Source of the DNA: Hutsoniella sourekii ATCC 700629
GTDB lineage: Bacteria > Bacillota > Bacilli > Lactobacillales > Aerococcaceae
Direction of reading: 5' to 3'
DNA length: 64,000 nt
NCBI RefSeq assembly: GCF_000518205.1
Contig: NZ_JADD01000010.1
Coordinates: forward strand, 1 to 64,000
Shown here: one piece after another, positions 1 through 64,000 of the stretch
How the letters are laid out: the number at the start of each line of letters is the position of its first letter
How positions within the stretch are numbered: the first letter of the stretch is position 1
Program-made: the position numbers and the translations under genes
Notes under the pieces: generated by a model
Told to the model about the DNA's origin: nothing
Databases searched by the model: none
Seen by the model: the letters and a program-made list of their open reading frames with translations, nothing else

Positions 1-52
1 CAAATCCACCGGCGAGTGTGCCAATAGCTTTGAGCCATTCGATTTCATTCAC
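1..52 (-). CDS. N-terminal fragment of an unidentified leftward gene
   Basis: Only the first 17 codons lie in the window. They start with GTG at 52-50, preceded on the minus strand by a very strong AAGGAGGTG ribosome site at about 68-60, and read MNEIEWLKAIGTLAGGF before running off the left edge. The short acidic start followed by a Gly/Ala-rich hydrophobic stretch would suit a small membrane protein such as a phage holin, but 17 residues cannot establish this. It has its own promoter just upstream. Confidence 0.55.
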   Translation of the reverse strand, partial: MNEIEWLKAIGTLAGGF

Positions 53-78
53 TTTTATCACCTCCTTACTATACTTAC

Positions 79-107
79 ATTATACATAATAAAGTGTATA
101 AAAACAA
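79..107 (-). promoter_or_regulatory. Sigma-A promoter for the leftward edge gene
   Basis: Read on the minus strand there is TTGTTT (107-102), a 17-base spacer and a perfect TATAAT (84-79), followed about 27 bases later by the GTG start. Spacing and -10 are ideal; the -35 matches 4 of 6. Confidence 0.6.
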
Positions 108-157
108 GTAGTATTAGGAAGTTTTTAGAAATATTTATAGCACACGTTATTGAATTC

Positions 158-176
158 ATGGGGCATTTATGGGGCA
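158..176 (+). repeat. Two direct copies of ATGGGGCA at 11-bp spacing
   Basis: ATGGGGCA occurs at 158-165 and again at 169-176, exactly one helical turn apart, in an otherwise AT-rich non-coding stretch. Short tandem repeats with this spacing are typical of arm-type binding sites of tyrosine integrases near the ends of integrated elements. No integrase gene is inside the window, so the link to a prophage or ICE end is inference. Confidence 0.35.
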
Positions 177-188
177 AAAATTTAATGA

Positions 189-353
189 TATCAGACGATA
201 CCAGCTAAGCTTATTTTTACGAAACCCCTTTATACCAAGGTTAATCTCATGCGTGATTATCTGAGCCTACTCGGTGAACAACTACATCACAATGGCAGCT
301 TTAAGTGCGGAATAAGATCTCATCATATTCTAAAAGCATCCAATCAAGTTTAA
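189..353 (+). pseudogene. Possible 3' remnant of a broken gene
   Basis: After an in-frame stop at 186-188 an open frame of 54 codons runs to a TAA at 351-353. It contains a protein-like stretch (for example MRDYLSLLGEQLHHNG from the ATG at 249) but has no ribosome site. It ends inside the loop of the terminator. The best reading is the tail of a gene cut off by integration or deletion at its left side. The parent gene was not recognised. The rest of the 1-446 stretch holds only the edge gene's promoter, the repeats and the terminator. Confidence 0.3.
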
Positions 354-376
354 TTCTTGATTGGATGCTTTTTGTT
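332..376 (+). terminator. Rho-independent terminator
   Basis: A perfect 17-bp stem (332-348 with 356-372) with a 7-base loop, an A-rich 5' arm and a T-rich 3' arm. It could work in both directions and insulates the metallo-hydrolase gene, whose 3' end faces it, from the left edge. Confidence 0.85.
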
Positions 377-446
377 TTTGGACTATAGGTATTTAAGGAA
401 TTTGGAATGGGTGAAGTCCATTAAGCTAGTGTTGAATTCACATTTC

Positions 447-1427
447 TTAATGAGGCTTGCGGAAGTATAAGACCCCTTGCTTATCCTGGCATTTAATGGC
501 TCCTATAGTATAGAGATGGACCAGGTGAGCCATGGTCTCGCCTACCGCAAAGTATTTCTGGCTAACGGGGAAGTCATCCCAGCTCTTAAACTTGACCCGC
601 CAACTAATACTGGCTGACAACTCGTTAGCCGTATAGTCAATACCCGGCTTCATGGCTTGGTATATCTCATCCAAGCGTTGTTGATGGTGGGCTAAGAGCT
701 CTTGAATCCTTTGGCTAGGTTGATGAATAATCTGACGGTGGGCCGGATAAATAAGATCAAGTGACTGCTTAGCTAAATGGTTTAAGGTCTGGAAATATCG
801 TCCAAGAATATCACCGTAGGCCGATCCCCAGTAGGTGATGTTCGGACTTATCGGGTCCAGAACCGTATCACCTGCTAATAACCAGTTCTCTTCTGGATTA
901 TATAAACCTAAATGACCGGGGGTATGTCCTGGCAGGTCGACTATTTTCAACCGGTAGCCACCATAAGAGAGAATTTCTCCAGGATTAACATAAGTATAAT
1001 TAACCGCTTCTTGTGGTCTTAAAGCATAGAGAGGATTCTGATCAAGATTGGTTTCAATTTCAGACATTCCGTATTGATGATATTGTTCAAGCATCTCTTG
1101 CCAAAATTCAGACGTTAAAGTCGCCTCAAGAATATGACCATCCACTTGCCCGCAATAAATTCGAGCCCCAGCGTCCTGAAATAGTGGAGTTAGACCTGTG
1201 TGGTCGGAATGCAAGTGGGTGATAAAGACATCTAATTGATCCAGATCAATTTCCAATTCTTGAATACCTGCTAAGAGGTCTGATCGACTCTCGGGCAAGT
1301 TGTAACCTGTATCAATTAGAAGCGATCGGTCTTCACTCTTGATGACATAAGCATTAATCTGCTTGAGCGCTGTATTGGGAAGAGTCACATTAAAGGTATA
1401 AAGGTTTTGTTGCAGTTGTTTGATCAA
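447..1427 (-). CDS. MBL-fold metallo-hydrolase
   Basis: Metallo-beta-lactamase superfamily hydrolase, 326 residues, probably cytosolic because no signal peptide is visible. The metal-binding signature THLHSDHTG lies near residue 70. A later PGHTPGHLG segment (third metal-ligand region) and LLAGDTVLD (bridging Asp) complete the dinuclear zinc site. The C-terminal about 90 residues form the winged-helix-like tail found in proteins of this family, often annotated as glyoxalase II-like. Substrate cannot be predicted. The only available start is TTG at 1427, with a weak purine-rich site, so translation may be modest. It is monocistronic and converges on the terminator at 332-376. Confidence 0.85.
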   Translation of the reverse strand: MIKQLQQNLYTFNVTLPNTALKQINAYVIKSEDRSLLIDTGYNLPESRSDLLAGIQELEIDLDQLDVFITHLHSDHTGLTPLFQDAGARIYCGQVDGHILEATLTSEFWQEMLEQYHQYGMSEIETNLDQNPLYALRPQEAVNYTYVNPGEILSYGGYRLKIVDLPGHTPGHLGLYNPEENWLLAGDTVLDPISPNITYWGSAYGDILGRYFQTLNHLAKQSLDLIYPAHRQIIHQPSQRIQELLAHHQQRLDEIYQAMKPGIDYTANELSASISWRVKFKSWDDFPVSQKYFAVGETMAHLVHLYTIGAIKCQDKQGVLYFRKPH

Positions 1428-1563
1428 GAAATCACGCTTTCTAAGTATTAATGATTATATTATAGCTGAATGGTTTCCAGTTTGGGTAGTGATTAGCTAT
1501 AATTTGAGGATGTAAACCATTACAAATGTGATACAATATTCGTAAGGATTAGGAGAGGATGAA

Positions 1564-1875
1564 ATGATGGAGGATAATGACTTATTAATAGACCAATTTG
1601 ATGGACAACAAGTGCTCAGGATGTCCCCTCAATTACAAGAAGACTTGGGCGATATTTCCTATATTGAATTCTTAGTTGAACCTGGAGACAAGATAGTCAA
1701 TGGTCAGTCGATCATAAGCTTTGAAGCTGAGAAGGCCTTGCTTGAAGTTGCCAGTCCCCTAGTTGGAGATGTTCTTGAGATTCATGAAGCAGTGATTGAT
1801 CAGGTGGAATTATTACAGTCAAAAGCCAAGAAAGATAATTGGCTTATTTCTGTGGGTAAAGCCCAGAGCGAATAA
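1564..1875 (+). CDS. GcvH-like lipoyl-domain protein
   Basis: A 103-residue homologue of glycine cleavage H protein. The segment around FEAEKALLEVASPLVG (about residues 57-72) matches the lipoylated hairpin, with the Lys of EAEKA as the expected lipoyl acceptor. It is shorter than enzymatic GcvH (about 125 residues), and no gcvP or gcvT is nearby. Stand-alone GcvH-like proteins in Firmicutes are known as lipoyl relay or carrier proteins, so a role in lipoate transfer or as a macrodomain/sirtuin partner is possible but not shown here. AGGAGAGG precedes the ATG. Its stop abuts the following HAD gene, so the two are probably co-transcribed. Confidence 0.75.
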   Translation: MMEDNDLLIDQFDGQQVLRMSPQLQEDLGDISYIEFLVEPGDKIVNGQSIISFEAEKALLEVASPLVGDVLEIHEAVIDQVELLQSKAKKDNWLISVGKAQSE

Positions 1876-1895
1876 TGAATAGAGAAAGGAAAGCA

Positions 1896-2567
1896 ATGAG
1901 TCAATTAAAGGCAGTATTTTTTGATATGGATGGGTTGTTGGTGAATAGTGAGATACATTACCTTCAAGGTTGGCAAGCAGCCTTTGGTCACCAAGGCATT
2001 GAAGTTCCTTATTCAACGCTTCTAACTTGGCGAGGAAAATCAACAGTAGGAAAGAATGAAGAGTTAATTCATCTTTCAGGAGGTAAGTCTCAAGCTTTAA
2101 ACATTAGGGAACATAGAGAACAATATCTCCTTCAAATACTGGCTGATAATCAAATACAGCTAAAAAAGGGTGCTAAGGAACTGTTAGACTATTTGGCTAA
2201 CCAGCATCTATATCTCGGTCTAGCTTCTTCATCTCCCAATGACCGAGGGACAAAGTTTTTGGAAGCCTTCAACCTACATAACTACTTTAATCAGGTTCTA
2301 TTTGCCAACGATGTTGACCATACTAAGCCGGATCCAGAAATGTATCTTAAGCACTTGAAATTTGCTGGCTGTCAGGCTGATGAGGCTATGGTTATTGAGG
2401 ATTCTAGAAGTGGGTTATTAGCAGCTAATCGCGCTCAAATTTCTCATATCATGGTTCCTGATGATGAATTTGAAGATGATATCTTTATTGAGGACTTAAA
2501 TCATTTGATTATGAAGGCCGATGATTTACTTGAAGTAAAGGATTATTTGAGAAGGGAATATTTTTAG
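1896..2567 (+). CDS. HAD-superfamily phosphatase/phosphomutase-like hydrolase
   Basis: Haloacid-dehalogenase subfamily IA protein (223 residues) of the beta-phosphoglucomutase/sugar phosphatase type. Motif I is FFDMDGLLVNSE with the nucleophile and acid/base aspartates. Motif II is the ASSS segment, the Lys lies in KPDPEMY, and motif III is VIEDSRSG. The alpha-helical cap lies between motifs I and II. I chose ATG 1896 (MSQLKAVFFDMDG), which has GAAAGGA upstream. An in-frame ATG at 1875 overlaps the previous stop but lacks a ribosome site. The exact phosphate ester is unknown; sugar phosphate clean-up next to pfkA is plausible. Confidence 0.8.
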   Translation: MSQLKAVFFDMDGLLVNSEIHYLQGWQAAFGHQGIEVPYSTLLTWRGKSTVGKNEELIHLSGGKSQALNIREHREQYLLQILADNQIQLKKGAKELLDYLANQHLYLGLASSSPNDRGTKFLEAFNLHNYFNQVLFANDVDHTKPDPEMYLKHLKFAGCQADEAMVIEDSRSGLLAANRAQISHIMVPDDEFEDDIFIEDLNHLIMKADDLLEVKDYLRREYF

Positions 2568-2649
2568 TGTAAATGCTTCCATTTTAAAATTTATTTAGCT
2601 TATAATTTGTGTTATATTTATCTTAATGATGATATTGAGGAGAAATGCT

Positions 2650-3591
2650 ATGGTAAAGAGAATTGGAATATTAACGAGTGGCGGAGATGCGCCTGGTATG
2701 AATTCGGTTATCAATCGAGTGGTAACGTTGGCCGCTGAAGAAGATGTTGAAGTGAGAGCTTACCTAGGTGGCTATGTCGGACTAATTGAGGATAACTGGC
2801 GAGAAGTACCAGTAAGTGAAATTAAACTGTTTGATAATGTTGGTGGCACAATTATTGGCTCTGCTCGAACCAATCAATTCAAGGATGAAGCGGTCCGTCA
2901 GGCAGTAGTTGATCGACTACATGAGCAGGAGGTTGATGCTCTTATTGTCATCGGTGGTGATGGAAGTTATCGCGGGGCGCAAGGGTTAATTAATCTAGAT
3001 TTTCCTGTGGTTGCTATACCGGGAACCATCGATAACGATATACCTGCAACAGAAGTTACGCTAGGATTTAAGACTGCTATTCATAACGTAGTTACTGCTG
3101 TTGATATGGTGACTACCTCTGCTGCGAGTCATGGCCATAATTTTGCCATTGAGGTAATGGGACGCCGTGCTGGGGATATTGCCCTATGGACGGGGATTGC
3201 TCTTGATGCGGACGTTATCTTAACTGAGTACGATGAATTTCAAACGGAATCTTATATTAAACTTATCGACCATGCACGTCAAATTGGTAAGAAATATACA
3301 TTGAGTATTATTGCTGAAGGTGCAATGACCTGCGAGAAATACAAAGAATTAATCGAAGAAAAATCAGACTATAAGATTCATCCCTTACTATTGGGCCATA
3401 TTCAAAGAGGTGGGACTACCGCTACGGAAGACCGGATTCTGGGTAAAATGTTTGGCCAGCGAGCTTTCGATTATTTAATCAATGGAGGAAAAGGATGTTG
3501 CTTGGCAGTTGAAAAAAACAGTATTGTGGAACAAGACATTAATGAAGCCTTAGCTACGTCTTATGAATTAATTCGGCCATTTAATTTTTGA
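2650..3591 (+). CDS. pfkA: ATP-dependent 6-phosphofructokinase
   Basis: Phosphorylates fructose-6-phosphate to fructose-1,6-bisphosphate in cytosolic glycolysis. Family signatures are all present: TSGGDAPGMN (ATP site), GGDGSYRGA (Gly rather than Asp after GGD, which marks ATP rather than PPi use), PGTIDNDI (catalytic Asp) and MGRRAGDIAL. The length of 313 residues is close to the usual 320. ATG 2650 is chosen because TTGAGGAG lies correctly upstream; an upstream in-frame ATG at 2626 has no ribosome site. Pyruvate kinase, the frequent operon partner, is absent. The enzyme could also supply bisphosphates to the aldolases further down. Confidence 0.95.
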   Translation: MVKRIGILTSGGDAPGMNSVINRVVTLAAEEDVEVRAYLGGYVGLIEDNWREVPVSEIKLFDNVGGTIIGSARTNQFKDEAVRQAVVDRLHEQEVDALIVIGGDGSYRGAQGLINLDFPVVAIPGTIDNDIPATEVTLGFKTAIHNVVTAVDMVTTSAASHGHNFAIEVMGRRAGDIALWTGIALDADVILTEYDEFQTESYIKLIDHARQIGKKYTLSIIAEGAMTCEKYKELIEEKSDYKIHPLLLGHIQRGGTTATEDRILGKMFGQRAFDYLINGGKGCCLAVEKNSIVEQDINEALATSYELIRPFNF

Positions 3592-3610
3592 AATAGAAAA
3601 CTATAAATGT

Positions 3611-3650
3611 GAAAGTTGCAACATCAAGTAGAAGATGTTGCAACTTTTTG
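3611..3650 (+). terminator. Terminator after pfkA
   Basis: Perfect 13-bp stem (3613-3625 with 3634-3646), 8-base loop and a T-run. Confidence 0.9.
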
Positions 3651-3656
3651 TTATTC

Positions 3657-3682
3657 AGTAAACGATTACATTACTTTATAAT
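3657..3682 (+). promoter_or_regulatory. cre-like CcpA site plus -10 of the fructose-family PTS operon
   Basis: AGTAAACGATTACA at 3657-3670 matches the catabolite-responsive consensus closely. It overlaps the spacer and the weak -35 region of a promoter whose perfect TATAAT is at 3677-3682. This geometry would give repression by CcpA when glucose is present. Confidence 0.55.
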
Positions 3683-3748
3683 TAAGAACATAGGAGGCCG
3701 GTAATAGTTAGTGAAATAAAAAATATGGAATAGAAAGGAGGAAAATTA

Positions 3749-5638
3749 TTGTCTCCTAAAGCACGTCGCGAGCGAATTTTAGATTATTTAATAAACACTA
3801 AAGATTGGGTAACAGTTTCATCAATATCAGACATGTTTAGCGTTTCTGAAAGAACGGTTCATAATGATCTAAAAATTATTGAAAAGATATTAATAAATAG
3901 AAGTTGTAAGCTTTTAAAAAAACCTGGGGTTGGAATTAGAGTTGATCAGGTAAAAAATAATGAAGAGAGCCTATCTGAAAGAATCAATGAAAATGATTTA
4001 ACAAGAAAGTTAAAAATTTTAGTTGATTTACTCATCCAGAATAAAGTTGTAACAATTGAAGAATTAGCTGATCAGTTTTATGTCAGCCCTTCTTCAATAC
4101 AATCTGATATGGCCGAAATTAGAAGTGAACTTAGTAATTCTACCTTGGTTTCTTTAGTAAGTGATAAACAAGGCACTTATATACTAGGGAATGAGGAGGA
4201 AATTCAACAAGCTATTTGTTGGTTAAATAAACAGTTGTTGCATTATTTTAGTGGAATGAATAAAAATGACAAAATTCAAAAACAAGTTCTAAATTTATTC
4301 TATCCAGATTCCATGATCGAGGAAGTCTATAAAGTTCTATATAACTACATTAAAATGAACAACAACCTTATTTCTGAATACTATACATTTAATGTGTTGA
4401 ACGTATTTTTAGTGCTAGTTTATAGAATATCCTCAGGATTTCATCACAAAGAAGTTTCTGATTCTGGGATTAATTTTACTTCAAATAGTTTCTTAGAATA
4501 TAGAACTATTGCAAATTTTTTACTTAGAACCATGTTTTCGCAAAATAATAAAGTATATGATGAGAGAGATATAACGTATTTTGCTAAATATTTAATGCTT
4601 AATCGTTTTTATATAGGGGACAAATCTGGTCAGAGTAACAAATTAGTTGATAAGCTTATTTCTCAATTAAGTGATAGTCTGGGGATAAATTTCAGTAAGG
4701 ATCACAAGCTAGAACGTTTATTAGAGAATCACATTCCGCCAATGATATATAGACTAAAATCAGGACAGAAAATTAATAATCCATTTGTTGAAAAGATTAA
4801 AGCAGAATATGGTCCAACATTTTATACAATTTGGCATGTTGTTAGTCATTACGAAGATGAACTTGATGTGAAATTTAATGAAGAAGAAGTCGGCCTACTA
4901 GCGATTTATTTTCAATCAGCAATGGAACGAACTAAATCTGGTAGTAAGATACTAATTGTATGCCAATATGGCATAGCCACGGCAGAGTTACTATTGAATA
5001 GATTGCAGTCAATTCTATCACCTAATGATGAGACCCTAACAGCCTCTTTGAGCGAATATAAAAATATGGACCTTTCCAAGTTTGATATTATTATATCTAC
5101 CACGGAATCAATTGAAGGCCCAAATGTAATTCATAGTTCTCCATTTATAGAAGATGATCAGTTACTTGAAATTAAAGAAAATTATCTACAGAAAAACAGT
5201 GAAAACCGAGGGTTTCCACACATATATAAATTTATAAATAAAGATTACATTTTTTTAAATACTAAAATAGAGTCCAAGCCAGAGCTCATTGATTTCGTTT
5301 GTACTCAACTCGAGAGTAACGGTTATGTAGATTCTAAATACGCTTCAACGGTAGTTCAGAGAGAAAGATTAGGTAATACCGATATGCCGTCAGGCTATGC
5401 GCTGCCACATGGCAATGCTCAACATGTGAAAAAATCTGTGATTTGTTTTTTTAACTCTGATAAAAAATTTCATTGGACCGATTATGGAGTCGATAAAATA
5501 TTTATGCTAGTTTTAACAACTGAAGACTTAAAGGAAAGTAAAAATATTATTAAAGAAATATATCGAATAATGAAATTTCCAGAAATTGCAAGCAGATTTT
5601 ATCAAAATATTTATAACTTAATGGGGGGAAAAGAATGA
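3749..5638 (+). CDS. PRD-containing PTS-controlled transcriptional activator (LicR/MtlR type)
   Basis: A 629-residue regulator. Two N-terminal winged helix-turn-helix units lie at about 5-45 and 88-125. Two PTS regulation domains span about 180-290 and 300-395. An EIIB-like domain follows with Cys405 in IVCQYGIATAE, and a C-terminal EIIA-like domain carries His554 in YALPHGN. Such proteins activate a neighbouring PTS operon and are switched by phosphorylation from HPr and the cognate EIIB. Start is TTG 3749 with AAAGGAGG six bases upstream. Its stop overlaps the EIIA start by 4 bp, so it is the first gene of the operon it most likely controls. The gene is very AT-rich compared with pfkA. Confidence 0.88.
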   Translation: MSPKARRERILDYLINTKDWVTVSSISDMFSVSERTVHNDLKIIEKILINRSCKLLKKPGVGIRVDQVKNNEESLSERINENDLTRKLKILVDLLIQNKVVTIEELADQFYVSPSSIQSDMAEIRSELSNSTLVSLVSDKQGTYILGNEEEIQQAICWLNKQLLHYFSGMNKNDKIQKQVLNLFYPDSMIEEVYKVLYNYIKMNNNLISEYYTFNVLNVFLVLVYRISSGFHHKEVSDSGINFTSNSFLEYRTIANFLLRTMFSQNNKVYDERDITYFAKYLMLNRFYIGDKSGQSNKLVDKLISQLSDSLGINFSKDHKLERLLENHIPPMIYRLKSGQKINNPFVEKIKAEYGPTFYTIWHVVSHYEDELDVKFNEEEVGLLAIYFQSAMERTKSGSKILIVCQYGIATAELLLNRLQSILSPNDETLTASLSEYKNMDLSKFDIIISTTESIEGPNVIHSSPFIEDDQLLEIKENYLQKNSENRGFPHIYKFINKDYIFLNTKIESKPELIDFVCTQLESNGYVDSKYASTVVQRERLGNTDMPSGYALPHGNAQHVKKSVICFFNSDKKFHWTDYGVDKIFMLVLTTEDLKESKNIIKEIYRIMKFPEIASRFYQNIYNLMGGKE

Positions 5639-6090
5639 CAACTGAAGTTGTTTCTAAGGAATTACTATTTTTAGACAAAGATCTCTATGATCAAAAAAAA
5701 ATAATTGATTTCATTATATCAAAGGCAGATGAAGAGAATAAACTATCAGATGTATCTCAATTCAAGAAAGACGTAATCGATAGGGAAAATCAAGTTTCAA
5801 CTGCCATTGGTTTTGATATAGCAATGCCTCATGGTAAAAGTGATGGGGTAAAGGAACCTTTTATAGCTTTTTACCGATCAGATCGACCATTTAAATGGTC
5901 AGATTCTGTTGATGAGGAAGTTCAACTAGTATTTCTAATAGGAGTCCCGAAAGAGAATCAAGATAATCTACATCTCAAATTTATTTCTCAAATTTCGAAA
6001 AAGTTACTCAATAACGATTTTAGGGAATCTCTTAAAAATGAAAAAGATAATGATCAAGTATTAAAAATTTTAACATCTTTGGATATTTAG
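5635..6090 (+). CDS. PTS fructose-family EIIA
   Basis: A 151-residue cytosolic phosphotransfer domain. His66 in IAMPHGKSD is the expected phosphorylation site, accepting phosphate from HPr and passing it to the EIIB encoded next. It overlaps the regulator gene by 4 bp (ATGA), indicating translational coupling. The sugar is not determined by EIIA; the downstream GatZ-like gene points to a ketose. Confidence 0.9.
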   Translation: MTTEVVSKELLFLDKDLYDQKKIIDFIISKADEENKLSDVSQFKKDVIDRENQVSTAIGFDIAMPHGKSDGVKEPFIAFYRSDRPFKWSDSVDEEVQLVFLIGVPKENQDNLHLKFISQISKKLLNNDFRESLKNEKDNDQVLKILTSLDI

Positions 6091-6118
6091 ATTTGGATAT
6101 TTAGAAAGGAAGAAAATT

Positions 6119-6436
6119 ATGATTATTGTTGGAGTTTCAGCCTGCCCAGCAGGTATTGCACATACATATATGGCTCAAGAGGCGATTGAACAAGAAGGTC
6201 GTAAGCGCGGTCACCAAGTTAAAGTTGAAACTCAGGGTAGTATGGGAATCGAAAATGAACTATCACAAGAAGAAATTGATGCAGCAGATTATGTTGTATT
6301 TGCAGTGTCAATCGGAGTTGAAGGAGAGGATCGCTTTGAAGAAAAGGATAGCGAGGATAGAATTATCACTGTTGAACCAGGTGACGCGATTCGACATGTA
6401 GTAGAATTATTTGATGAAATAGAAAGAAGGGGCTAA
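6119..6436 (+). CDS. PTS fructose-family EIIB
   Basis: A 105-residue separate EIIB domain with the family signature VGVSACPAGIAHTYMAQ, Cys9 being the phosphocysteine. It transfers phosphate to the incoming sugar bound by EIIC. The ribosome site is AGAAAGGA. The short spacer before it carries a 12-base sequence duplicated from the end of the EIIA gene. Confidence 0.92.
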   Translation: MIIVGVSACPAGIAHTYMAQEAIEQEGRKRGHQVKVETQGSMGIENELSQEEIDAADYVVFAVSIGVEGEDRFEEKDSEDRIITVEPGDAIRHVVELFDEIERRG

Positions 6437-6438
6437 GT

Positions 6439-7491
6439 ATGTTCGAGAAGAAAAAAGAACCAATTAGTGCTCAGTTACAGAAGGCTTTTAGTACTGGTGT
6501 ATCCTATATGTTACCTGCTGTAGTAGTTGGTGGGGTTTTCCTAGCGATGGCCTTGGCAACAGGTACACCAACCGATGAAGGAATGCAGATTACCAGCCCA
6601 TTTATGCAAAACTTGAATGATTTAGGAGCGGCTGGTTTTGCCATGATGATCCCAATCTTGTCTGGCTATATTGCTAACACGATTGCTGGGAAGCCGGCCT
6701 TAGCGCCAGGTATGATTTTAGGTTTTGTTGCAAATAATCCAATTGGTGAAGCTAAAGTATCAACTGGATTTTTAGGTGCAATGTTACTTGGGGTCGCTAG
6801 TGGTTATTTTGTAAAATGGATGAAAACTTGGAAGGTACCTGCTACTATTCGGACGATTATGCCAATACTAATCATCCCAACTGTAACAGTTTTTACTTTA
6901 GGCATGATTTATATTTATGGTTTATCTGTACCAATTGGAGCAGCTATGGACTGGTTAGTATCTTTCTTGGGATCATTACAAGGTTCTAGTGCTATTTTAT
7001 TAGGGCTAATAATTGGCGCAATGACTGCAGTTGATATGGGCGGACCAATTAACAAAACTGCTACAGCTTTTACTTTGGCTTTAATGGCCGAGGGGATCTA
7101 TGCACCAAATGGCGCTCACCGGATTGCAGTAGCTATCCCGCCATTAATAGTTGGTTTGTCTGTTTTAATCTCTAGAAAAAAATATACTGCTGCTGAAAGA
7201 GATACCGGAATCACCGCTATTTTTATGGGAATGATTGGTATTACAGAAGGAGCCATTCCCTTTGCAGTTAAGGACAGTAAGCATGTGTTGCCGGCTATTA
7301 TTCTTGGAAGTGCTGTTGGTGGTGCTATTGGAATGATGAATAATGTTGAGTGTTTAGTTCCACATGGTGGCCCCATCGTGTTACCAGTTGTAAATGGGAA
7401 ACTTTGGTTCATTCTTGCAATCTTAATCGGAACTCTAGTAGGTGTCGCTTATTTACATTTTGTTAAACCAGATATTGAAGAAGTAAAATAA
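6439..7491 (+). CDS. PTS fructose-family EIIC permease
   Basis: A 350-residue integral membrane permease of about nine to ten hydrophobic segments starting near residue 20 (SYMLPAVVVGGVFLAMAL). Typical Fru-EIIC features are ALAPGMILGF, MGGPINKTA and MGMIGITEGAIPF. It follows EIIB after 2 bp. EIIA, EIIB and EIIC are separate polypeptides here, unlike FruA fusions. The transported sugar would be delivered as a phosphate, typically a ketose-1-phosphate in this family. Fructose, tagatose or a related ketose are possible. Confidence 0.92.
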   Translation: MFEKKKEPISAQLQKAFSTGVSYMLPAVVVGGVFLAMALATGTPTDEGMQITSPFMQNLNDLGAAGFAMMIPILSGYIANTIAGKPALAPGMILGFVANNPIGEAKVSTGFLGAMLLGVASGYFVKWMKTWKVPATIRTIMPILIIPTVTVFTLGMIYIYGLSVPIGAAMDWLVSFLGSLQGSSAILLGLIIGAMTAVDMGGPINKTATAFTLALMAEGIYAPNGAHRIAVAIPPLIVGLSVLISRKKYTAAERDTGITAIFMGMIGITEGAIPFAVKDSKHVLPAIILGSAVGGAIGMMNNVECLVPHGGPIVLPVVNGKLWFILAILIGTLVGVAYLHFVKPDIEEVK

Positions 7492-7509
7492 GAAAAGGAG
7501 TAATTAATT

Positions 7510-8775
7510 ATGTCTAAAACACCAATCAATGAAATTGTAAAAGGCTTATTAGAATTACAAAAAACTGGAGAGAGCGCAACTTTATTAGGTATCGGGCCTA
7601 TGTCAAAAAATTGTGTTCAAGCTGCACTTGAACTTTCAATGGAAGACGATTATCCAGTAATGTTCATCGCTAGTCGTAATCAAGTCGATTTAGATGAGTT
7701 AGGTGGAGGTTATGTAAATGGATGGGATCAGTTCAGATTTGCGAAAGCCGTAGAAGAAGTAGCAAAAGAAATTGGTTATGACAATGAATATTATTTGTGT
7801 CGAGACCACGGAGGACCTTGGCAACGAGATAAAGAGCGTAATGATCACTTACCCGAGGATGAAGCAATGGAACTTGGTAAAAAATCCTACCTTGCAGATA
7901 TGGAAGCGGGATTTGATCTACTCATGATTGATCCAACTAAAGATCCGTTTGAAGTTGGCAAAGTCATTCCGTTAGAAACTGTTATTACAAGAACTGTTGA
8001 TTTAATTGAATATTGTGAAAAGAAGCGTAAAGAATTAGGACTCCCAGAAATTGGTTATGAGGTAGGAACCGAAGAAACAAATGGGGGCTTAACTTCAACT
8101 GAGGTATACGAAGAATTTATAAATCGCCTCCAAGACGAGCTAGGGGCCAAAAATTTACCAATGCCTACATTTATCGTTGGTCAAACTGGAACATTAACTA
8201 GAAAAACCGAACAGGTAGGCAAATTTAATTTTCATAATGCTTACGAATTATCTGAAATGGCCAAAAAATACAATGTCGGCTTGAAAGAACATAATGGTGA
8301 CTATATGGGAGATGTGGATTTATTAATGCACATCCCTTCCAACATCACTGCAACGAATGTAGCACCTCAATATGGAACAGAAGAAACTCGAGCATATTTG
8401 AATTTGGCTAAAGTTGAAGCTGAGTTGAAAGAAAATGGTCTTATTGAAGACACCTCAAATATTTATAACGTTTTATTAGATAAAGCAATTGAATCTGAAC
8501 GTTGGAGAAAATGGATGGTTGGTGACCAAGTTAACTTAACTGTTGATGAAATAAAAGCAGATCCTAAACTATCTGTAGAAGTATTAGATATTGCTGGTCA
8601 CTATACCTTTAATGAAGATGAAGTAAAATCGGAAATTGAAAAGCTTTATAAAAATTTAGAGTCTCAACAAATTAATGGTAGAAGATATGTTATTGACCAT
8701 ATTAAGAGACCAATTAGAGATTATTCAGAATGTTACAACCTTAAAGGAGTTACTTCTAGAATTAAAACATTATAA
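7510..8775 (+). CDS. GatZ/KbaZ-like tagatose-bisphosphate aldolase accessory subunit
   Basis: A 421-residue protein of the class II tagatose-1,6-bisphosphate aldolase 'non-catalytic' family, of usual length (about 420). Recognisable segments are LLGIGPMSKNCV, CRDHGGPWQRD, DMEAGFDLLMIDPTKDP, GYEVGTEETNGG and VGQTGT. In enterobacteria GatZ or KbaZ stabilises the catalytic subunit GatY or KbaY. Here it ends the fructose-type PTS operon. A candidate catalytic partner is encoded 2.3 kb further on (11046-11879), beyond transketolase. Alternatively, members of this family may have activity of their own on a ketose phosphate. The family call is firm, the substrate is not. Confidence 0.82.
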   Translation: MSKTPINEIVKGLLELQKTGESATLLGIGPMSKNCVQAALELSMEDDYPVMFIASRNQVDLDELGGGYVNGWDQFRFAKAVEEVAKEIGYDNEYYLCRDHGGPWQRDKERNDHLPEDEAMELGKKSYLADMEAGFDLLMIDPTKDPFEVGKVIPLETVITRTVDLIEYCEKKRKELGLPEIGYEVGTEETNGGLTSTEVYEEFINRLQDELGAKNLPMPTFIVGQTGTLTRKTEQVGKFNFHNAYELSEMAKKYNVGLKEHNGDYMGDVDLLMHIPSNITATNVAPQYGTEETRAYLNLAKVEAELKENGLIEDTSNIYNVLLDKAIESERWRKWMVGDQVNLTVDEIKADPKLSVEVLDIAGHYTFNEDEVKSEIEKLYKNLESQQINGRRYVIDHIKRPIRDYSECYNLKGVTSRIKTL

Positions 8776-8776
8776 A

Positions 8777-8822
8777 ATGTTTAAAAGCTAGTCTTTGAGG
8801 CTAGCTCTTAAACATCTTTTTT
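8777..8822 (+). terminator. Terminator of the fructose-family PTS operon
   Basis: Long stem pairing 8777-8791 with 8802-8815 with one bulge, followed by a T-run. Confidence 0.85.
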
Positions 8823-8850
8823 ATAAATAATAAGTAGACTCAAAATTAGT

Positions 8851-8903
8851 TATCATTAATGATAGCCCTTTCTTAACATTTGTGCTATGATGTAGTAAAT
8901 GTT
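8851..8903 (+). promoter_or_regulatory. Transketolase promoter region with two dyads
   Basis: TATCATTAATGATA at 8851-8864 is a perfect 14-bp palindrome. Downstream an extended -10 (TG, one base, TATGAT at 8886-8891) sits between the inverted arms AACATTT (8875-8881) and AAATGTT (8897-8903). The -35 is poor, consistent with an extended -10 promoter. No regulator can be assigned. Confidence 0.4.
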
Positions 8904-8926
8904 ATTTAGATTATAAGGAGGACAAT

Positions 8927-10924
8927 ATGTTTACCAAAACAGATCAGTTAGCTGTCAATGCGATTCGGGCTTTGAGTGTGGACCAGATCGAGAAAGCCAA
9001 CTCTGGCCACCCTGGTCTACCGATGGGGGCTGCGCCAATGGCTTACGCCCTGTGGGCAGACCACCTACAGGTGGATCCAAAAGCAAGTGATTGGATCAAC
9101 CGCGACCGCTTTGTCTTGTCGGCTGGCCATGGCTCTGCCTTGCTCTATAGTTTGCTTCATTTAGCTGGTTTTGATGTGACGATTGAAGATTTGAAGAACT
9201 TCCGTCAACTGGATAGTCGCACACCGGGTCACCCGGAATACCGTCATACCGATGGCGTGGAAGCAACCACCGGTCCATTGGGCCAAGGGATTGCTCAAGC
9301 GGTTGGGATGGCCATGGCAGAAGCTCACCAAGCCGTCCTATACAATACGGATGACCATGCCATTATTGACCACTACACTTATACCTTATGCGGGGATGGC
9401 GATTTGATGGAAGGGGTAGCTTATGAAGCCCTGTCTTATGCTGGTCGTCAAGAATTAGAAAAACTCATCGTTCTCTATGATTCCAATGATATCTCCCTAG
9501 ACGGTGACTTAGATCAAGCTTTTACCGAAGATATCAAGGGACGCTTTGAGGCCATCAACTGGCACTACCTGCGCGTAGAAGATGGCAATGATTTAGAAGC
9601 CATCTCTCAAGCCATTCAAGAAGCCAAGGACCACAAGGGACAACCAACAATTATTGAAATTAAGACCGTGATTGGTTACGGAGCGCCTAAGCAAGGAACC
9701 AACGCTGTCCATGGGGCGCCGATTGGTGCTGACGATTGGGCCGTCGCCAAGGAAGCCTATGGTTGGACCAGTGAAGCCTTTGAGGTGCCGGAAGAAGCGT
9801 ATCAAGCCTTCAAGGAACGCGTTCAAGAACGTGGTCAAGAAGCGCATCAAGCCTGGCAAGCTACTTATGACGCCTATAAAGAAGCCAACCCTGAACAAGC
9901 AGCTGAATTAGAAGCGGCTTATGCGGGAGAATTACCTGAAGGCTTTGACCAAGGCTTGGCTTATCAAGAAGCGGGTGCTGGAGAAGCCAGCCGAGCTTCC
10001 AGTGGGGCTGCGATTCAAGCCTTGTCTAAAGAAATCCCATTCTTCTGGGGTGGATCGGCTGACTTATCGGGCTCCAACAATACCATGGTTAAGGCTGAAG
10101 AGGACTTCATGCCGGAAAGCCGTCAAGGACGTAATATCTGGTTTGGCGTGCGTGAATTTGCCATGGCCGCCATGATGAATGGGATTGCCTTGCATGGTGG
10201 TAGTAAGATTTATGGCGGAACCTTCTTCGTCTTTACAGACTACCTCAAGGGAGCCGTTCGTCTCTCTGCCTTGTCCGGGTTACCAGTCATCTATGTAATG
10301 ACCCATGATTCGATCGCCGTTGGGGAAGATGGACCAACACATGAACCGATTGAACAATTAGCGGGCTTTAGAGCGTTGCCGAACTTGAATGTGATTCGAC
10401 CAGCGGATGTGAATGAGACTTATGCTGCTTGGAAGGTAGCGATTAAGGAAGCCAACCGGCCAACCATGTTAGTCTTGTCGCGTCAAGGCTTACCGACGCT
10501 AGAAGCGACGCAATCCTTGGCTGAAGAAGGCGTTGATAAGGGAGGCTATGTCCTCTCACCGGCTAAAGGTGAGACACCTGAAGGAATTCTAATTGCGACG
10601 GGTTCTGAAGTGAACCTCGCGATCGAGACCCAAGCTCAGTTAGCCCAAGACGGTATTGATGTTTCCGTTGTTTCCTTACCTGCTATGAACCGCTTTGATG
10701 AGCAATCAGAGGACTACAAGGAATCTGTCCTACCGAAGGCGGTTAAGAACCGGGTATCCATTGAGATGGCTGCCACTTTTGGTTGGGAACGTTATGTTGG
10801 ACTAGAGGGTATTACCCTAGGTATCGACCGCTTTGGTACTTCTGGACCCGGTAATCAAGTGATTGAACGCTTCGGGTTTACTGCAGACAAAGTCGCTCAG
10901 GCTTACAAGGATGCGTTTAAATAA
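8927..10924 (+). CDS. tkt: Transketolase
   Basis: Thiamine-diphosphate enzyme of the non-oxidative pentose phosphate pathway, moving two-carbon units between ketose and aldose phosphates. It has 665 residues, the usual length. Seen are NSGHPGLPMG, the cofactor segment CGDGDLMEG, the pyrimidine-domain FFVFTDYLKGA and the substrate segment THDSIAVGEDGPTHEP. The ribosome site AAGGAGG precedes the ATG. Codon use is clearly richer in GC and more optimised than in the genes on both sides. This suggests a highly expressed housekeeping gene around which sugar genes have accumulated. It is flanked by terminators, so it is transcribed alone. Confidence 0.96.
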   Translation: MFTKTDQLAVNAIRALSVDQIEKANSGHPGLPMGAAPMAYALWADHLQVDPKASDWINRDRFVLSAGHGSALLYSLLHLAGFDVTIEDLKNFRQLDSRTPGHPEYRHTDGVEATTGPLGQGIAQAVGMAMAEAHQAVLYNTDDHAIIDHYTYTLCGDGDLMEGVAYEALSYAGRQELEKLIVLYDSNDISLDGDLDQAFTEDIKGRFEAINWHYLRVEDGNDLEAISQAIQEAKDHKGQPTIIEIKTVIGYGAPKQGTNAVHGAPIGADDWAVAKEAYGWTSEAFEVPEEAYQAFKERVQERGQEAHQAWQATYDAYKEANPEQAAELEAAYAGELPEGFDQGLAYQEAGAGEASRASSGAAIQALSKEIPFFWGGSADLSGSNNTMVKAEEDFMPESRQGRNIWFGVREFAMAAMMNGIALHGGSKIYGGTFFVFTDYLKGAVRLSALSGLPVIYVMTHDSIAVGEDGPTHEPIEQLAGFRALPNLNVIRPADVNETYAAWKVAIKEANRPTMLVLSRQGLPTLEATQSLAEEGVDKGGYVLSPAKGETPEGILIATGSEVNLAIETQAQLAQDGIDVSVVSLPAMNRFDEQSEDYKESVLPKAVKNRVSIEMAATFGWERYVGLEGITLGIDRFGTSGPGNQVIERFGFTADKVAQAYKDAFK

Positions 10925-10947
10925 AATAAATTAAGTTTTGTTCATGT

Positions 10948-10996
10948 TTTGGCGCATCCAATTTGAGAAATTCTCAATTGGATGCGCCATTTTTTC
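10948..10996 (+). terminator. Terminator after transketolase
   Basis: Stem of about 14 bp (10950-10963 with 10976-10989) that can be extended by the GAGAA/TTCTC inner arm, followed by six T. It shares the core GCATCCAAT with the terminator at 332-376. Confidence 0.88.
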
Positions 10997-11045
10997 AATA
11001 CCTTCTAAAAAACTTTAAAGCTAAAGTATAGAAAGGAATATCATC

Positions 11046-11879
11046 ATGTTAACTAATTCTCACGAAATGATGAAAAAAGCACATCAAGAAAGGTTTGCAA
11101 TTCCGGCAGTAGATTTCATAGATCTTGATATGGCAAGGGTATTTGTAAATGTAGCTGAAGAGAGGGGATTGCCTCTAATACTGGCATTTGCACAGTCTCA
11201 TCGACATATGATCTCACTTGAGGAAGCGGCATTAATTGGAAGATATTTGGCAGAAAAAGTAAGAGTTCCTATTTCACTACATCTGGACCATGGTGAAGAT
11301 ATAGATTATATAAAACGGGCAATTGATTTAGGTTTTACCTCCGTTATGATTGATGCCTCTGAGAAACCAATTGATGAAAATATAGAGTTAACCCAAAGGG
11401 TCATGTCACTAGCAAAGCCGAAAAATATTACCGTGGAAGCTGAACTTGGGCATGTTGGCGCTAATGATACCTCAGAATCTTCAGTTCTTACTGATTCAAT
11501 ATACACTGAAACGGAAGAGGTAGATAAATTCGTTAGTGAGACGAAAGTTGATATGCTTGCCGTATCAATTGGTACTGCTCATGGTTTGTATACTGGAAAA
11601 CCAAAAATATCATTTGATCGATTGGAGGAGATATCAAATATTACGGATACTCCTTTAGTGCTTCATGGTGGTTCTTCAAGTGGGGATGATAATCTTAATA
11701 GATGTGCTAAATCTGGTATTTCTAAAATAAATATTTATTCTGATTTTTTGAATGAAGCTTACCAAGCTATCATAAAAGAAGAGCCAAATAATTATCCAGA
11801 GATGAAGAGTACCGCAAATAGTGCAATGCGTAGTGTCTTAAACCACTACTACGATGTATTTGAAACTAAAGCCATATAA
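11046..11879 (+). CDS. Class II ketose-bisphosphate aldolase (GatY/KbaY/Fba-like)
   Basis: A zinc-dependent class II aldolase of 277 residues. The catalytic Asp81 and the zinc ligand His82 are in LHLDHGED. EAELGH lies at 131-136, with further metal-region histidines His179 (GTAHG) and His207 (LHGGSS). It cleaves a ketose bisphosphate, or possibly a ketose monophosphate, to dihydroxyacetone phosphate and an aldehyde. The N-terminus (LTNSHEMMKKAHQ) fits GatY/KbaY. It heads a tight operon with a TIM homologue, a YjbQ-family protein and an SDR. It may pair with the GatZ-like protein at 7510-8775. Whether the true substrate is tagatose-, fructose- or a shorter-chain bisphosphate is open. Confidence 0.85.
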   Translation: MLTNSHEMMKKAHQERFAIPAVDFIDLDMARVFVNVAEERGLPLILAFAQSHRHMISLEEAALIGRYLAEKVRVPISLHLDHGEDIDYIKRAIDLGFTSVMIDASEKPIDENIELTQRVMSLAKPKNITVEAELGHVGANDTSESSVLTDSIYTETEEVDKFVSETKVDMLAVSIGTAHGLYTGKPKISFDRLEEISNITDTPLVLHGGSSSGDDNLNRCAKSGISKINIYSDFLNEAYQAIIKEEPNNYPEMKSTANSAMRSVLNHYYDVFETKAI

Positions 11880-11891
11880 GGAGAGATAATT

Positions 11892-12572
11892 ATGGAAAAA
11901 ATAGAAATTAAAAAACCTTTCTTTATGTTTAATCCTAAGTCATATCTTTATGGAGATGAACTTTTAGAATTAGCTTTAGAAGCTGATAAATTAGCAAAGA
12001 AATTTCCGAATATTTCTGTTTTTGTAACAGTTCCGTTTGCTGATATATATCGAATATACAATGAAACAGAATCTATTATTGTAACAGCCCAACATATGGA
12101 TGGAATTAATCCTGGTCGTGGAATGGGTCATGTACTCCCTGAATCGCTATACTCAGCTGGTGCTCGGGCTACATTTTTAAACCATGCTGAAAGATCCATG
12201 AAGTCTTCAGATATTGTTCGTGCGATTAGTAGAGCTAATGAGCTAGGAATAATTTCTATCCTTTGTGCTGATTCATTAGCAGAAGCTAAAGCGTTAGCAA
12301 GTTTAAATCCAGATATAATGTTATGTGAACCGACTGATTTAATTGGAACCGGTAAAACAAGTGATGAAAATTATGTTAAACAGACTAATGACGCAGTAAA
12401 GAAGATCAGTCCTAATACATTAATGATGCAAGCAGCTGGGATTAGTACTGCTGATGATGTTAAAAAAGTGATTGAATTGGGGGCTGATGGAACAGGATGC
12501 ACGTCAGGGATTACTGAAGCTGAAAATCCAAAGAAAATGTTAGCTGATATGATAAACGCATTAATAAAATAA
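11892..12572 (+). CDS. Triosephosphate isomerase homologue, probably a sugar-phosphate isomerase
   Basis: A 226-residue TIM-family protein, shorter than glycolytic TpiA (about 250). The catalytic residues are all kept: Asn14 and Lys16 in FNPKS, His98 in LNHAERS, Glu146 in CEPTDLIGTGK. The phosphate-gripping GADGTGCTSGI replaces the standard GGSV loop. Such divergent TIM paralogues in catabolic operons include EryH, the erythrulose-phosphate isomerase of erythritol pathways, which works with an RpiB-type partner. An RpiB homologue is encoded at 17220-17651. A role on tetrulose or other ketose phosphates is therefore inferred. It lies 12 bp after the aldolase gene. Confidence 0.8.
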   Translation: MEKIEIKKPFFMFNPKSYLYGDELLELALEADKLAKKFPNISVFVTVPFADIYRIYNETESIIVTAQHMDGINPGRGMGHVLPESLYSAGARATFLNHAERSMKSSDIVRAISRANELGIISILCADSLAEAKALASLNPDIMLCEPTDLIGTGKTSDENYVKQTNDAVKKISPNTLMMQAAGISTADDVKKVIELGADGTGCTSGITEAENPKKMLADMINALIK

Positions 12573-12584
12573 AAGGAGTATACA

Positions 12585-13106
12585 ATGACTGTTTATAAAC
12601 AAAAAATTGAGGTCCAGTCTACAGGTGAACGTCCTACATTTGTTGATCTAACTTCAGAAGTAAGAGAAACTATTGAGAACAGTGGCGTTTCTAATGGGAT
12701 AGTTACAGTAGTCACACCTCATACCACATGCGCTATTTTTTATGAAGAATTTGCACATGATTTAAATGAGTTTGGCCAGGATACGCTTCAAGTAGAGCTT
12801 GATAGGGTTCTCCAGAAAATAATTCCTAACCATGATAGCGAGGATACATATATTTATCCAGGACCGGAGCATTTTAATGAAGTAATGAGCTGGCCTAACG
12901 CCGATAATTACCTTCCAAATAAGGACATTTCGGATCTTTGGAACGGTGATGCACATTTAAAGGCCACGATTATCGGTGCAAGTGAAAGTTTTGAAGTGGA
13001 TAAAGGGAAACTAGCAGTTGGGAAAACAGGGTATATTTATTTCGTAGATTTTGATCGAGCACGGCCAAGAAAACGCTCTTGCTCAATAATCGTAATTGGG
13101 GAGTGA
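12585..13106 (+). CDS. YjbQ/UPF0047-family protein
   Basis: A 173-residue member of the YjbQ family (about 140 in E. coli). Seen are VVTPHTTCAIFYEE and the C-terminal NGDAHLKATIIGASE, whose histidines form the family's putative active site, then GKTGYIYFVDFD. Weak thiamine-phosphate synthase activity has been reported for family members, but the physiological role is unsettled. It is embedded, with 12 bp spacing, in an operon of aldolase, TIM homologue and SDR. This argues for a sugar-phosphate related task rather than thiamine synthesis. An insertion of about 25 residues around YIYPGPEHFNEVMSWPN distinguishes it from short versions. Confidence 0.78.
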   Translation: MTVYKQKIEVQSTGERPTFVDLTSEVRETIENSGVSNGIVTVVTPHTTCAIFYEEFAHDLNEFGQDTLQVELDRVLQKIIPNHDSEDTYIYPGPEHFNEVMSWPNADNYLPNKDISDLWNGDAHLKATIIGASESFEVDKGKLAVGKTGYIYFVDFDRARPRKRSCSIIVIGE

Positions 13107-13113
13107 GATTTCT

Positions 13114-13845
13114 GTGAAGATTGCAGTCATAACAGGTGGATCAAAAGGAATCGGCAAGGCAATAGCAAAAAAGTTTGCTGAAAATTCTTATATTACATAT
13201 ATACTTGATTTGGATCAAGAAAATGGACTGAAGACAGCGGATGAATTAAAAAAGTATGCACCATCAAATTTTATTCAAACGGATGTATCTGATTTTAAAA
13301 GTATAGAAGCAGCTGAAGCACAAATAGTATCTAAGGAAAATAAGATCGATGTATTAGTTATTAATGCTGGTATTAGTAACCGGAAGACTATTGCTGAAAT
13401 ATCAGTTGCAAACTGGGATAAAATTATTGATGTGAATTTAAATGGCTCATTTTACACATTGAAAGCATTTTACGAGGACTTGAAGTCAAATAAAAATTCT
13501 AAATTGATATTCGTAACATCTGGATCGGGTCTTACCGGTACTGGCGGAGGGGCACATTATGCAGCCTCAAAATCAGGACAACATGGTCTAATGAAAGCAG
13601 CTTCAAAAGAATTAGGTGCATATGGAATTAACGTAAATGCTATAGCTCCAAGAGTTATTGAATCCGATTTATTAGACGAGTTATATCCAAATGAAAAGAG
13701 CAGAGAAGAATTAGTTAAAAAGATCCCTATCGGCAGATTTGGTAAACCTAATGACATAGCAAATTTAGCATTCTTCCTTGCGAGCCCTGAATCTTCTTAT
13801 GTTCATGGACAGATTATTTTAGCCGATGGTGGTAGAACGCTTTAG
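13114..13845 (+). CDS. Short-chain dehydrogenase/reductase (ketoreductase type)
   Basis: Classical SDR of 243 residues with the NAD(P) motif TGGSKGIGK, LVINAGIS, the catalytic Ser in VTSGSGL and YAASK. It probably oxidises a polyol (phosphate) or reduces a keto group in the sugar pathway of this operon. I chose GTG 13114, which follows GGGGAG at 13098-13103; a TTG 18 bases upstream overlaps that site. An acidic cofactor residue (LDLDQ after the second strand) suggests NAD(H). The exact substrate is unknown. Confidence 0.83.
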   Translation: MKIAVITGGSKGIGKAIAKKFAENSYITYILDLDQENGLKTADELKKYAPSNFIQTDVSDFKSIEAAEAQIVSKENKIDVLVINAGISNRKTIAEISVANWDKIIDVNLNGSFYTLKAFYEDLKSNKNSKLIFVTSGSGLTGTGGGAHYAASKSGQHGLMKAASKELGAYGINVNAIAPRVIESDLLDELYPNEKSREELVKKIPIGRFGKPNDIANLAFFLASPESSYVHGQIILADGGRTL

Positions 13846-13892
13846 TCAGTGATATAATAATTTAAGAAGTTGAAGAATTACTGTATTTTAAT

Positions 13893-13921
13893 TTGACAGC
13901 GCATACAAAAAGGATTATTAT
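13893..13921 (+). promoter_or_regulatory. Sigma-A promoter of the galactitol-family PTS operon
   Basis: Perfect TTGACA (13893-13898), 17-base spacer, TATTAT (13916-13921). The leader of about 95 bases to the first gene has an unused AAAGGAG at about 13970, possibly from a lost or tiny leader frame. Confidence 0.75.
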
Positions 13922-14019
13922 ATACAAGTAGCAAACTACATAGCCTATGTCAATTGCTAGGATAATGAAAGGAGTGTAGCTTAATTAATTTGTAGGGTTA
14001 TTTTTATAGGAGGTTGTTT

Positions 14020-14469
14020 ATGGACTTAAAAAATGTTATTAATGATGATTTAATTTTTCTGAATGAAACATTTAATGATTCATCTGAACTTTTTGATTTT
14101 GTTGCAGGGGAATCTACAAAGTTAGGTTTGAGTAAAGATACCTATGCTCAAGCTCTAAAAGATAGAGAAATTGAATTTCCTACTGGATTACAGTTGGAAA
14201 ACTATGGTGTAGCAATTCCACATTCAGATTCAGTTCATATTAATGAGGAATTTATCGCTGTAGTTACTCTAAAAGAACCTGTTGAATTCAAATCAATGGA
14301 GGACCCTGATCAGTCTGTAGAAACTAGATTAGTATTTGTTTTAGGACTTACCAAGGCTGAGGATCAATTGTCAACACTTCAAACAATTATTCAATTAATT
14401 CAAGATGAATCAGCTCTTGAAGGGATTTTGGGAGCAGAAACTAAAGAAGAATTATTAAATAAACTTTAA
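14020..14469 (+). CDS. PTS galactitol-family EIIA
   Basis: A cytosolic EIIA of 149 residues with the phospho-acceptor His68 in VAIPHSDS. Sequence and partners place it in the Gat family, which handles galactitol and, in Gram-positives, pentitols such as arabitol or xylitol. ATG 14020 is chosen since AGGAGG (14008-14013) sits correctly; a TTG six bases upstream is too near the site. It is the first gene of the EIIA-EIIB-EIIC-dehydrogenase-RpiB-Rpe-SorC run. Confidence 0.88.
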   Translation: MDLKNVINDDLIFLNETFNDSSELFDFVAGESTKLGLSKDTYAQALKDREIEFPTGLQLENYGVAIPHSDSVHINEEFIAVVTLKEPVEFKSMEDPDQSVETRLVFVLGLTKAEDQLSTLQTIIQLIQDESALEGILGAETKEELLNKL

Positions 14470-14485
14470 AAGGAGAGTATTAATT

Positions 14486-14770
14486 ATGGCTAAAAAAAGA
14501 ATTTTAATTGCATGTGGTGCAGGAATTGCAACCTCGACTGTTGTTGTTAATCATGTTAAAAATTTACTAAAAGAAAATAATATTGATGCTGATATTGATC
14601 AAATTCGTATTTCAGAAGCTAAAGGTAAAGAAGATTCAGCAGATTTATTGATCTCTACAACTAAACTTCCAACTACCTATAGCATCCCAGCTATTGTGGC
14701 TACTGCTTATATTACAGGTATGGGTAAAGACAAAGTTGATAAAGAAGTCTTGGAAATTTTAAAAGACTAA
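14486..14770 (+). CDS. PTS galactitol-family EIIB
   Basis: A 94-residue EIIB domain with Cys10 in LIACGAGIATSTVV as the phosphocysteine, typical of Gat-type EIIB (about 94 residues). It passes phosphate from the preceding EIIA to the polyol in EIIC. Spacing of 16 bp to EIIA and 27 bp to EIIC, each with a good AGGAG-type ribosome site. Confidence 0.92.
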   Translation: MAKKRILIACGAGIATSTVVVNHVKNLLKENNIDADIDQIRISEAKGKEDSADLLISTTKLPTTYSIPAIVATAYITGMGKDKVDKEVLEILKD

Positions 14771-14797
14771 TAAAGTGAGCTTTTAGGAGGAAAAGAA

Positions 14798-16069
14798 ATG
14801 GAAGCGTTTGTAAGTATTTTTGATTATATATTGGATTTAGGTCCAACAGTAATCATTCCACTAGCTATATTTTTAATTGGTCTATTATTTGGTGTTAAAC
14901 CTGGTAGAGCTTTTACCTCAGCAATTACAATTGGTATTGGTTTTACAGGAGTTAACCTTGTAATCGGTTTGCTATCAAGCGAGCTTGGTACTGCGACTCA
15001 ACAAATGGTTGAGAGATTTAACTTCAACTTAACAGTTGTCGATATTGGTTGGCCAGCCGCAGCTTCAGCGGTCTTTGCCTCTCCAGTTACAACATTAATG
15101 ATTGTTTTAATTTTAGTGGTTAACTTAGGTATGTTAGTTTTAAACTTAACCAATACCCTAAATATTGATATTTGGAATTTCCACCATATGATAGCTGTAG
15201 CTGCATTATCTTATATTGCTACAAATAATTTTTGGTTAAGTATTGTTATCGGTCTTATTGCCACAGTTATTATTCTTAAGTTTTCAGATTACTTTGCTCA
15301 TTTAATTGGAGATTATTACGGTCTTGATAATGTAACTTTTACTACTGGTTCTTCAATTGGATACGCTATGATTGGTATTCCTGTTGGTCGTTTAGTAGGT
15401 ATGATTCCTGGAATTAATAAGGTTGAAGTCACCCCAGAATCAATTCAAAAGCGTTTCGGTATTTTTGGTGAACCAATGGTTATGGGACTTATCATTGGTT
15501 TCGTTTTAGGACTTTTAGCTGGATATGATGTTGGTGCTGCTTTCAAACTTGGCGTGTCAATGGCGGCTGTATTAGTTTTAATGCCTCGTATGGTTTCTTT
15601 ACTTATGGATGGGTTATTACCGATTTCAGAAGCTGCCCAAGAATTTGCTAACAAGCATTGGGGAGATAGAGATATTAACATCGGTCTAGATGCTGCGCTA
15701 GCATTTGGAGACCCTGCGAACGCTTCTGCGGGTCTAATTTTAGTTCCAATTACATTATTACTAGCTGTTATTTTGCCTGGTAACAAGGTACTTCCTTTTG
15801 GTGACTTGGCTACTATTCCATTTTACATGGCATACGTAACTGCTGACCGCAAGGGGAACATCTTCCAATCCGTTATTACAGGTACAATAATGATTGCGAT
15901 CGCTTTATATATTGCAACCAATTTTGCCCCTCTTCATACTGAAATGGTTGCTGGATTAGATTCAGTTAAAGATATGGCAGGATCAGCGTTCACCTCATTT
16001 GATACAGGTGGTAACGTTCTTAAATGGGCTCTAGTAAGATTAGCAGAATTTATTAATGGTATGTTCTAA
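14798..16069 (+). CDS. PTS galactitol-family EIIC permease
   Basis: A 423-residue membrane permease with about nine to eleven hydrophobic segments, starting LGPTVIIPLAIFLIGLLFG. Gat/SgcC-type features include GFTGVNLVIGLL, VDIGWPAAASAVFASP and GDPANASAGLI. It imports and phosphorylates a polyol or related sugar with EIIA and EIIB. The downstream zinc dehydrogenases, RpiB and two epimerases suggest a pentitol rather than galactitol. That is inference from context, since no tagatose-6-phosphate kinase is nearby. Confidence 0.9.
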   Translation: MEAFVSIFDYILDLGPTVIIPLAIFLIGLLFGVKPGRAFTSAITIGIGFTGVNLVIGLLSSELGTATQQMVERFNFNLTVVDIGWPAAASAVFASPVTTLMIVLILVVNLGMLVLNLTNTLNIDIWNFHHMIAVAALSYIATNNFWLSIVIGLIATVIILKFSDYFAHLIGDYYGLDNVTFTTGSSIGYAMIGIPVGRLVGMIPGINKVEVTPESIQKRFGIFGEPMVMGLIIGFVLGLLAGYDVGAAFKLGVSMAAVLVLMPRMVSLLMDGLLPISEAAQEFANKHWGDRDINIGLDAALAFGDPANASAGLILVPITLLLAVILPGNKVLPFGDLATIPFYMAYVTADRKGNIFQSVITGTIMIAIALYIATNFAPLHTEMVAGLDSVKDMAGSAFTSFDTGGNVLKWALVRLAEFINGMF

Positions 16070-16088
16070 TAATAAAGGTGGTAATTAA

Positions 16089-17141
16089 GTGAAAGCTGCA
16101 CAATTAAATGAACAACAAAAGTTTGAAGTTGTTGAAATTGAAGATCCAAAAATGAATGATGATGAAGTACGAATTAAAGTCTATGCTAATGGTGTTTGTG
16201 GATCAGATACTCATAAAATAGCAGACGGATGGCCGTACGAATTACCAGTAATCATCGGGCACGAATTCTCTGGAGAAGTTATTGAAATAGGAAGCAATGT
16301 AACTCATGTCTCAGTTGGTGATAGAGTTATCGCTGCCCCTATGATGCCATGTCATGAATGCGAATATTGTCAACAAGGCTACTATGGTATGTGTGAAAAT
16401 TATAAAATGATAGGAACTCATAGAAGTGGCGGATTTGGACAACAAGTTGTAGCACCAAAAGAAAACGTTCTTCCAGTTGGTGATATGGATTATAAAACTG
16501 CAGCCTTAATCGAACCTTTAGCTGTTTCGATGCATGGAGTTATGGGTATCGATGTTCAACTGGGTGATACAGTTGTAGTACTCGGTATGGGAGCAGTAGG
16601 TTTGTTAACACTTAAATGCTTGTTAGCAGCTGGCGCTAAAGATGTTATAGCTGTTGATATTTCAGATGATTCTATTAAAGAAGCAATCAAGCATGGTGCA
16701 ACTTATGGTATCAATTCTCTAAAAGAAGATCTTGAGTCAAAAGTTATGGAATTGACTAATGGGTTAGGTGCAGATATCGTAATGGAGTGTGCTGGTTCTG
16801 CAATAACTCAAGAACAAGCTTTACTCCTTGCTAAAAAGCATGGTAAAGTTGGTTATCAAGGTATAGCTTATAGAGACATTACTCTAAAAAGAAAAGCCTT
16901 CGAAAATATATTTAGAAGAGAATTAACCATCAAAGGATTCTGGAACTCATATTCTGCACCATTTCCTGGTAAAGAATGGCAAAATGCGATTGATTATGTC
17001 AATAGTGGTAAAATTGATTTGGATGGTATGGTCACCCATACATTTCCACTTAACAAGGCCGAAGAACTATTCGATATGATTATTAACAGAAAAGAAAACT
17101 TTAATAAAGTGCTTATTTTGCCTCAAGAGATAGAAGAATAA
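16089..17141 (+). CDS. Zinc-dependent polyol(-phosphate) dehydrogenase (GatD/sorbitol dehydrogenase-like)
   Basis: Medium-chain dehydrogenase of 350 residues. Catalytic zinc ligands are Cys37 (CGSDTH), His58 and Glu59 (GHEFSG). A structural zinc site is formed by Cys88, Cys91, Cys94 and Cys102. The nucleotide fold lies near VVVLGMGAVGLL, followed by AVDIS, where the Asp suggests NAD. It would oxidise the polyol phosphate released by the PTS to a ketose phosphate. Galactitol-1-phosphate and arabitol-phosphate dehydrogenases are the closest functional models. Start is GTG with AAAGGTGG upstream, 19 bp after EIIC. Confidence 0.88.
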   Translation: MKAAQLNEQQKFEVVEIEDPKMNDDEVRIKVYANGVCGSDTHKIADGWPYELPVIIGHEFSGEVIEIGSNVTHVSVGDRVIAAPMMPCHECEYCQQGYYGMCENYKMIGTHRSGGFGQQVVAPKENVLPVGDMDYKTAALIEPLAVSMHGVMGIDVQLGDTVVVLGMGAVGLLTLKCLLAAGAKDVIAVDISDDSIKEAIKHGATYGINSLKEDLESKVMELTNGLGADIVMECAGSAITQEQALLLAKKHGKVGYQGIAYRDITLKRKAFENIFRRELTIKGFWNSYSAPFPGKEWQNAIDYVNSGKIDLDGMVTHTFPLNKAEELFDMIINRKENFNKVLILPQEIEE

Positions 17142-17172
17142 TTTTAGTTAGGGATAACTATAGTTACTAGCT

Positions 17173-17200
17173 CAGCAGGTCGAAAGGCCTGCTGTTTTTT
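17173..17200 (+). terminator. Intrinsic terminator inside the cluster
   Basis: Seven-bp GC-rich stem CAGCAGG/CCTGCTG (17173-17179 with 17188-17194) and six T. It separates the PTS-dehydrogenase genes from rpiB, so the isomerase genes would be read at lower level by read-through. Confidence 0.82.
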
Positions 17201-17219
17201 AGAAAGGATGAATAAATAA

Positions 17220-17651
17220 ATGAAAATTGCAATCGGAGCAGATCATGGTGGATTCGAATTAAAAAATAAAATTATAGATCATTTAAAAGCAGACTATGAG
17301 GTGATGGATTTTGGACCAAATAGTTCTGAATCAGTAGATTATCCTGATTTTGCTGTAAAAGTGACTAGTTCGATACAAAATTCTGAAGCTGATTTGGGAA
17401 TTTTAATATGTGGAACTGGAGTTGGTATGTCTATTGCAGCCAATAAACAAAAGGGCATTCGTGCTGCTTTAGTAGGGGATGTATTTACTGCCCAAGCAAC
17501 TCGAGAACATAACAATTCTAATGTGTTATGTCTTGGAGCTCGAGTGACTGGGGACATGTTAGCGTTAATGATCGTGGATACTTGGTTAGGAGCTGAATTC
17601 CAAGGTGGCCGTCATGCAAAACGCTTAGAAAAGCTTGAAAACTTATGCTAG
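17220..17651 (+). CDS. RpiB-family sugar-phosphate isomerase
   Basis: A 143-residue RpiB/LacAB-family isomerase. Seen are the phosphate-site GADHGGFELK, catalytic Cys64 in LICGTGVGMSIAANK, and REHNNSNVLCLGAR. Ribose-5-phosphate isomerase B interconverts ribulose-5-phosphate and ribose-5-phosphate. Homologues act on allose-, galactose- or erythrulose-phosphates (EryI). The gene follows an internal terminator and overlaps the next epimerase gene by 7 bp. The three adjoining functions (RpiB, Rpe, dehydrogenase) favour pentulose or tetrulose phosphates as substrates. Confidence 0.88.
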   Translation: MKIAIGADHGGFELKNKIIDHLKADYEVMDFGPNSSESVDYPDFAVKVTSSIQNSEADLGILICGTGVGMSIAANKQKGIRAALVGDVFTAQATREHNNSNVLCLGARVTGDMLALMIVDTWLGAEFQGGRHAKRLEKLENLC

Positions 17652-18322
17652 AGAAAAGATTAGTCGCCTCTATAATGACAGCTGATCAAATGCATTTAAA
17701 AGTGACTTTAGATGAGTTAGTAGAGGCTAAAATTAACTGGCTTCATTGCGATGTCATGGATGGTGTATTCGTAAACAATTTAGCGATGGGACCTTATCAA
17801 ATTGAAGCTTTAAAAAAAGATGCACGTTTAATTTTAGATGTTCACTTAGCAACGGTTAATCCAGAGCATTATATCCGAATGTTTGGTCCACTACAACCGG
17901 ATTATATTACCTTCCATATAGAAACTACCGAAAATCCTGAGGAACTTTTCCAACTGATTCGTAGTTATAACTGTAAGGTTGGCCTAGCCTTTAGTCCAGA
18001 AACTCCAGTGACAACAATAGAACCTTATTTAAAAGACATTGATTTATTGTTAGTGATGACAGTGAATCCAGGATTTGCTGGGCAAGAATTTAATTTAAAT
18101 GTACTTAATAAATTAGAAAAGTTAACTGAAATTTTTTCTGAAAATAATTTTGAACGTCCACTTATAGAGGTTGATGGGAATATTTATGACCAAACGATTA
18201 GAAAAATGAAAAATTTCGATGTTGATTTATTTGTTCTTGGTACCTCAGCTCTATTTAATGATGATGGACAAAGTATTAATGATAAGTCTAAGTATTTAAG
18301 AGAAGGTTTATATGAAAGTTAA
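17645..18322 (+). CDS. Divergent ribulose-phosphate 3-epimerase family protein
   Basis: A 225-residue TIM-barrel protein of the Rpe family. The metal ligands are kept: His34 and Asp36 in LHCDVMDG, His67 in LDVHLA, and the Asp in EVDGN. VNPGFAGQ replaces the standard VNPGFGGQ, VDGN the standard VDGG, and the N-terminal Ser-Leu-Ala-Asp segment reads SIMTAD. Together with a second, canonical Rpe at 21174, this one is likely specialised for another ketose phosphate such as a hexulose- or tetrulose-phosphate. It overlaps rpiB by 7 bp, so the pair is translationally coupled. Confidence 0.83.
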   Translation: MLEKRLVASIMTADQMHLKVTLDELVEAKINWLHCDVMDGVFVNNLAMGPYQIEALKKDARLILDVHLATVNPEHYIRMFGPLQPDYITFHIETTENPEELFQLIRSYNCKVGLAFSPETPVTTIEPYLKDIDLLLVMTVNPGFAGQEFNLNVLNKLEKLTEIFSENNFERPLIEVDGNIYDQTIRKMKNFDVDLFVLGTSALFNDDGQSINDKSKYLREGLYES

Positions 18323-18341
18323 AAGGGAGAGGAGAGTGTAG

Positions 18342-19292
18342 GTGGATACGATTGAAGAAAAAGAACTAGTCAGAATTGCAAAAATGTATTACGAGGAAGG
18401 TTTAACACAAGCAGCAATAGCTAAAGAAGTGGGTGTATCACGTTCGCTTATTTCCAAACTATTAATGGATGCCAAAAGACAAGGAATTGTTGAAGTTTTC
18501 ATAAAAAGTAGTAGTTCATATATTGTAGAACTTGAAAGAGAGCTTGAAAAAAACTTTGGATTAGTAAAAGCAATAGTGGTTGATTCCTTATCTGTGAAAG
18601 ACGAGGAAGTGAATAAGTCAGCTAGTCAGCAAGCGGCATTATACTTAAAAAAAATGGCGGCTGATCATCCTAATATAGGTATATCCTGGGGTTATTCAAT
18701 AAGAGGAATGGTAGATTCGTTTCCATATAGTAATTTGAGTGAAGTAACTCTGATTCCCTTGATTGGTGGTATGTCTGATGACTATTTTTCCATCCATTCA
18801 AATCAGTTATGCTTTGATTTGAGCCAGAAAATAAGATCAAATGTTAAGTATTTGTATTCACCTGCCCAAGTATCAAATGATCGAATTAAAGATGAATTAA
18901 TTAATAATAATGCTATTAAATCTGTGCTCGATTCTGCTAGGAATGTTGACCTAGCAGTTGTTGGGATCTCTTCGCCTTACGAGCAGAGTACGATGCAGAA
19001 GATTGGTTATCTTAATGAAGATAATGTTGAAGATCTTATTAAGCACAATGTAGTAGGTGATATTAATTCTGCATTTTTTGATTCTAATGGTCAACAAGTT
19101 GATTTTGATCAAAATAGAAATGTAATTGGATTGAGCCTTGACGAATTAAAAGAGATTCCTCTTAGAATGTCAATTGCAACTAGTCAATCTAAGACTAAAC
19201 CTTTAGCTGTGGCTTTAGAACATAAGTTACTCAATATTATAGTTACTACAGATAAATTAGCTGAAAACATCTTGAAAACAAATGCTATTTGA
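18342..19292 (+). CDS. SorC-family sugar-binding transcriptional regulator
   Basis: A 316-residue regulator. The N-terminal HTH lies at about 20-50 (GLTQAAIAKEVGVSRSLISK) and is followed by the SorC sugar-phosphate-binding domain (ISWGYSI, PLIGGMSDDYF, VVGISSP). Family members bind phosphorylated sugars and either activate or repress neighbouring operons. It closes the PTS-dehydrogenase-isomerase run and lies directly before a promoter carrying tandem TGACAAA repeats. It is clearly paralogous to the regulator at 41196-42131, with an almost identical recognition helix. Start is GTG with GGGAGAGGAG upstream. Confidence 0.88.
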   Translation: MDTIEEKELVRIAKMYYEEGLTQAAIAKEVGVSRSLISKLLMDAKRQGIVEVFIKSSSSYIVELERELEKNFGLVKAIVVDSLSVKDEEVNKSASQQAALYLKKMAADHPNIGISWGYSIRGMVDSFPYSNLSEVTLIPLIGGMSDDYFSIHSNQLCFDLSQKIRSNVKYLYSPAQVSNDRIKDELINNNAIKSVLDSARNVDLAVVGISSPYEQSTMQKIGYLNEDNVEDLIKHNVVGDINSAFFDSNGQQVDFDQNRNVIGLSLDELKEIPLRMSIATSQSKTKPLAVALEHKLLNIIVTTDKLAENILKTNAI

Positions 19293-19293
19293 T

Positions 19294-19322
19294 TTGACAA
19301 ATGACAAAGCAAGTACTATGAT
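19294..19322 (+). promoter_or_regulatory. Promoter with tandem SorC half-sites
   Basis: TTGACA (19294-19299), 17-base spacer, TATGAT (19317-19322). TGACAAAT (19295-19302) and TGACAAAG (19302-19309) form a seven-base-period direct repeat over the -35 and spacer. The same TGACAAAT half-site forms a perfect dyad at the phosphoketolase promoter. Confidence 0.7.
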
Positions 19323-19369
19323 AACAATATACTAGTTAATACTTAGGATTATATCAGGAGGAATTTATA

Positions 19370-20416
19370 ATGAAAGCAGTTGTAAAAACAGCACCAGGCT
19401 ATGACATGATGGAATTACAAGATATTCCTAAACCAGAAGCATACGATGATAAAGTTGTGATTGAGGTAGCTTATACTGGTATTTGTGGTTCAGATATTCA
19501 TACATTTAAAGGTGAGTATAAAAACCCTAAAACACCTGTTGTTCTTGGGCATGAATTTTCAGGAAAAATTGTTGAAGTTGGTCCAGATGTAAAAGAATTC
19601 AAAGTAGGAGATCGAGTAGTTAGTGAAACTACTTTCGAAACTTGTGGTGAATGCCCATATTGTAAAGAAAGAGATTATAATCTTTGTGGAAATAGAAAAG
19701 GTATCGGAACTCAGGTCAATGGTAGTATGACTGATTACGTTCTTGCTAGAGAAGAAAGTTTACATTTAATCCCAGAGAATGTGTCTTATAAAGCAGCAGC
19801 TTTTAGTGAACCTTTAGCCTGTACAACACATGCCGTCATGGAAAAAACGTCTGTTAAAGATGGAGATATTGTGTTAGTTGTGGGTCCTGGTCCAATTGGA
19901 TTGTTAGCTGCTCAAGTTGCTCAATCTCAAGGTGGAGAAGTTATTTTGTCAGGAATAACCCAGGATAAGAAGAGATTACAGTTTGCTAAAGACAAACTTG
20001 GAATTAAACACATTGTAGATTCACAAGCTGAGGATCTTGACCAAGTTGTTCTTGACCTAACTGATGGTTGGGGAGCGGACGTCGTTATTGATGCTTCAGG
20101 TGCAGTTCCTGCAGTAAACCAAGCATTAAAATTAACACGTAAAAAAGGGGATTTTGTCCAATTAGGACTTTTTGCTGAGTCTGTAGTTCCAATTGATACT
20201 GAATCCATTATTCAAAGAGAAATTAATTATATTGGATGTCGATCACAAAAACCATCATCGTGGGATAAGGCATTAAAATTACTCGAAGAAGAAAAGGTAG
20301 ATACAGAATCTATTGTTACTAAGGAGTATCCAGTTGAAGATTGGCGAGAAGCCTTTGAAGCCGTTATGGGTGGTCAAGAAATGAAAGTAATGATTGCCTC
20401 AAATTCAGATCTATAA
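19370..20416 (+). CDS. Zinc-dependent alcohol/polyol(-phosphate) dehydrogenase
   Basis: Second medium-chain dehydrogenase, 348 residues. Catalytic zinc ligands are Cys39 (ICGSDIH), His61 and Glu62. The structural zinc cysteines are 92, 95, 98 and 106. The cofactor fold is LVVGPGPIGLLAAQ. The sequence resembles arabitol-phosphate/sorbitol dehydrogenases of Firmicutes pentitol clusters. It heads its own operon with a transaldolase-like protein and Rpe, under the TGACAAA-bearing promoter. It may act on a different phosphate end or stereoisomer of the polyol than the enzyme at 16089. Confidence 0.87.
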   Translation: MKAVVKTAPGYDMMELQDIPKPEAYDDKVVIEVAYTGICGSDIHTFKGEYKNPKTPVVLGHEFSGKIVEVGPDVKEFKVGDRVVSETTFETCGECPYCKERDYNLCGNRKGIGTQVNGSMTDYVLAREESLHLIPENVSYKAAAFSEPLACTTHAVMEKTSVKDGDIVLVVGPGPIGLLAAQVAQSQGGEVILSGITQDKKRLQFAKDKLGIKHIVDSQAEDLDQVVLDLTDGWGADVVIDASGAVPAVNQALKLTRKKGDFVQLGLFAESVVPIDTESIIQREINYIGCRSQKPSSWDKALKLLEEEKVDTESIVTKEYPVEDWREAFEAVMGGQEMKVMIASNSDL

Positions 20417-20429
20417 AACTTAAATATAA

Positions 20430-20455
20430 GAAGCAGGGTTACTCCTGCTTCTTTG
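20430..20455 (+). terminator. Weak intercistronic hairpin/terminator
   Basis: Stem GAAGCAGG/CCTGCTTC (20430-20437 with 20444-20451) with only a short, interrupted T-run; read-through into the next gene is likely. Confidence 0.55.
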
Positions 20456-20483
20456 TGTAATAAAAAATTATAGGGGGATTAAT

Positions 20484-21152
20484 TTGAAATTAGTCATTGA
20501 TTCAGCAAATCTAGAAAAGATTGAAAGCTATTTAAAATATTTACCAATTGACGGTGTTACCACTAACCCGAGTATTTTAAAAAAAGAAGGAAAGATCAAT
20601 TTCAAGGATCATATTAAAGCTATCAGAGAACTCATTGGTTATGATAAAAGTTTGCATATTCAAACTATTTCTAGTAATTGTGATGGAATTATTGAAGATG
20701 CACGAAAAATTGTGGATTTAACTGATTCTGAAGTTTATATAAAAATTCCAGTCAGCAAAGAAGGATTAGCAGCAATTAAAATTCTAAAAACTGAAGGCTT
20801 TAATATTACTGCTACAGCTATATATAGTGAAATTCAAGCTCTGTTAGCAATTGGTTTTGATGTCGACTATATTGCTCCTTATGTTAATAGAATGCAAAAT
20901 CTGAATTCTGATCCCTTTAAATTAATCGAAAATCTTAGTTCAAATATATCCAGTTCAGAAGATCAGACTAAAATTTTGGCAGCGAGCTTCAAAAATATTG
21001 ATCAAGTATTGAAAGCTTTACATGCTGGAGCAAGCCATGTAACTGTTGGAGCAGACGTAATTGATAATTTTCTAACTAATGCGAATATCTCAAAAGCGAT
21101 AAGTGATTTTGGTTCAGACTGGAAAGAAATAACAAATTCTGATCACATATAA
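20484..21152 (+). CDS. Transaldolase / fructose-6-phosphate aldolase-like protein
   Basis: Short-type transaldolase family (TalC/FSA), 222 residues. The Schiff-base Lys87 lies in VYIKIPVSKEG and the N-terminal IDSANLEKI and GVTTNPSILKKEG are typical. Enzymes of this size either transfer dihydroxyacetone units (transaldolase) or cleave fructose-6-phosphate, so sequence alone does not decide. With transketolase and two epimerases in the window, recycling of pentose phosphates is plausible. Start is TTG after AGGGGG. Confidence 0.85.
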   Translation: MKLVIDSANLEKIESYLKYLPIDGVTTNPSILKKEGKINFKDHIKAIRELIGYDKSLHIQTISSNCDGIIEDARKIVDLTDSEVYIKIPVSKEGLAAIKILKTEGFNITATAIYSEIQALLAIGFDVDYIAPYVNRMQNLNSDPFKLIENLSSNISSSEDQTKILAASFKNIDQVLKALHAGASHVTVGADVIDNFLTNANISKAISDFGSDWKEITNSDHI

Positions 21153-21173
21153 ATATATTTAAGGAGAAATTAT

Positions 21174-21824
21174 ATGAATGTTAAAATTGCCCCATCTATG
21201 TTAAGTGCTGACTTTTGTAATTTAGAAGCTGACATATTAAATATGATCGAGTCAGGTGCAGATTACCTCCATATTGATATAATGGATGGTACATTTGTTC
21301 CAAATATATCATTTGGCCCTATGGTTTTTGAAAGTTTAAGGAAGAAAACAGATGTTATATTTGATGTCCATATGATGGTAGAAAATCCTGAAAGATATAT
21401 TGATTTAGTTGCTGATGCTGGAGCAGACATTATCACAGTTCATCTAGAGGCGACCTCACATATTCATAGAGCTCTTCAACAAATAAAATCTTTAGGTAAG
21501 AAGGCTGGGGTTGTTATCAATCCTGGTACATCTGTTGAAAATTTAAAAGCAGTATTGGATTTAGCAGATCTCGTGTTAATAATGACGGTTAATCCGGGAT
21601 TTGGTGGTCAACAATTTATTGAATCGACTATGGAAAAGGTAGCTCAACTCAAAGCTTGGAGAGACGAGTATAATTATTCTTATGAAATTGAAGTCGATGG
21701 TGGGGTTAATAATGAAACCTATAAGCAATGCATTAAAGCTGGGGCGGATGTACTTGTTTCCGGATCATACCTTTTTAATTCGGAAAATCGCAAAAAGGCT
21801 ATCGAAGAATTAAAAACAGTATAA
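21174..21824 (+). CDS. rpe: Ribulose-phosphate 3-epimerase
   Basis: Canonical Rpe of 216 residues. APSMLSADF, HIDIMDGTFVPN, FDVHMMVENP, MTVNPGFGGQ and IEVDGGVN carry the metal ligands and phosphate loop. It interconverts D-ribulose-5-phosphate and D-xylulose-5-phosphate in the cytosol. The product feeds either transketolase or the phosphoketolase encoded at 42311. It is the last gene of the dehydrogenase-transaldolase operon, ending at a strong bidirectional terminator. Confidence 0.93.
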   Translation: MNVKIAPSMLSADFCNLEADILNMIESGADYLHIDIMDGTFVPNISFGPMVFESLRKKTDVIFDVHMMVENPERYIDLVADAGADIITVHLEATSHIHRALQQIKSLGKKAGVVINPGTSVENLKAVLDLADLVLIMTVNPGFGGQQFIESTMEKVAQLKAWRDEYNYSYEIEVDGGVNNETYKQCIKAGADVLVSGSYLFNSENRKKAIEELKTV

Positions 21825-21835
21825 TAAATATAAAG

Positions 21836-21879
21836 CACAAACATACCGTTCTTTTTAGAACAATATGTTTGTGTTTTTT
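21836..21879. terminator. Bidirectional terminator between converging genes
   Basis: Stem CACAAACATA/TATGTTTGTG (21836-21845 with 21864-21873) with an inner TTCT/AGAA pairing and a T-run. It lies between rpe and the 3' end of the leftward SorC gene. Confidence 0.85.
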
Positions 21880-22807
21880 AATCTTGAGTTAAGAAGTTTG
21901 CTGTAGAAAAATCAGTAATAAGAACATCAATTAATCCAGCTCTTAAGGCCGCTAATATTGAGTTATTTTTTGGGACACCAAATGCAACACATATTTTTAG
22001 AGGGATATTTTGAAAATCTTTAATATTTAGGCCAATACTTCTATTGCTAATTTCATTGCATTTTTCCTGTCCGTTAATATCAAAAAAAGCTATAGACACA
22101 AAATCACAAATAACGTTTTGATTGATCATTTCCTTTAATTCTTTTGATGAAAAATAATTCATTTTATGAATGGTACTTTCACTACTAGTTGGATTACCAA
22201 CGCTAAACAAAGCGATATCTGCTTTTTTGGTCTCAGAAATAGTCGAAGCGATATCGTTGTTATCGATAAAGATATTTTTTTCATCTAAATTATTTGCAAG
22301 AGCAGGACCATTTATAGAATAAGAAATGCCTCGACAATTTTTTGCAAATTCAGCAGCTATAGTTGATGAATGTATTAAGTTATTGGTAGAGCCATGACCG
22401 CCAATAATCGGGCTAAATTTTAAATTTAAATTATCATGAATTTCAGTTATTTCTGAAAGTTCTCGGATAGTTCTTCCCCAACCAACAGCTATAGTAGAGT
22501 TTTCCTTAAATTGGTTAACTAGATATTGACCGGCCAAACTAAAGATTTGCTTGTCATCTTTAATTAAAGATTCATTTCCTGAGATTAGAACCTCTTTAAT
22601 TTTATATTTATCAATAAGTAATTGAGAAATCTCATAATTACTTGCACTATAATCTATAGAAATTTTGACAATATTTTTTTCTCTTGCTTCTTTAAGACCT
22701 CGAGTTACCTTGCTTCTTGAAACGTGTAGTTTGTCAGCAATTTCTTGATGTGTCATCCCTGTAACGTAATACAGATGGGCTAATTGTACCAGAAATTTTT
22801 TATCCAT
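21878..22807 (-). CDS. SorC-family regulator resembling B. subtilis DeoR
   Basis: A 309-residue regulator. The HTH is TGMTHQEIADKLHVSRSKVTRG and the effector domain includes GWGRTIRE, SPIIGGHGS and LFSVGNP. In B. subtilis the SorC-type DeoR represses deoxyribonucleoside genes, including the deoxyribose-phosphate aldolase gene, and responds to deoxyribose-5-phosphate. Here the gene diverges from an aldo/keto reductase-deoC pair with TGAACA repeats in between, so the same logic is likely. Its recognition helix differs from that of the two other SorC proteins in this window. Confidence 0.85.
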   Translation of the reverse strand: MDKKFLVQLAHLYYVTGMTHQEIADKLHVSRSKVTRGLKEAREKNIVKISIDYSASNYEISQLLIDKYKIKEVLISGNESLIKDDKQIFSLAGQYLVNQFKENSTIAVGWGRTIRELSEITEIHDNLNLKFSPIIGGHGSTNNLIHSSTIAAEFAKNCRGISYSINGPALANNLDEKNIFIDNNDIASTISETKKADIALFSVGNPTSSESTIHKMNYFSSKELKEMINQNVICDFVSIAFFDINGQEKCNEISNRSIGLNIKDFQNIPLKICVAFGVPKNNSILAALRAGLIDVLITDFSTANFLTQD

Positions 22808-22903
22808 AAAATCACCTTCTATTTAAAAAACGGGTCTAAAATTGATCCTAATCTGATTACTACTCTATCATGCTCATTAAAATAATTAAAGATAAATATT
22901 AAA

Positions 22904-22982
22904 ACAAATGTTTAATGGGTTGACATTTGTTCAAGTTGTGGTATTGTATTCATGAACAGATGACTATCTACTGAACATATGG
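22904..22982 (+). promoter_or_regulatory. Promoter and putative DeoR-type operator array
   Basis: TTGACA at 22920-22925 with a possible -10 at 22942-22949. Around it lie TGAACANATG elements: inverted at 22923-22933 (ACATTTGTTCA), direct at 22953-22962 and 22972-22982, the last two 19 bp apart. A related ACAAATGTTTAA is at 22904. The half-site resembles the TGAACA half of the B. subtilis DeoR operator. Confidence 0.62.
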
Positions 22983-23048
22983 TCAGGGAGGTGTTTGAAT
23001 TCCAAAAAAATTCATCCCCATAGTACCTTTTAGAATTGGAGAATGATT

Positions 23049-23942
23049 ATGATTCGAGTAAAAATGAATGATTCAATTGAATTTTCAAAAATAGTTTTAG
23101 GATTTTGGAGACTAATGGATTGGAATATGACTCCAAATGAATTGGCCGATTATTTAGAACAAGTGCTTGATTTAGGTATAACTACTATGGATCACGCTGA
23201 TAGTTATGGAAGGTATCAGGCAGAAGGTAAATTTGGAGAGGCTATCAAAGTCAATCCATCTTTAAGAGATAAAATTGAAATTGTTACTAAATGTGGTTTA
23301 GTCTATAAATCTGATCAAGCAAGAGTTAAATACTATAATTATTCTAAAGATTACATTATCAAACAAGCTGAAAGATCTTTAAAACAATTAAATATTGACA
23401 AAATAGATACCCTTTTACTTCATAGACCAAGTCCTCTAGTTAATCCATATGAGGTAGCTGAAGCTTTTAATTATTTATATGAATCTGGTAAGGTAAGAAG
23501 TTTTGGTGTATCCAATCATTTAGTAGAACAATATAAGACCTTACAAAGTTATTTAGACTTCAAGTTGGTAACTAATCAGGTTGAATTAAACCCACTCAAT
23601 ATGGAAAATATAGAGAATGGCGTTTTAGATTTGGCAGTTCATGATAAGATTCATCCTATGATATGGTCGCCATTAGCAGGTGGAAGAATTTTTACTCGTG
23701 AAGATGAACAAATCGTACGTCTAAGAGATACACTTAATGTTATTAAAGAAGAAGTTGGAGCAAATGATATTGGAGAAGTCATTTTTGCATGGATAATGAT
23801 GCATCCTTCTGAACCTGTCCCAATTACAGGATCTGGAATAATAGAATATGTTGAAACAGCTGTTAATGCGCTTGACATAAAATTAACATTGGAGCACTGG
23901 TTTATGATATGGACAGCTGTAAAAGGTCATAAGGTCCCATAA
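23049..23942 (+). CDS. Aldo/keto reductase
   Basis: An (alpha/beta)8-barrel oxidoreductase of 297 residues. The catalytic tetrad is visible: Asp and Tyr in MDHADSYGRY, Lys in VTKCGL and His in LLLHRPS. SPLAGG and the C-terminal VPITGSG line the NADPH site. The YdhF-like subfamily reduces small carbonyls. It is the first gene of a pair with deoC, so it may reduce or oxidise an aldehyde or sugar linked to deoxyribose breakdown (for example acetaldehyde). ATG 23049 is preferred, since GGAG ends 7 bases upstream; an ATG six bases earlier is too close to it. Confidence 0.87.
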   Translation: MIRVKMNDSIEFSKIVLGFWRLMDWNMTPNELADYLEQVLDLGITTMDHADSYGRYQAEGKFGEAIKVNPSLRDKIEIVTKCGLVYKSDQARVKYYNYSKDYIIKQAERSLKQLNIDKIDTLLLHRPSPLVNPYEVAEAFNYLYESGKVRSFGVSNHLVEQYKTLQSYLDFKLVTNQVELNPLNMENIENGVLDLAVHDKIHPMIWSPLAGGRIFTREDEQIVRLRDTLNVIKEEVGANDIGEVIFAWIMMHPSEPVPITGSGIIEYVETAVNALDIKLTLEHWFMIWTAVKGHKVP

Positions 23943-23968
23943 GTTAATATAGAAAGTTGGAGATTGAA

Positions 23969-24700
23969 ATGAATAAAGTAAAAAGATTTCAACCAGGTAC
24001 AAAGATTTCGGTAAAAGAGTTCGCAAATACATTAGATCATTCACTATTAAATCCGTCAATTACTGTAAAGGAGTTAAAAGAAGGTTGTCAATTTGCTAAA
24101 GATAATCATTGTATTTCAGTATGTGTTAGACCCTCAGATTTACCAATTGTTCTTGAAGAATTAGAGGGAAGTGATGTACTTCCGACTACGGTAATAGGCT
24201 TCCCTCATGGAACCTGTACGACAGAGACTAAGCTATTCGAAACAAAAGATGCGATTGAAAAAGGTGCAGTGGAAATTGATATGGTAATTAATATTGCCAG
24301 ATTCCTCTCAGGTGAGTATGATTATGTAAAAAATGAAATTGCTGAAATTTGCAAAATTGCTCATCAACATGACGTCATCGTAAAGGTTATTTTTGAAAAT
24401 CATTATCTTAATGATGAACAAATTATTAAGGCTTGTGAGCTATCGACAGAAGCAGGGGCAGATTTCGTGAAAACAAGTACGGGATACGCACCATCCGGAT
24501 CAAAGATTCATGACCTAAAATTGATGAGAAGTCACATAGCCGATAATATGGAGGTAAAAGCAGCAGGCGGTGTCCGAACAATTGAAGATGCGTTGAAAGT
24601 CCTTGGTACAGGGACAGTGAGAATCGGAACTAGTGGTTCTGCGAAGTTACTGGAAAAAGCTAAAGAGTTAGAAGCTAAAGGTGAATTAGTAGTTTTATAG
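23969..24700 (+). CDS. deoC: Deoxyribose-phosphate aldolase
   Basis: Class I aldolase cleaving 2-deoxyribose-5-phosphate to glyceraldehyde-3-phosphate and acetaldehyde. It has 243 residues, with the Schiff-base Lys168 in DFVKTSTGYAP, the proton-relay Lys in VKAAGGVRT, and LDHSLL and IGFPHG near the active site. ATG 23969 follows TTGGAG; an in-frame TTG 12 bases earlier lies inside that site. It is co-transcribed with the aldo/keto reductase under the divergent SorC regulator. No nucleoside phosphorylase or deoxyribose kinase is nearby. Confidence 0.93.
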   Translation: MNKVKRFQPGTKISVKEFANTLDHSLLNPSITVKELKEGCQFAKDNHCISVCVRPSDLPIVLEELEGSDVLPTTVIGFPHGTCTTETKLFETKDAIEKGAVEIDMVINIARFLSGEYDYVKNEIAEICKIAHQHDVIVKVIFENHYLNDEQIIKACELSTEAGADFVKTSTGYAPSGSKIHDLKLMRSHIADNMEVKAAGGVRTIEDALKVLGTGTVRIGTSGSAKLLEKAKELEAKGELVVL

Positions 24701-24887
24701 TCTTATAATAGCCTCTAACAATAGATTAGACTTTATATGCTAAACTTTTGGAAAGAATATCATATTTTTCATTTTTATTACTTGTTATTTATTTTAGTTA
24801 TAAAAAGTAATAAAGCCTAGATTTTTAAATCTTTAAATCATATAGCTAATGAAAATAAATATTTCATGAATTACCTACTTATTATAT

Positions 24888-24936
24888 AACCCAAACATTT
24901 TTCTCAAAGTAGAAAAATGTTTGGGTTAATTTTCTT
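24888..24936 (+). terminator. Terminator after deoC
   Basis: Perfect 17-bp stem (24888-24904 with 24911-24927), 6-base loop, T-rich tail. The 190 bases between deoC and this hairpin are AT-rich and show nothing else. Confidence 0.88.
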
Positions 24937-24938
24937 GT

Positions 24939-24953
24939 TGAAAACGTTATACT
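24939..24953 (+). promoter_or_regulatory. cre-like site over the sorbitol operon -10
   Basis: TGAAAACGTTATAC (24939-24952) matches the cre consensus at 13 of 14 positions and overlaps a candidate -10 TATACT (24948-24953). Glucose repression of the sorbitol operon is the natural reading. Confidence 0.5.
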
Positions 24954-24984
24954 TAATCCATAAAAAGATTGAGGAGGAAGTATA

Positions 24985-25788
24985 ATGTCTGAAAATTGGT
25001 TAGGTATTGAAGGACGTGTTTATGTAGTAACTGGAGGATCTTCTGGTATTGGTGCTGCTGTAATTGAAGAATTACTGAATGACGGTGCGAAGGTAGTAAA
25101 CTTTGATATAGCTGAAGGGAATGCTAGTCATGAGAACCTTCTATTTGTGAAGACAGATGTTACTTCACGCGAGAATGTTGAAGCGAGTGTTCAAGAAGTT
25201 GTAGATAAGTTTGGAACTGTTGACGGAGTAGTCAATAATGCAGGAATTAATATTCCAAGATTATTAGTGGATCCTAAAGATCCAAAGGGTCAATACGAAT
25301 TATCTGATGCAGAATTTGATAAGATGCTAGCTATCAACCAAAAAGGGGTTTATTTAGTGGCTCAAACGGTTGGCCGTATCTTGGTAGACAAGGGTGAGGG
25401 TGTCATTCTAAACATGGGGTCTGAATCAGGTCTGGAAGGTTCAGAAGGACAGAGCCCTTACGCAGCGACAAAAGCAGCAGTCTATAGTTATACCCGTTCT
25501 TGGGCCAAGGAATTAGGTAAACACAATGTACGTGTTGTGGGTGTTGCTCCTGGTATTCTGGAAGAAACAGGCTTGAGAACATTAGCGTATGAAGAATCTC
25601 TATCTTATACTCGTGGCATTACTGTTGATAAGTTAAGAGAAGGCTATTCAAGTACCAGTACTACTCCTCTAGGACGGTCAGGTAAATTATCTGAAGTAGC
25701 TGACTTCGTGGCTTACTTGTTATCTGATCGAGCCAGTTACATTACTGGGGTAACCTTAAATGTTGCTGGAGGAAAAACCAGAGGCTAG
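24985..25788 (+). CDS. srlD: Sorbitol-6-phosphate 2-dehydrogenase
   Basis: SDR of 267 residues converting glucitol-6-phosphate to fructose-6-phosphate with NAD. Seen are TGGSSGIGAAV, the Asp after strand two (NFDIAEG) that favours NAD, NNAGINIPRLLVDPKDP, the catalytic MGSESG and YAATK, and APGILEETGLRT. The insert around KDPKGQYELSDAEFDKML is characteristic of lactic acid bacterial SorD/GutF enzymes. It heads the srl operon with AGGAGG before the ATG, and its product enters glycolysis directly through pfkA. Confidence 0.93.
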   Translation: MSENWLGIEGRVYVVTGGSSGIGAAVIEELLNDGAKVVNFDIAEGNASHENLLFVKTDVTSRENVEASVQEVVDKFGTVDGVVNNAGINIPRLLVDPKDPKGQYELSDAEFDKMLAINQKGVYLVAQTVGRILVDKGEGVILNMGSESGLEGSEGQSPYAATKAAVYSYTRSWAKELGKHNVRVVGVAPGILEETGLRTLAYEESLSYTRGITVDKLREGYSSTSTTPLGRSGKLSEVADFVAYLLSDRASYITGVTLNVAGGKTRG

Positions 25789-25799
25789 GAGGGAATTAC

Positions 25800-27644
25800 T
25801 TGTCCCTAGTCAATAGATGGTATCAAATATTAAATATATTTGAAGCTACGCCAACGATCGATCAACAATCACTCTGCCAGTATTTGAAGACCAGTAAGGC
25901 CACAGTTAGAAAGAATATCCAGCTATTAAACAATGAATTACAAGGCATTGCCTTTATATCGTTCGATAATCAGCTCTACCGGTTGGATATTCTAAACCAT
26001 AGTCGCTATCAAGAGATTTTGGCCGGTGAACTGAGGTATGAGAGTGACTTTAACTCTGCTAGTAAGCGTAGTGCCTTTATTCTCAAGACGCTATTTGCTA
26101 GTGAAGCTAATGTAACGATAGCTGACTTGAGTGAAATTTTGAATGTTAGTCGTGGAACGGTGGGTAATGATTTAAATAAAGTACGAGAGATCTTGATTGA
26201 GTACAAGGGAGAAATAGTAGGGGTACCCAATAAGGGTTTACACTTATCAGGAGACAGCACCCAGTTAGCTTTACTGTACTGTCACTATATACTAGACTAT
26301 TTTCCTATCGAAAAGATTGACTTAGATCTTGAAGAGCGTTTATTAGACTATGCTAACTCAATGGGACTCAACAAAGAAGCTAGTCTCTTATTGCTTCGAG
26401 CAGTTGAGACGGTTATATCAATGTATCAGTTTAACCGAAGAATCACCCAGCCCATTAACTTCTATACAAATTTTGTGGATGAAGAAGCTGAGTTTTCAAC
26501 GCTTATCTCTATGCTTGAAGAAGTCCTTGAGATTGATTTTAATGCATTTGAAGTAGATTTTTTGTCTTTTCCACTTAATGTATACAATCAAGAAGACAAG
26601 CTATCAAAGAGTTATATGAGTCACTTCATCCCCCTAGTTTTTGATGCTATTTTGAATGAAGTATATGCTACCTTCGCTATTGATATCGATCAGGAGAAAA
26701 TGTATGAAGATATTAAGTTTCACTTACATTATTTAGTGAATCGATTGGCTACCCATACCGAACTTAATGATGTTTTTTTGGAAGCTCTATCTGAACGTTA
26801 TCCCTTGTCTCATGAAGTAGCCAAGGTTGCCGGACATGTGGTGAGTGAACTGATTGGTCATTCAATATCTGACTCCGAAATAGATTACTTGACCATATAC
26901 TTTGAAATGGCTATCAACGAACCCCTTAGTGTGGAAAACAAAGAGGTAGCAGTGGTCTGCCATACGGGTAGAGGGACTGCTAAGATGATCGAACAACATT
27001 TCAAGCGAGCCTTGGGTTCTCACGTAAAAGTGGTTTCTTTGGCTGCTCATCAATTGTCCGTTCATTCCTTGAACCGCTACTTTGCCATATTTACGACGAT
27101 TCCTTTGCGAATCAGGGATATTAAAGTACCCGTTGTCCACATTAACAACCTCTTTGATGAATCACTAATTAGGGAAGAATGGTACCGATTAGAGCGTAAC
27201 AATCAACTTGAGATCAAAAAGCTTACCGTTGAACTTCAGGATCTTGTTTATGAAGATAATTATTATGGCTATTTAACCAAAATGAGTTCGCACTTATGGA
27301 AATTGAAGCTAGTAGATGCAGATTTTAGTTTTAGAATCTTTGAACGGGAAAATCTTCAATCAACAATCTTTGATCAAGGAATTGCTATGCCACATGCTAT
27401 TCAAACACGAAGCGATCAGATTATACTCAATGTGGGACGCATAAAATCTGAAAATTCTAATAAAAATAAAGTTGAATTAATCTTTATGATTGGTATCCCA
27501 GAAAGTGAGAATGAAGAAATCGAAAGTAGCCTCATCATGATTTATGATTTTATCTTCAAGGTAGCTAACTCTCAAGCGCTCAAGACTCACTTAAAGACGA
27601 TCAGTGAAAATCAAGATTTGATAAAAATGATATTGGAGACGTGA
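25800..27644 (+). CDS. srlR: Sorbitol operon PRD-type activator
   Basis: GutR-like regulator of 614 residues. It has an N-terminal DeoR/BglG-type HTH pair, two PTS regulation domains in the middle, an EIIB-like domain (Cys in VVCHTGRGTAKM) and a C-terminal EIIA-like domain (His in IAMPHAIQ). Its place between srlD and srlM matches sorbitol operons of lactobacilli and streptococci, where it activates transcription in the absence of EII phosphorylation. Start is TTG after GGAGGG, 11 bp behind srlD. Confidence 0.88.
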   Translation: MSLVNRWYQILNIFEATPTIDQQSLCQYLKTSKATVRKNIQLLNNELQGIAFISFDNQLYRLDILNHSRYQEILAGELRYESDFNSASKRSAFILKTLFASEANVTIADLSEILNVSRGTVGNDLNKVREILIEYKGEIVGVPNKGLHLSGDSTQLALLYCHYILDYFPIEKIDLDLEERLLDYANSMGLNKEASLLLLRAVETVISMYQFNRRITQPINFYTNFVDEEAEFSTLISMLEEVLEIDFNAFEVDFLSFPLNVYNQEDKLSKSYMSHFIPLVFDAILNEVYATFAIDIDQEKMYEDIKFHLHYLVNRLATHTELNDVFLEALSERYPLSHEVAKVAGHVVSELIGHSISDSEIDYLTIYFEMAINEPLSVENKEVAVVCHTGRGTAKMIEQHFKRALGSHVKVVSLAAHQLSVHSLNRYFAIFTTIPLRIRDIKVPVVHINNLFDESLIREEWYRLERNNQLEIKKLTVELQDLVYEDNYYGYLTKMSSHLWKLKLVDADFSFRIFERENLQSTIFDQGIAMPHAIQTRSDQIILNVGRIKSENSNKNKVELIFMIGIPESENEEIESSLIMIYDFIFKVANSQALKTHLKTISENQDLIKMILET

Positions 27645-27648
27645 TTGA

Positions 27649-28131
27649 ATGAGTTTTCTATTACTGTTCGCAATTATTGCTATAGGAGCCTATGTTATTC
27701 AGTTTATTCTAGGCTATTACCAAATTAAGCACTTCAATCAAAATTATGTCGAATTAAGACGTAAAGGTCGGGTGGCTATTGGTCGCAAGCCTGGTCGAAT
27801 TCAAGCGGGCACGATTGTAATGTTTGCTATTGATGACCAGGACCGCATTACTGATACTAGACTCTTGCAAGGGGTCACCGTTCTCTCGAAATTTAGAGAC
27901 TTGCCTCAGTATGCCGGACAAGACATCCATTTTATTGATAAGAAACATCCACTCGTTCAAAGAGAAAATCGCTTAACTCAAATAGCGATGGAAGATGCTA
28001 GGGATTTATTTATCCGTTTTGAAATGGGTGAGTATAAGGAAGAACCTAAAGCATCTCCTATTGGTAAACTATCAACTAACATTAATGTAATGCGACATCA
28101 ACTAAAAAATAAAGTAAAAGGACGTGTTTAA
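27649..28131 (+). CDS. srlM: Glucitol operon activator protein GutM
   Basis: A 160-residue GutM-family protein. An N-terminal membrane segment (residues 2-22) is followed by a basic cytosolic part with GRKPGRIQAGT and a regulatory core. GutM proteins modulate sorbitol operon expression together with the PRD regulator and are required for full activity in lactobacilli. It is 4 bp after srlR. Confidence 0.9.
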   Translation: MSFLLLFAIIAIGAYVIQFILGYYQIKHFNQNYVELRRKGRVAIGRKPGRIQAGTIVMFAIDDQDRITDTRLLQGVTVLSKFRDLPQYAGQDIHFIDKKHPLVQRENRLTQIAMEDARDLFIRFEMGEYKEEPKASPIGKLSTNINVMRHQLKNKVKGRV

Positions 28132-28132
28132 A

Positions 28133-28687
28133 ATGCAATGGTTAATTAACTTTGCTGAAAGTTTCATGAACCTTTTCCAATTAGGAGCGGAAACGTTTAT
28201 TGGTTGGATGGGCTCAATTGTTCCCCTGGTACTCATGTTATTAATTGCTATGAATGCTCTTATCAATCTCTTGGGAGAAGAGCGAGTTCAAAAACTAGCG
28301 GCAGTCTCTGCTTCTAACGCCTTAACACGCTATATGATTCTACCTTTTGTTTCAGCCTTCATGTTAGGGAACCCAATGTCTATGACTATGGGTAGATTCC
28401 TGCCAGAGTTCTATAAGCCAGGTTACATTGCTGCTCAAATGCAGTTTTGTCATACAAGTAATGGGGTCTTTCCTCATATTAATCCAGGTGAATTATTTGT
28501 TTGGATGGGGATCGCTCAAGGAATTATGACACTAGGCTTAAATGAAATGGAATTAGCCATCCGTTACTTGCTAGTCGGACTTGTAATGAACTTTATTGGT
28601 GGATGGACCACTGATTTTTTTACTGAACGTGTCAGTAAACAACAAGGTGTTGTATTGAGCAAGTCTGTCGAATCAGTCACAGAATAG
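28133..28687 (+). CDS. srlA: PTS glucitol/sorbitol EIIC subunit
   Basis: Membrane subunit IIC2-type of 184 residues starting MQWLINFAESFMNLFQLGAE, a highly conserved opening in SrlA. Four or five membrane segments and the FCHTSNGVFPHINPGELF segment fit the family. ATG 28133 is taken on family alignment; a GTG nine bases earlier overlaps the srlM end and is too close to AAAGGA. With SrlE it forms the sorbitol channel. Confidence 0.92.
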   Translation: MQWLINFAESFMNLFQLGAETFIGWMGSIVPLVLMLLIAMNALINLLGEERVQKLAAVSASNALTRYMILPFVSAFMLGNPMSMTMGRFLPEFYKPGYIAAQMQFCHTSNGVFPHINPGELFVWMGIAQGIMTLGLNEMELAIRYLLVGLVMNFIGGWTTDFFTERVSKQQGVVLSKSVESVTE

Positions 28688-28702
28688 AAAGGGGTAGCTG
28701 AC

Positions 28703-29710
28703 ATGACAAAATATAATAGTATTAAAATCTCTAAAGGATCTGGCGGTTATGGCGGTCCCTTAGCTATTACACCAACCGAAGAAAAAAATAAGTTTATCTA
28801 TGTGGTCGGTGGCGGTGAAAGACCAGCCATCGTTGACAAGATCGAAGAATTAACTGGAATGGAATCAGTAAATGCTTTCAAGACTTCTATTCCTGATGAA
28901 GAAATCGCCTTAGCAATTATTGATTGTGGCGGTACCTTAAGATGCGGACTCTATCCTAAGAAAGGAATTCCAACCGTTAATATCATTCCTACAGGGAAAG
29001 CAGGCCCATTGGCCCAGTACATCACTGAAGATATTTACGTATCCAACGTTGGACTTAATCAGATTGAATTAGCTGACGCTGATGCTGTAACCGAACAATC
29101 AAAGGCTACTGAAGTTGTCCAAGCTGAAGAAGTGAAGAAACCAACTTACGATACCTCTAAGAAAATTACTGAACAGCAAAAAGGTGGCATCATTGCTAAA
29201 ATTGGGATGGGAGCCGGTAAGTTTGTTTCCGTCTTCAACCAAGCAGCTCGTGAAGCCGTTCAAACCATGCTCAATACCGTCATTCCTTTTATGGCTTTTG
29301 TGTCATTAATTATTGGTATTATCCAAGGTTCTGGTGTCGGGGATTGGATTGCTAACACCTTAGCTCCTCTAGCTGGTAATATCTGGGGACTTTTGATTAT
29401 TGGTTTCGTCTGTTCATTACCATTCTTATCTCCCCTATTAGGACCTGGAGCGGTTATTAGTCAGGTGGTAGGAACCTTAATCGGGGTAGAAATCGGTCGA
29501 GGCAATATCCCACCAAACCTAGCGCTTCCAGCCTTATTTGCTATCAATACGCAAAACGGTTGCGACTTTATTCCAGTGGGGCTAGGTCTTGCTGAAGCTG
29601 AACCGGAAACGGTTGAAGTAGGGGTGCCTGCAGTGCTCTATTCAAGATTCTTCAATGGCGTTCCACGTGTAATTGTCGCTTGGTTAGCAAGCTTTGGTCT
29701 ATATAGTTAA
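28703..29710 (+). CDS. srlE: PTS glucitol/sorbitol EIIB(C) subunit
   Basis: A 335-residue two-part protein. The N-terminal EIIB (about 1-130) carries the phosphocysteine in [17 protein letters not shown] linker at about 130-170 leads to a C-terminal membrane part beginning [17 protein letters not shown], with [19 protein letters not shown]. Transfers phosphate to incoming sorbitol. Confidence 0.93.
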
Positions 29711-29725
29711 GAAGGAGTATATTTT

Positions 29726-30082
29726 ATGTCAATTTATCAAACTAAAGTAATTAACATCGGTCCTGAAGCTGAATTATTTAAAGGCGAAAAGATGATGATC
29801 TTATTTGGTGAAAATGCACCTGAAGATTTAGCTGAATACTGCTATAATATTAATGTGAACGATATCAACGGTTCAATCGAACCAGGTCTAACATTACAGA
29901 TTGGTCAAGATCAGTATCAGATTACGGCAGTAGGCGATGTTGTTGAGAAGAACCTGAAAGATTTAGGTCATATCACCATTCGCTTCAATGGGTCTAAAGA
30001 CGCTGAACTTGGTGGCACTCTATATGTTGAAGACAAGGAGCTACCATCATTAAGCGTTGGGACAGAGATTACGATTGGGTAG
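29726..30082 (+). CDS. srlB: PTS glucitol/sorbitol EIIA
   Basis: A 118-residue EIIA of the Gut family. The expected phospho-His lies in LGHITIRFNG. FGENAPEDLAEYCY and GDVVEKNL are typical of GutB. It is the last component of the complete PTS and is followed by a strong terminator. Confidence 0.93.
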   Translation: MSIYQTKVINIGPEAELFKGEKMMILFGENAPEDLAEYCYNINVNDINGSIEPGLTLQIGQDQYQITAVGDVVEKNLKDLGHITIRFNGSKDAELGGTLYVEDKELPSLSVGTEITIG

Positions 30083-30088
30083 ATTTGA

Positions 30089-30117
30089 TAGCCGTTCTTT
30101 TAAGAACGGCTTTTTTT
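30089..30117 (+). terminator. Terminator after the sorbitol PTS genes
   Basis: AGCCGTTCTT/AAGAACGGCT stem (30090-30099 with 30102-30111) and seven T. The next gene's ribosome site begins right behind, so that gene depends on read-through. Confidence 0.9.
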
Positions 30118-30127
30118 AGGAGGTATT

Positions 30128-30775
30128 ATGAAAACGGTTATATTTGATATGGATGGAGTCTTAGTTGATTCTGAATATACCTATCTTGAATCCAAGACTG
30201 AGATTCTTAAAGAGGCAGGCTATGATAAGGATATTAGCTATCAGTATCAATTTATGGGGACGACTGGTGAATACATGTGGAGTGAAATGAAAAGAGATTT
30301 AGATTTACCAGAATCTGTGAATTACTATATAGATTTGATGGATTTCAAAAGACATGAGATGATTCGTCGAGATGGTGTTCGTGCGGTGGAGGGAAGCATT
30401 AAATTTGTAAGACAACTAGTAGATGAAGGTTTCCGATTAGCAGTGGCCTCCAGCTCAACAAAAGATGAAATTATTCAAAATATGCAATCACTCGGTATTG
30501 ATGACTGCTTTGAAATTCTCTTAAGTAGTGAGGAGGTCGCGAATTCGAAGCCAGAACCTGATGTGTTTTTAAGAGTAGCAGAATTAATGGGTGTCTCTCC
30601 AACAGAATGTGTTGTGATTGAAGACACGAGAAATGGTACCTTATCAGCTTCTCGAGCAGGTACCTACTGTATCGGCTTTGCTAATCCAGATTATCCGAGT
30701 CAAGATTTGAGTGCAGCAGATGAAATAGTAACATCTTTCCGGGACATTGATATCGAATCGTTAAAAAATAAATAA
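30128..30775 (+). CDS. HAD-superfamily phosphatase/phosphoglucomutase-like
   Basis: Subfamily IA HAD protein of 215 residues. It has FDMDGVLVDSEYTYLE (motif I), ASSSTKDEI (motif II), SKPEPDVFL (Lys) and VVIEDTRNG (motif III). It sits only 11 bp behind the sorbitol operon terminator, with AGGAGG overlapping the T-run. This suggests low-level co-expression and a role in dephosphorylating excess sorbitol-6-phosphate or fructose-phosphates, but the substrate is not visible from sequence. Confidence 0.82.
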   Translation: MKTVIFDMDGVLVDSEYTYLESKTEILKEAGYDKDISYQYQFMGTTGEYMWSEMKRDLDLPESVNYYIDLMDFKRHEMIRRDGVRAVEGSIKFVRQLVDEGFRLAVASSSTKDEIIQNMQSLGIDDCFEILLSSEEVANSKPEPDVFLRVAELMGVSPTECVVIEDTRNGTLSASRAGTYCIGFANPDYPSQDLSAADEIVTSFRDIDIESLKNK

Positions 30776-30791
30776 GATAAAAGGATAAAAA

Positions 30792-30837
30792 AAGTGACCC
30801 CCAAAAGTTGAGTAAGCTAACTTTTTGGGGGTCACTT
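30792..30837. repeat. Long hairpin made of IS-end-like inverted repeats
   Basis: Nearly perfect inverted repeat (30792-30809 with 30819-30837). Each arm starts AAGTGACCCCCAAAAGTT, closely resembling terminal repeats of IS3-family (IS150-group) elements. Only 9 bases separate the arms and there is no T-run, so it looks more like a collapsed element than a designed terminator, although it could terminate in either direction. Confidence 0.5.
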
Positions 30838-30913
30838 CAGATATTATGACCGGTTTCAACTGTAAATTGTATTATATTTTTCGTTAAAAATTTATCACCT
30901 TTAAAGTAAATAA

Positions 30914-31673
30914 CTAAATCGCCGTCCAACCACCATCAATGCCAATAATCTGCCCGGTTACATAAGTAGATTCATCCGCTGCCAAGAAAACAATCGCTGA
31001 ATCTAATTCTCCAGGTTTACCAGGACGCTTCATTGGTGTTCTAATTTCAATCATTTCCCTCATGAAATCCATAGCTTCTTCATTGTTTGCTTCAGAAGCA
31101 AAGAATCCTGGCGCGAGTGCATTAACAGTCACTCCTGTTTGGGCCCACTCTGCAGCAGCAGCCCGAGTAAAGTTTACGATTGCTCTCTTAGCTGTAGCAT
31201 AATCGATAATTGGGAGCTCAACTAAGCCACCAAATCCTAAGATGGAAGCAATATTAATAATTCTTCCATAACGTGCTTCAACCATACTGGAACCAATTTC
31301 ACGAGTCATATACATTACACCATTTACATCAAGGTTTTGCGTTTTGAGCCATGCCTCATTGGTTATTTCACTCAAAGGGGCATTATTACCCCCGCCAGCA
31401 TTATTAACTAATATATGAACAGAGCCTAATTCAATCTTGATTTTTTGTATGAGCTTCCGTGATTTGGTTCACATCAGTCACATCTATAGCAATTGGCAAA
31501 ACTTCGCCCCCGCTATCACTAATAATCTCTTCTGCCGCTTTCTCTAATACCTCTAATCTTCGCCCCAAGATAGCTAACTTTGCCCTTGTTTTGAAAGGGT
31601 CTAAAGCCATTTGCTTTCCAATTCAGCTACCGCCACCAGTTACTACTGCAACACGGTTTGTTAGATCAAACAT
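30914..31673 (-). pseudogene. Decayed SDR (gluconate/fructuronate-type oxidoreductase)
   Basis: Reading leftward from ATG 31673 (behind AGGAGTGAT) gives MFDLTNRVAVVTGGGS, then a TGA at 31625-31623 exactly where the second Gly of the TGGGSGIG cofactor motif is expected. The frame is disturbed again around 31595-31575 (an ALAFAKQGAK-like stretch scrambled by paired indels). It shifts once more near 31440, after which the remaining frame continues to the stop at 30914, with HILVNNAGGG, YATAK and GQIIGIDGGW intact. At least one nonsense and one uncompensated frameshift make this non-functional. The intact gene would have been about 250 residues. Confidence 0.85.
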
Positions 31674-31852
31674 ATTATCACTCCTAAACTATTATTTATA
31701 TTCTAATTAATAAAATTAATGAAAGCAAATTATCTTTTTAGGTGAACTCATGTAATTAAAGATGAAACCTAGAAGTGTAGCCTAGAAAAAAGGATTGATT
31801 TATAAAATAGGATCTTAAAAGTGACAAAGATGCTAATTAATAAAGGCATAAT

Positions 31853-32746
31853 TTAATTAATGTTGAGTGAAAAGTTTTCTTCAATAAAAGAAATATATTT
31901 TTGTACAGCTGGGATTTGGTAAGTATTCTTAAGATAGCAGAAGTAGTAGTACCGATTGGAATCAATATCATCAATTGGGATCTGAGCTACTTCAAATCTA
32001 TCTAAATGGCTGAAATGGGGCATGATCGCGATACCAAAACCATTTGAAACTAGTCCAGCAATACTTTGATCTTCATTAAGTTCATATAAAACATTTGGTG
32101 ACAAGTTTTTTTGTTTAAATAAGGGCTCTATAACAGTTCTTGCTCCTGCATCTTTTGAAAAAAATATCTGACCGTAAACGATTGTATCAGCAAGTTTAAC
32201 TGATTGACGAGTAGCTAATGGGTGATTTAAGGGTGTAATTAGAACTATGTTTTGATTTTTAATGGGCACATAAACAATGTCATCATTATATTCATTAAGT
32301 CTTGAACAAAAGGCAACATGGTAGCGTCTATTCAATAAATTCTGCAAAATATCCTTACTTAATCCGGAATCTGTATCAAAATCTACAGAAATACCAGTGT
32401 AAATATCGAGGAATCGTCTAGTTATTCCTGGAACACTTTCGATACTTAGTTCACGTAATAGCCCTATATTTATATGTCCACCTCCATCCTTCAAGTCATG
32501 AACTTGTTTGATTGAGAACTCTAGCATTTCGATTGCAATGGAGACAGATTCATAAAATGTATTACCAATTTCAGTTAATTGAATGTTTCTGCCTTTATGT
32601 TCAAATAGTTTGACCCCTAATTCATCTTCAATTTGCTTCAAGGCGTAACTTAAGGCAGGCTGCGTGATTTTTAACTGTTGGGCACTTCTAGTGTAATGTT
32701 CATTTTCTGCTAAGACTAAAAAATATTTCAAATGGTCTAGATTCAA
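31853..32746 (-). CDS. LysR-family regulator, HcrR-like position
   Basis: LysR-type regulator of 297 residues. The HTH is at about 15-40 (HYTRSAQQLKITQPALSYALK) and the rest is the effector-binding fold. It diverges from the two flavin reductase genes with 160 bp between starts. This is the arrangement seen for the hydroxycinnamate reductase genes hcrR-hcrA-hcrB of Lactobacillus plantarum. LysR proteins usually activate the divergent operon when an aromatic or cyclic acid is bound. Confidence 0.87.
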   Translation of the reverse strand: MNLDHLKYFLVLAENEHYTRSAQQLKITQPALSYALKQIEDELGVKLFEHKGRNIQLTEIGNTFYESVSIAIEMLEFSIKQVHDLKDGGGHINIGLLRELSIESVPGITRRFLDIYTGISVDFDTDSGLSKDILQNLLNRRYHVAFCSRLNEYNDDIVYVPIKNQNIVLITPLNHPLATRQSVKLADTIVYGQIFFSKDAGARTVIEPLFKQKNLSPNVLYELNEDQSIAGLVSNGFGIAIMPHFSHLDRFEVAQIPIDDIDSNRYYYFCYLKNTYQIPAVQKYISFIEENFSLNIN

Positions 32747-32844
32747 TTAGTTCATCTCCGTTCAAAACTATTGACAATATGCTTATAAGACCATTTTATC
32801 ATTACCTATAAAAAATATCTATTGATCGTGAAAAAAAGATTAAT

Positions 32845-32873
32845 TAGTCTTATGCTATTGTGAATGTTATAAT
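32845..32873 (+). promoter_or_regulatory. Activator-dependent promoter candidate of the flavin reductase operon
   Basis: Perfect TATAAT at 32868-32873 but no -35 match at the right spacing (TAGTCT). This is the usual profile of a LysR-activated promoter. A TTGACA-N17-TTTTAT on the same strand at 32771-32799 is an alternative. Confidence 0.45.
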
Positions 32874-32905
32874 TATCTCAAAGTTAAAGAGTTAGGAGGA
32901 ATTAA

Positions 32906-33463
32906 ATGAAGTTAATCGCAATTGTTGGCACAGCTGCCGACTTATCTTATAATCGAAAATTACTGTATTTTATGAAAGAACATTTCAAAGACCTAGCATC
33001 TATTGATGTATGTGAAATAAAAGGCATACCAGCATTCAATAAACCCGATCCAAAAGTAGATTTGCCTGATGAGATTTCTGAACTTCAAAAGAAAATTCAA
33101 GAGGCTGATGGAATAATTTTTGGAGTACCAGAATACGATCATTCAATACCAGCAGCATTGAAAAGTGTATTAGAATGGTTAGCTTATCCTCCAAAGGCTT
33201 TAGTAAATAAGCCGGTCCTTATTATTGGTGGTTCCTATGGCACTCTTGGTGCTTCTAGAGCTCAGATTCAATTAAGACAAATTCTTGATGCGAGGGATCT
33301 AAGAGCGATAGTTATGCCATCAAGTGATTACTTCTTAGGCCATATTGCACAAGCCTTTAACGAAGAGAATGACATGGTTGACGAAGAAGCTAAAGAAGAA
33401 CTTGAAGAGTTGTTCGAACGATTTCTCAAGTTTGTCCAAACTGTTAATTCTATAGAAATGTAA
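32906..33463 (+). CDS. NAD(P)H-dependent FMN reductase (HcrA-like)
   Basis: Flavodoxin-fold reductase of 185 residues. The N-terminal phosphate-binding loop region is IVGTAADLSYNRKLL, followed by [20 protein letters not shown] and GGSYGTLGASRAQ, typical of the NADPH_dep_FMN_red family. It is expected to deliver electrons from NAD(P)H to FMN or to its larger partner encoded next. It is obviously homologous to the first 175 residues of that partner, so one arose from the other by duplication. AGGAGG before the ATG. Confidence 0.85.
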   Translation: MKLIAIVGTAADLSYNRKLLYFMKEHFKDLASIDVCEIKGIPAFNKPDPKVDLPDEISELQKKIQEADGIIFGVPEYDHSIPAALKSVLEWLAYPPKALVNKPVLIIGGSYGTLGASRAQIQLRQILDARDLRAIVMPSSDYFLGHIAQAFNEENDMVDEEAKEELEELFERFLKFVQTVNSIEM

Positions 33464-33478
33464 AGGGGGATCTTAATT

Positions 33479-35782
33479 GTGTTAAATATCATTGCTCTGG
33501 TAGGGTCTAATGCCGAGAAATCATATAATCGACTATTATTGCAATTTATTGCTAAACACTTCCAAGATAAAGTAAACGTAGAATTAGCTGAAATTAAGGA
33601 TATTCCTATGTTTGATGAATCGGATATTATCCCAATTGTGCAAGAATTAGCGGATAAAATAGAAAATGCTGATGGCGTTATTATTTCATGTCCGGAGTAT
33701 ACTAATTCATTAGCTTCAGCATTAAAGAGCGTCTTAGAATGGTTATCACATCAAGTGACGCCTTTTAAAGGAAAACCGGTTATGATTGTTGGTGCTTCTA
33801 CAAGAAGACAAGGTACATCAAGGTCTCAACTTCATTTGAGACAAGTGCTAGATTCGCCAGGATTATTTGCTAATGTCATGCCCGGAAATGAATTTTTGAT
33901 GGGGAATGCCCAAAACGCATTCGACGAAGAGGGCAACATTAAAGATTCAGGCACGATTAACTTCTTGGAAAGTTGTATTGATAATTTCATTCGCTTTGCG
34001 AGTGTTTCAAATGATCTAAACAAAGAGGAAGAAATTACATTTACCCCTGGTGTCTACCATACTACGGCTGTCGGACACAATGGTCAGTTACCGATGGAAG
34101 TTGAATTCTCAGCTGATCGGATTGAAGCGATTCGTGTCGAGAATTCCCAGGAATCGGATGGACTTTCCGATGAGGTCTTTAAGGTTATTCCACAACAAAT
34201 TATCGATTATCAAACCTTGAATATTGATACCATATCGGGAGCTTCAACCACTAGTAAAGGATTGATTGAAGGTGTCAGTGAAGCGGTGAAGCAAGCTAGT
34301 GATTCACCTCGAGCTGTGGAAGTGATTAAGGGGAGACCAAAACCTAAGAAAGTTGTTAATAATGAAATAGAAGATTTAAATTTTGATGCAGTTGTCATAG
34401 GCGGGGGAGCTGCTGGTATAGCTGCTGCTTTAAGATTAGACCAATTGGGTTATCATACGGCCTTAATTGAGAAACAAAGTTTTGTCGGTGGCGCGATCTC
34501 CATTTCTGGTGGAAACCAAGTGGTGATGGGATCACAACTTCAGAATGAATCAGGGGTTACTGATGATAGCGTTCAATCTATGATTGACGACTTCAAGGCA
34601 AATGGTAACAACGAAAACTCTGAAGAATTATTAGAGTTATTTGCTAAGGAAGTCGGCCCGACCACGGATTGGCTGAATGAATATGTGGGCATCCAATATG
34701 ATATGGATGGTGGCTTACATGTCTTAGCAGAGTATCAAAATAATCGTGAACTAGCCTATCAAAATGGTGGCCCTGGATTTGCTGCATCTGCAAGAGCCAA
34801 ATTAAGTCAATCAAACGTTGAATTATTCAAGAAAACTCAGGCAATAGAATTGTTGACCGATGACGATCATGTGACAGGCGTAATCTGTAAGCAAGATGAT
34901 GGCAAGACTCTCAAACTTCATTCTCAGGCTGTTATTCTCACTACTGGAGGATATGGAAACAATAAAGAATTTCTGACGGATGAATTACAATCTGTATTAT
35001 ATTACGGGCCTCAATCTGCCACTGGTGATGGATTAAACATTGCTTTGTCTATTGGTGCAGAAACCATCAATATGCCGTATGGAAAAATCTACCCTAATGG
35101 GATTGAGATTTCACCGGGTATCGCTAAATCTACGATTGACGGAAACTTGCGCGTTCTTAAAGAGAATGCGATATTAGTCAATCGCGAAGGAAAACGAGTG
35201 GTTAATGAAAGAGCTTCTAATAAAGACATCTTAACTGTACTATTAGAGCAAGATCCGCAAGTACTCTACCTGTTATTAGATCAGGAAGCCTTCGAAAAAT
35301 TTAGAGATGGCGTTGCAGAAGCAGGGATCACCTCTAAACAGTTGGAGGACTGGCTAGAGCAAGAAGATAGTAAATCTCCTCAATTTATAAAAGCAAATTC
35401 AATTGGCGAATTAGCTAAGAAAGCACATATTTCGAATGAAACTTTGACAAATACTGTTAATCAATTTAACCAATTCGTGCAAGGTCAAAGTGACCCAGAC
35501 TTTGATCGACCAGTTGAATACTTGCAAAAGGAAATTGGCCCGGGACCTTATTATTTAATTGAACAGAAACCAAGATTTGCGACGACTCTTGGAGGATTGT
35601 TAGTAAATGACAAGTTAGAAGTTCAAAATAAGAATCAAAGAAGTATTAAGAATCTTTATGCTGCTGGTGAGGTAGTTGGTGGTGTTATGGGGACAGATTC
35701 TCCGTCAGGAGCCAATAATGCATGGGCACTGACCTCAGGTAAAAAAGCAGCAGAATCAATAAATAATCAGTTGATAAAATAA
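33479..35782 (+). CDS. Three-domain flavoprotein enoate reductase (HcrB/fumarate reductase-like)
   Basis: A 767-residue fusion. Residues 1-175 are an NAD(P)H:FMN reductase domain. About 187-275 is an FMN_bind domain with the flavinylation motif [10 protein letters not shown] (250-259), in which Thr258 would carry covalent FMN. From about 302 to the end is a FAD_binding_2 fumarate reductase/urocanate reductase domain with [17 protein letters not shown] and the C-terminal [19 protein letters not shown]. No signal peptide or haem motif is present, so it is cytosolic. Electrons would flow NAD(P)H to FMN to FAD to an alpha,beta-unsaturated acid. L. plantarum HcrB, which reduces hydroxycinnamates, is the nearest model known to me. 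Neighbouring shikimate-pathway genes suggest shikimate or dehydroshikimate instead. Start is GTG. Confidence 0.87.
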
Positions 35783-35799
35783 GAAAGAAGGAAATAATC

Positions 35800-36681
35800 A
35801 TGAGTAAAATTACTGAAAGAATTGACGGACATACCTATTTAATTTCATTATTAGCATATCCTATTCGTCACAGTTTATCGCCAACTATGCACAATGAAGC
35901 TTTTGCCAAACTCAATTTACCGTATGCTTACATGGCATTTGATGTGACCAATTCTGAATTGGAAGATGCAGTACAAGGAATTCGTGCACTGGGCATCCGA
36001 GGATCTAACATATCAATGCCGAACAAAGGAAAGATTATCGATTATTTAGATGAGGTGTCTGAAGGCGCAAGACTAATTGGTGCCGTAAATACTGTAACTA
36101 ATGTTGATGGAAAAGGGCATTTAGTTGGTTATAATACTGATGGTATTGGGGCGATGAGAGCATTGAGAGAAGAAGGTGTTCCAGTAGAGGGCCAAACAAT
36201 CACTATTGCAGGAGCTGGTGGGGCCGGTACGGCCGTAGCGATTCAAGGTGCACTGGATGGCATTAAAAATCTTCACATTTTTAACCAAGATGATGAACAT
36301 TGGGAAAATGCCTTATTAACGGGAGAAAAGATAAATAAAAATACAAAGTGTCACGCCACAGTTGAACGATTAGAAGATCAAGAAACATTTAAGCGCAGAA
36401 TTGCTGAAAGTAGCGTTTATATTGATGCTACAGGTGTTGGAATGCATCCTCAAGAAAACTTATCCTTAATTAATGATCCTGAAGTAATCAGAGAGGATTT
36501 AGTTGTATTTGATGTCGTATATGCGCCCGCTGAGACAAAACTATTGAAATTTGCTAGAGAAAATGGTGCAAAAAAAGCATTTAATGGGTTAGGTATGATG
36601 CTTTACCAGGGTGCTGCCGCATTTAAACTATTTTGTGGTGAAGAAATGCCCGTTGACTACATTAAAGACTTATTATTTTAA
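35800..36681 (+). CDS. Quinate/shikimate dehydrogenase, YdiB-like
   Basis: Shikimate dehydrogenase family, 293 residues. The substrate site has Ser25 and Ser27 (HSLSPTMHN), Lys76 in NISMPNKGK, Asn97 (GAVNTV) and Asp114 (YNTDGIG). The cofactor loop is [11 protein letters not shown]. The SMPNK form of the Lys motif is that of YdiB, rather than the TxPFK form of biosynthetic AroE. This favours quinate/shikimate catabolism with NAD or NADP. It would interconvert quinate with 3-dehydroquinate and shikimate with 3-dehydroshikimate. It is 17 bp behind the enoate reductase gene. Confidence 0.88.
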
Positions 36682-36711
36682 TGACTAGATTATCAAACAA
36701 GGAGAGAAAAA

Positions 36712-37929
36712 ATGCGTAATAATAGGTATCTTCCAACGGCTTTAAGCCTTTACTTCAACTATATTATTCATGGTATTGGAGTCATAATTATATCACAAAA
36801 CCAAAACGTACTGATGGAACAATGGAATACTGACTTACAAGGCGTTTTCAGTGTTATTGGTTGGCTAGGTATTGGGCGACTCATTGCTATTGTCTTCTCA
36901 GGTCCACTATCGGATAAATTTGGACGTAAGCCATTCGCTTACTTAGGTATGCTGACCTATATTGCATACTTCTTAGGCTTGGTATATAGTCGAAGCGTTT
37001 TCATGGCAAGTGCGTTCGCGCTAATTGCTGGACTCGCTAATTCATTCTTAGATTCAGGAACTTATCCTGCACTAATGGAATCATTTCCCAAAAATGCAGG
37101 AACTGCAAATGTATTAATCAAAGCCTTTGTTCAAATTGGTCAATTTATTTTACCATTAATAATCGGTATTATAACTACTAATAATATGTGGTTTGGATGG
37201 TCATTCGTAATTGCTGCTATCGCTCTTGTTGTCAATATGTTGGTTATGTGGCGTTTACCATTCCCAGATGGAAAAGATGGAACTGAAGAAGTCGTTGTAG
37301 AAGAAGAGCCAGAAACCCTTATTCATTATAAATCTGAAACTAAATGGTACATTGAAGGAATTGCTTTTGTCATTTATGGATTTATCTCCCAAGCTACATT
37401 CTATTTAATTTCACAAAGTTTAAATACTTATGGAGAGATGGTCGCTGGTATGTCTACTAATGCTGCCAACAGTCTGATGCAGTTCTATTCAATCGGATCA
37501 CTAATATGTGTTGCAGTTACGGCTGTGATTGCAACCAAAATTCGATCAGTTAATTTAGTTTTAGGCTATACTTTCATGTCCTTATTAGCGGCCTTGCTGA
37601 TGTATTTTATTCCTACTCCTGCGATGCTACGTATCGGTGCGGCTTTAATTGGATTCTTTGCTGCCGGTGGTGTTATGCAATTAGGGTTAACTGTCATGGG
37701 CGAGATGTTCCCTCAAGGTAAAGGGACTGTAACAAGTATATTCTATACATTTGGTTCAATCGCATCATATGCCATTCCTAACATTACTTCTCGTTTGATC
37801 AATAATTTTGGTGGCCAATCAATTATGTTATTTGAAGTTTCAATTGCAGCTATCGGATTTGTTATAGCGGTAATTATATTTATTAGATATCATCAAGTTA
37901 TAGACACGGAGAAAACGTCGCAAGTTTAA
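36712..37929 (+). CDS. MFS permease, likely quinate/shikimate transporter
   Basis: Major facilitator protein of 405 residues with 12 predicted membrane segments. The loop 2-3 signature is GPLSDKFGRKPF. A charged cytosolic loop near residues 190-210 (DGTEEVVVEEEPE) splits the two halves. In E. coli the MFS gene ydiN adjoins ydiB and aroD, and the same three functions are adjacent here. Transport of quinate, shikimate or their reduced product is therefore inferred. Confidence 0.82.
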   Translation: MRNNRYLPTALSLYFNYIIHGIGVIIISQNQNVLMEQWNTDLQGVFSVIGWLGIGRLIAIVFSGPLSDKFGRKPFAYLGMLTYIAYFLGLVYSRSVFMASAFALIAGLANSFLDSGTYPALMESFPKNAGTANVLIKAFVQIGQFILPLIIGIITTNNMWFGWSFVIAAIALVVNMLVMWRLPFPDGKDGTEEVVVEEEPETLIHYKSETKWYIEGIAFVIYGFISQATFYLISQSLNTYGEMVAGMSTNAANSLMQFYSIGSLICVAVTAVIATKIRSVNLVLGYTFMSLLAALLMYFIPTPAMLRIGAALIGFFAAGGVMQLGLTVMGEMFPQGKGTVTSIFYTFGSIASYAIPNITSRLINNFGGQSIMLFEVSIAAIGFVIAVIIFIRYHQVIDTEKTSQV

Positions 37930-37945
37930 AATGGAGGATGAATAT

Positions 37946-38695
37946 ATGAATACCGTTACTGTAGGAAATTGTACCTTTGGTGAAGGGCAACCCAAAATCA
38001 TTGTTCCAATTGTTGCTACTAATAAAGCCGATGTGCTTGCTGAGGTTAATAATGCTAGTCAAGTAAATTGTGATTTAATTGAATGGCGCATTGATCATTT
38101 TGATCAAGTTCTAGAAGATGGGGCCGTTGCTTCACTTAGCAAGGAAATTAAAAGTCAGACCCAGCTTCCCCTATTAATTACCTTTCGTTCAAAACGAGAG
38201 GGTGGAGTCAAAGAGTTATCAGATGATGGGTATATCAATCTCTATCATCAAATCATTGAAGATGGTCAATTCGATTTAATTGATATTGAATTATTTATGT
38301 CTGGTGATGTGACATCACTAATTAAAGCAGCAAAAGATAAGGGAATCAAAGTTATCATGTGTAACCATGACTTTAATGCTACACCAGCGGAAGCGGAAAT
38401 TATTAATCGCTTAACTGAAATGGAAGATAAAGGTGCTGATATTTGTAAAATTGCGGTCATGCCAAATGATTCAGATGATGTATTAACTCTCTTAAGTGCT
38501 ACTAATAAAAGATATAAAGAAGCTAATGCACCCCTAATTACGATGTCAATGGGACAACTAGGAATGATTAGTAGGGTAAGCGGTGAGCTTTTCGGTTCAT
38601 CGGCTAGCTTTGGAACTGTAAATGAAGCGAGTGCTCCTGGACAGTTACCTGTATCTTCCTTGAGAAAAATTCAGAATGATTTGTCATTAAATTAG
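37946..38695 (+). CDS. aroD: Type I 3-dehydroquinate dehydratase
   Basis: Class I dehydroquinase of 249 residues interconverting 3-dehydroquinate and 3-dehydroshikimate through a Schiff base. Catalytic His141 is in CNHDFNATP and Lys168 in CKIAVMPND; LITFRSKREGG binds substrate. ATG 37946 is taken because GGAGG (37933-37937) lies 8 bases upstream; an ATG at 37931 overlaps that site. In this operon it would link quinate oxidation to dehydroshikimate. Confidence 0.93.
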   Translation: MNTVTVGNCTFGEGQPKIIVPIVATNKADVLAEVNNASQVNCDLIEWRIDHFDQVLEDGAVASLSKEIKSQTQLPLLITFRSKREGGVKELSDDGYINLYHQIIEDGQFDLIDIELFMSGDVTSLIKAAKDKGIKVIMCNHDFNATPAEAEIINRLTEMEDKGADICKIAVMPNDSDDVLTLLSATNKRYKEANAPLITMSMGQLGMISRVSGELFGSSASFGTVNEASAPGQLPVSSLRKIQNDLSLN

Positions 38696-38700
38696 GAAGA

Positions 38701-38743
38701 AAACAGCATATTAGTGTTATGACTCAATATGCTGTTTATTTTA
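38701..38743 (+). terminator. Terminator of the quinate/shikimate operon
   Basis: Stem AAACAGCATATT/AATATGCTGTTT (38701-38712 with 38726-38737) and a T-rich tail starting 5 bases behind the dehydroquinase stop. Confidence 0.8.
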
Positions 38744-38788
38744 TGATTATTAATGTTCAAAGAATCACATAATAGAAAGGAGATAAAA

Positions 38789-40159
38789 ATGATATTATTA
38801 ATTATGGGTCTACTGATGATTATGTGTTTCGTCTATTTACTGTTGTCACAAAAATTAACTGTATTTGGATCGTTAATTATTGTCCCGTTAATCTTCGGTT
38901 TGTTGACGGTTGCTATCGGTGGGTATCGATTGTCTGATTTGTTCTCTTGGATATTTGAGGGGATATTCTTTTCAATCGATAATGCTTCAGGACAATTGAA
39001 TATTGGTGTAGCTCCGGCCGTCTTTCTTATATTATTTGCAATTGTCTATTTTAATTTGATGCTAGATATAGGATTATTTGATCCAATTATTTGTTTTTTT
39101 ATCAAACAGATGAAATCAGATCCGCTTAGAGTAACAGTTTTGACAGTATTAACATCCATTGCTGTTTCATCAACAGGAGATACGACAACCACTGTTATTA
39201 TTTTACTTGCAGCATTTGTAGACTTATATCGACAATATAAAGTTAGATTGTGGATGTTAGCTATACTTATTATAGGACCGAATACTATTCTAAATATGCT
39301 ACCGTGGGGTGGACCTGCTGCAGTAATCTCTTCAGCTGTGAAGATTGATCTGGTAGATCTTTCTAATGCTTTGTGGCCAGGAATATTATTAGCTTTGGTC
39401 TATTGTATCGGGTTAGGAGTATATTTTGGGCTTCAGGAACGTAAGAGATTAAATTACCATTCGGATGACTTCCAACGCTTAGATAATTCCCAGGAAGAAC
39501 AAATGGTTTTATCTGTTCGTAATCGAAAAAAAGAATTGAAAAAGCCAGAATATTTTTGGTTCAATTTATGCTGGACCATACTTGTATTGGGGTTAATTGT
39601 ATCCGGGACAACGCATGGATCAATTGCTTTCCTTATTGGTACGATTGTAGCCATGACAGTTAACTTTAAAAATACGAAAGAAATTAATCAATTAATTGGT
39701 CGTTATATTGGAGATGCCATGCTTCCGCCTTTAGCTACTTTAGGAGCAGGTGTTTTTAGCGGAATATTGAATGGGTCAGGAATGAGTGGCGCCCTCGCAA
39801 GTGGAGCTACAGCTATTATGCCTAGTTTTCTAGGAAATCAGATTATAATAATTTATTGTTTTATAACTATATTTGGTCTTGTTTTCCTACCTCAAGAAGC
39901 TTATTACTTCGGTATATCAAGTGTAATGGCAAGAATAATGGAACAATTTGGTATTTCAAGAGTTCAGACAGCTGTTGCTTCAATGATGCCTCAAGCTTTT
40001 GGGATGATTTCACCCATAATTCCGGCATTGTATATCTTAACGGATCGAACAGAGCAGGACTTTCTAACCTATCAAAAAAGATATATTACTTATCTTTGGC
40101 CTATCTTCTTAATATTCGTTGTAGTTTATTCACTTACTGGTGCCTTTCCGATTACATAG
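38789..40159 (+). CDS. CitMHS-type organic acid transporter
   Basis: Membrane transporter of 456 residues with about 11-12 hydrophobic segments. It resembles citrate-metal:proton symporters of the CitMHS/ion transporter superfamily. Conserved stretches are SSTGDTTTTVIILLAAF and NMLPWGGPAAV, and a charged mid-protein loop lies near 220-250. ATG 38789 follows GAAAGGAG; an upstream in-frame start at 38753 lacks a ribosome site. It lies behind the terminator of the quinate/shikimate operon as a separate unit. Substrate is unknown; a dicarboxylate or a cyclic acid product is possible. Confidence 0.78.
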   Translation: MILLIMGLLMIMCFVYLLLSQKLTVFGSLIIVPLIFGLLTVAIGGYRLSDLFSWIFEGIFFSIDNASGQLNIGVAPAVFLILFAIVYFNLMLDIGLFDPIICFFIKQMKSDPLRVTVLTVLTSIAVSSTGDTTTTVIILLAAFVDLYRQYKVRLWMLAILIIGPNTILNMLPWGGPAAVISSAVKIDLVDLSNALWPGILLALVYCIGLGVYFGLQERKRLNYHSDDFQRLDNSQEEQMVLSVRNRKKELKKPEYFWFNLCWTILVLGLIVSGTTHGSIAFLIGTIVAMTVNFKNTKEINQLIGRYIGDAMLPPLATLGAGVFSGILNGSGMSGALASGATAIMPSFLGNQIIIIYCFITIFGLVFLPQEAYYFGISSVMARIMEQFGISRVQTAVASMMPQAFGMISPIIPALYILTDRTEQDFLTYQKRYITYLWPIFLIFVVVYSLTGAFPIT

Positions 40160-40184
40160 CAAATTAGATTTTTTAGGAATTAAA

Positions 40185-40230
40185 AAATCCCGTTATCTGT
40201 TTCTAAAATGAAAGATAACGGGATTTCTAT
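40185..40230. terminator. Bidirectional terminator between converging genes
   Basis: Perfect 14-bp stem (40185-40198 with 40213-40226) flanked by A and T runs. Confidence 0.88.
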
Positions 40231-40277
40231 TTGCAATCGAATACCTAATTTTGAGCTTATAAATTTTAAAGTACAGT

Positions 40278-41174
40278 CTACTTTTTATTAAACTCCTCCA
40301 CAGTTCCAGTCAATTCTAAGGTCTTATTAATCGCCTTAGCTACTCCACCTTCATAGTTGCTAGCTGTGGTGAATTGGGCTACTTTTTTTACTGCTTCTTC
40401 AGCGTTCGCCATCGCATAACTATAGCCAGCAATTTCAAGCATCGTAAGGTCGTTCAGGTTATCACCAATTGTCATTGTATTTTCAAGGTTGTAGCCGTGA
40501 TCTTTAGCATAACGTTTGATTGCTTGGCCTTTAGTGGCATCTTTATGCGATATTTCCAGGTTGTAATAGAAGGAACTGGTGACATAAAGATCCTCATATT
40601 CCTGTTCGATTTCTTTCCAACTTGATTCAAAAGCAGATCGCCCCTCTTCAGAAATATAGACGATTTTGACAATTCGTTGTTGCTCTTCAGTTATCAGTTT
40701 CTTCAGATCTTCTCGGTAATCAATCGAGTTAACTTCGTGTGATTGGGTCGCTCTTTGACTAATCTCATCCACAGAAAGATCTGGATTCTGCTCACTAATT
40801 AATTTAGAAATCATCTTAATACGCTCTGTCTTCGAACTAGAGTAGACATTCTTAGAAGTCATAGCTTCGAGGTAGAAGCCTTGTTTTGTTCCATAATCAA
40901 TCAATTCTAACGCCACTTGGTCATCGATAGAAATTTCAAATTCAACATTACCCTCGCGGTCAAACTGAATCGCGCCATTTAGGCCTATAATTGGGCAACG
41001 AATACCAGCATTATCCAGAGGTACCTTAGCTTCAGTAAAATTTCTACCTGTACAGACGACAAAGGGAATACCTAGTCGATAGGTATGCATAATGGCATCA
41101 ATATTTTCTTGAGGGATCTCGAGTGTTTGATCAAGTAGGGTCCCATCCATATCAGAAGCAATAAATTCAAGCAT
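40278..41174 (-). CDS. Cof-type HAD phosphatase
   Basis: HAD subfamily IIB sugar phosphatase of 298 residues. It has ASDMDGTLLD (motif I), VCTGRN (motif II), the type C2 cap in the middle, and IGDNLNDLTML (motif IV aspartates). Such enzymes remove phosphate from phosphosugars or nucleotides with broad specificity. It is 21 bp behind the SorC regulator gene and thus in its operon, next to phosphoketolase. Confidence 0.87.
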   Translation of the reverse strand: MLEFIASDMDGTLLDQTLEIPQENIDAIMHTYRLGIPFVVCTGRNFTEAKVPLDNAGIRCPIIGLNGAIQFDREGNVEFEISIDDQVALELIDYGTKQGFYLEAMTSKNVYSSSKTERIKMISKLISEQNPDLSVDEISQRATQSHEVNSIDYREDLKKLITEEQQRIVKIVYISEEGRSAFESSWKEIEQEYEDLYVTSSFYYNLEISHKDATKGQAIKRYAKDHGYNLENTMTIGDNLNDLTMLEIAGYSYAMANAEEAVKKVAQFTTASNYEGGVAKAINKTLELTGTVEEFNKK

Positions 41175-41195
41175 AATAAATCTCCTTATTATTTT

Positions 41196-42131
41196 TTATA
41201 GAGTCAACAGTTTACTAGCTAACGTGTCAGTAGTGACAAGGATCGAAATGTGATTGGCATTCAATGCAGAGTGAATGGCTAAAGCTTTTTGGTCGCCCGT
41301 AACCACAGCCATGACCTCAGGGATATCTATGAAGGCATCAAGAGGTAAGCCAACAACCGACTTATTAATCGGATCATCTACAGCCATTCCGTTTCTATCA
41401 AAGAAAATCGAATTAATCACACCGACTGCATCTTCTAACTCCAGGCGATCAACATCATTTTGATTAATATAGCCAATGCGCAACATATTGTTTTCCTGAT
41501 GTAAAGATGATATACCAATTAATGCTAGGTCTACTTTTCTTCCTGATTGAAGGGTCGCACAAATAGCACTATTGTGAATCAATTCGTCATATAATAGATG
41601 ATTTTTTGCCAGGGCCGGCGCATATAAGTAACTGGCTTGTCCTCTTGTCTTACGCGCTAAATCATAACAGAGCTGATTAGATTGGATGTCAAAGTATTGG
41701 TCACTCAGACCACCAATTAGTGGTGTAATAGTCAATCCTCCCTGATCTTGATAGGGCAGAGCATCAATGACCCGTCTCAAGGTGCGCCCCCATGAGACCC
41801 CAACTTTGGGATACTTGCTAATGTGTTCGTTTAGGTAATGAGCTGCTTGTTGAGAAACAATTTGTTGGACTTCTTCTGCTTTTAAGTCATAGGAATCAAC
41901 GACGATTGCATTGGTGAGTTGATATTTCTTCTCTAACTGCCGGGCCAGTCGGACCGAGTGAATAGACTCACTGGAGATATGAATGTGAACAATTCCCGCC
42001 TGCTTGGCATCATTCAGGTATTTGGCTATCAAAGACCTTGAGACCCCTCTCTGTCTGGCAATTTCAGCTTGCGTTAACCCCTCCTCATAATACATGGTAG
42101 CAACCTTAACGATTTCTTGGTCGATGGCCAT
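41196..42131 (-). CDS. SorC-family regulator, divergent from phosphoketolase
   Basis: A 311-residue SorC protein with HTH GLTQAEIARQRGVSRSLIAK and effector domain segments VSWGRTLR, PLIGGLSDQYFD and LIGISSL. It is a close paralogue of the regulator at 18342-19292, sharing MYYEEGLTQA, GVSRSLI, AIVVDS and SNQLC blocks. It diverges from phosphoketolase, whose promoter carries a perfect TGACAAAT dyad, so it probably controls both directions in response to a sugar phosphate. ATG with GGAGGG upstream. Confidence 0.88.
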   Translation of the reverse strand: MAIDQEIVKVATMYYEEGLTQAEIARQRGVSRSLIAKYLNDAKQAGIVHIHISSESIHSVRLARQLEKKYQLTNAIVVDSYDLKAEEVQQIVSQQAAHYLNEHISKYPKVGVSWGRTLRRVIDALPYQDQGGLTITPLIGGLSDQYFDIQSNQLCYDLARKTRGQASYLYAPALAKNHLLYDELIHNSAICATLQSGRKVDLALIGISSLHQENNMLRIGYINQNDVDRLELEDAVGVINSIFFDRNGMAVDDPINKSVVGLPLDAFIDIPEVMAVVTGDQKALAIHSALNANHISILVTTDTLASKLLTL

Positions 42132-42229
42132 GGCGTCCCTCCTTCACCCATTTAATATACCATATTTCTAAATGGAATACGATTACAAGTCCCGTAAAGG
42201 CTGGAAAACAGCCGATATGTGAAACTATA

Positions 42230-42277
42230 TTGACATTTGTCACAACTGTTGACAAATGAATTTAACTATACTATAAT
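42230..42277 (+). promoter_or_regulatory. Phosphoketolase promoter with SorC operator dyad
   Basis: Consensus promoter: TTGACA (42249-42254), 17-base spacer, TATAAT (42272-42277). A perfect dyad, ATTTGTCA (42235-42242), 7 bases, TGACAAAT (42250-42257), covers the -35. The upstream TTGACATTTGT starting at 42230 recurs at 22920 before the aldo/keto reductase gene. Confidence 0.82.
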
Positions 42278-42310
42278 AAATTCATCACAAAGATAAAGGA
42301 GCCATAAATC

Positions 42311-44677
42311 ATGACAGATTTTGATAGCAAAGAATATTTAAATACCGTTGACAAATGGTGGCGGGCTGCAAACTATTTAGCTGTTGGACAGATGTACTTA
42401 AGAAATAATCCTCTACTAGAAGGGGAAGTTACTTCTGACGACATTAAAGTGACGCCAATTGGTCACTGGGGAACAATTGCTGGCCAAAACTTCGTCTATG
42501 CACACTTAAACCGAGCCATTAACAAATATGACTTGAACATGTTCTATATTTCTGGTCCTGGACATGGTGGACAAGTCATGCAAACGAATGCTTATCTTGA
42601 TGGAACTTGGACGGAACATTACCCAGAAATTACTCAAGATAAAGAAGGAATGAAGACTTTCTTCAAGAAATTCTCATTCCCAGGAGGAACAGGATCTCAC
42701 GCTACCTCAGAAATTCCTGGATCCATCCACGAAGGTGGGGAACTAGGCTATTCTGTGTCTCACGCAGGTGGGGCTATTCTGGATAATCCAGATGTTATTG
42801 CAGCAGTAGTCGTAGGTGACGGTGAAGCTGAAACAGGCCCTCTAGCAGGTAGTTGGATGGTTAATACCTTTATCAACCCAGTCACTGATGGCGCTATTCT
42901 ACCTTTCTTATATTTAAATGGTGGAAAGATTTCTAACCCAACGATTCTAGAGCGTAAATCCAATGAAGATCTAATAAAATACTTCCAAGGACTTGGATGG
43001 GACCCAGTGGTTGTTGAAGGTACTGATCCTGAAAAAGTCCACCCTATGATGGCTGAAAAATTAGACTATGCTATCGAAAAAATCAAGTCTATTCAAGAAG
43101 AAGCTCGTAAAGGTTCTGCAGAAGAAGCTACCATGCCTGCTTGGCCATTGATTCTTTACCGGACACCTAAGGGTTGGACGGGTCCTAAGACTTGGGACGG
43201 GGATGATATTGAAGGTTCCTTCCGTGCTCACCAAGTACCAATCCCAGTTAATGCTGGCAATATGGATACAGCCGATGCCTTGATTGACTGGATGAAGTCC
43301 TACAAGCCTGAAGAGTTGTTCAATGAAGACGGAAGTCCTGTTCAAGAATTAGTTGACTTCGCACCGAAAGGTGACCAGAGAATGGCATCTAATCCAATCA
43401 CTAATGGAGGTATTGACAGCCGCCCATTAGACCTACCTGATTGGAAGGACTACACCCTAGACATTGGAACACCTGGATCACGTGAAGCCCAAGACATGAT
43501 TGAATTGGGTGGGTATGTACGTGATGTAATTACTGAAAACCCAGATAACTTCCGTGTCTTTGGACCAGACGAGACCAAGTCTAACCGCTTGAATAAGGTC
43601 TTCGAAGTGACGAACCGTCAATGGTTGGAACCAATCAAAGATAACTTTGATGAAGCCGTCGCGCCATCAGGACGAGTCATTGATTCGCAATTATCTGAAC
43701 ACCAAATGGAAGGTCTATTAGAAGCCTACGCATTAACAGGTCGTCATGGTTTCTTCGCTTCTTATGAAGCCTTCTTTAGAACAGTTGATTCCATGATTAC
43801 CCAACACTTCAAATGGATTCGTGAAGCTTCTGAATTCAAGTGGCATAAACCTTATAAATCACTAAACTTAATGAGTTGTTCAACTGTCTTCCAACAAGAC
43901 CACAATGGATACACTCACCAAGATCCAGGTTTATTGACTCACTTATCTGAGAAGAAGGGCGAATTTATCCGTGCATACTTACCAGCGGATACTAACTCAT
44001 TGCTAGCTGTGATGGATGAAGTCTTATCTTCTGAAAACCGTATCAACTATATGGTTACTTCTAAGCATCCACGTCCACAGTTCTATACAGCCGAAGAAGC
44101 AGAAGTACTGGTGAAAGATGGTTATAAGGTTATTGATTGGGCTTCAACAGTTGAAGAAGGACAAGAACCTGATGTTGTAATTGCAGCAGCTGGTACTGAA
44201 CCAAACTTTGAAGCGATTGCAGCTATCTCATACTTGGTTAAGGCTTTCCCTGACTTGAAGATCCGCTTTGTCAACGTTGTGGACTTGTTCCGCTTACGTC
44301 ATCCAGACATTGATCCGCGTGGATTAAGTGATGAAGAATTTGATGCTGTCTTCACGACTGACAAGCCAGTATTCTTCAACTTCCACTCATTTGAAGGATT
44401 ATTGCGTGACATCTTCTTTGATCGTCACAACCATAATTTATATCCTCATGGTTACCGTGAAGAAGGGGCAATTACGACACCATTTGATATGCGTGTTCAC
44501 AGTGAACTAGACCGCTTCAACCTATCCGCTCACGTAGCAGACGTTGTTCTTGGTGAAGAAGCCAAAGACTTTGTTGCTGAAATGAAAGGTAAAGTGGCTG
44601 AACATAAAGAGTATATCAAGGAAAATGGTACCGATATGCCAGAAGTCAAAGAATGGAAATGGGAACCAATTAAATAA
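42311..44677 (+). CDS. xfp: Xylulose-5-phosphate/fructose-6-phosphate phosphoketolase
   Basis: Thiamine-diphosphate enzyme of 788 residues splitting xylulose-5-phosphate to acetyl phosphate and glyceraldehyde-3-phosphate, the key step of heterolactic and pentose fermentation. Seen are GHWGT and GPGHGG near the N-terminus, the cofactor motif [36 protein letters not shown] and [11 protein letters not shown]. Full length for the family. It drains the xylulose-5-phosphate made by the epimerases of the pentitol-type cluster 20 kb away. The shared operator half-site supports joint control. AAAGGAG before the ATG. Confidence 0.96.
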
Positions 44678-44693
44678 TTAATGATTAGACTTG

Positions 44694-44725
44694 GGTTGGT
44701 GGATAACTTCCACCAACCTTTTTTT
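44694..44725 (+). terminator. Terminator after phosphoketolase
   Basis: Ten-bp GC-rich stem (44694-44703 with 44709-44718) and seven T. Confidence 0.93.
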
Positions 44726-44790
44726 ATTGGTTAGGGCTATTATCTTAACTAACAACTATTATAATAGAAGCAGTAGATAGGGGGAGTTGG

Positions 44791-45423
44791 ATGAAACTTG
44801 AATTTTGTGCGGAAAACTTCACAGACATTCCGAGGAAGATTGACCAAGGGGCGAGCCGAATTGAACTATGTGACAACTTAGCCCAAGGTGGGACTACGCC
44901 TAGCTATGGGGTGATTGAGCATAGCTTGGCTTATTGCCAAACTCGAGGGATACCTGTTATGGTGATGGCTCGGTGTCGGGGTGGCAACTTCAATTACAAT
45001 CAATGGGAAAAGCAGATCATGTTAGATGATGCCAAGGTGATCCTCGAACTCGGTGCCAATGGTTTAGTATGTGGTGGGCTGATTGGGAAGCAATTAGATA
45101 CGGACTTACTTGAATCATTAAGTCGCTTAGCCAAGACTTATCAGGCGGAACTTACTTTTCATATGGCATTTGACCAATTGACTAAAGATCAGCAACTACT
45201 AGCTATTGATCAACTCGCTCAGATGGGTTTCCAGCGGATCTTGACCCATGGTGGTTCCATGGATGCACCCATCATGGATCATGTCGAGTGGTTAAGCCAA
45301 CTGATTGATTATGCCAGTCAACGCATCGTAATTATGCCAGGTGGTGGCATCACTCGAGATAATCTGGCTGACTTACACGCGCGTCTTCAGGTAAATGAAT
45401 ATCATGGGAGCCGAATTGTTTAG
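44791..45423 (+). CDS. cutC: CutC-family protein
   Basis: TIM-barrel protein of 210 residues of the CutC family. Conserved segments are EFCAENF, RIELCDNLAQGGTTPSYGVI, FHMAFDQ, ILTHGG and IMPGGGI. CutC was named for copper homeostasis in E. coli, but its biochemical role is unproven. In Firmicutes the gene often sits beside sugar-phosphate or amino-sugar genes, as here just before nagA. About 20 residues of the usual C-terminus are missing: the protein stops after EYHGSRIV without obvious frameshift. Confidence 0.85.
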   Translation: MKLEFCAENFTDIPRKIDQGASRIELCDNLAQGGTTPSYGVIEHSLAYCQTRGIPVMVMARCRGGNFNYNQWEKQIMLDDAKVILELGANGLVCGGLIGKQLDTDLLESLSRLAKTYQAELTFHMAFDQLTKDQQLLAIDQLAQMGFQRILTHGGSMDAPIMDHVEWLSQLIDYASQRIVIMPGGGITRDNLADLHARLQVNEYHGSRIV

Positions 45424-45517
45424 AAAATAAGAAAAGTCATAGAAAGTAAGAGCTGTTTATTTTATAATAATTGAGTGTTTGTTTGGTTTGTTTTCTGGAA
45501 AGAATAGGGGTTTAGTG

Positions 45518-46666
45518 ATGTATTATCAAGCAAGACAAATTATTCTTGAAGATCAGGTGGTTCATCAAGGCTACTTAGAAGTAGTGGCTGGCAAGGTTGT
45601 GGCCATTCATCAGGATCGTCCACAGTTTGGCACTATTGATGAGACTTATGCTGAAGCGATTATTGCTCCTGGTCTGGTTGATACCCATATCCATGGCTAT
45701 GGATCATATGATGTGATGGATAACAGCAAAGAAGGCTTACAAGTGATTGCACAGGGACTTCTTGAATGTGGGGTTACCTCATGGCTTCCGACCACTTTAA
45801 CAGCGAGTATTGAGGAATTATCGGCAGTTGTCGCTGGGATAGCTGATTGCTATCAAGATTTATCCGGAGCTCGAGTTCAAGGTATTTTTTTGGAGGGGCC
45901 ATATTTTACCGAGAAGTATAAGGGCGCTCAGAATGCTAAATACATGTCTGACCCTTCCATAGACCAACTGGCCCAATGGATAGACCTGGCTCAAGGACTA
46001 CCTCTTAAGATTGCTATTGCCCCAGAAAGAAGGGGCGTGGATGCTTTTACCCGTTATGCGGTTGAACAAGGGGTAGCGGTAGCCCTTGCTCATTCAGATG
46101 CCACTTATGATCAAGCCATGGCAGCTGTCCAAGCCGGTGCTTCGATCTTTGTTCATACCTATAATGGCATGAGTGGCCTTCATCACCGTGAGCCTGGAAT
46201 GGTCGGAGCAGCCTTGACAGCCAATCAAGTGTTTGCTGAATTAATTTGTGATGGTCATCATGTTCATCCAGCTGCAGCTAAAATAGTCACTCAGTGTCGC
46301 GGATTTGATGAGACGGTGCTCATTACTGACTGTATGCGAGCGGGTGGAATCGGGGAAGGGCCTTCTAAATTAGGAGAGTTAGAGGTTATGGTTCATGATG
46401 GCAAAGCTACCTTGGTTGATGGTGGGAACCTGGCTGGATCGATTCTAACCCTGATTGAAAGTGTCCAAAATGTTGTAGCTTGGGGACTAGCCCCTCTAGA
46501 GCAAGCATTGAGAATGGCCTCCTGGGTCCCTGCTCAGTCGGTGGGTATTGAGGACCGTTGTGGATGTCTAGCTCCTGGTTACCCGGCTGACTTCATTGTT
46601 GTCGATGACCAAGCACACTTATTAGCTACTTATCTTGCCGGAGAAGAAGTTTATAGCCAGCTCTAA
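45518..46666 (+). CDS. nagA: N-acetylglucosamine-6-phosphate deacetylase
   Basis: Amidohydrolase of 382 residues removing acetate from GlcNAc-6-phosphate. It has DTHIHGYGSYDVMD, LEGPYFTEKYKGAQ (metal Glu), ALAHSDATY and VHTYNGMSGLHHREPG (metal His residues), and LVDGGNLAGSILTL (catalytic region; the usual Asp-Gly pair is kept). ATG 45518 is preferred, with AGGGG ahead and a family-typical MYYQARQIILED start; a TTG 39 bases upstream is less likely. It works with the GlcNAc-type PTS encoded at 47605. No nagB lies in the window. Confidence 0.9.
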   Translation: MYYQARQIILEDQVVHQGYLEVVAGKVVAIHQDRPQFGTIDETYAEAIIAPGLVDTHIHGYGSYDVMDNSKEGLQVIAQGLLECGVTSWLPTTLTASIEELSAVVAGIADCYQDLSGARVQGIFLEGPYFTEKYKGAQNAKYMSDPSIDQLAQWIDLAQGLPLKIAIAPERRGVDAFTRYAVEQGVAVALAHSDATYDQAMAAVQAGASIFVHTYNGMSGLHHREPGMVGAALTANQVFAELICDGHHVHPAAAKIVTQCRGFDETVLITDCMRAGGIGEGPSKLGELEVMVHDGKATLVDGGNLAGSILTLIESVQNVVAWGLAPLEQALRMASWVPAQSVGIEDRCGCLAPGYPADFIVVDDQAHLLATYLAGEEVYSQL

Positions 46667-46686
46667 GTATAGAAAGGAAAAGCAAT

Positions 46687-47580
46687 ATGAAACGATTAAT
46701 ATCATGTTATGCTAGTGATTTGAAGAATCGATCGCGGGCTGAACTCAAGCAATCCATTCAAGCGAGTGAAGGGCGAACAGTTCTAGCGGAGACAGTAGTT
46801 ACAGCTAGTCCCTTGTTAGAAGGGGTCACAAATGCTGAAGTGATGGCAGCTTTTGGAGCGGATATGATTTGCTTGAATGAGCTGGATGTCTTTGATCCGC
46901 AAATTGTTGGTTTTGACTGTAAAGATAACCCCATTGCTGAGATCAAACGCTTAACTGGCCGACTGGTTGGGATCAACTTAGAGCCAGTCGACGAGGCAGG
47001 TGAAGTGATGGATGTTAAAGTCAATCTGGTCCCTGGTCGTCGGGCTAGTAAAGGGGCCTTTCAAGCAGCTCAAGACTTGGGAGTGGACTTTATCATGATA
47101 ACTGGAAATCCTTCGACAGGGGTGACCAATCAAGGAATTTTACAGGCGATTTCAACAGGGCGTGAGTTCTTTCAAGGGCTTTTATTTGCTGGAAAAATGC
47201 ACGGAGCGGGTGTGGCTGAATCAGTCATTAATCAAGGTGATTTAGAAAACTTTATCGAATCGGGAGCAGATGGTGTGTTGATTCCTACGGTTGGCACGGT
47301 TCCTGGTGTCACCCTAGAAGAGACCCACCAAGCCTGTAGCCGTGTTCATCAACTGGGTGGCTTGGTGATGTCTACTATAGGGACTAGCCAAGAAAGTGCT
47401 GATGAAGACACGATTCGTCGCTTCGCCCTAGCCAATAAACAAACAGGCTCTGACATTCACCACATTGGTGATGGAGGGTATGGTCGGATGCCCCTCCCAG
47501 AAAATATTACCGCATTAAGTATTGTTGTTCGCGGTAAGCGTCATACTTATTTTAAGATGGCGCAGTCAATCTTACGTTAA
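46687..47580 (+). CDS. TIM-barrel-like protein of unknown function in GlcNAc operon
   Basis: A 297-residue cytosolic protein. Not confidently recognised; it resembles a conserved family of unknown function found beside PTS genes in Firmicutes. Visible are repeated beta-strand/Gly motifs as in TIM barrels: VVTASPLLEGVTNAEVMAAF, DMICLNELD, LVGINLEPVD, FIMITGNPSTGVTNQG, AGKMHGAGV, IESGADGVLIPTVGTVPG and DIHHIGDGGYG. The regular DGVLIPTVGT phosphate-site-like strands and operon position (20 bp behind nagA, 24 bp before the PTS) suggest an amino-sugar phosphate lyase, epimerase or isomerase. That is inference only. Confidence 0.6.
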   Translation: MKRLISCYASDLKNRSRAELKQSIQASEGRTVLAETVVTASPLLEGVTNAEVMAAFGADMICLNELDVFDPQIVGFDCKDNPIAEIKRLTGRLVGINLEPVDEAGEVMDVKVNLVPGRRASKGAFQAAQDLGVDFIMITGNPSTGVTNQGILQAISTGREFFQGLLFAGKMHGAGVAESVINQGDLENFIESGADGVLIPTVGTVPGVTLEETHQACSRVHQLGGLVMSTIGTSQESADEDTIRRFALANKQTGSDIHHIGDGGYGRMPLPENITALSIVVRGKRHTYFKMAQSILR

Positions 47581-47604
47581 TTAGACAGAATTGAGGAATA
47601 TTAT

Positions 47605-49059
47605 ATGTTACGTTACTTACAACAAATAGGACGCTCACTAATGTTACCGGTATCCGTACTGGTTGTTGCTTCCTTGCTAATGGGAGCTGGCTATGCCTTG
47701 GACCCACAAGCAATGAGTGGTAGTTCCAATAGTGTGGCGGTCTTTTTAGTTCAGGCCGGTCTGGTCGTGATTGGCAATCTACCTATATTATTCGCAGTGG
47801 GTATTGGAATGGGCTTGGCCCGTGATAATAACGGGGCAGCTTCGTTGAGTTCTGTGGTTGCCTATCTGATTATTACTAAGCTTCTTCAGCCGGAAATGAT
47901 TGCTTCGTATACTGGAGCTGAATTGGACGCTATTCCGGCAGCTTTTGCTTCGATTGAGAATGTCTTTATTGGTATTATTGCAGGTATTGTCGGAGGAGAA
48001 GCTTATAATCGTTTCCAGAATACCGAATTACCGCAGTGGTTAGCCTTCTTTAGTGGGCGCCGATCTGTACCGATTGTATCCGCTTTGATTGCGGTCATTT
48101 TGACTTTGATTTTATATTTTGTATGGCCGGTTTGTTATAATGCCTTAGTTGGTCTAGGGACCGCTATTTCAAGTTTAGGAGCTCTAGGAGCCGGTTTATA
48201 TGGTTTCTTTAATAAACTTTTAATTCCATTTGGTCTACATCACGCCATTAATAATGTCTTCTGGTTTGATACGATAGGTATTAATGATATTGGTAATTTC
48301 TGGGGCGGTACAGGTACACTCGGAGTTACCGGTATGTATCAAGCAGGCTTTTTCCCAATTATGATGTTTGGCTTGCCTGGTGCAGCCTTAGCCATGTATC
48401 GGAATGCGCGTCCGGAAAATCGGGGCACAGCTGGAGCCTTATTGCTAGCTGGGGCGATAGCCAGTTTTTCTACTGGTATCACTGAACCGATTGAATTTTC
48501 ATTTATGTTTCTGGCGCCGGGACTTTACTTAGTCCATGCGATTTTAACCGGTATTTCGATGTTTTTGGCCGCCTTGCTACATGCGACTGCTGGCTTTAGC
48601 TTCTCAGCTGGCTTGATCGACTTCCTATTGAGCTGGCGCATGCCAATGTCCCACAATCAGATCTATCTCATTGGTCTGGGCTTGGTGATGTTTGTGGTTT
48701 ATTATTTAATTTTTGACTTTTGTATCAAGAAATTTGACCTAGATACACCGGGTCGAGGAAGCGTCCAGGCTTCAACAGAATCAGAAACGGTGCCATCCGG
48801 TCAATTCAACAAGCATGATCAACGAGCTCAAGTGATCTATGAGGGCCTTGGAGGAGCTGATAATATTCTTGAGATTAATAACTGTGCAACGCGGTTAAGA
48901 CTGAAGGTAAGAGATTCTCAAAAGGTCGATTCCGATAAGATTAAATCGGCACCTGTTCCAGGGGTATCGATTGTTGATAAAGAGAATGTCCAAGTCATTA
49001 TAGGAACAGAAGTGCAGTTTGTGGCTGACGCCTTAAAGAAGATCAATCAAAACAAATAA
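47605..49059 (+). CDS. PTS EIICB, glucose/N-acetylglucosamine family
   Basis: A 484-residue permease. EIIC spans about 1-370 (SLMLPVSVLVVASLLMGAGYAL; GLHHAINNVFWFD; ITEPIEFSFMFLAPGLY), then a linker at about 375-400. The C-terminal EIIB carries the phosphocysteine in NCATRLRLKV. It lacks an EIIA domain, so a general glucose-type EIIA must come from elsewhere. With nagA in the same operon, GlcNAc or a related N-acetyl amino sugar is the probable substrate. Confidence 0.87.
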   Translation: MLRYLQQIGRSLMLPVSVLVVASLLMGAGYALDPQAMSGSSNSVAVFLVQAGLVVIGNLPILFAVGIGMGLARDNNGAASLSSVVAYLIITKLLQPEMIASYTGAELDAIPAAFASIENVFIGIIAGIVGGEAYNRFQNTELPQWLAFFSGRRSVPIVSALIAVILTLILYFVWPVCYNALVGLGTAISSLGALGAGLYGFFNKLLIPFGLHHAINNVFWFDTIGINDIGNFWGGTGTLGVTGMYQAGFFPIMMFGLPGAALAMYRNARPENRGTAGALLLAGAIASFSTGITEPIEFSFMFLAPGLYLVHAILTGISMFLAALLHATAGFSFSAGLIDFLLSWRMPMSHNQIYLIGLGLVMFVVYYLIFDFCIKKFDLDTPGRGSVQASTESETVPSGQFNKHDQRAQVIYEGLGGADNILEINNCATRLRLKVRDSQKVDSDKIKSAPVPGVSIVDKENVQVIIGTEVQFVADALKKINQNK

Positions 49060-49118
49060 AATCTTTCTCATTCGAAAAAATGGGTAAATTGGAAGCAGAC
49101 CTTCAGGATAAGATTTAG

Positions 49119-49165
49119 ATAGCCGAAACAGCTTGATCTAACTTCAAGCTGTTTCGGCTATTTGA
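49119..49165. terminator. Long hairpin, probable terminator
   Basis: Perfect 17-bp stem (49119-49135 with 49145-49161). Only a weak T-run follows, so efficiency is uncertain. Confidence 0.7.
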
Positions 49166-49283
49166 TTAGTGAAATAACTAATTAGTTATCTGAAATCTTC
49201 AGAAAAGATATTGTACAAACACTCACAAAGAGAGGATAATAGGGATAGAGTTAAAAAAGATAAAATAAAAAGGAGCGATACTT

Positions 49284-50219
49284 ATGACAACCGTTGCAGA
49301 ATTATTAGGCATTGAATATCCAATTATTTGTGGTGCCATGGCACGTATTACAACTCACCAAATCGCTGGTGCGGTATCTGAAGCTGGTGGATTAGGAATC
49401 TTGGGATCAGGTGGTTGGACAGCAGAGCAATTGCGTGAAGAAATCCAAAAAACGCGCGAAATCACTGACAAGCCATTTGGAGTAAACTTGATGCTACAAA
49501 TGCCTAACATCGCTGAATTAGTCGATGTTCTAATTGAAGAAGGTGTAAAAGTTGTAACAACTGGTGCGGGTTCTCCAGAGAAATTCTTGCCTCAATTAAA
49601 AGAAGCTGGCGTAAAAGTTATTCCTGTTGTTGCTTCTGTTAAGCATGCCACTAAGATGGAGTCACTAGGTGTCGACGCCGTGGTTGCAGAAGGACAAGAA
49701 GCAGGGGGCCATATTGGTCAAACGTCTACAATGGCTCTTCTTCCACAAGTAGTAGATGCTGTTAATATTCCTGTTCTAGGTGCTGGTGGTACAGGGGATG
49801 GCCGTTCAGTTGCTGCTATGTATGCCCTAGGCGCTCAAGGTATTCAAGCTGGGACTATTTTCCTAACAGCTGAAGAGTGTCCAGTTCCTGCTAACTATAA
49901 GCAAATGGTGATTGACGCTAATGATACAGCGACTATTGTTACTGGACGTCGTTACAAGGATCCAGTTCGTTCAATTGCCAACGAATTACAAATCGAATAC
50001 TACCAAAAAGAATTAGATGGCGCTCCATTGGAAGAGATGGCAGCCTTTGCAACGGGTTCATTGGCTCGTGCGGTTTATGAAGGTGATACTGAGCGTGGTT
50101 CAGTAATGGCTGGTGAAATCGCTGGTATGATGAAGGATATTCGTCCTGCAAAACAAATTATTGAAGAATTATTTGCTGACGCAGAAAAAGTAGCAGGAAA
50201 CTTAAAAATTACTTACTAG
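49284..50219 (+). CDS. FabK/nitronate monooxygenase-like flavoprotein
   Basis: FMN-dependent TIM-barrel enzyme of 311 residues. ELLGIEYPIICGAMARIT, GGLGILGSGGWTAEQLREEI, FGVNLMLQMPN, VVAEGQEAGGHIG, VLGAGGTGDGRSVAAMYALGA and IQAGTIFLTAEE match the enoyl-ACP reductase II (FabK) and nitronate monooxygenase superfamily, closer to FabK. It lies at the head of a CoA-thioester cluster instead of a fab operon. It may therefore reduce an enoyl-CoA, or serve lipid synthesis as an additional reductase. Has its own terminator. Confidence 0.8.
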   Translation: MTTVAELLGIEYPIICGAMARITTHQIAGAVSEAGGLGILGSGGWTAEQLREEIQKTREITDKPFGVNLMLQMPNIAELVDVLIEEGVKVVTTGAGSPEKFLPQLKEAGVKVIPVVASVKHATKMESLGVDAVVAEGQEAGGHIGQTSTMALLPQVVDAVNIPVLGAGGTGDGRSVAAMYALGAQGIQAGTIFLTAEECPVPANYKQMVIDANDTATIVTGRRYKDPVRSIANELQIEYYQKELDGAPLEEMAAFATGSLARAVYEGDTERGSVMAGEIAGMMKDIRPAKQIIEELFADAEKVAGNLKITY

Positions 50220-50226
50220 TAAATTC

Positions 50227-50253
50227 AAGCGATCCTTTCAGGATCGCTTTTTT
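50227..50253 (+). terminator. Terminator after the FabK-like gene
   Basis: AGCGATCC/GGATCGCT stem (50228-50235 with 50241-50248) and T-run. Confidence 0.9.
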
Positions 50254-50289
50254 CGATTTAAGGAATAGTGTACATAACTTATCGGTTAT

Positions 50290-50303
50290 CGTAAACGCTT
50301 CAA
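50290..50303 (+). promoter_or_regulatory. Weak cre-like site before the first crotonase gene
   Basis: CGTAAACGCTTCAA matches 12 of 14 cre positions, about 80 bases before the gene. Confidence 0.35.
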
Positions 50304-50383
50304 AAAGGAATTTGTGAAACCTTCAACTTAGAGAGATAATGTAATTGTGATAAACAACACAAATATTTTTAAGGAGTGATTAG

Positions 50384-51172
50384 ATGTCAGCTGTAGAAGT
50401 AAAAATTGAAAATCGAGTAGGTACGGTTACTTATAATAATCCGCCATTAAACATACTAACCATGGCCAACCTTCAAGAAATTGAAGACGCTGTGGCTGAA
50501 TTAGATAAGAATGATGAAGTGGCAGTGATTGTCTTCACGATGGCTATGCAAAAAGACGGAAAAATCTTCTGTGCCGGCATGGACTTGGATGAAATGTTGG
50601 CCACTCAAGAAGATCCTAACGGAATCGAAGAATATTGCCGTGTATCTAAACAAAACTACACCATTCTTCACCGCGTAAAAAAACCAGTGATCTACGTATT
50701 TGATGGTGTTGTACGTGGCGGGGGCTGTGAAATGTCATTGTTAGCCGATATTCGTTTATCTGGTACGCACTTAAACTTAGCCTTACCTGAAATTGGTATT
50801 GGAATTATTCCTGGTGGTGGTGGTACTCAAACCTTACAACGTCTGATTGGAACAGCTAATGCTAAGGCTTTGATCTATTCTGGTGATGTGATTCGTTCTG
50901 AACGTGCTTATGAATTAGGTTTAGTTCAAGAAGTTTATGAATCAGACGAATTGTTAGAGAAAGCTCAAGAATACGCAGAAAAAATTGCTAAACACTCCGC
51001 TCTAGGACTTCAAGCTGCTAAACGTGCGATCAACGACGGTCAGTACAAACCTCTAGAGGAAGGTCTAGCAATGGAAACAGAAGTATTCGTTGAAAACTTC
51101 AAGACAGAAGATGCGGCTGAAGGAATTACAGCCTTCAAAGAAAAACGTAAGCCAGTTTACAAAAACCGCTAA
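50384..51172 (+). CDS. Enoyl-CoA hydratase/isomerase family protein
   Basis: Crotonase-fold protein of 262 residues. It has NNPPLNIL, the oxyanion-hole segments FCAGMDLDE and GGGCEMSLLADIRL, and LPEIGIGIIPGGGGTQTL. Both Glu positions used for hydration (in CEMSL and PEIGI) are present, supporting genuine hydratase activity on a 2-enoyl-CoA. Single-gene unit facing a LysR gene whose end overlaps it by 4 bp. Confidence 0.87.
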   Translation: MSAVEVKIENRVGTVTYNNPPLNILTMANLQEIEDAVAELDKNDEVAVIVFTMAMQKDGKIFCAGMDLDEMLATQEDPNGIEEYCRVSKQNYTILHRVKKPVIYVFDGVVRGGGCEMSLLADIRLSGTHLNLALPEIGIGIIPGGGGTQTLQRLIGTANAKALIYSGDVIRSERAYELGLVQEVYESDELLEKAQEYAEKIAKHSALGLQAAKRAINDGQYKPLEEGLAMETEVFVENFKTEDAAEGITAFKEKRKPVYKNR

Positions 51173-52113
51173 TCAACATTAAAACGGAATTCTTTGCTCT
51201 TAGATGCTAATAGCTGGGCAGACGACTCGATAAATTCAATCAAGGTTGGAGAGAAAGTGTGGTCTTCTCGGTAAGAAAAGGCATAGTCACAAGCAAAAAT
51301 ATCTGTATCAAACTCAAAAACGTTACAATTATTAAATGAGGGCCAGTGCATACCTGTCACTGGCACAAAGGTCGCCCCCATACCCTTGCGGACAAATCCT
51401 ACAGCCGTGTAGACGGTATTTACTTCCATGATAATATTAGGTGACAGATGTTTACGTTGGTAGAAATAATCCACTAAGCGTCTCAGTCCGAATTTTTCAG
51501 ATAAGGTTACCAATGGTATCTTACTTAGGATTTGGTCGTCGTAAGGGAAGGGGGTTGTTTTTGTTCCTAGCGTTGGATCATAGTAGGGGTTTCCCTTAGG
51601 GACGATTAGATGCATCCGGTCTGTATAGGCATGGTAATTGTTGAAGATATTAGTTTCTATGGGGAGCATGCCATAAATTAAATCAATCATCCGCTTTTCT
51701 AGCATTTGGTTGAGATTGTAAGCATCATCTTCAATGAATTCAAAGGATATTTCAGGATATTTCTCGATAAAGGGTGGAATGATGACGGGTAGAATACTGG
51801 CCGCTAAGGTTGGATTGATCCCCAATTTAATCTTTCCACGTTTATGCTTGGAGATCATATCAAATTCACTGAGCATGCTTTCTTGAATATCATCAATCCG
51901 GCGAAGATAATCCAGGTAACGTTCACCAGCGTAAGTGACCTGCATGGCTCGGGGTAGACGGTCAAAGAATAAGAGACCATGCTCTTCTTCCAGCCGGCTT
52001 AAAAGCTTACTCAGATAAGGCTGGGAAACATATAACTTATTAGCTGCTGCGGTAATGTTGCCTTCTTCAATAATCGTTTCAATCAGAACTAAAGGGGTTA
52101 TCTCAGACATCAT
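51169..52113 (-). CDS. LysR-family regulator of the CoA cluster
   Basis: LysR-type regulator of 314 residues with HTH GNITAAANKLYVSQPYLSKLL and the standard effector domain (GKIKLGINPTLAASILPV). It is transcribed away from the FabG-GntP-CoA-transferase genes, with about 170 bp between starts, and likely activates them in response to an organic acid or acyl-CoA. GGAGGA before the ATG; a second in-frame ATG follows immediately. Its 3' end overlaps the crotonase gene. Confidence 0.87.
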   Translation of the reverse strand: MMSEITPLVLIETIIEEGNITAAANKLYVSQPYLSKLLSRLEEEHGLLFFDRLPRAMQVTYAGERYLDYLRRIDDIQESMLSEFDMISKHKRGKIKLGINPTLAASILPVIIPPFIEKYPEISFEFIEDDAYNLNQMLEKRMIDLIYGMLPIETNIFNNYHAYTDRMHLIVPKGNPYYDPTLGTKTTPFPYDDQILSKIPLVTLSEKFGLRRLVDYFYQRKHLSPNIIMEVNTVYTAVGFVRKGMGATFVPVTGMHWPSFNNCNVFEFDTDIFACDYAFSYREDHTFSPTLIEFIESSAQLLASKSKEFRFNVD

Positions 52114-52193
52114 TTTTCCTCCTCCGGGGTAGTTTCCTTTGTACTATCGATTATAGCAAATAATGTTTTAATATTCGATAACCATTTAGTTAT

Positions 52194-52207
52194 TGATAGC
52201 GTTTACA
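52194..52207 (+). promoter_or_regulatory. cre-like site before the FabG-GntP-CoA-transferase run
   Basis: TGATAGCGTTTACA matches the cre consensus at 13 of 14 positions, between the divergent LysR and SDR genes. Confidence 0.55.
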
Positions 52208-52284
52208 AAAGTTATTTATCATTTCTTATTAGTTAAGATACAATTAATAAAGAGTTAAAAAAGATTTCTAAAGGAGGAATTTTA

Positions 52285-53022
52285 ATGTTTAAAGATCAAG
52301 TAGTGTTAGTTACGGGTGCTGGTCAAGGGATTGGTGCTGAAATCGCCCGTGAATTCTCTGAGGATGGTGCACAAGTTGTTATCGTAGACTTCAATGAAGA
52401 AACGGCTAACAAAACGGCAGAAGAAATCACAAATGCTGGTGGTAAAGCCGTAGCTTACCAAGCGGATGTTTCTGATTTTGATCGTGCTGAAGAAATTGTT
52501 GCTGATGTTGTTGAAAATTACGGCAAGATCGATGTTCTAATCAATAATGCGGGTATCACTCGTGATGCTTCACTTAAGAAAATGACTAAAGAACAATGGG
52601 ATCAAGTTATTGCAACAAACTTAACAGGTGTCTTCAACTATACTAAGGCTGCCTTTGTACGTATGACAGAAGCTGGATACGGACGTATCGTTAATGCTTC
52701 ATCATTAGCTGGGGTTGAAGGTAACTTTGGTCAAACAAACTACTCAGCTTCTAAGGCTGGTATCTTAGGTTTAACTAAGACGGTTGCTCGTGAAGGTGCA
52801 GCTAAGGGTGTAACAGTTAACGCGGTTGCTCCTGGATTCATCGAAACACCAATGACTGACGCAATTCCAGAAGAAATCAAGCAAAATATGATCAATGGTA
52901 TTCCAGTTAAACGTATTGGTTATCCTAAGGATATCGCTTATGCGATGAAGTTCTTAGCTTCTAAAGATGCTGGTTACATTACAGGTCAATTAATTCAAGT
53001 TAACGGTGGTATGAACATGTAG
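52285..53022 (+). CDS. FabG-like 3-oxoacyl/acetoacetyl-CoA reductase
   Basis: SDR of 245 residues highly similar in pattern to FabG. It has TGAGQGIGAEIA, NNAGITRDASLKKM, catalytic Ser in NASSLAG, YSASKAG and APGFIETPMT. Biosynthetic FabG reduces 3-oxoacyl-ACP. Here, next to a GntP permease, CoA-transferase and thiolase, acetoacetyl-CoA reduction or 3-hydroxybutyrate-type oxidation is more likely. AGGAGG before the ATG. Confidence 0.85.
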   Translation: MFKDQVVLVTGAGQGIGAEIAREFSEDGAQVVIVDFNEETANKTAEEITNAGGKAVAYQADVSDFDRAEEIVADVVENYGKIDVLINNAGITRDASLKKMTKEQWDQVIATNLTGVFNYTKAAFVRMTEAGYGRIVNASSLAGVEGNFGQTNYSASKAGILGLTKTVAREGAAKGVTVNAVAPGFIETPMTDAIPEEIKQNMINGIPVKRIGYPKDIAYAMKFLASKDAGYITGQLIQVNGGMNM

Positions 53023-53036
53023 TTCTCTACCTACTC

Positions 53037-53068
53037 ACTAATCAAGGAGGATCCCCTCCTTGATTAGT
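53037..53068. repeat. Perfect 14-bp inverted repeat between FabG-like and permease genes
   Basis: ACTAATCAAGGAGG (53037-53050) pairs with 53055-53068 across a 4-base loop. No T-run follows. It could be an mRNA processing or stabilising hairpin, or a weak attenuator. Confidence 0.65.
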
Positions 53069-53094
53069 CATTATTAATAGCAAGGGGAAAACAT

Positions 53095-54432
53095 ATGGAA
53101 ATATTAGGAGTTTTAGGAATATTTCTTGCGATTATCGCAATCATTTATTTATCGGTTAAGGGTCTAAATATCATTATTGCTGCGCCACTAGCAACATTAA
53201 TTGTTATTTTGACTAACCAAATGGACATTTTTGGATCATTAATCGGAGAAGCGCCTTCTTATATGACAGGTCTCTCAGGATTCTTGATCAACAACTTTGC
53301 CATTTTCTTACTAGGGGCTGTCTTAGCTCAGTATATGGAGAAATCCAATGCAACGGTTTCAATTGCTAACTGGATCCTATCCAAAGTAGGTTTGGATAAT
53401 CCTTACATCGTACTCGTGGCTTTCGCATTAATTGCAGGAATCTTAACTTACGGTGGTATTAGCTTGTTTGTTGTTATGTTTGCACTGGTTCCATTAGCTC
53501 GTCCGATCTTCAAGAAGCTTAACGTAAACTGGGCCTTATTACCAATTCCGCTATTTCTAGGGATGGCAACAGTTACCATGTCCATGCTACCTGGTACACC
53601 GTCAGTTCAAAATGCGGTACCAACAACTTATCTAGGAACAACTTTAACGGCCGCACCAATTTTGAGTTTGGTCGGGATCGTCACCGTATTGGCTTATGGT
53701 TTAATCTACTTGAAAGTACAATTAAACCGTAGTATCGGTAAAGGCGAAACCTTCTATAGTTACTTAGGAGAAGGAGCTCAAGTTAATACTGATGAAGAAG
53801 AAGTGGAACCAGATCCATCAAGCATTCCTTCAGTGGGCGTAGCCTTAGCACCACTAGTGATCTTGGTAGCGGTTATCCTAATCTTCTCGAAGGTACCGAA
53901 TATCATTCTAATTGCCTTAACTATCGGTATTCTACTATCAGCAGTCTTATATCGTTCTTACTTACCAGAGCAAAAAGGATTGCTTAATGCTGGAGCAGCT
54001 GGATCTGTTACTTCAGCCTTTGCTACTTCATCTTCTGTAGCCTTTGGTTCGGTATTAACGAACGCACCTGGATTTGCGGTTGTTCAATCTGCCATTATGT
54101 CGATTCCAGGTAATCCACTGATTGGTTTATCAGTCGCAACTGCTTTACTTGGTGGTATTACAGGTTCGAGTTCAGGAGCCCTAGGTATTGTGATGCAAAA
54201 CTTTGCGCCAACTTATCTAGAGATGGGTATTCCTGCTGAGCTAATTCACCGAATTGCCGTAGTGGCTTCGGCTGTAATTACTGTGGTGCCTCACTCAGGT
54301 GTTACAATTACTTTCAATAACTTGACAGGATTAAGCTTGAAGAATGCCTTCATCCATCAGTTCCTAATTGTTAATGGTGGTCACTTATTGGCCTTGATTG
54401 CGATGCTTATCGCTTCAACTGTATTATATTAA
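53095..54432 (+). CDS. GntP-family organic acid permease
   Basis: Membrane permease of 445 residues with about 12 segments. GISLFVVMFALVPLARPIFK, TVTMSMLPGTPSVQNAVPT and GSSSGALGIVMQNF fit the gluconate/GntP family branch that includes hydroxybutyrate-type transporters. In B. subtilis a GntP-type gene (yxjC) lies with the succinyl-CoA:3-ketoacid transferase genes, a similar context to here. Import of a short-chain hydroxy or keto acid such as 3-hydroxybutyrate or acetoacetate is inferred. Confidence 0.83.
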   Translation: MEILGVLGIFLAIIAIIYLSVKGLNIIIAAPLATLIVILTNQMDIFGSLIGEAPSYMTGLSGFLINNFAIFLLGAVLAQYMEKSNATVSIANWILSKVGLDNPYIVLVAFALIAGILTYGGISLFVVMFALVPLARPIFKKLNVNWALLPIPLFLGMATVTMSMLPGTPSVQNAVPTTYLGTTLTAAPILSLVGIVTVLAYGLIYLKVQLNRSIGKGETFYSYLGEGAQVNTDEEEVEPDPSSIPSVGVALAPLVILVAVILIFSKVPNIILIALTIGILLSAVLYRSYLPEQKGLLNAGAAGSVTSAFATSSSVAFGSVLTNAPGFAVVQSAIMSIPGNPLIGLSVATALLGGITGSSSGALGIVMQNFAPTYLEMGIPAELIHRIAVVASAVITVVPHSGVTITFNNLTGLSLKNAFIHQFLIVNGGHLLALIAMLIASTVLY

Positions 54433-54466
54433 TTGATACTCAAATTTTAGAAAGGATGATTCATAG

Positions 54467-56050
54467 ATGGTAAAATTTATCTCTAGACGTGAAGCTGCTG
54501 ATTTAATTCCAGATAATGGTGTTTTAGCGACACTAACATTCGGATTAGGAGGACTTCCTGAAGACCTACTAGTTGGTGTTAAAGAACGCTATGAAGAAGA
54601 ACAACATCCAAAGGATATTACCTTCATGTGGTCTTGTGGGATTGGTAACAACACGCCAGGCCGTGGGGCTGACCACTTAAAGGCTGAAGGTCTAATTAAG
54701 CGTATCGTTGCTGGTCACGTAGGTTCTTCACCTGAAACAGTTGCTCGTGTTGTTAACAACGAAATCGAAGCTTACCTATGGCCACAAGGGGTATTTACTC
54801 AATACTACCGTGCCATTGCTTCTCAAAAACCTTACTTATCTCGTGTAGGTCTTCAAACATATGTTGACCCTCGTTTAGAAGGTTCAAAAGCAACAGCTAA
54901 GACGACAGAAGAATTAATTGAAGTAGTTGAAGTAGCTGGTAAAGAATACTTACATTATAAACCAATCAAGATTGACGTAGCCTTCATCCGTGGTTCTTAC
55001 TGTGATGAGCATGGTAACTTAATCGTTTCTGAAGAAACTTGTAAGTTAGAGCAACTTGAATTAGCAACTGCTGCTCGCAATAATGGTGGTATCGTTGTCG
55101 CTCAAGTGAAGGGTGTCGTTGAATCTGAGTCAGTAAATCCTAAAGATGTACTTGTACCAGGTGGAATCATTGATTATGCAGTCATTGCTGATCCTCAATA
55201 CCACTATCAAACAATGGGTACTTTCTATGATAAGAAATTCTCTGGCGAAAGAACAGTTCGCCTAACTGATAACGAAGGTGGAGTAACACCATTATCTACA
55301 CGTAAGTTGATGGGACGTCGTGCTGCAATGGAATTGAAGCCAGATTCAATCATCAACTTAGGTATTGGTACGCCTGACCAAGTGGCTGTAGTTGCTCAAG
55401 AAGAAGGCGTAGATGATCAATACGTTGCAACTCTGGAGATGGGTCTATGGGGAGGAACTCCTTCTGGTGGCCTAGACTTTGGTGCTGCTTTAAATGCTCA
55501 AGCTTCTATTCCTATGGCTAACCAATTCGACTTCTACGATGGATCAGGACTAGACTTAACTGTACTTGGTATTGGTGAAATTGACCAATATGGTAACAAC
55601 AACGTTACTAAGTTCGGACCTAAGGTTCCTGGACCAGGTGGATTTATCAACATTTCACAAAACACTGAAAATATTGTCTTCGTTGGTACTTTCACTATCG
55701 GCGGAAAAGCTCACATCGAAGATGGTAAATTAGTGATTGACAACCAAGGTAAAGGACCTAAATTCAAGAAACAAGTAGAACAAGTATCATTCTCTGGTAA
55801 ATATGCAGCTGAGAACGGTCAACGTGTTCTATATGTAACTGAACGTGCAGTCTTTGACTTACACGAAGGTAAAGTTCGCTTAATCGAATATGCACCAGGT
55901 GTAGATGTTCAAAAAGACATCTTAGACTTGATGGAATTCGAACCTGAAATTGCTGAAGATTTGAAAGAAATGAATCCGGATATCTTCCAAGAAACATGGG
56001 GCGAAGGTAAATTAGCTGAAATTATTGCTAAAAACGGCGAAGCTGAGTAA
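54467..56050 (+). CDS. Acetate/3-ketoacid CoA-transferase (fused alpha-beta, YdiF-like)
   Basis: Family I CoA-transferase of 527 residues in which both subunits are fused, as in E. coli YdiF (531). The alpha part has FGLGGLPEDLL, the beta part NLGIGTPDQVA and the catalytic Glu in TLEMGLWGG. It moves CoA from a donor such as acetyl-CoA to a short-chain acid. Together with the preceding permease it activates the imported acid. Codon use is highly optimised, suggesting strong expression. Confidence 0.9.
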   Translation: MVKFISRREAADLIPDNGVLATLTFGLGGLPEDLLVGVKERYEEEQHPKDITFMWSCGIGNNTPGRGADHLKAEGLIKRIVAGHVGSSPETVARVVNNEIEAYLWPQGVFTQYYRAIASQKPYLSRVGLQTYVDPRLEGSKATAKTTEELIEVVEVAGKEYLHYKPIKIDVAFIRGSYCDEHGNLIVSEETCKLEQLELATAARNNGGIVVAQVKGVVESESVNPKDVLVPGGIIDYAVIADPQYHYQTMGTFYDKKFSGERTVRLTDNEGGVTPLSTRKLMGRRAAMELKPDSIINLGIGTPDQVAVVAQEEGVDDQYVATLEMGLWGGTPSGGLDFGAALNAQASIPMANQFDFYDGSGLDLTVLGIGEIDQYGNNNVTKFGPKVPGPGGFINISQNTENIVFVGTFTIGGKAHIEDGKLVIDNQGKGPKFKKQVEQVSFSGKYAAENGQRVLYVTERAVFDLHEGKVRLIEYAPGVDVQKDILDLMEFEPEIAEDLKEMNPDIFQETWGEGKLAEIIAKNGEAE

Positions 56051-56060
56051 TCATTGCTAT

Positions 56061-56090
56061 GGCCTAGCTAATTAAATTAGCTAGGCCATT
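56061..56090. terminator. Hairpin between CoA-transferase and thiolase
   Basis: Perfect 12-bp stem (56061-56072 with 56076-56087) with 3-base loop and a short T stretch; probably partial termination. Confidence 0.7.
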
Positions 56091-56118
56091 TGAATTTAAT
56101 AAAGGAGAGATTCAATAC

Positions 56119-57366
56119 ATGTTAAAACAAAAGCAAGAAGAAATCGTAATCGTTGGTGCTGCGCGTACGCCAGTTGGTGCTTATCTAGGTGATTTAAAGA
56201 CTGTTCCTGTACAAGAACTAGGTGTGATTGCTTTAGAAGAAGCGATCAAACGTGCTGGCGTTGCTAAAGAAGACATCGATGAAGTGATTGTCGGTCACGT
56301 AACAGGTTCTCAAACAACCAACAACCTAGGTAACATTATCGGTATTGATACTGGTCTTCCAAGTTCATCAACAGGTATGACGATTAACCGTATCTGTGGA
56401 TCTGGTATCCAATCAGCTGTATCAGCGACTTTAGAGTTATTACACTCTAACAAGTCAATGATTGCAGCCGGAGGGGCAGAATCTCTATCACGTGCACCTT
56501 ACCAATTACCAGAATCTGTTCGTTATGCTGGCTTCAAGATGGGTGATCAACAATTAATTGACGCCAACTTAGAAGGTCACCGTTCAGCTTCAGGTAAAGA
56601 CTCAGGCGTTAACCACATGGGTAACACAGCTGAAAACGTGGCACGTAAATACGAAATCACTCGTGAACATTGTGATGAATTTGCGGTAGAATCTCAACGC
56701 AAAGCCGCTCAAGCCATGGAAGATGGTAGCTTTGCTGAAGAAATTATCCCAGTAGAAATCAAGGGACGTAAAGGCCAAGTGACAGTTGTTGACACAGACG
56801 GTCACCCACGTCCAGGAACAAGTATGGAATCTCTAGCTAAACTACGTCCAGCCTTTGAAAAAGACGGCGTGGTAACAGCTGGTAACGCTTCAGGCTTGAA
56901 CGACGGAGCCGCTTTTGAAATCTTCACTTTAGGTTCAGTTGCTGAAGAAAAAGGCTTAGAAGTCATGGCCAAAGTGGTGGACTATCAAATCGCTGGATGT
57001 GAACCAGAATATATGGGCTTAGGACCCGTTTATGCGATCAACCAACTATTAGATCGTCAAGGTATGAAGTTAACAGAAGATATTGACATCTTAGAAATCA
57101 ACGAAGCCTTTGCGGCTCAAACCATTGGATGCTTGATTGAATTAGGTATTGAAGAAGACTCAGACTTCTACAAGAACAACTTCAACTTACGTGGTGGAGC
57201 AGTTGCCTTAGGACACCCACTAGGTATGTCAGGTGCACGTATCATCACCTCGATCCTTTACCAATTCAAGAACAATCCTGACAAACGTTATGCGATTGCT
57301 TCAGCTTGTATTGGTGGTGGACAAGGAATTGCCCTACTATTAGAGAATGGATACTACAAGGGATAA
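56119..57366 (+). CDS. Acetyl-CoA C-acetyltransferase (thiolase)
   Basis: Thiolase of 415 residues. Nucleophile Cys93 is in NRICGSGIQSA, the catalytic His in GGAVALGHPLGMSGAR and the second Cys in ASACIGGGQGIA. It condenses two acetyl-CoA or cleaves 3-ketoacyl-CoA. The loop sequence does not separate biosynthetic from degradative roles. The mevalonate-pathway thiolase of lactic acid bacteria is usually fused or adjacent to HMG-CoA genes, which are absent here. This points to the CoA cluster's own acid metabolism. Confidence 0.92.
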   Translation: MLKQKQEEIVIVGAARTPVGAYLGDLKTVPVQELGVIALEEAIKRAGVAKEDIDEVIVGHVTGSQTTNNLGNIIGIDTGLPSSSTGMTINRICGSGIQSAVSATLELLHSNKSMIAAGGAESLSRAPYQLPESVRYAGFKMGDQQLIDANLEGHRSASGKDSGVNHMGNTAENVARKYEITREHCDEFAVESQRKAAQAMEDGSFAEEIIPVEIKGRKGQVTVVDTDGHPRPGTSMESLAKLRPAFEKDGVVTAGNASGLNDGAAFEIFTLGSVAEEKGLEVMAKVVDYQIAGCEPEYMGLGPVYAINQLLDRQGMKLTEDIDILEINEAFAAQTIGCLIELGIEEDSDFYKNNFNLRGGAVALGHPLGMSGARIITSILYQFKNNPDKRYAIASACIGGGQGIALLLENGYYKG

Positions 57367-57394
57367 TATCGTCCTCAATTAGAAAGGAATTATT

Positions 57395-58903
57395 ATGAAT
57401 GTCGATTGGTTGGCGAGCCATGCTTCCTTTAACAAGGAGAAGATCGCCTTAGTGGATTCAGACACAAAAGAAACTTATACTTATGAGCAATTAAATGAGC
57501 GTGCTATGCGAATGGCTAAGTACTTGAAACAATTCAAAGTGATGCCTGGCGATCGAGTAGCTTTACTTGCCCCTAATCATATTGCTTATTTAGATTTGTT
57601 TTTTGCCTGTTGTAAGATTGGAGCTGTCTTCGTACCTTTAAACTGGATGTTAAATGATAGTGAAGTGACTTATATACTTAATGACTCATCTCCCCGCTTC
57701 ACGCTTTATATCAATGATGATCCAAGGCATACTCATTTGGATCATTCAAGTGTTATCCGTTTGAAGACTGATCAGTATGAGGATATCCTATCGTCCATTA
57801 ATGCGAGTGATTTTCAAGCCAATAATGTTCGACTTGACCAAACGGCATTCATTATCTATACAGGCGGGACAACCGGACGATCTAAAGGGGTGATGATTAC
57901 CCACCGTCATATTGCTAGTAATGCTGTTAATACAGCACTAGGATGGGGAATTTCACCTGAAAGTTCGACGATAACATTTTCCCCTTTATTCCATCTAGCT
58001 GGTTTAAATGGACTTGTTTTACCAATCTTATGGATGGGAGGTAGGGTAGTCTTGGTCAAGGCCTATCAAGCGCATCAGAGCTTATGTCTTCTATACCACT
58101 ACCAGCCTAGTCATATCTTTATGGTTCCGACCATGTATTATTCCTTAATTAATGAAGAACATTTCGATCCTGACCAATTACGTTCGGTGAAATTATTTGT
58201 TACTGGTGGAGCTCCCGCTTCAGATAGCGTCTTAGAAACTTTCGCCAAAAATGACTTACCCCTTATTAATTCATTTGGTTTATCTGAAGCTGGACCTAAT
58301 AACTTTTATATTTCTCCTGAACGTGCTAAAGCTAAGCCTAAGTCGGTTGGTAGACCCATTCCTCCAATTACTGTGAAATTATTGGATGATGAAGGCAAGG
58401 AGGTAGGAGTAGGTGAAACAGGAGAAATCCATATTCGTTCCGACCATACCTTCCTTGGTTATTGGAATTTACCAAATGAAACGGCTGAGACTTTAGTGGA
58501 TGGCTTTGTCAAGACAGGAGACCTAGCTAAAGTAGATCAAGATGGTGATTATTTCATTGTGGGTCGGAAAAAGGATATAATCATTTCAGGTGGCGAAAAT
58601 ATTTACCCGATTGAAATTGAAGAAACCATGCTGAACCATCCCTTAGTTCAAGATGTTGCGGTTGTTGGTTACCAGGATGATTATTGGGGCGAAGCTGTGG
58701 GTGCTGCTATTATTCCAAGCACTGACGGTAACCCATCCTTTGAAGATATGCAGGAGATATTGACGGCTTACTTGAAGGATAATCTAGCTCGATATAAAGT
58801 GCCCAAACGTTTCCTATTTTTAGAAGCATTTCCGACTACTCCGGTTGGTAAAACAGATCGACTCGCACTTGCGAAACAATTTTTAAGTCATAATGTTGCT
58901 TAA
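57395..58903 (+). CDS. Acyl-CoA synthetase (AMP-forming)
   Basis: ANL-superfamily ligase of 502 residues. It has the P-loop-like IIYTGGTTGRSKGV, SFGLSEAGPNN (A5), GFVKTGDLAKVD (A7), GRKKDIIISGGENIYP (A8) and the C-terminal catalytic Lys in TPVGKTDRLAL. It activates a fatty or aromatic acid to its CoA thioester with ATP. Chain length is not deducible. It provides a second activation route beside the CoA-transferase. Last gene before a strong terminator. Confidence 0.9.
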   Translation: MNVDWLASHASFNKEKIALVDSDTKETYTYEQLNERAMRMAKYLKQFKVMPGDRVALLAPNHIAYLDLFFACCKIGAVFVPLNWMLNDSEVTYILNDSSPRFTLYINDDPRHTHLDHSSVIRLKTDQYEDILSSINASDFQANNVRLDQTAFIIYTGGTTGRSKGVMITHRHIASNAVNTALGWGISPESSTITFSPLFHLAGLNGLVLPILWMGGRVVLVKAYQAHQSLCLLYHYQPSHIFMVPTMYYSLINEEHFDPDQLRSVKLFVTGGAPASDSVLETFAKNDLPLINSFGLSEAGPNNFYISPERAKAKPKSVGRPIPPITVKLLDDEGKEVGVGETGEIHIRSDHTFLGYWNLPNETAETLVDGFVKTGDLAKVDQDGDYFIVGRKKDIIISGGENIYPIEIEETMLNHPLVQDVAVVGYQDDYWGEAVGAAIIPSTDGNPSFEDMQEILTAYLKDNLARYKVPKRFLFLEAFPTTPVGKTDRLALAKQFLSHNVA

Positions 58904-58908
58904 AATCA

Positions 58909-58945
58909 AGCTACACCAAGCCCTAAGCTTTGGTGTAGCTTTTTT
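58909..58945 (+). terminator. Terminator after the acyl-CoA synthetase gene
   Basis: Twelve-bp stem (58909-58920 with 58928-58940, small bulge) and a T-run. Confidence 0.9.
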
Positions 58946-58996
58946 GTGTTGAGTCTTATTAATCCCACTCATTGAAAGGATATGATAGAATATTAG

Positions 58997-59010
58997 TGTT
59001 AGCGTTTACT
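58997..59010 (+). promoter_or_regulatory. cre-like site before the PucR-like regulator gene
   Basis: TGTTAGCGTTTACT matches 13 of 14 cre positions and lies just before the ribosome site, a position suited to roadblock repression. Confidence 0.52.
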
Positions 59011-59032
59011 ATGAATGGTTAGGAGGGATCCT

Positions 59033-61231
59033 TTGGCTAAACGCAAAAAATTTGAAGAGCGTCTTATTCAATCCATTAATAATCACTTGCGGGAGTTAGC
59101 TCAAGATCTGTTACGCTTTCAAAGCCGAGAAGAGATCATTCATCATCTATCTTTGCGCTTCAACGAAACAATTCAGGCAGATTTTATTGCCATTGGCAGA
59201 GTAAATGGTGAACAAATGGTCTTGGAGTATGATAATGGCTTTCCAGATGTTGATCAATTATTCCCATATCCAGTTAAATATATTCGTCCTCAAATGAAGA
59301 AAGTGGGGGTCCGTTATTCAGATTATGAGATTATTGAAGATTCACCTTTAAAATCTTTTTTTGACCAGCATGGAATTAAATCTTGGTTTACCATTCCCTT
59401 GCTTTCTGAAGATACCTTTACGGGTTTATGTATCATTGGATTCAAAGAATCTAGAGTGCTTTATGATGAGATAGGAAGAGAACTCCAATCCTTTGGAGAA
59501 GACTTGGCCCTAGCTTTATATCATATAGATCAAAAGAAACATAATCACCATCACCTACAATCATTGGCTAATCTGACTGAGACCCTAAGGACAGACTTGA
59601 CTCTTGAAGACATTGGTAATCAATTAACTAAGACCATTAGTGAATCCTTAGAAAGCGAGAATGTACTGATTTACCTATATGATTCTCAAAGCTCTTGCTT
59701 TCGATTATTGGTTCAACAAGATCCAGACCGAGACTCTCAAGAATTAATAGAGATTGATCCGGAAGCCGATCTATCGAATTATTGGCACCCGATTAATTTA
59801 CCAGGTTATCCCACTACCTGTCTTCCATTATTTTCCAACACGGAATTAATTGGAGTTCTAATTATGGAAAGGTCGGACCGCCAGTATATCTCTCGGGAAG
59901 ATCTGGATTTTTTGCAAGTCTACAGTAAATATTTTGTCAGTTTATACCAGAATCTCAAACTTAGAAAGCAAGAAAGTCGCCAACGACGACGCCTCGAACA
60001 AATCCTACAAATTGAGCAACAATTAATCGAAAGTTCAATCGTCGAAAAAGATTTTCAAAGTTTATTAAAAGAACTCAATGCGGAGATTAATTTATCGTTG
60101 ATTTTGATGGATAAGTTCTTCAATTACCTCGGGTCGAGCCTTGCGGAAGGTTTGGATCTGACTTTAGACGGCATTCAGGCTGGTGTTCAAGCGATCAAAC
60201 AAGATCGAAGCTTAACGCTTCAACCCTTCTCAGTGACTATCGAGCAGGTAGCCTTTACGGTCTATCCAGTGGCCATGGCCCGAGAAATTTATGGATTTGT
60301 AGCTATTATGGATGATCAGAAGTATGATGATCAAATTAGTGAACTACAAGTTCGATTACTGCAAAATATTTTTGCCTTTCAATTTATTAAGCAACAAATT
60401 GAACGGGATAGCCTGGGGCGTTTGGAAGAGTACTTTATTGATGAGTTACTGAGTGGTAAGAAATCCAACCTAAAGACCACTATCGAATATGCTAGTTCCT
60501 TTAATTTGGACTTGTATTATCCTCATTTACTAGCCGTCTTAGATATCCATAAAAAACAACACTCTCAGGAAAATCGACTCACTGATCGTCAGGAACAAAA
60601 TTACTTGTTGGAGTTAATCAGAGGCTTCCTAAAATCACAAAAACAAGTGGAATGGGTGGCGCAATACAAGGAAAGACTAGTCATTTTTGTGCGGCAGGAC
60701 CGTTTCTACACTGATTCTTTCTGGGAGCAGGTTAAGTTGGATTTGAAGAGTCATTTGGCGGCCCATCTAGATCAATATCTATTTACTATCGGCGTCGGAA
60801 ACCTCAGTAATCAACCGTCAGATTATTTAAATGCCTACCGTGAAGCCAGTCAGGCAAGTCATTTATTGGCGAGTTCCCAACAAGAATCAACTTATCAATT
60901 TTATAATCAGTTGGGGTCTTATATCTTACTGGATCAATTGGCCCATCAGGACATAACCCAGACCTTTCTATCTAGGACCATTATGGATATTTATGACTAT
61001 TCAAACAAACACTCCACCGATTTATTTACGACTTTACGCGTTTTTCTAGAGAACAACGGTAAAATTCAAGACAGTGCTGACGCTCTCTTTATCCATCGCA
61101 GTAGCCTCATATACCGTCTGAAAAAGATTCAAGACCGACTTCAAATTGACTTGGAAGACCCCCAAGATCGCTTTAATTTGATGTTGGCTTACCGTTTGTT
61201 TGATTTATCCGGACCCATGGATGAAGATTAA
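59033..61231 (+). CDS. GAF-domain, PucR-type transcriptional regulator
   Basis: A 732-residue regulator. Two or three GAF-like sensor regions cover about 20-165, 180-320 and perhaps 330-460 (LPLFSNTELIGVLIM; TIPLLSEDTFTGLCIIGF), linked by a helical stretch rich in Arg, Gln and Glu near 325-340. The C-terminal about 250 residues are PucR/CdaR-like, ending in the HTH segment VFLENNGKIQDSADALFIHRSSLIYRLKKIQ. Such proteins activate catabolic operons on binding small acids or acyl-CoAs. It precedes the hydroxyacyl-CoA dehydrogenase operon. TTG 59033 is chosen, with AGGAGGG 5 bases upstream; the ATG at 59015 overlaps that site. Confidence 0.83.
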   Translation: MAKRKKFEERLIQSINNHLRELAQDLLRFQSREEIIHHLSLRFNETIQADFIAIGRVNGEQMVLEYDNGFPDVDQLFPYPVKYIRPQMKKVGVRYSDYEIIEDSPLKSFFDQHGIKSWFTIPLLSEDTFTGLCIIGFKESRVLYDEIGRELQSFGEDLALALYHIDQKKHNHHHLQSLANLTETLRTDLTLEDIGNQLTKTISESLESENVLIYLYDSQSSCFRLLVQQDPDRDSQELIEIDPEADLSNYWHPINLPGYPTTCLPLFSNTELIGVLIMERSDRQYISREDLDFLQVYSKYFVSLYQNLKLRKQESRQRRRLEQILQIEQQLIESSIVEKDFQSLLKELNAEINLSLILMDKFFNYLGSSLAEGLDLTLDGIQAGVQAIKQDRSLTLQPFSVTIEQVAFTVYPVAMAREIYGFVAIMDDQKYDDQISELQVRLLQNIFAFQFIKQQIERDSLGRLEEYFIDELLSGKKSNLKTTIEYASSFNLDLYYPHLLAVLDIHKKQHSQENRLTDRQEQNYLLELIRGFLKSQKQVEWVAQYKERLVIFVRQDRFYTDSFWEQVKLDLKSHLAAHLDQYLFTIGVGNLSNQPSDYLNAYREASQASHLLASSQQESTYQFYNQLGSYILLDQLAHQDITQTFLSRTIMDIYDYSNKHSTDLFTTLRVFLENNGKIQDSADALFIHRSSLIYRLKKIQDRLQIDLEDPQDRFNLMLAYRLFDLSGPMDED

Positions 61232-61239
61232 TGAATAGG

Positions 61240-61273
61240 TACCTTAGCTATATAATGGCTGGGGTATTTTTTT
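61240..61273 (+). terminator. Terminator after the PucR-like gene
   Basis: Nine-bp stem with two G-T pairs (61240-61248 with 61258-61266) and seven T. Confidence 0.75.
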
Positions 61274-61367
61274 GTGGTTTATTCTAATCTAAATGCCCAA
61301 CTCAATCAATTTCTCACAATTCCTTAAAAATGCGGAAAAAAATATTTTCTTTCCTCATTTCCACTGA

Positions 61368-61395
61368 TGATAACGCTTACATTTAGACGTATACT
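61368..61395 (+). promoter_or_regulatory. cre-like site and -10 of the hydroxyacyl-CoA dehydrogenase operon
   Basis: TGATAACGCTTACA (61368-61381) matches 13 of 14 cre positions. A -10 TATACT lies at 61390-61395 without a good -35, so activation by the upstream regulator and repression by CcpA are both plausible. Confidence 0.52.
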
Positions 61396-61436
61396 AAGGT
61401 TGTTGATAAGAAAAAGTCTTGAAAGGAAGATAAATA

Positions 61437-62324
61437 ATGAGAGAAATCAAGAAAATTGGTGTAATTGGTGCAGGATCGATGGGAGCGGGTATTGCTAACG
61501 TCTTTGCCAACAATGGCTACCAAGTTGTTTTGCGCGATATCAAGGATGAGTTTGTTCAAGGTGGTCTTGACCGAATTGATAAATTCCTATCTGGAAGTGT
61601 TAAGCGAGGCAAAATGTCCGAAGAAGATAAACAAGAGGTTCTTGGACGTATCCAAGGCACTACCGACTTACAAGATTTCAAAGATGTAGACTTTGTTGTT
61701 GAAGCGGTTATTGAGAAGATGGACTTGAAACAAGAAGTCTTCAAGGAAGTTGAAGGAATTGTAGCTGAAGATGTCATTCTTGCAACCAACACTTCTTCAT
61801 TATCCATCACTGAAATTGCTAATGCTTTAGAAGATCCAGGTCGTTTTGCGGGGATGCACTTCTTCAACCCAGCTCAAGTGATGAAGTTAGTAGAGGTTAT
61901 CTATGGTTATGAAACACGTGACGAAACAGTTGAAGCGGTCCTTAAATTAGCTGAATCAATTGGTAAGCAAACCGTTACTGTTCGTAAAGACTCACCAGGA
62001 TTCATTGTTAACCGGATCATGATTCCTCAATTTATTGAAGCAATTAAGGTCTTAGAAGAAGGAATTGCTTCTCCAGAAGATATCGATAAAGCCATGCGTT
62101 ATGGATTAAATCACCCAATGGGATCCTTTGAATTACAAGACTACGCCGGGGTAGATATTGGTTACTTCGTTATGGAATACTTCGAGAAAGAATTCGGTGA
62201 GGATCGTTGGACACCACCTGTATTGATGAAGAATATGATGCGTGCGGGCCGCTTTGGTAAGAAGGCCGGTAAAGGATTCTATGATTATGATGAAGATGGC
62301 AATCAATTACCATCTAACCGCTAA
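61437..62324 (+). CDS. 3-hydroxyacyl-CoA (3-hydroxybutyryl-CoA) dehydrogenase
   Basis: Stand-alone dehydrogenase of 295 residues. It has the NAD motif IGVIGAGSMGAGIANVF, NTSSLSITEIA, the catalytic His in GMHFFNPAQVMKLVEVI and its Glu partner, then KDSPGFIVNRI. It interconverts 3-hydroxyacyl-CoA and 3-ketoacyl-CoA, the step between the crotonases and thiolase of this cluster. Size and sequence resemble Hbd of butyrate-forming clostridia and PaaH/FadB2-type enzymes. First gene of an operon with acyl-CoA dehydrogenase and a crotonase. Confidence 0.92.
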   Translation: MREIKKIGVIGAGSMGAGIANVFANNGYQVVLRDIKDEFVQGGLDRIDKFLSGSVKRGKMSEEDKQEVLGRIQGTTDLQDFKDVDFVVEAVIEKMDLKQEVFKEVEGIVAEDVILATNTSSLSITEIANALEDPGRFAGMHFFNPAQVMKLVEVIYGYETRDETVEAVLKLAESIGKQTVTVRKDSPGFIVNRIMIPQFIEAIKVLEEGIASPEDIDKAMRYGLNHPMGSFELQDYAGVDIGYFVMEYFEKEFGEDRWTPPVLMKNMMRAGRFGKKAGKGFYDYDEDGNQLPSNR

Positions 62325-62341
62325 TAGAGGAGGATAAACTG

Positions 62342-63559
62342 ATGGCAAAACAAGCAAGAGCAGATTTAGATTTTGAAGCTGGAAAAGTATTTCACGCAGA
62401 CTTATATGACTTTGCAGAGGTCTTGACTGACGGCGAAAAAGAAGTGATTCGGGAATTAGAAGAAGTGCTAGCGCGTGATTTATATCCTACGCTAGATGAT
62501 GCTTGGGATAAGGCTGAGTTTCCTCTTGAAGAGATGCAGAAGGTAATTGACCTGCGCTTGATGGATGATCCGCGTCTATTAGAAGGTCGCGAGAATGGGA
62601 TGATTTCAGAGTACTTCCGTGGCTTTAGAGCTTACACGATTGCTAAGACAGACCCGGTACTAGGGACCTTCTATACATCTAATGCTGGTCTCTTCCATGA
62701 ATGTGTGCGTCTAGGCGGCTCGCAAGAGCAAATTGAGAAGTTAATGCCAGGAGTCTTATCATGGGAAGGTAAGGGTGTTCTTGCCATGACTGAGCCAGAT
62801 CATGGTTCTGATATTGCCGGTGGTATGGCAGCTACTGCTAAACGTGAAGGTGATGAGTGGATCCTTAACGGGCACAAGAAATGGATCGGTGGCGGTACCT
62901 TATCCAAATGGCACGCCTTCTTTGCTCGTGATGTGGATGATAATCAAGTTAAGATGTTCTTTGTTGAACGCGAGAGTGAAGGTGTCACAACCTTTGTAAC
63001 ACCACAAAAAGCCTTCTTTAGAGCGATGCCAAATGCGGAAATTATTTATGAAAATGTCCGTGTACCAGAATCTCAACGGGCACAAAATGTTAATTCATGG
63101 AAAGATGCGGCTAATATTTTAAGAAATACTCGCTCAGACGTTGCCTGGTTATTAGCAGGAGCTACAGCCGGAGCATTCGAAGCAGCCTTGAAGTATGTGC
63201 GTGAACGTGAACAGTTCGGCAAGCCAATTGCTGGATTCCAATTAATCCAGGAGAAGTTAGCTCGGATGGCTATGAACTCTCAAGCAACCTTGGCTATTGC
63301 CTTCCGTCTAGCCCAACAACAAGAAGAAGGAATTTACCGTGAGGAAGCTTCTTCAATGGCTAAGATGCATAATGGACTAAGAGCTCGTGAGAATGCTGCT
63401 CTAGCCCGAGAAGTATGTGGAGGTAACGGTATTCTTCTTAAATATGACGTTCCTCGCTTCATGGCTGATATTGAAGGTATGTACACTTATGAAGGAACTC
63501 ACGAGGTTAACTCATTAATCATTGGTCGTTACTATACAGGCCAACAAGCCTTTATTTAA
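62342..63559 (+). CDS. Acyl-CoA dehydrogenase, glutaryl-CoA dehydrogenase-like branch
   Basis: FAD-dependent acyl-CoA dehydrogenase of 405 residues. Flavin and substrate loops are AMTEPDHGSDIAGG and KKWIGGGTLSKWH. The C-terminal domain has REREQFGKPIAGFQLIQEKLA, VCGGNGILLKYDVPRFMADIEG, and catalytic Glu in YTYEGTHEVNSLIIGR. The position of this Glu and the YEGTHE pattern resemble glutaryl-CoA dehydrogenases. Substrate could be a short-chain or dicarboxyl acyl-CoA. It needs an electron acceptor such as ETF, not encoded inside the window. AGGAGG before the ATG. Confidence 0.88.
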   Translation: MAKQARADLDFEAGKVFHADLYDFAEVLTDGEKEVIRELEEVLARDLYPTLDDAWDKAEFPLEEMQKVIDLRLMDDPRLLEGRENGMISEYFRGFRAYTIAKTDPVLGTFYTSNAGLFHECVRLGGSQEQIEKLMPGVLSWEGKGVLAMTEPDHGSDIAGGMAATAKREGDEWILNGHKKWIGGGTLSKWHAFFARDVDDNQVKMFFVERESEGVTTFVTPQKAFFRAMPNAEIIYENVRVPESQRAQNVNSWKDAANILRNTRSDVAWLLAGATAGAFEAALKYVREREQFGKPIAGFQLIQEKLARMAMNSQATLAIAFRLAQQQEEGIYREEASSMAKMHNGLRARENAALAREVCGGNGILLKYDVPRFMADIEGMYTYEGTHEVNSLIIGRYYTGQQAFI

Positions 63560-63585
63560 AGTAGCCTAGTTGATAGGAGGATATA

Positions 63586-64000
63586 ATGTCTCAACAAGTT
63601 GTTCTCAAAGAAATTAAAGACGGTATTGCAACACTAACAATTAATAGACCCAAGGCCTTGAACGCCTTAAATCACGATGTCATTAATCAATTAGAAGCGG
63701 CTTTTGATGAAGTAGTGGAAGATGATCAAGTCCAAGCGGTAGTTCTCCGTGGATCAGGAGATCGTGCCTTTGTAGCCGGAGCTGACTTAAAATTCTTTGT
63801 TGAAAATGTTAAAGCTGGCACAACGAAGAAAATTGTGGAATTTACCGCTCAAGGGCATGACTTATTCCGTCGCATGGAAACGTCACCTAAGTTAACGATC
63901 GCGGTAGTAGATGGCCTTTCACTAGGGGGTGGCTCTGAGATCGCTCTAGCTCAACAAGCCATTATTGCTACTGAGAAGGGGTCGTTCGGTTTTCCAGAGT
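63586..64000 (+). CDS. Enoyl-CoA hydratase/isomerase, 3' part outside window
   Basis: ATG 63586, preceded by TAGGAGG, opens 138 codons to the right edge without a stop. They read as a crotonase: LTINRPKALNALN, the oxyanion segment FVAGADLKFF and GLSLGGGSEIALAQQ with the first catalytic Glu. The last visible residues, SFGFPE, carry the second. It is 26 bp behind the acyl-CoA dehydrogenase gene and clearly in the same operon. About 120 residues are cut off. Confidence 0.9.
   Translation, partial: MSQQVVLKEIKDGIATLTINRPKALNALNHDVINQLEAAFDEVVEDDQVQAVVLRGSGDRAFVAGADLKFFVENVKAGTTKKIVEFTAQGHDLFRRMETSPKLTIAVVDGLSLGGGSEIALAQQAIIATEKGSFGFPE

Follow-up and report, generated by a model that had tools for sequence, protein, structure and literature searches.

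Results

The reductase locus

The window analysed here is a stretch of 64,000 nucleotides from Hutsoniella sourekii ATCC 700629 (contig NZ_JADD01000010.1, positions 1 to 64,000), taken from a genome of 2.07 Mb that is 99.57% complete. It contains a gene for a three-domain flavoprotein reductase in a cluster with a regulator, a second flavoprotein, two transporters and two genes of aro type:

31853 to 32746, minus strand: LysR-type regulator, transcribed divergently from the reductase operon; 38–40% identical to the LysR beside the reductase in Aerococcus relatives
32906 to 33463, plus strand: stand-alone FMN_red protein of 185 amino acids, HcrA-like and the probable partner subunit; its nearest relatives are HcrA-type genes beside HcrB-type genes
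33479 to 35782, plus strand: 767-amino-acid three-domain flavoprotein reductase (767 codons, from a GTG at 33479 to the stop at 35782)
34226 to 34246, plus strand: ApbE flavinylation motif DTISGAS (motif D-x-x-[S/T]-G-A-[S/T]), residues 250–256; expected acceptor Ser256 (codon 34244 to 34246)
35800 to 36681, plus strand: AroE-type shikimate/quinate dehydrogenase, with the genome's sole Shikimate_dh_N match
36712 to 37929, plus strand: MFS transporter, conserved in the cluster (61–75% identical in L054, L058 and L121)
37931 to 38695, plus strand: AroD, the sole type I 3-dehydroquinate dehydratase encoded in the genome
38753 to 40159, plus strand: CitMHS-type transporter, with a 62% identical protein at the equivalent position in the relative G015

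Adjoining the LysR gene on the minus strand (about 30914 to 31670) is a gluconate 5-dehydrogenase-like SDR that carries a frameshift and a stop; this truncated gene was rejected as a pathway member because it is a pseudogene. No TIM barrel was seen among the eight annotated genes of the window.

Pfam divides the 767-amino-acid protein into FMN_red (residues 3–145, E 1.7e-33), FMN_bind (residues 199–271, E 1.4e-11, 45.3 bits against a cut-off of 22) and FAD_binding_2 (residues 303–741, E 4.1e-52), which bears out the proposal of an earlier note, made from the letters of this DNA, that an NAD(P)H:FMN reductase module is fused to the protein. By eye the N-terminus leads directly into the FMN_red fold and shows no signal peptide, in agreement with the cytosolic location given there. 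An AlphaFold2 model has a mean pLDDT of 81, the FMN_red part being poor (mostly 40–60), for which reason contacts between domains are not read from it. The same note placed the entire electron chain in one polypeptide, which overlooks the separate FMN_red gene; as this second gene lies immediately upstream, at a distance of 15 bases, the enzyme probably has two subunits. The note also passed over the adjoining aroE, MFS and aroD genes, which have a bearing on the substrate.

According to passages of a 2025 review (PMC12052999), ApbE recognizes D-x-x-[S/T]-G-A-[S/T] and links FMN to its final residue, accepting serine and preferring threonine. Because it is the seventh and last motif residue that is modified, the acceptor expected here is Ser256, and the Thr258 named in the earlier note, whose ten quoted residues stand at 250–259, was a misreading by two residues. 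The motif is not a chance occurrence, since a curated FMN_bind match encloses it and every one of the 54 rows of the clade described below has Ser or Thr in the acceptor column. A search of the genome for apbE returned exactly one match (C4:73975–74814, PF02424, E 9.6e-77); it lies outside the window, which, as had been stated, contains none, and it encodes a cytosolic-type protein of 312 amino acids whose N-terminus by eye has no signal peptide. The prediction of a covalent FMN survives this search because the sole apbE of the genome is present and without a visible signal peptide. That the motif goes unused and the FMN domain carries a loosely bound FMN is quite improbable: the acceptor is a serine, whereas ApbE prefers threonine, and apbE is not adjacent, but serine occupies this position in 28 of the 54 clade rows, among them the four Enterococcus loci where apbE immediately precedes the reductase, and the genome's only ApbE looks cytosolic. 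The 767-amino-acid protein is read as a soluble enzyme that very probably carries a covalent FMN, with Ser256 as the predicted acceptor.

Other ApbE-motif proteins in the host and its family

Nine FMN_bind domains are found in the host genome altogether. The host proteins L010, L011 and L012 (host genome G000, contigs C5, C6 and C11) have two each by Pfam, with a third motif in L012; PAS_10 is present in two of the three, no signal peptide was seen by eye, and their motif-bearing tails resemble those of a group of FMN_red-PAS_10 proteins. The latter, of about 400–450 amino acids, are encoded on C5 of the host genome (L004:847–2097, minus strand) and at family loci L036–L045 and L145–L174, and carry at the C-terminus a low-complexity tail in which ApbE-like motifs (D-x-x-[ST]-[GSA]-A-[ST]) are repeated in tandem. 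Of the 27 loci that could be read (3 of 30 were unread), 26 have at least two motifs in the tail, with none among the first 360 residues; an ApbE gene lies within 3 kb of 42 of 50 of these genes (in 42 of 49 genomes), and FMN_bind is absent from the three proteins tested. Judged by sequence, the tails of these proteins look disordered and seem to act as natural tags for several FMN groups; a literature search on such tails found nothing.

Aromatic pathway genes in the host and its relatives

Profile searches for chorismate synthase, DHQ synthase and shikimate kinase found none of the three in the host genome, and aroD and aroE are present once each genome-wide, both in the reductase cluster. 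With these three enzymes absent, the aroE and aroD of the cluster cannot serve ordinary aromatic biosynthesis. Chorismate synthase is likewise missing from G012, G013, G015 and G028, the host's four closest relatives within its family, in which the reductase sits with the only aroD and with an aroE. Among 23 genomes tested, all nine that lack chorismate synthase have aroE and aroD at the reductase, and the 14 that possess it have both genes there in three cases and aroD only in one; as the nine span three families, they do not count as nine independent cases. The absence of DHQ synthase is no proof by itself, because it was likewise not found in G085, in which chorismate synthase is present. 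Shikimate kinase hits in G012, G028, G080 and G084 were left out, as they cover 23–46 profile positions in frames of 223–241 amino acids; that of G080 is just above the cut-off and is still not counted as a kinase.

Distribution and phylogeny of the reductase clade

A profile made from five sequences identified 49 loci in named genomes, all of which were used, from Enterococcus, Gemella, Streptococcus, Aerococcus, Eremococcus, Paenibacillus, several clostridial and erysipelotrichial lineages and Duodenibacillus. The flanks contain aroE and aroD at ten of the 49 and aroD alone at two further loci, and apbE lies within the fetched flank at seven, directly upstream of the reductase in four Enterococcus cases. 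The N-terminus is OYE-like in 21 of the 49 and FMN_red in none. A survey at the level of the order found the clade in 12 of 395 genomes, with aroD at nine of the 12 and both aroE and aroD at eight within about 8 kb; the three without aroD are family f3 loci (G095, G274 and G390). Five genomes are common to this survey and the family search, and some of the surveyed Enterococcaceae loci may duplicate those among the 49. Within the host's family, aroE and aroD lie beside the clade reductase in five of five members and near none of 18 control loci (0/14 HcrB-type, 0/4 other FMN_bind-FAD), where 'HcrB-type' is a label given by architecture rather than by comparison with the Lactiplantibacillus plantarum sequence. 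In a search of a plasmid collection no clade member was among the matches listed, the best match having about 32% identity.

The clade comprises 54 rows (SH-aLRT 99), of which 51 are distinct because of three same-gene pairs (L018/L051, L019/L058 and L021/L064), and is separate from the HcrB-type clade, to which the FAD domain of the window protein is 24–28% identical; the tree comes from a quick search and has long branches, that of the window protein among them. The window protein falls in a 27-row cytosolic subclade (SH-aLRT 99); apart from one group of 12 Enterococcus rows, each of its rows (15) has aroE and aroD, and the aroE/aroD label changes twice on the tree against a mean of 13.8 changes when shuffled. 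No aroE or aroD was found in the fetched flanks of these 12 Enterococcus rows, of three Paenibacillus rows or of any clostridial or erysipelotrichial row. As many clade rows are thus without these genes, the substrate could differ among them, or the aro link could be particular to certain lineages.

Other genes recur around these reductases. An SDR is found in aro-linked clusters (nine of 49 loci), as is an AP_endonuc_2 TIM barrel (seven of 49; L051–L053, L056, L059, L060 and L064), which in the one protein compared is a weak match to the 3-dehydroshikimate dehydratase QuiC. At four Lachnospiraceae loci (L070–L072 and L092) the reductase follows a protein of 882–904 amino acids with FMN_bind and FAD domains (Pfam on L092), and apbE is upstream in three of the four. 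Duodenibacillus, which belongs to another phylum, has two loci (L088 and L089) in which a type I AroD, with a twin-arginine-like N-terminus, and the reductase each start with a signal-like sequence, an AP_endonuc_2 TIM barrel has a twin-arginine-like N-terminus as well, and aroE was not found.

Active site and fold

Passages of PMC7921117 describe Arg560, Arg411 and His520 of UrdA as contacting the substrate carboxylate, as conserved through the fumarate reductase family and as essential for UrdA. The equivalent columns, Arg544, Arg402 and His504, were fixed by phmmer alignment to flavocytochrome c3, and at Arg402, His504 and Arg544 the window protein has Asn581, Ala701 and Ser741. The replacement extends through the clade: Arg402 is Asn in 53 of the 54 rows and Tyr in one, His504 is Ala and Arg544 is Ser in all 54, and the His365 column is Tyr in all 54. 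Both arginines and the histidine are kept in 14 of 14 HcrB-type and four of four other FMN_bind-FAD proteins of the family. The columns of Tyr538, Lys550, Arg699, Ala701, Asp740, Ser741 and Asn746 are each invariant in 54 of 54 rows, the window protein included, and Tyr419 is also among the newly invariant residues. The altered site suggests that electrons go to ring acids rather than to cinnamates or fumarate. That an enzyme whose substrate is an acid should lose the carboxylate arginines is odd, and our guess is that Arg699 or Lys550 might be the replacement anchor.

In fold comparisons the nearest of the structures listed was urocanate reductase UrdA (Z 45.3, rmsd 2.4, 445 residues), with flavocytochrome c3 fumarate reductase at Z 38.5. 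The description of the protein as an enoate reductase in the earlier note holds in this broad sense of fold and fails at the active site, where the carboxylate clamp and proton donor are missing. Ketosteroid and cyclohexanone dehydrogenases come next (Z 34–36), and the loss of the classical reductase triad might lead one to regard the protein as a ring dehydrogenase of that kind, working in the oxidizing direction. We consider this very improbable, as the fold is nearer to the urocanate and fumarate reductases (Z 37–45), and the NADH-input modules (FMN_red here, OYE-like at 21 of 49 loci) together with the FMN relay suit reduction. Because the classical clamp and proton donor are absent, the substrate class has to be sought in the neighbourhood, which points to ring acids of the quinate/shikimate type.

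A chimeric reductase

The two halves of the window protein have different relatives. Compared in 20-residue bins, residues 1–180 are 37–75% identical to HcrB-type proteins (14 rows) and 10–29% identical to the protein's own clade, and from residue 321 onward the values are 5–52% and 32–92%, respectively. In trees of the separate domains, the N-terminal module groups with HcrB-type and related FMN_red modules (support 100/99) and FMN_bind groups with the clade (10-row set, support 98/87). The identity profile and these two trees put the junction at, or shortly ahead of, the beginning of FMN_bind. By these sequence comparisons, the reductase is a chimera of an HcrB-type input module and the catalytic half of the aro-linked clade, and this genome is so far the only one in which an HcrA/B-type FMN_red input stands on that catalytic half; the equivalent reductase of G015 and G028 is without any N-terminal module.

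The HcrB-type ancestry of the module, and the set of parts (LysR, small FMN_red protein and FMN_red-FMN_bind-FAD protein) that matches HcrB-type loci, would be expected of a hydroxycinnamate reductase of the HcrB/Crd kind, beside which the aro genes are incidental or serve the breakdown of chlorogenate (caffeoyl-quinate). Such an assignment appears improbable, however, as the FAD domain has low identity and lies in a different clade, all three triad residues are replaced, aro genes are at none of the 14 HcrB-type loci, and the host has an HcrA/HcrB-type pair of its own on contig 14.

Discussion

There are known precedents for cytosolic covalent-FMN reductases, for the three-domain architecture and for the arrangement in two subunits; what is new here is the aro link, the re-made active site and the module swap. 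From the domains, motif, genomic apbE, gene cluster, lack of a biosynthetic use for aroE and aroD, changed site and chimeric build, we infer a covalent flavin, an order of electron transfer, a substrate and a direction. On balance we favour, by a modest degree, a cytosolic enzyme, flavinylated by ApbE and dependent on NADH, that reduces a hydroaromatic unsaturated acid; the likeliest substrate is 3-dehydroshikimate or shikimate. Both compounds are alpha,beta-unsaturated ring acids, of a type reduced by enzymes of this fold. In the scheme that we propose, the MFS and/or CitMHS transporter would import quinate or shikimate, which the AroE-type and AroD enzymes would convert to 3-dehydroshikimate or shikimate. 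NADH would reduce the FMN of the FMN_red layer, formed by the fused N-terminal domain and probably dimerized with the 185-amino-acid partner, and electrons would then run via the Ser256-bound FMN of FMN_bind to FAD. Hydride transfer from FAD to the C1=C2 bond of the ring would regenerate NAD+ for fermentation, so that the ring acid would act as an electron sink.

The neighbourhood cannot separate shikimate, 3-dehydroshikimate or a later intermediate. A reductase of such an intermediate, for example an unsaturated acid arising by dehydration of a reduced hydroaromatic, could draw on the SDR and TIM barrel found at many aro-linked loci, but in the window cluster the SDR is a pseudogene and the TIM barrel is missing from the annotated genes, and we regard this as rather unlikely. 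Between the two compounds of the favoured scheme we lean towards 3-dehydroshikimate, on two points that we infer: in Duodenibacillus, where AroD and the reductase bear signal-like sequences and aroE was not found, it is 3-dehydroshikimate that would be formed outside, and the disappearance of the arginine proton donor makes better sense if the substrate is an enone.

Plant food commonly contains quinate and shikimate, and an electron sink of this kind, if true, would matter for fermentation and gut chemistry. A search of the open literature, subscription papers lying outside its scope, found no gene for bacterial quinate/shikimate reduction. As a wider and more tentative proposal, which we hold possible rather than probable, the clade may supply the missing reductase of quinate/shikimate fermentation: a covalent-FMN lineage with a re-made site that reduces 3-dehydroshikimate, at once enone and enoate, as would fit the change of Arg to Asn and Ser and the signal-bearing AroD of Duodenibacillus. 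Its catalytic half would then have been plugged into several inputs, namely OYE-like, HcrA/B-type FMN_red, stand-alone cytosolic and extracytosolic.

Comparison with known systems

Crd of Vibrio ruber carries covalent FMN. The window enzyme resembles HcrAB and Crd in having a large, NADH-fed subunit that combines flavin domains with an NAD(P)H-binding FMN_red domain, a small FMN_red partner and a LysR regulator, and differs from them in that its FAD domain comes from another clade, the triad is replaced and aroE, the MFS gene and aroD are in the cluster; HcrAB is described in part of PMC10295242 as the hydroxycinnamate reductase of L. plantarum. With UrdA and flavocytochrome c3 it shares the fold of the FAD domain, and with full-length UrdA also, by prediction, a covalent-FMN domain (passages of PMC7921117), whereas the Arg/His/Arg residues for carboxylate binding and proton transfer are missing in the clade. 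It likewise has features in common with the soluble fumarate reductase of Klebsiella pneumoniae. The N-terminus of that enzyme is OYE-like. This is the input of 21 of the 49 clade loci, whereas the input of the window protein is FMN_red, and the Klebsiella substrate is of fumarate type. Both are cytosolic reductases with covalent FMN, which is predicted for the window protein; that of K. pneumoniae is flavinylated by a dedicated cytosolic ApbE (passages of PMC12052999). The proposed likeness in physiology is to lactic acid bacteria that, as fermenting organisms, use ring acids as electron acceptors. Lactobacilli reportedly reduce quinate and shikimate, an observation attributed to Whiting and Coggins in 1971.
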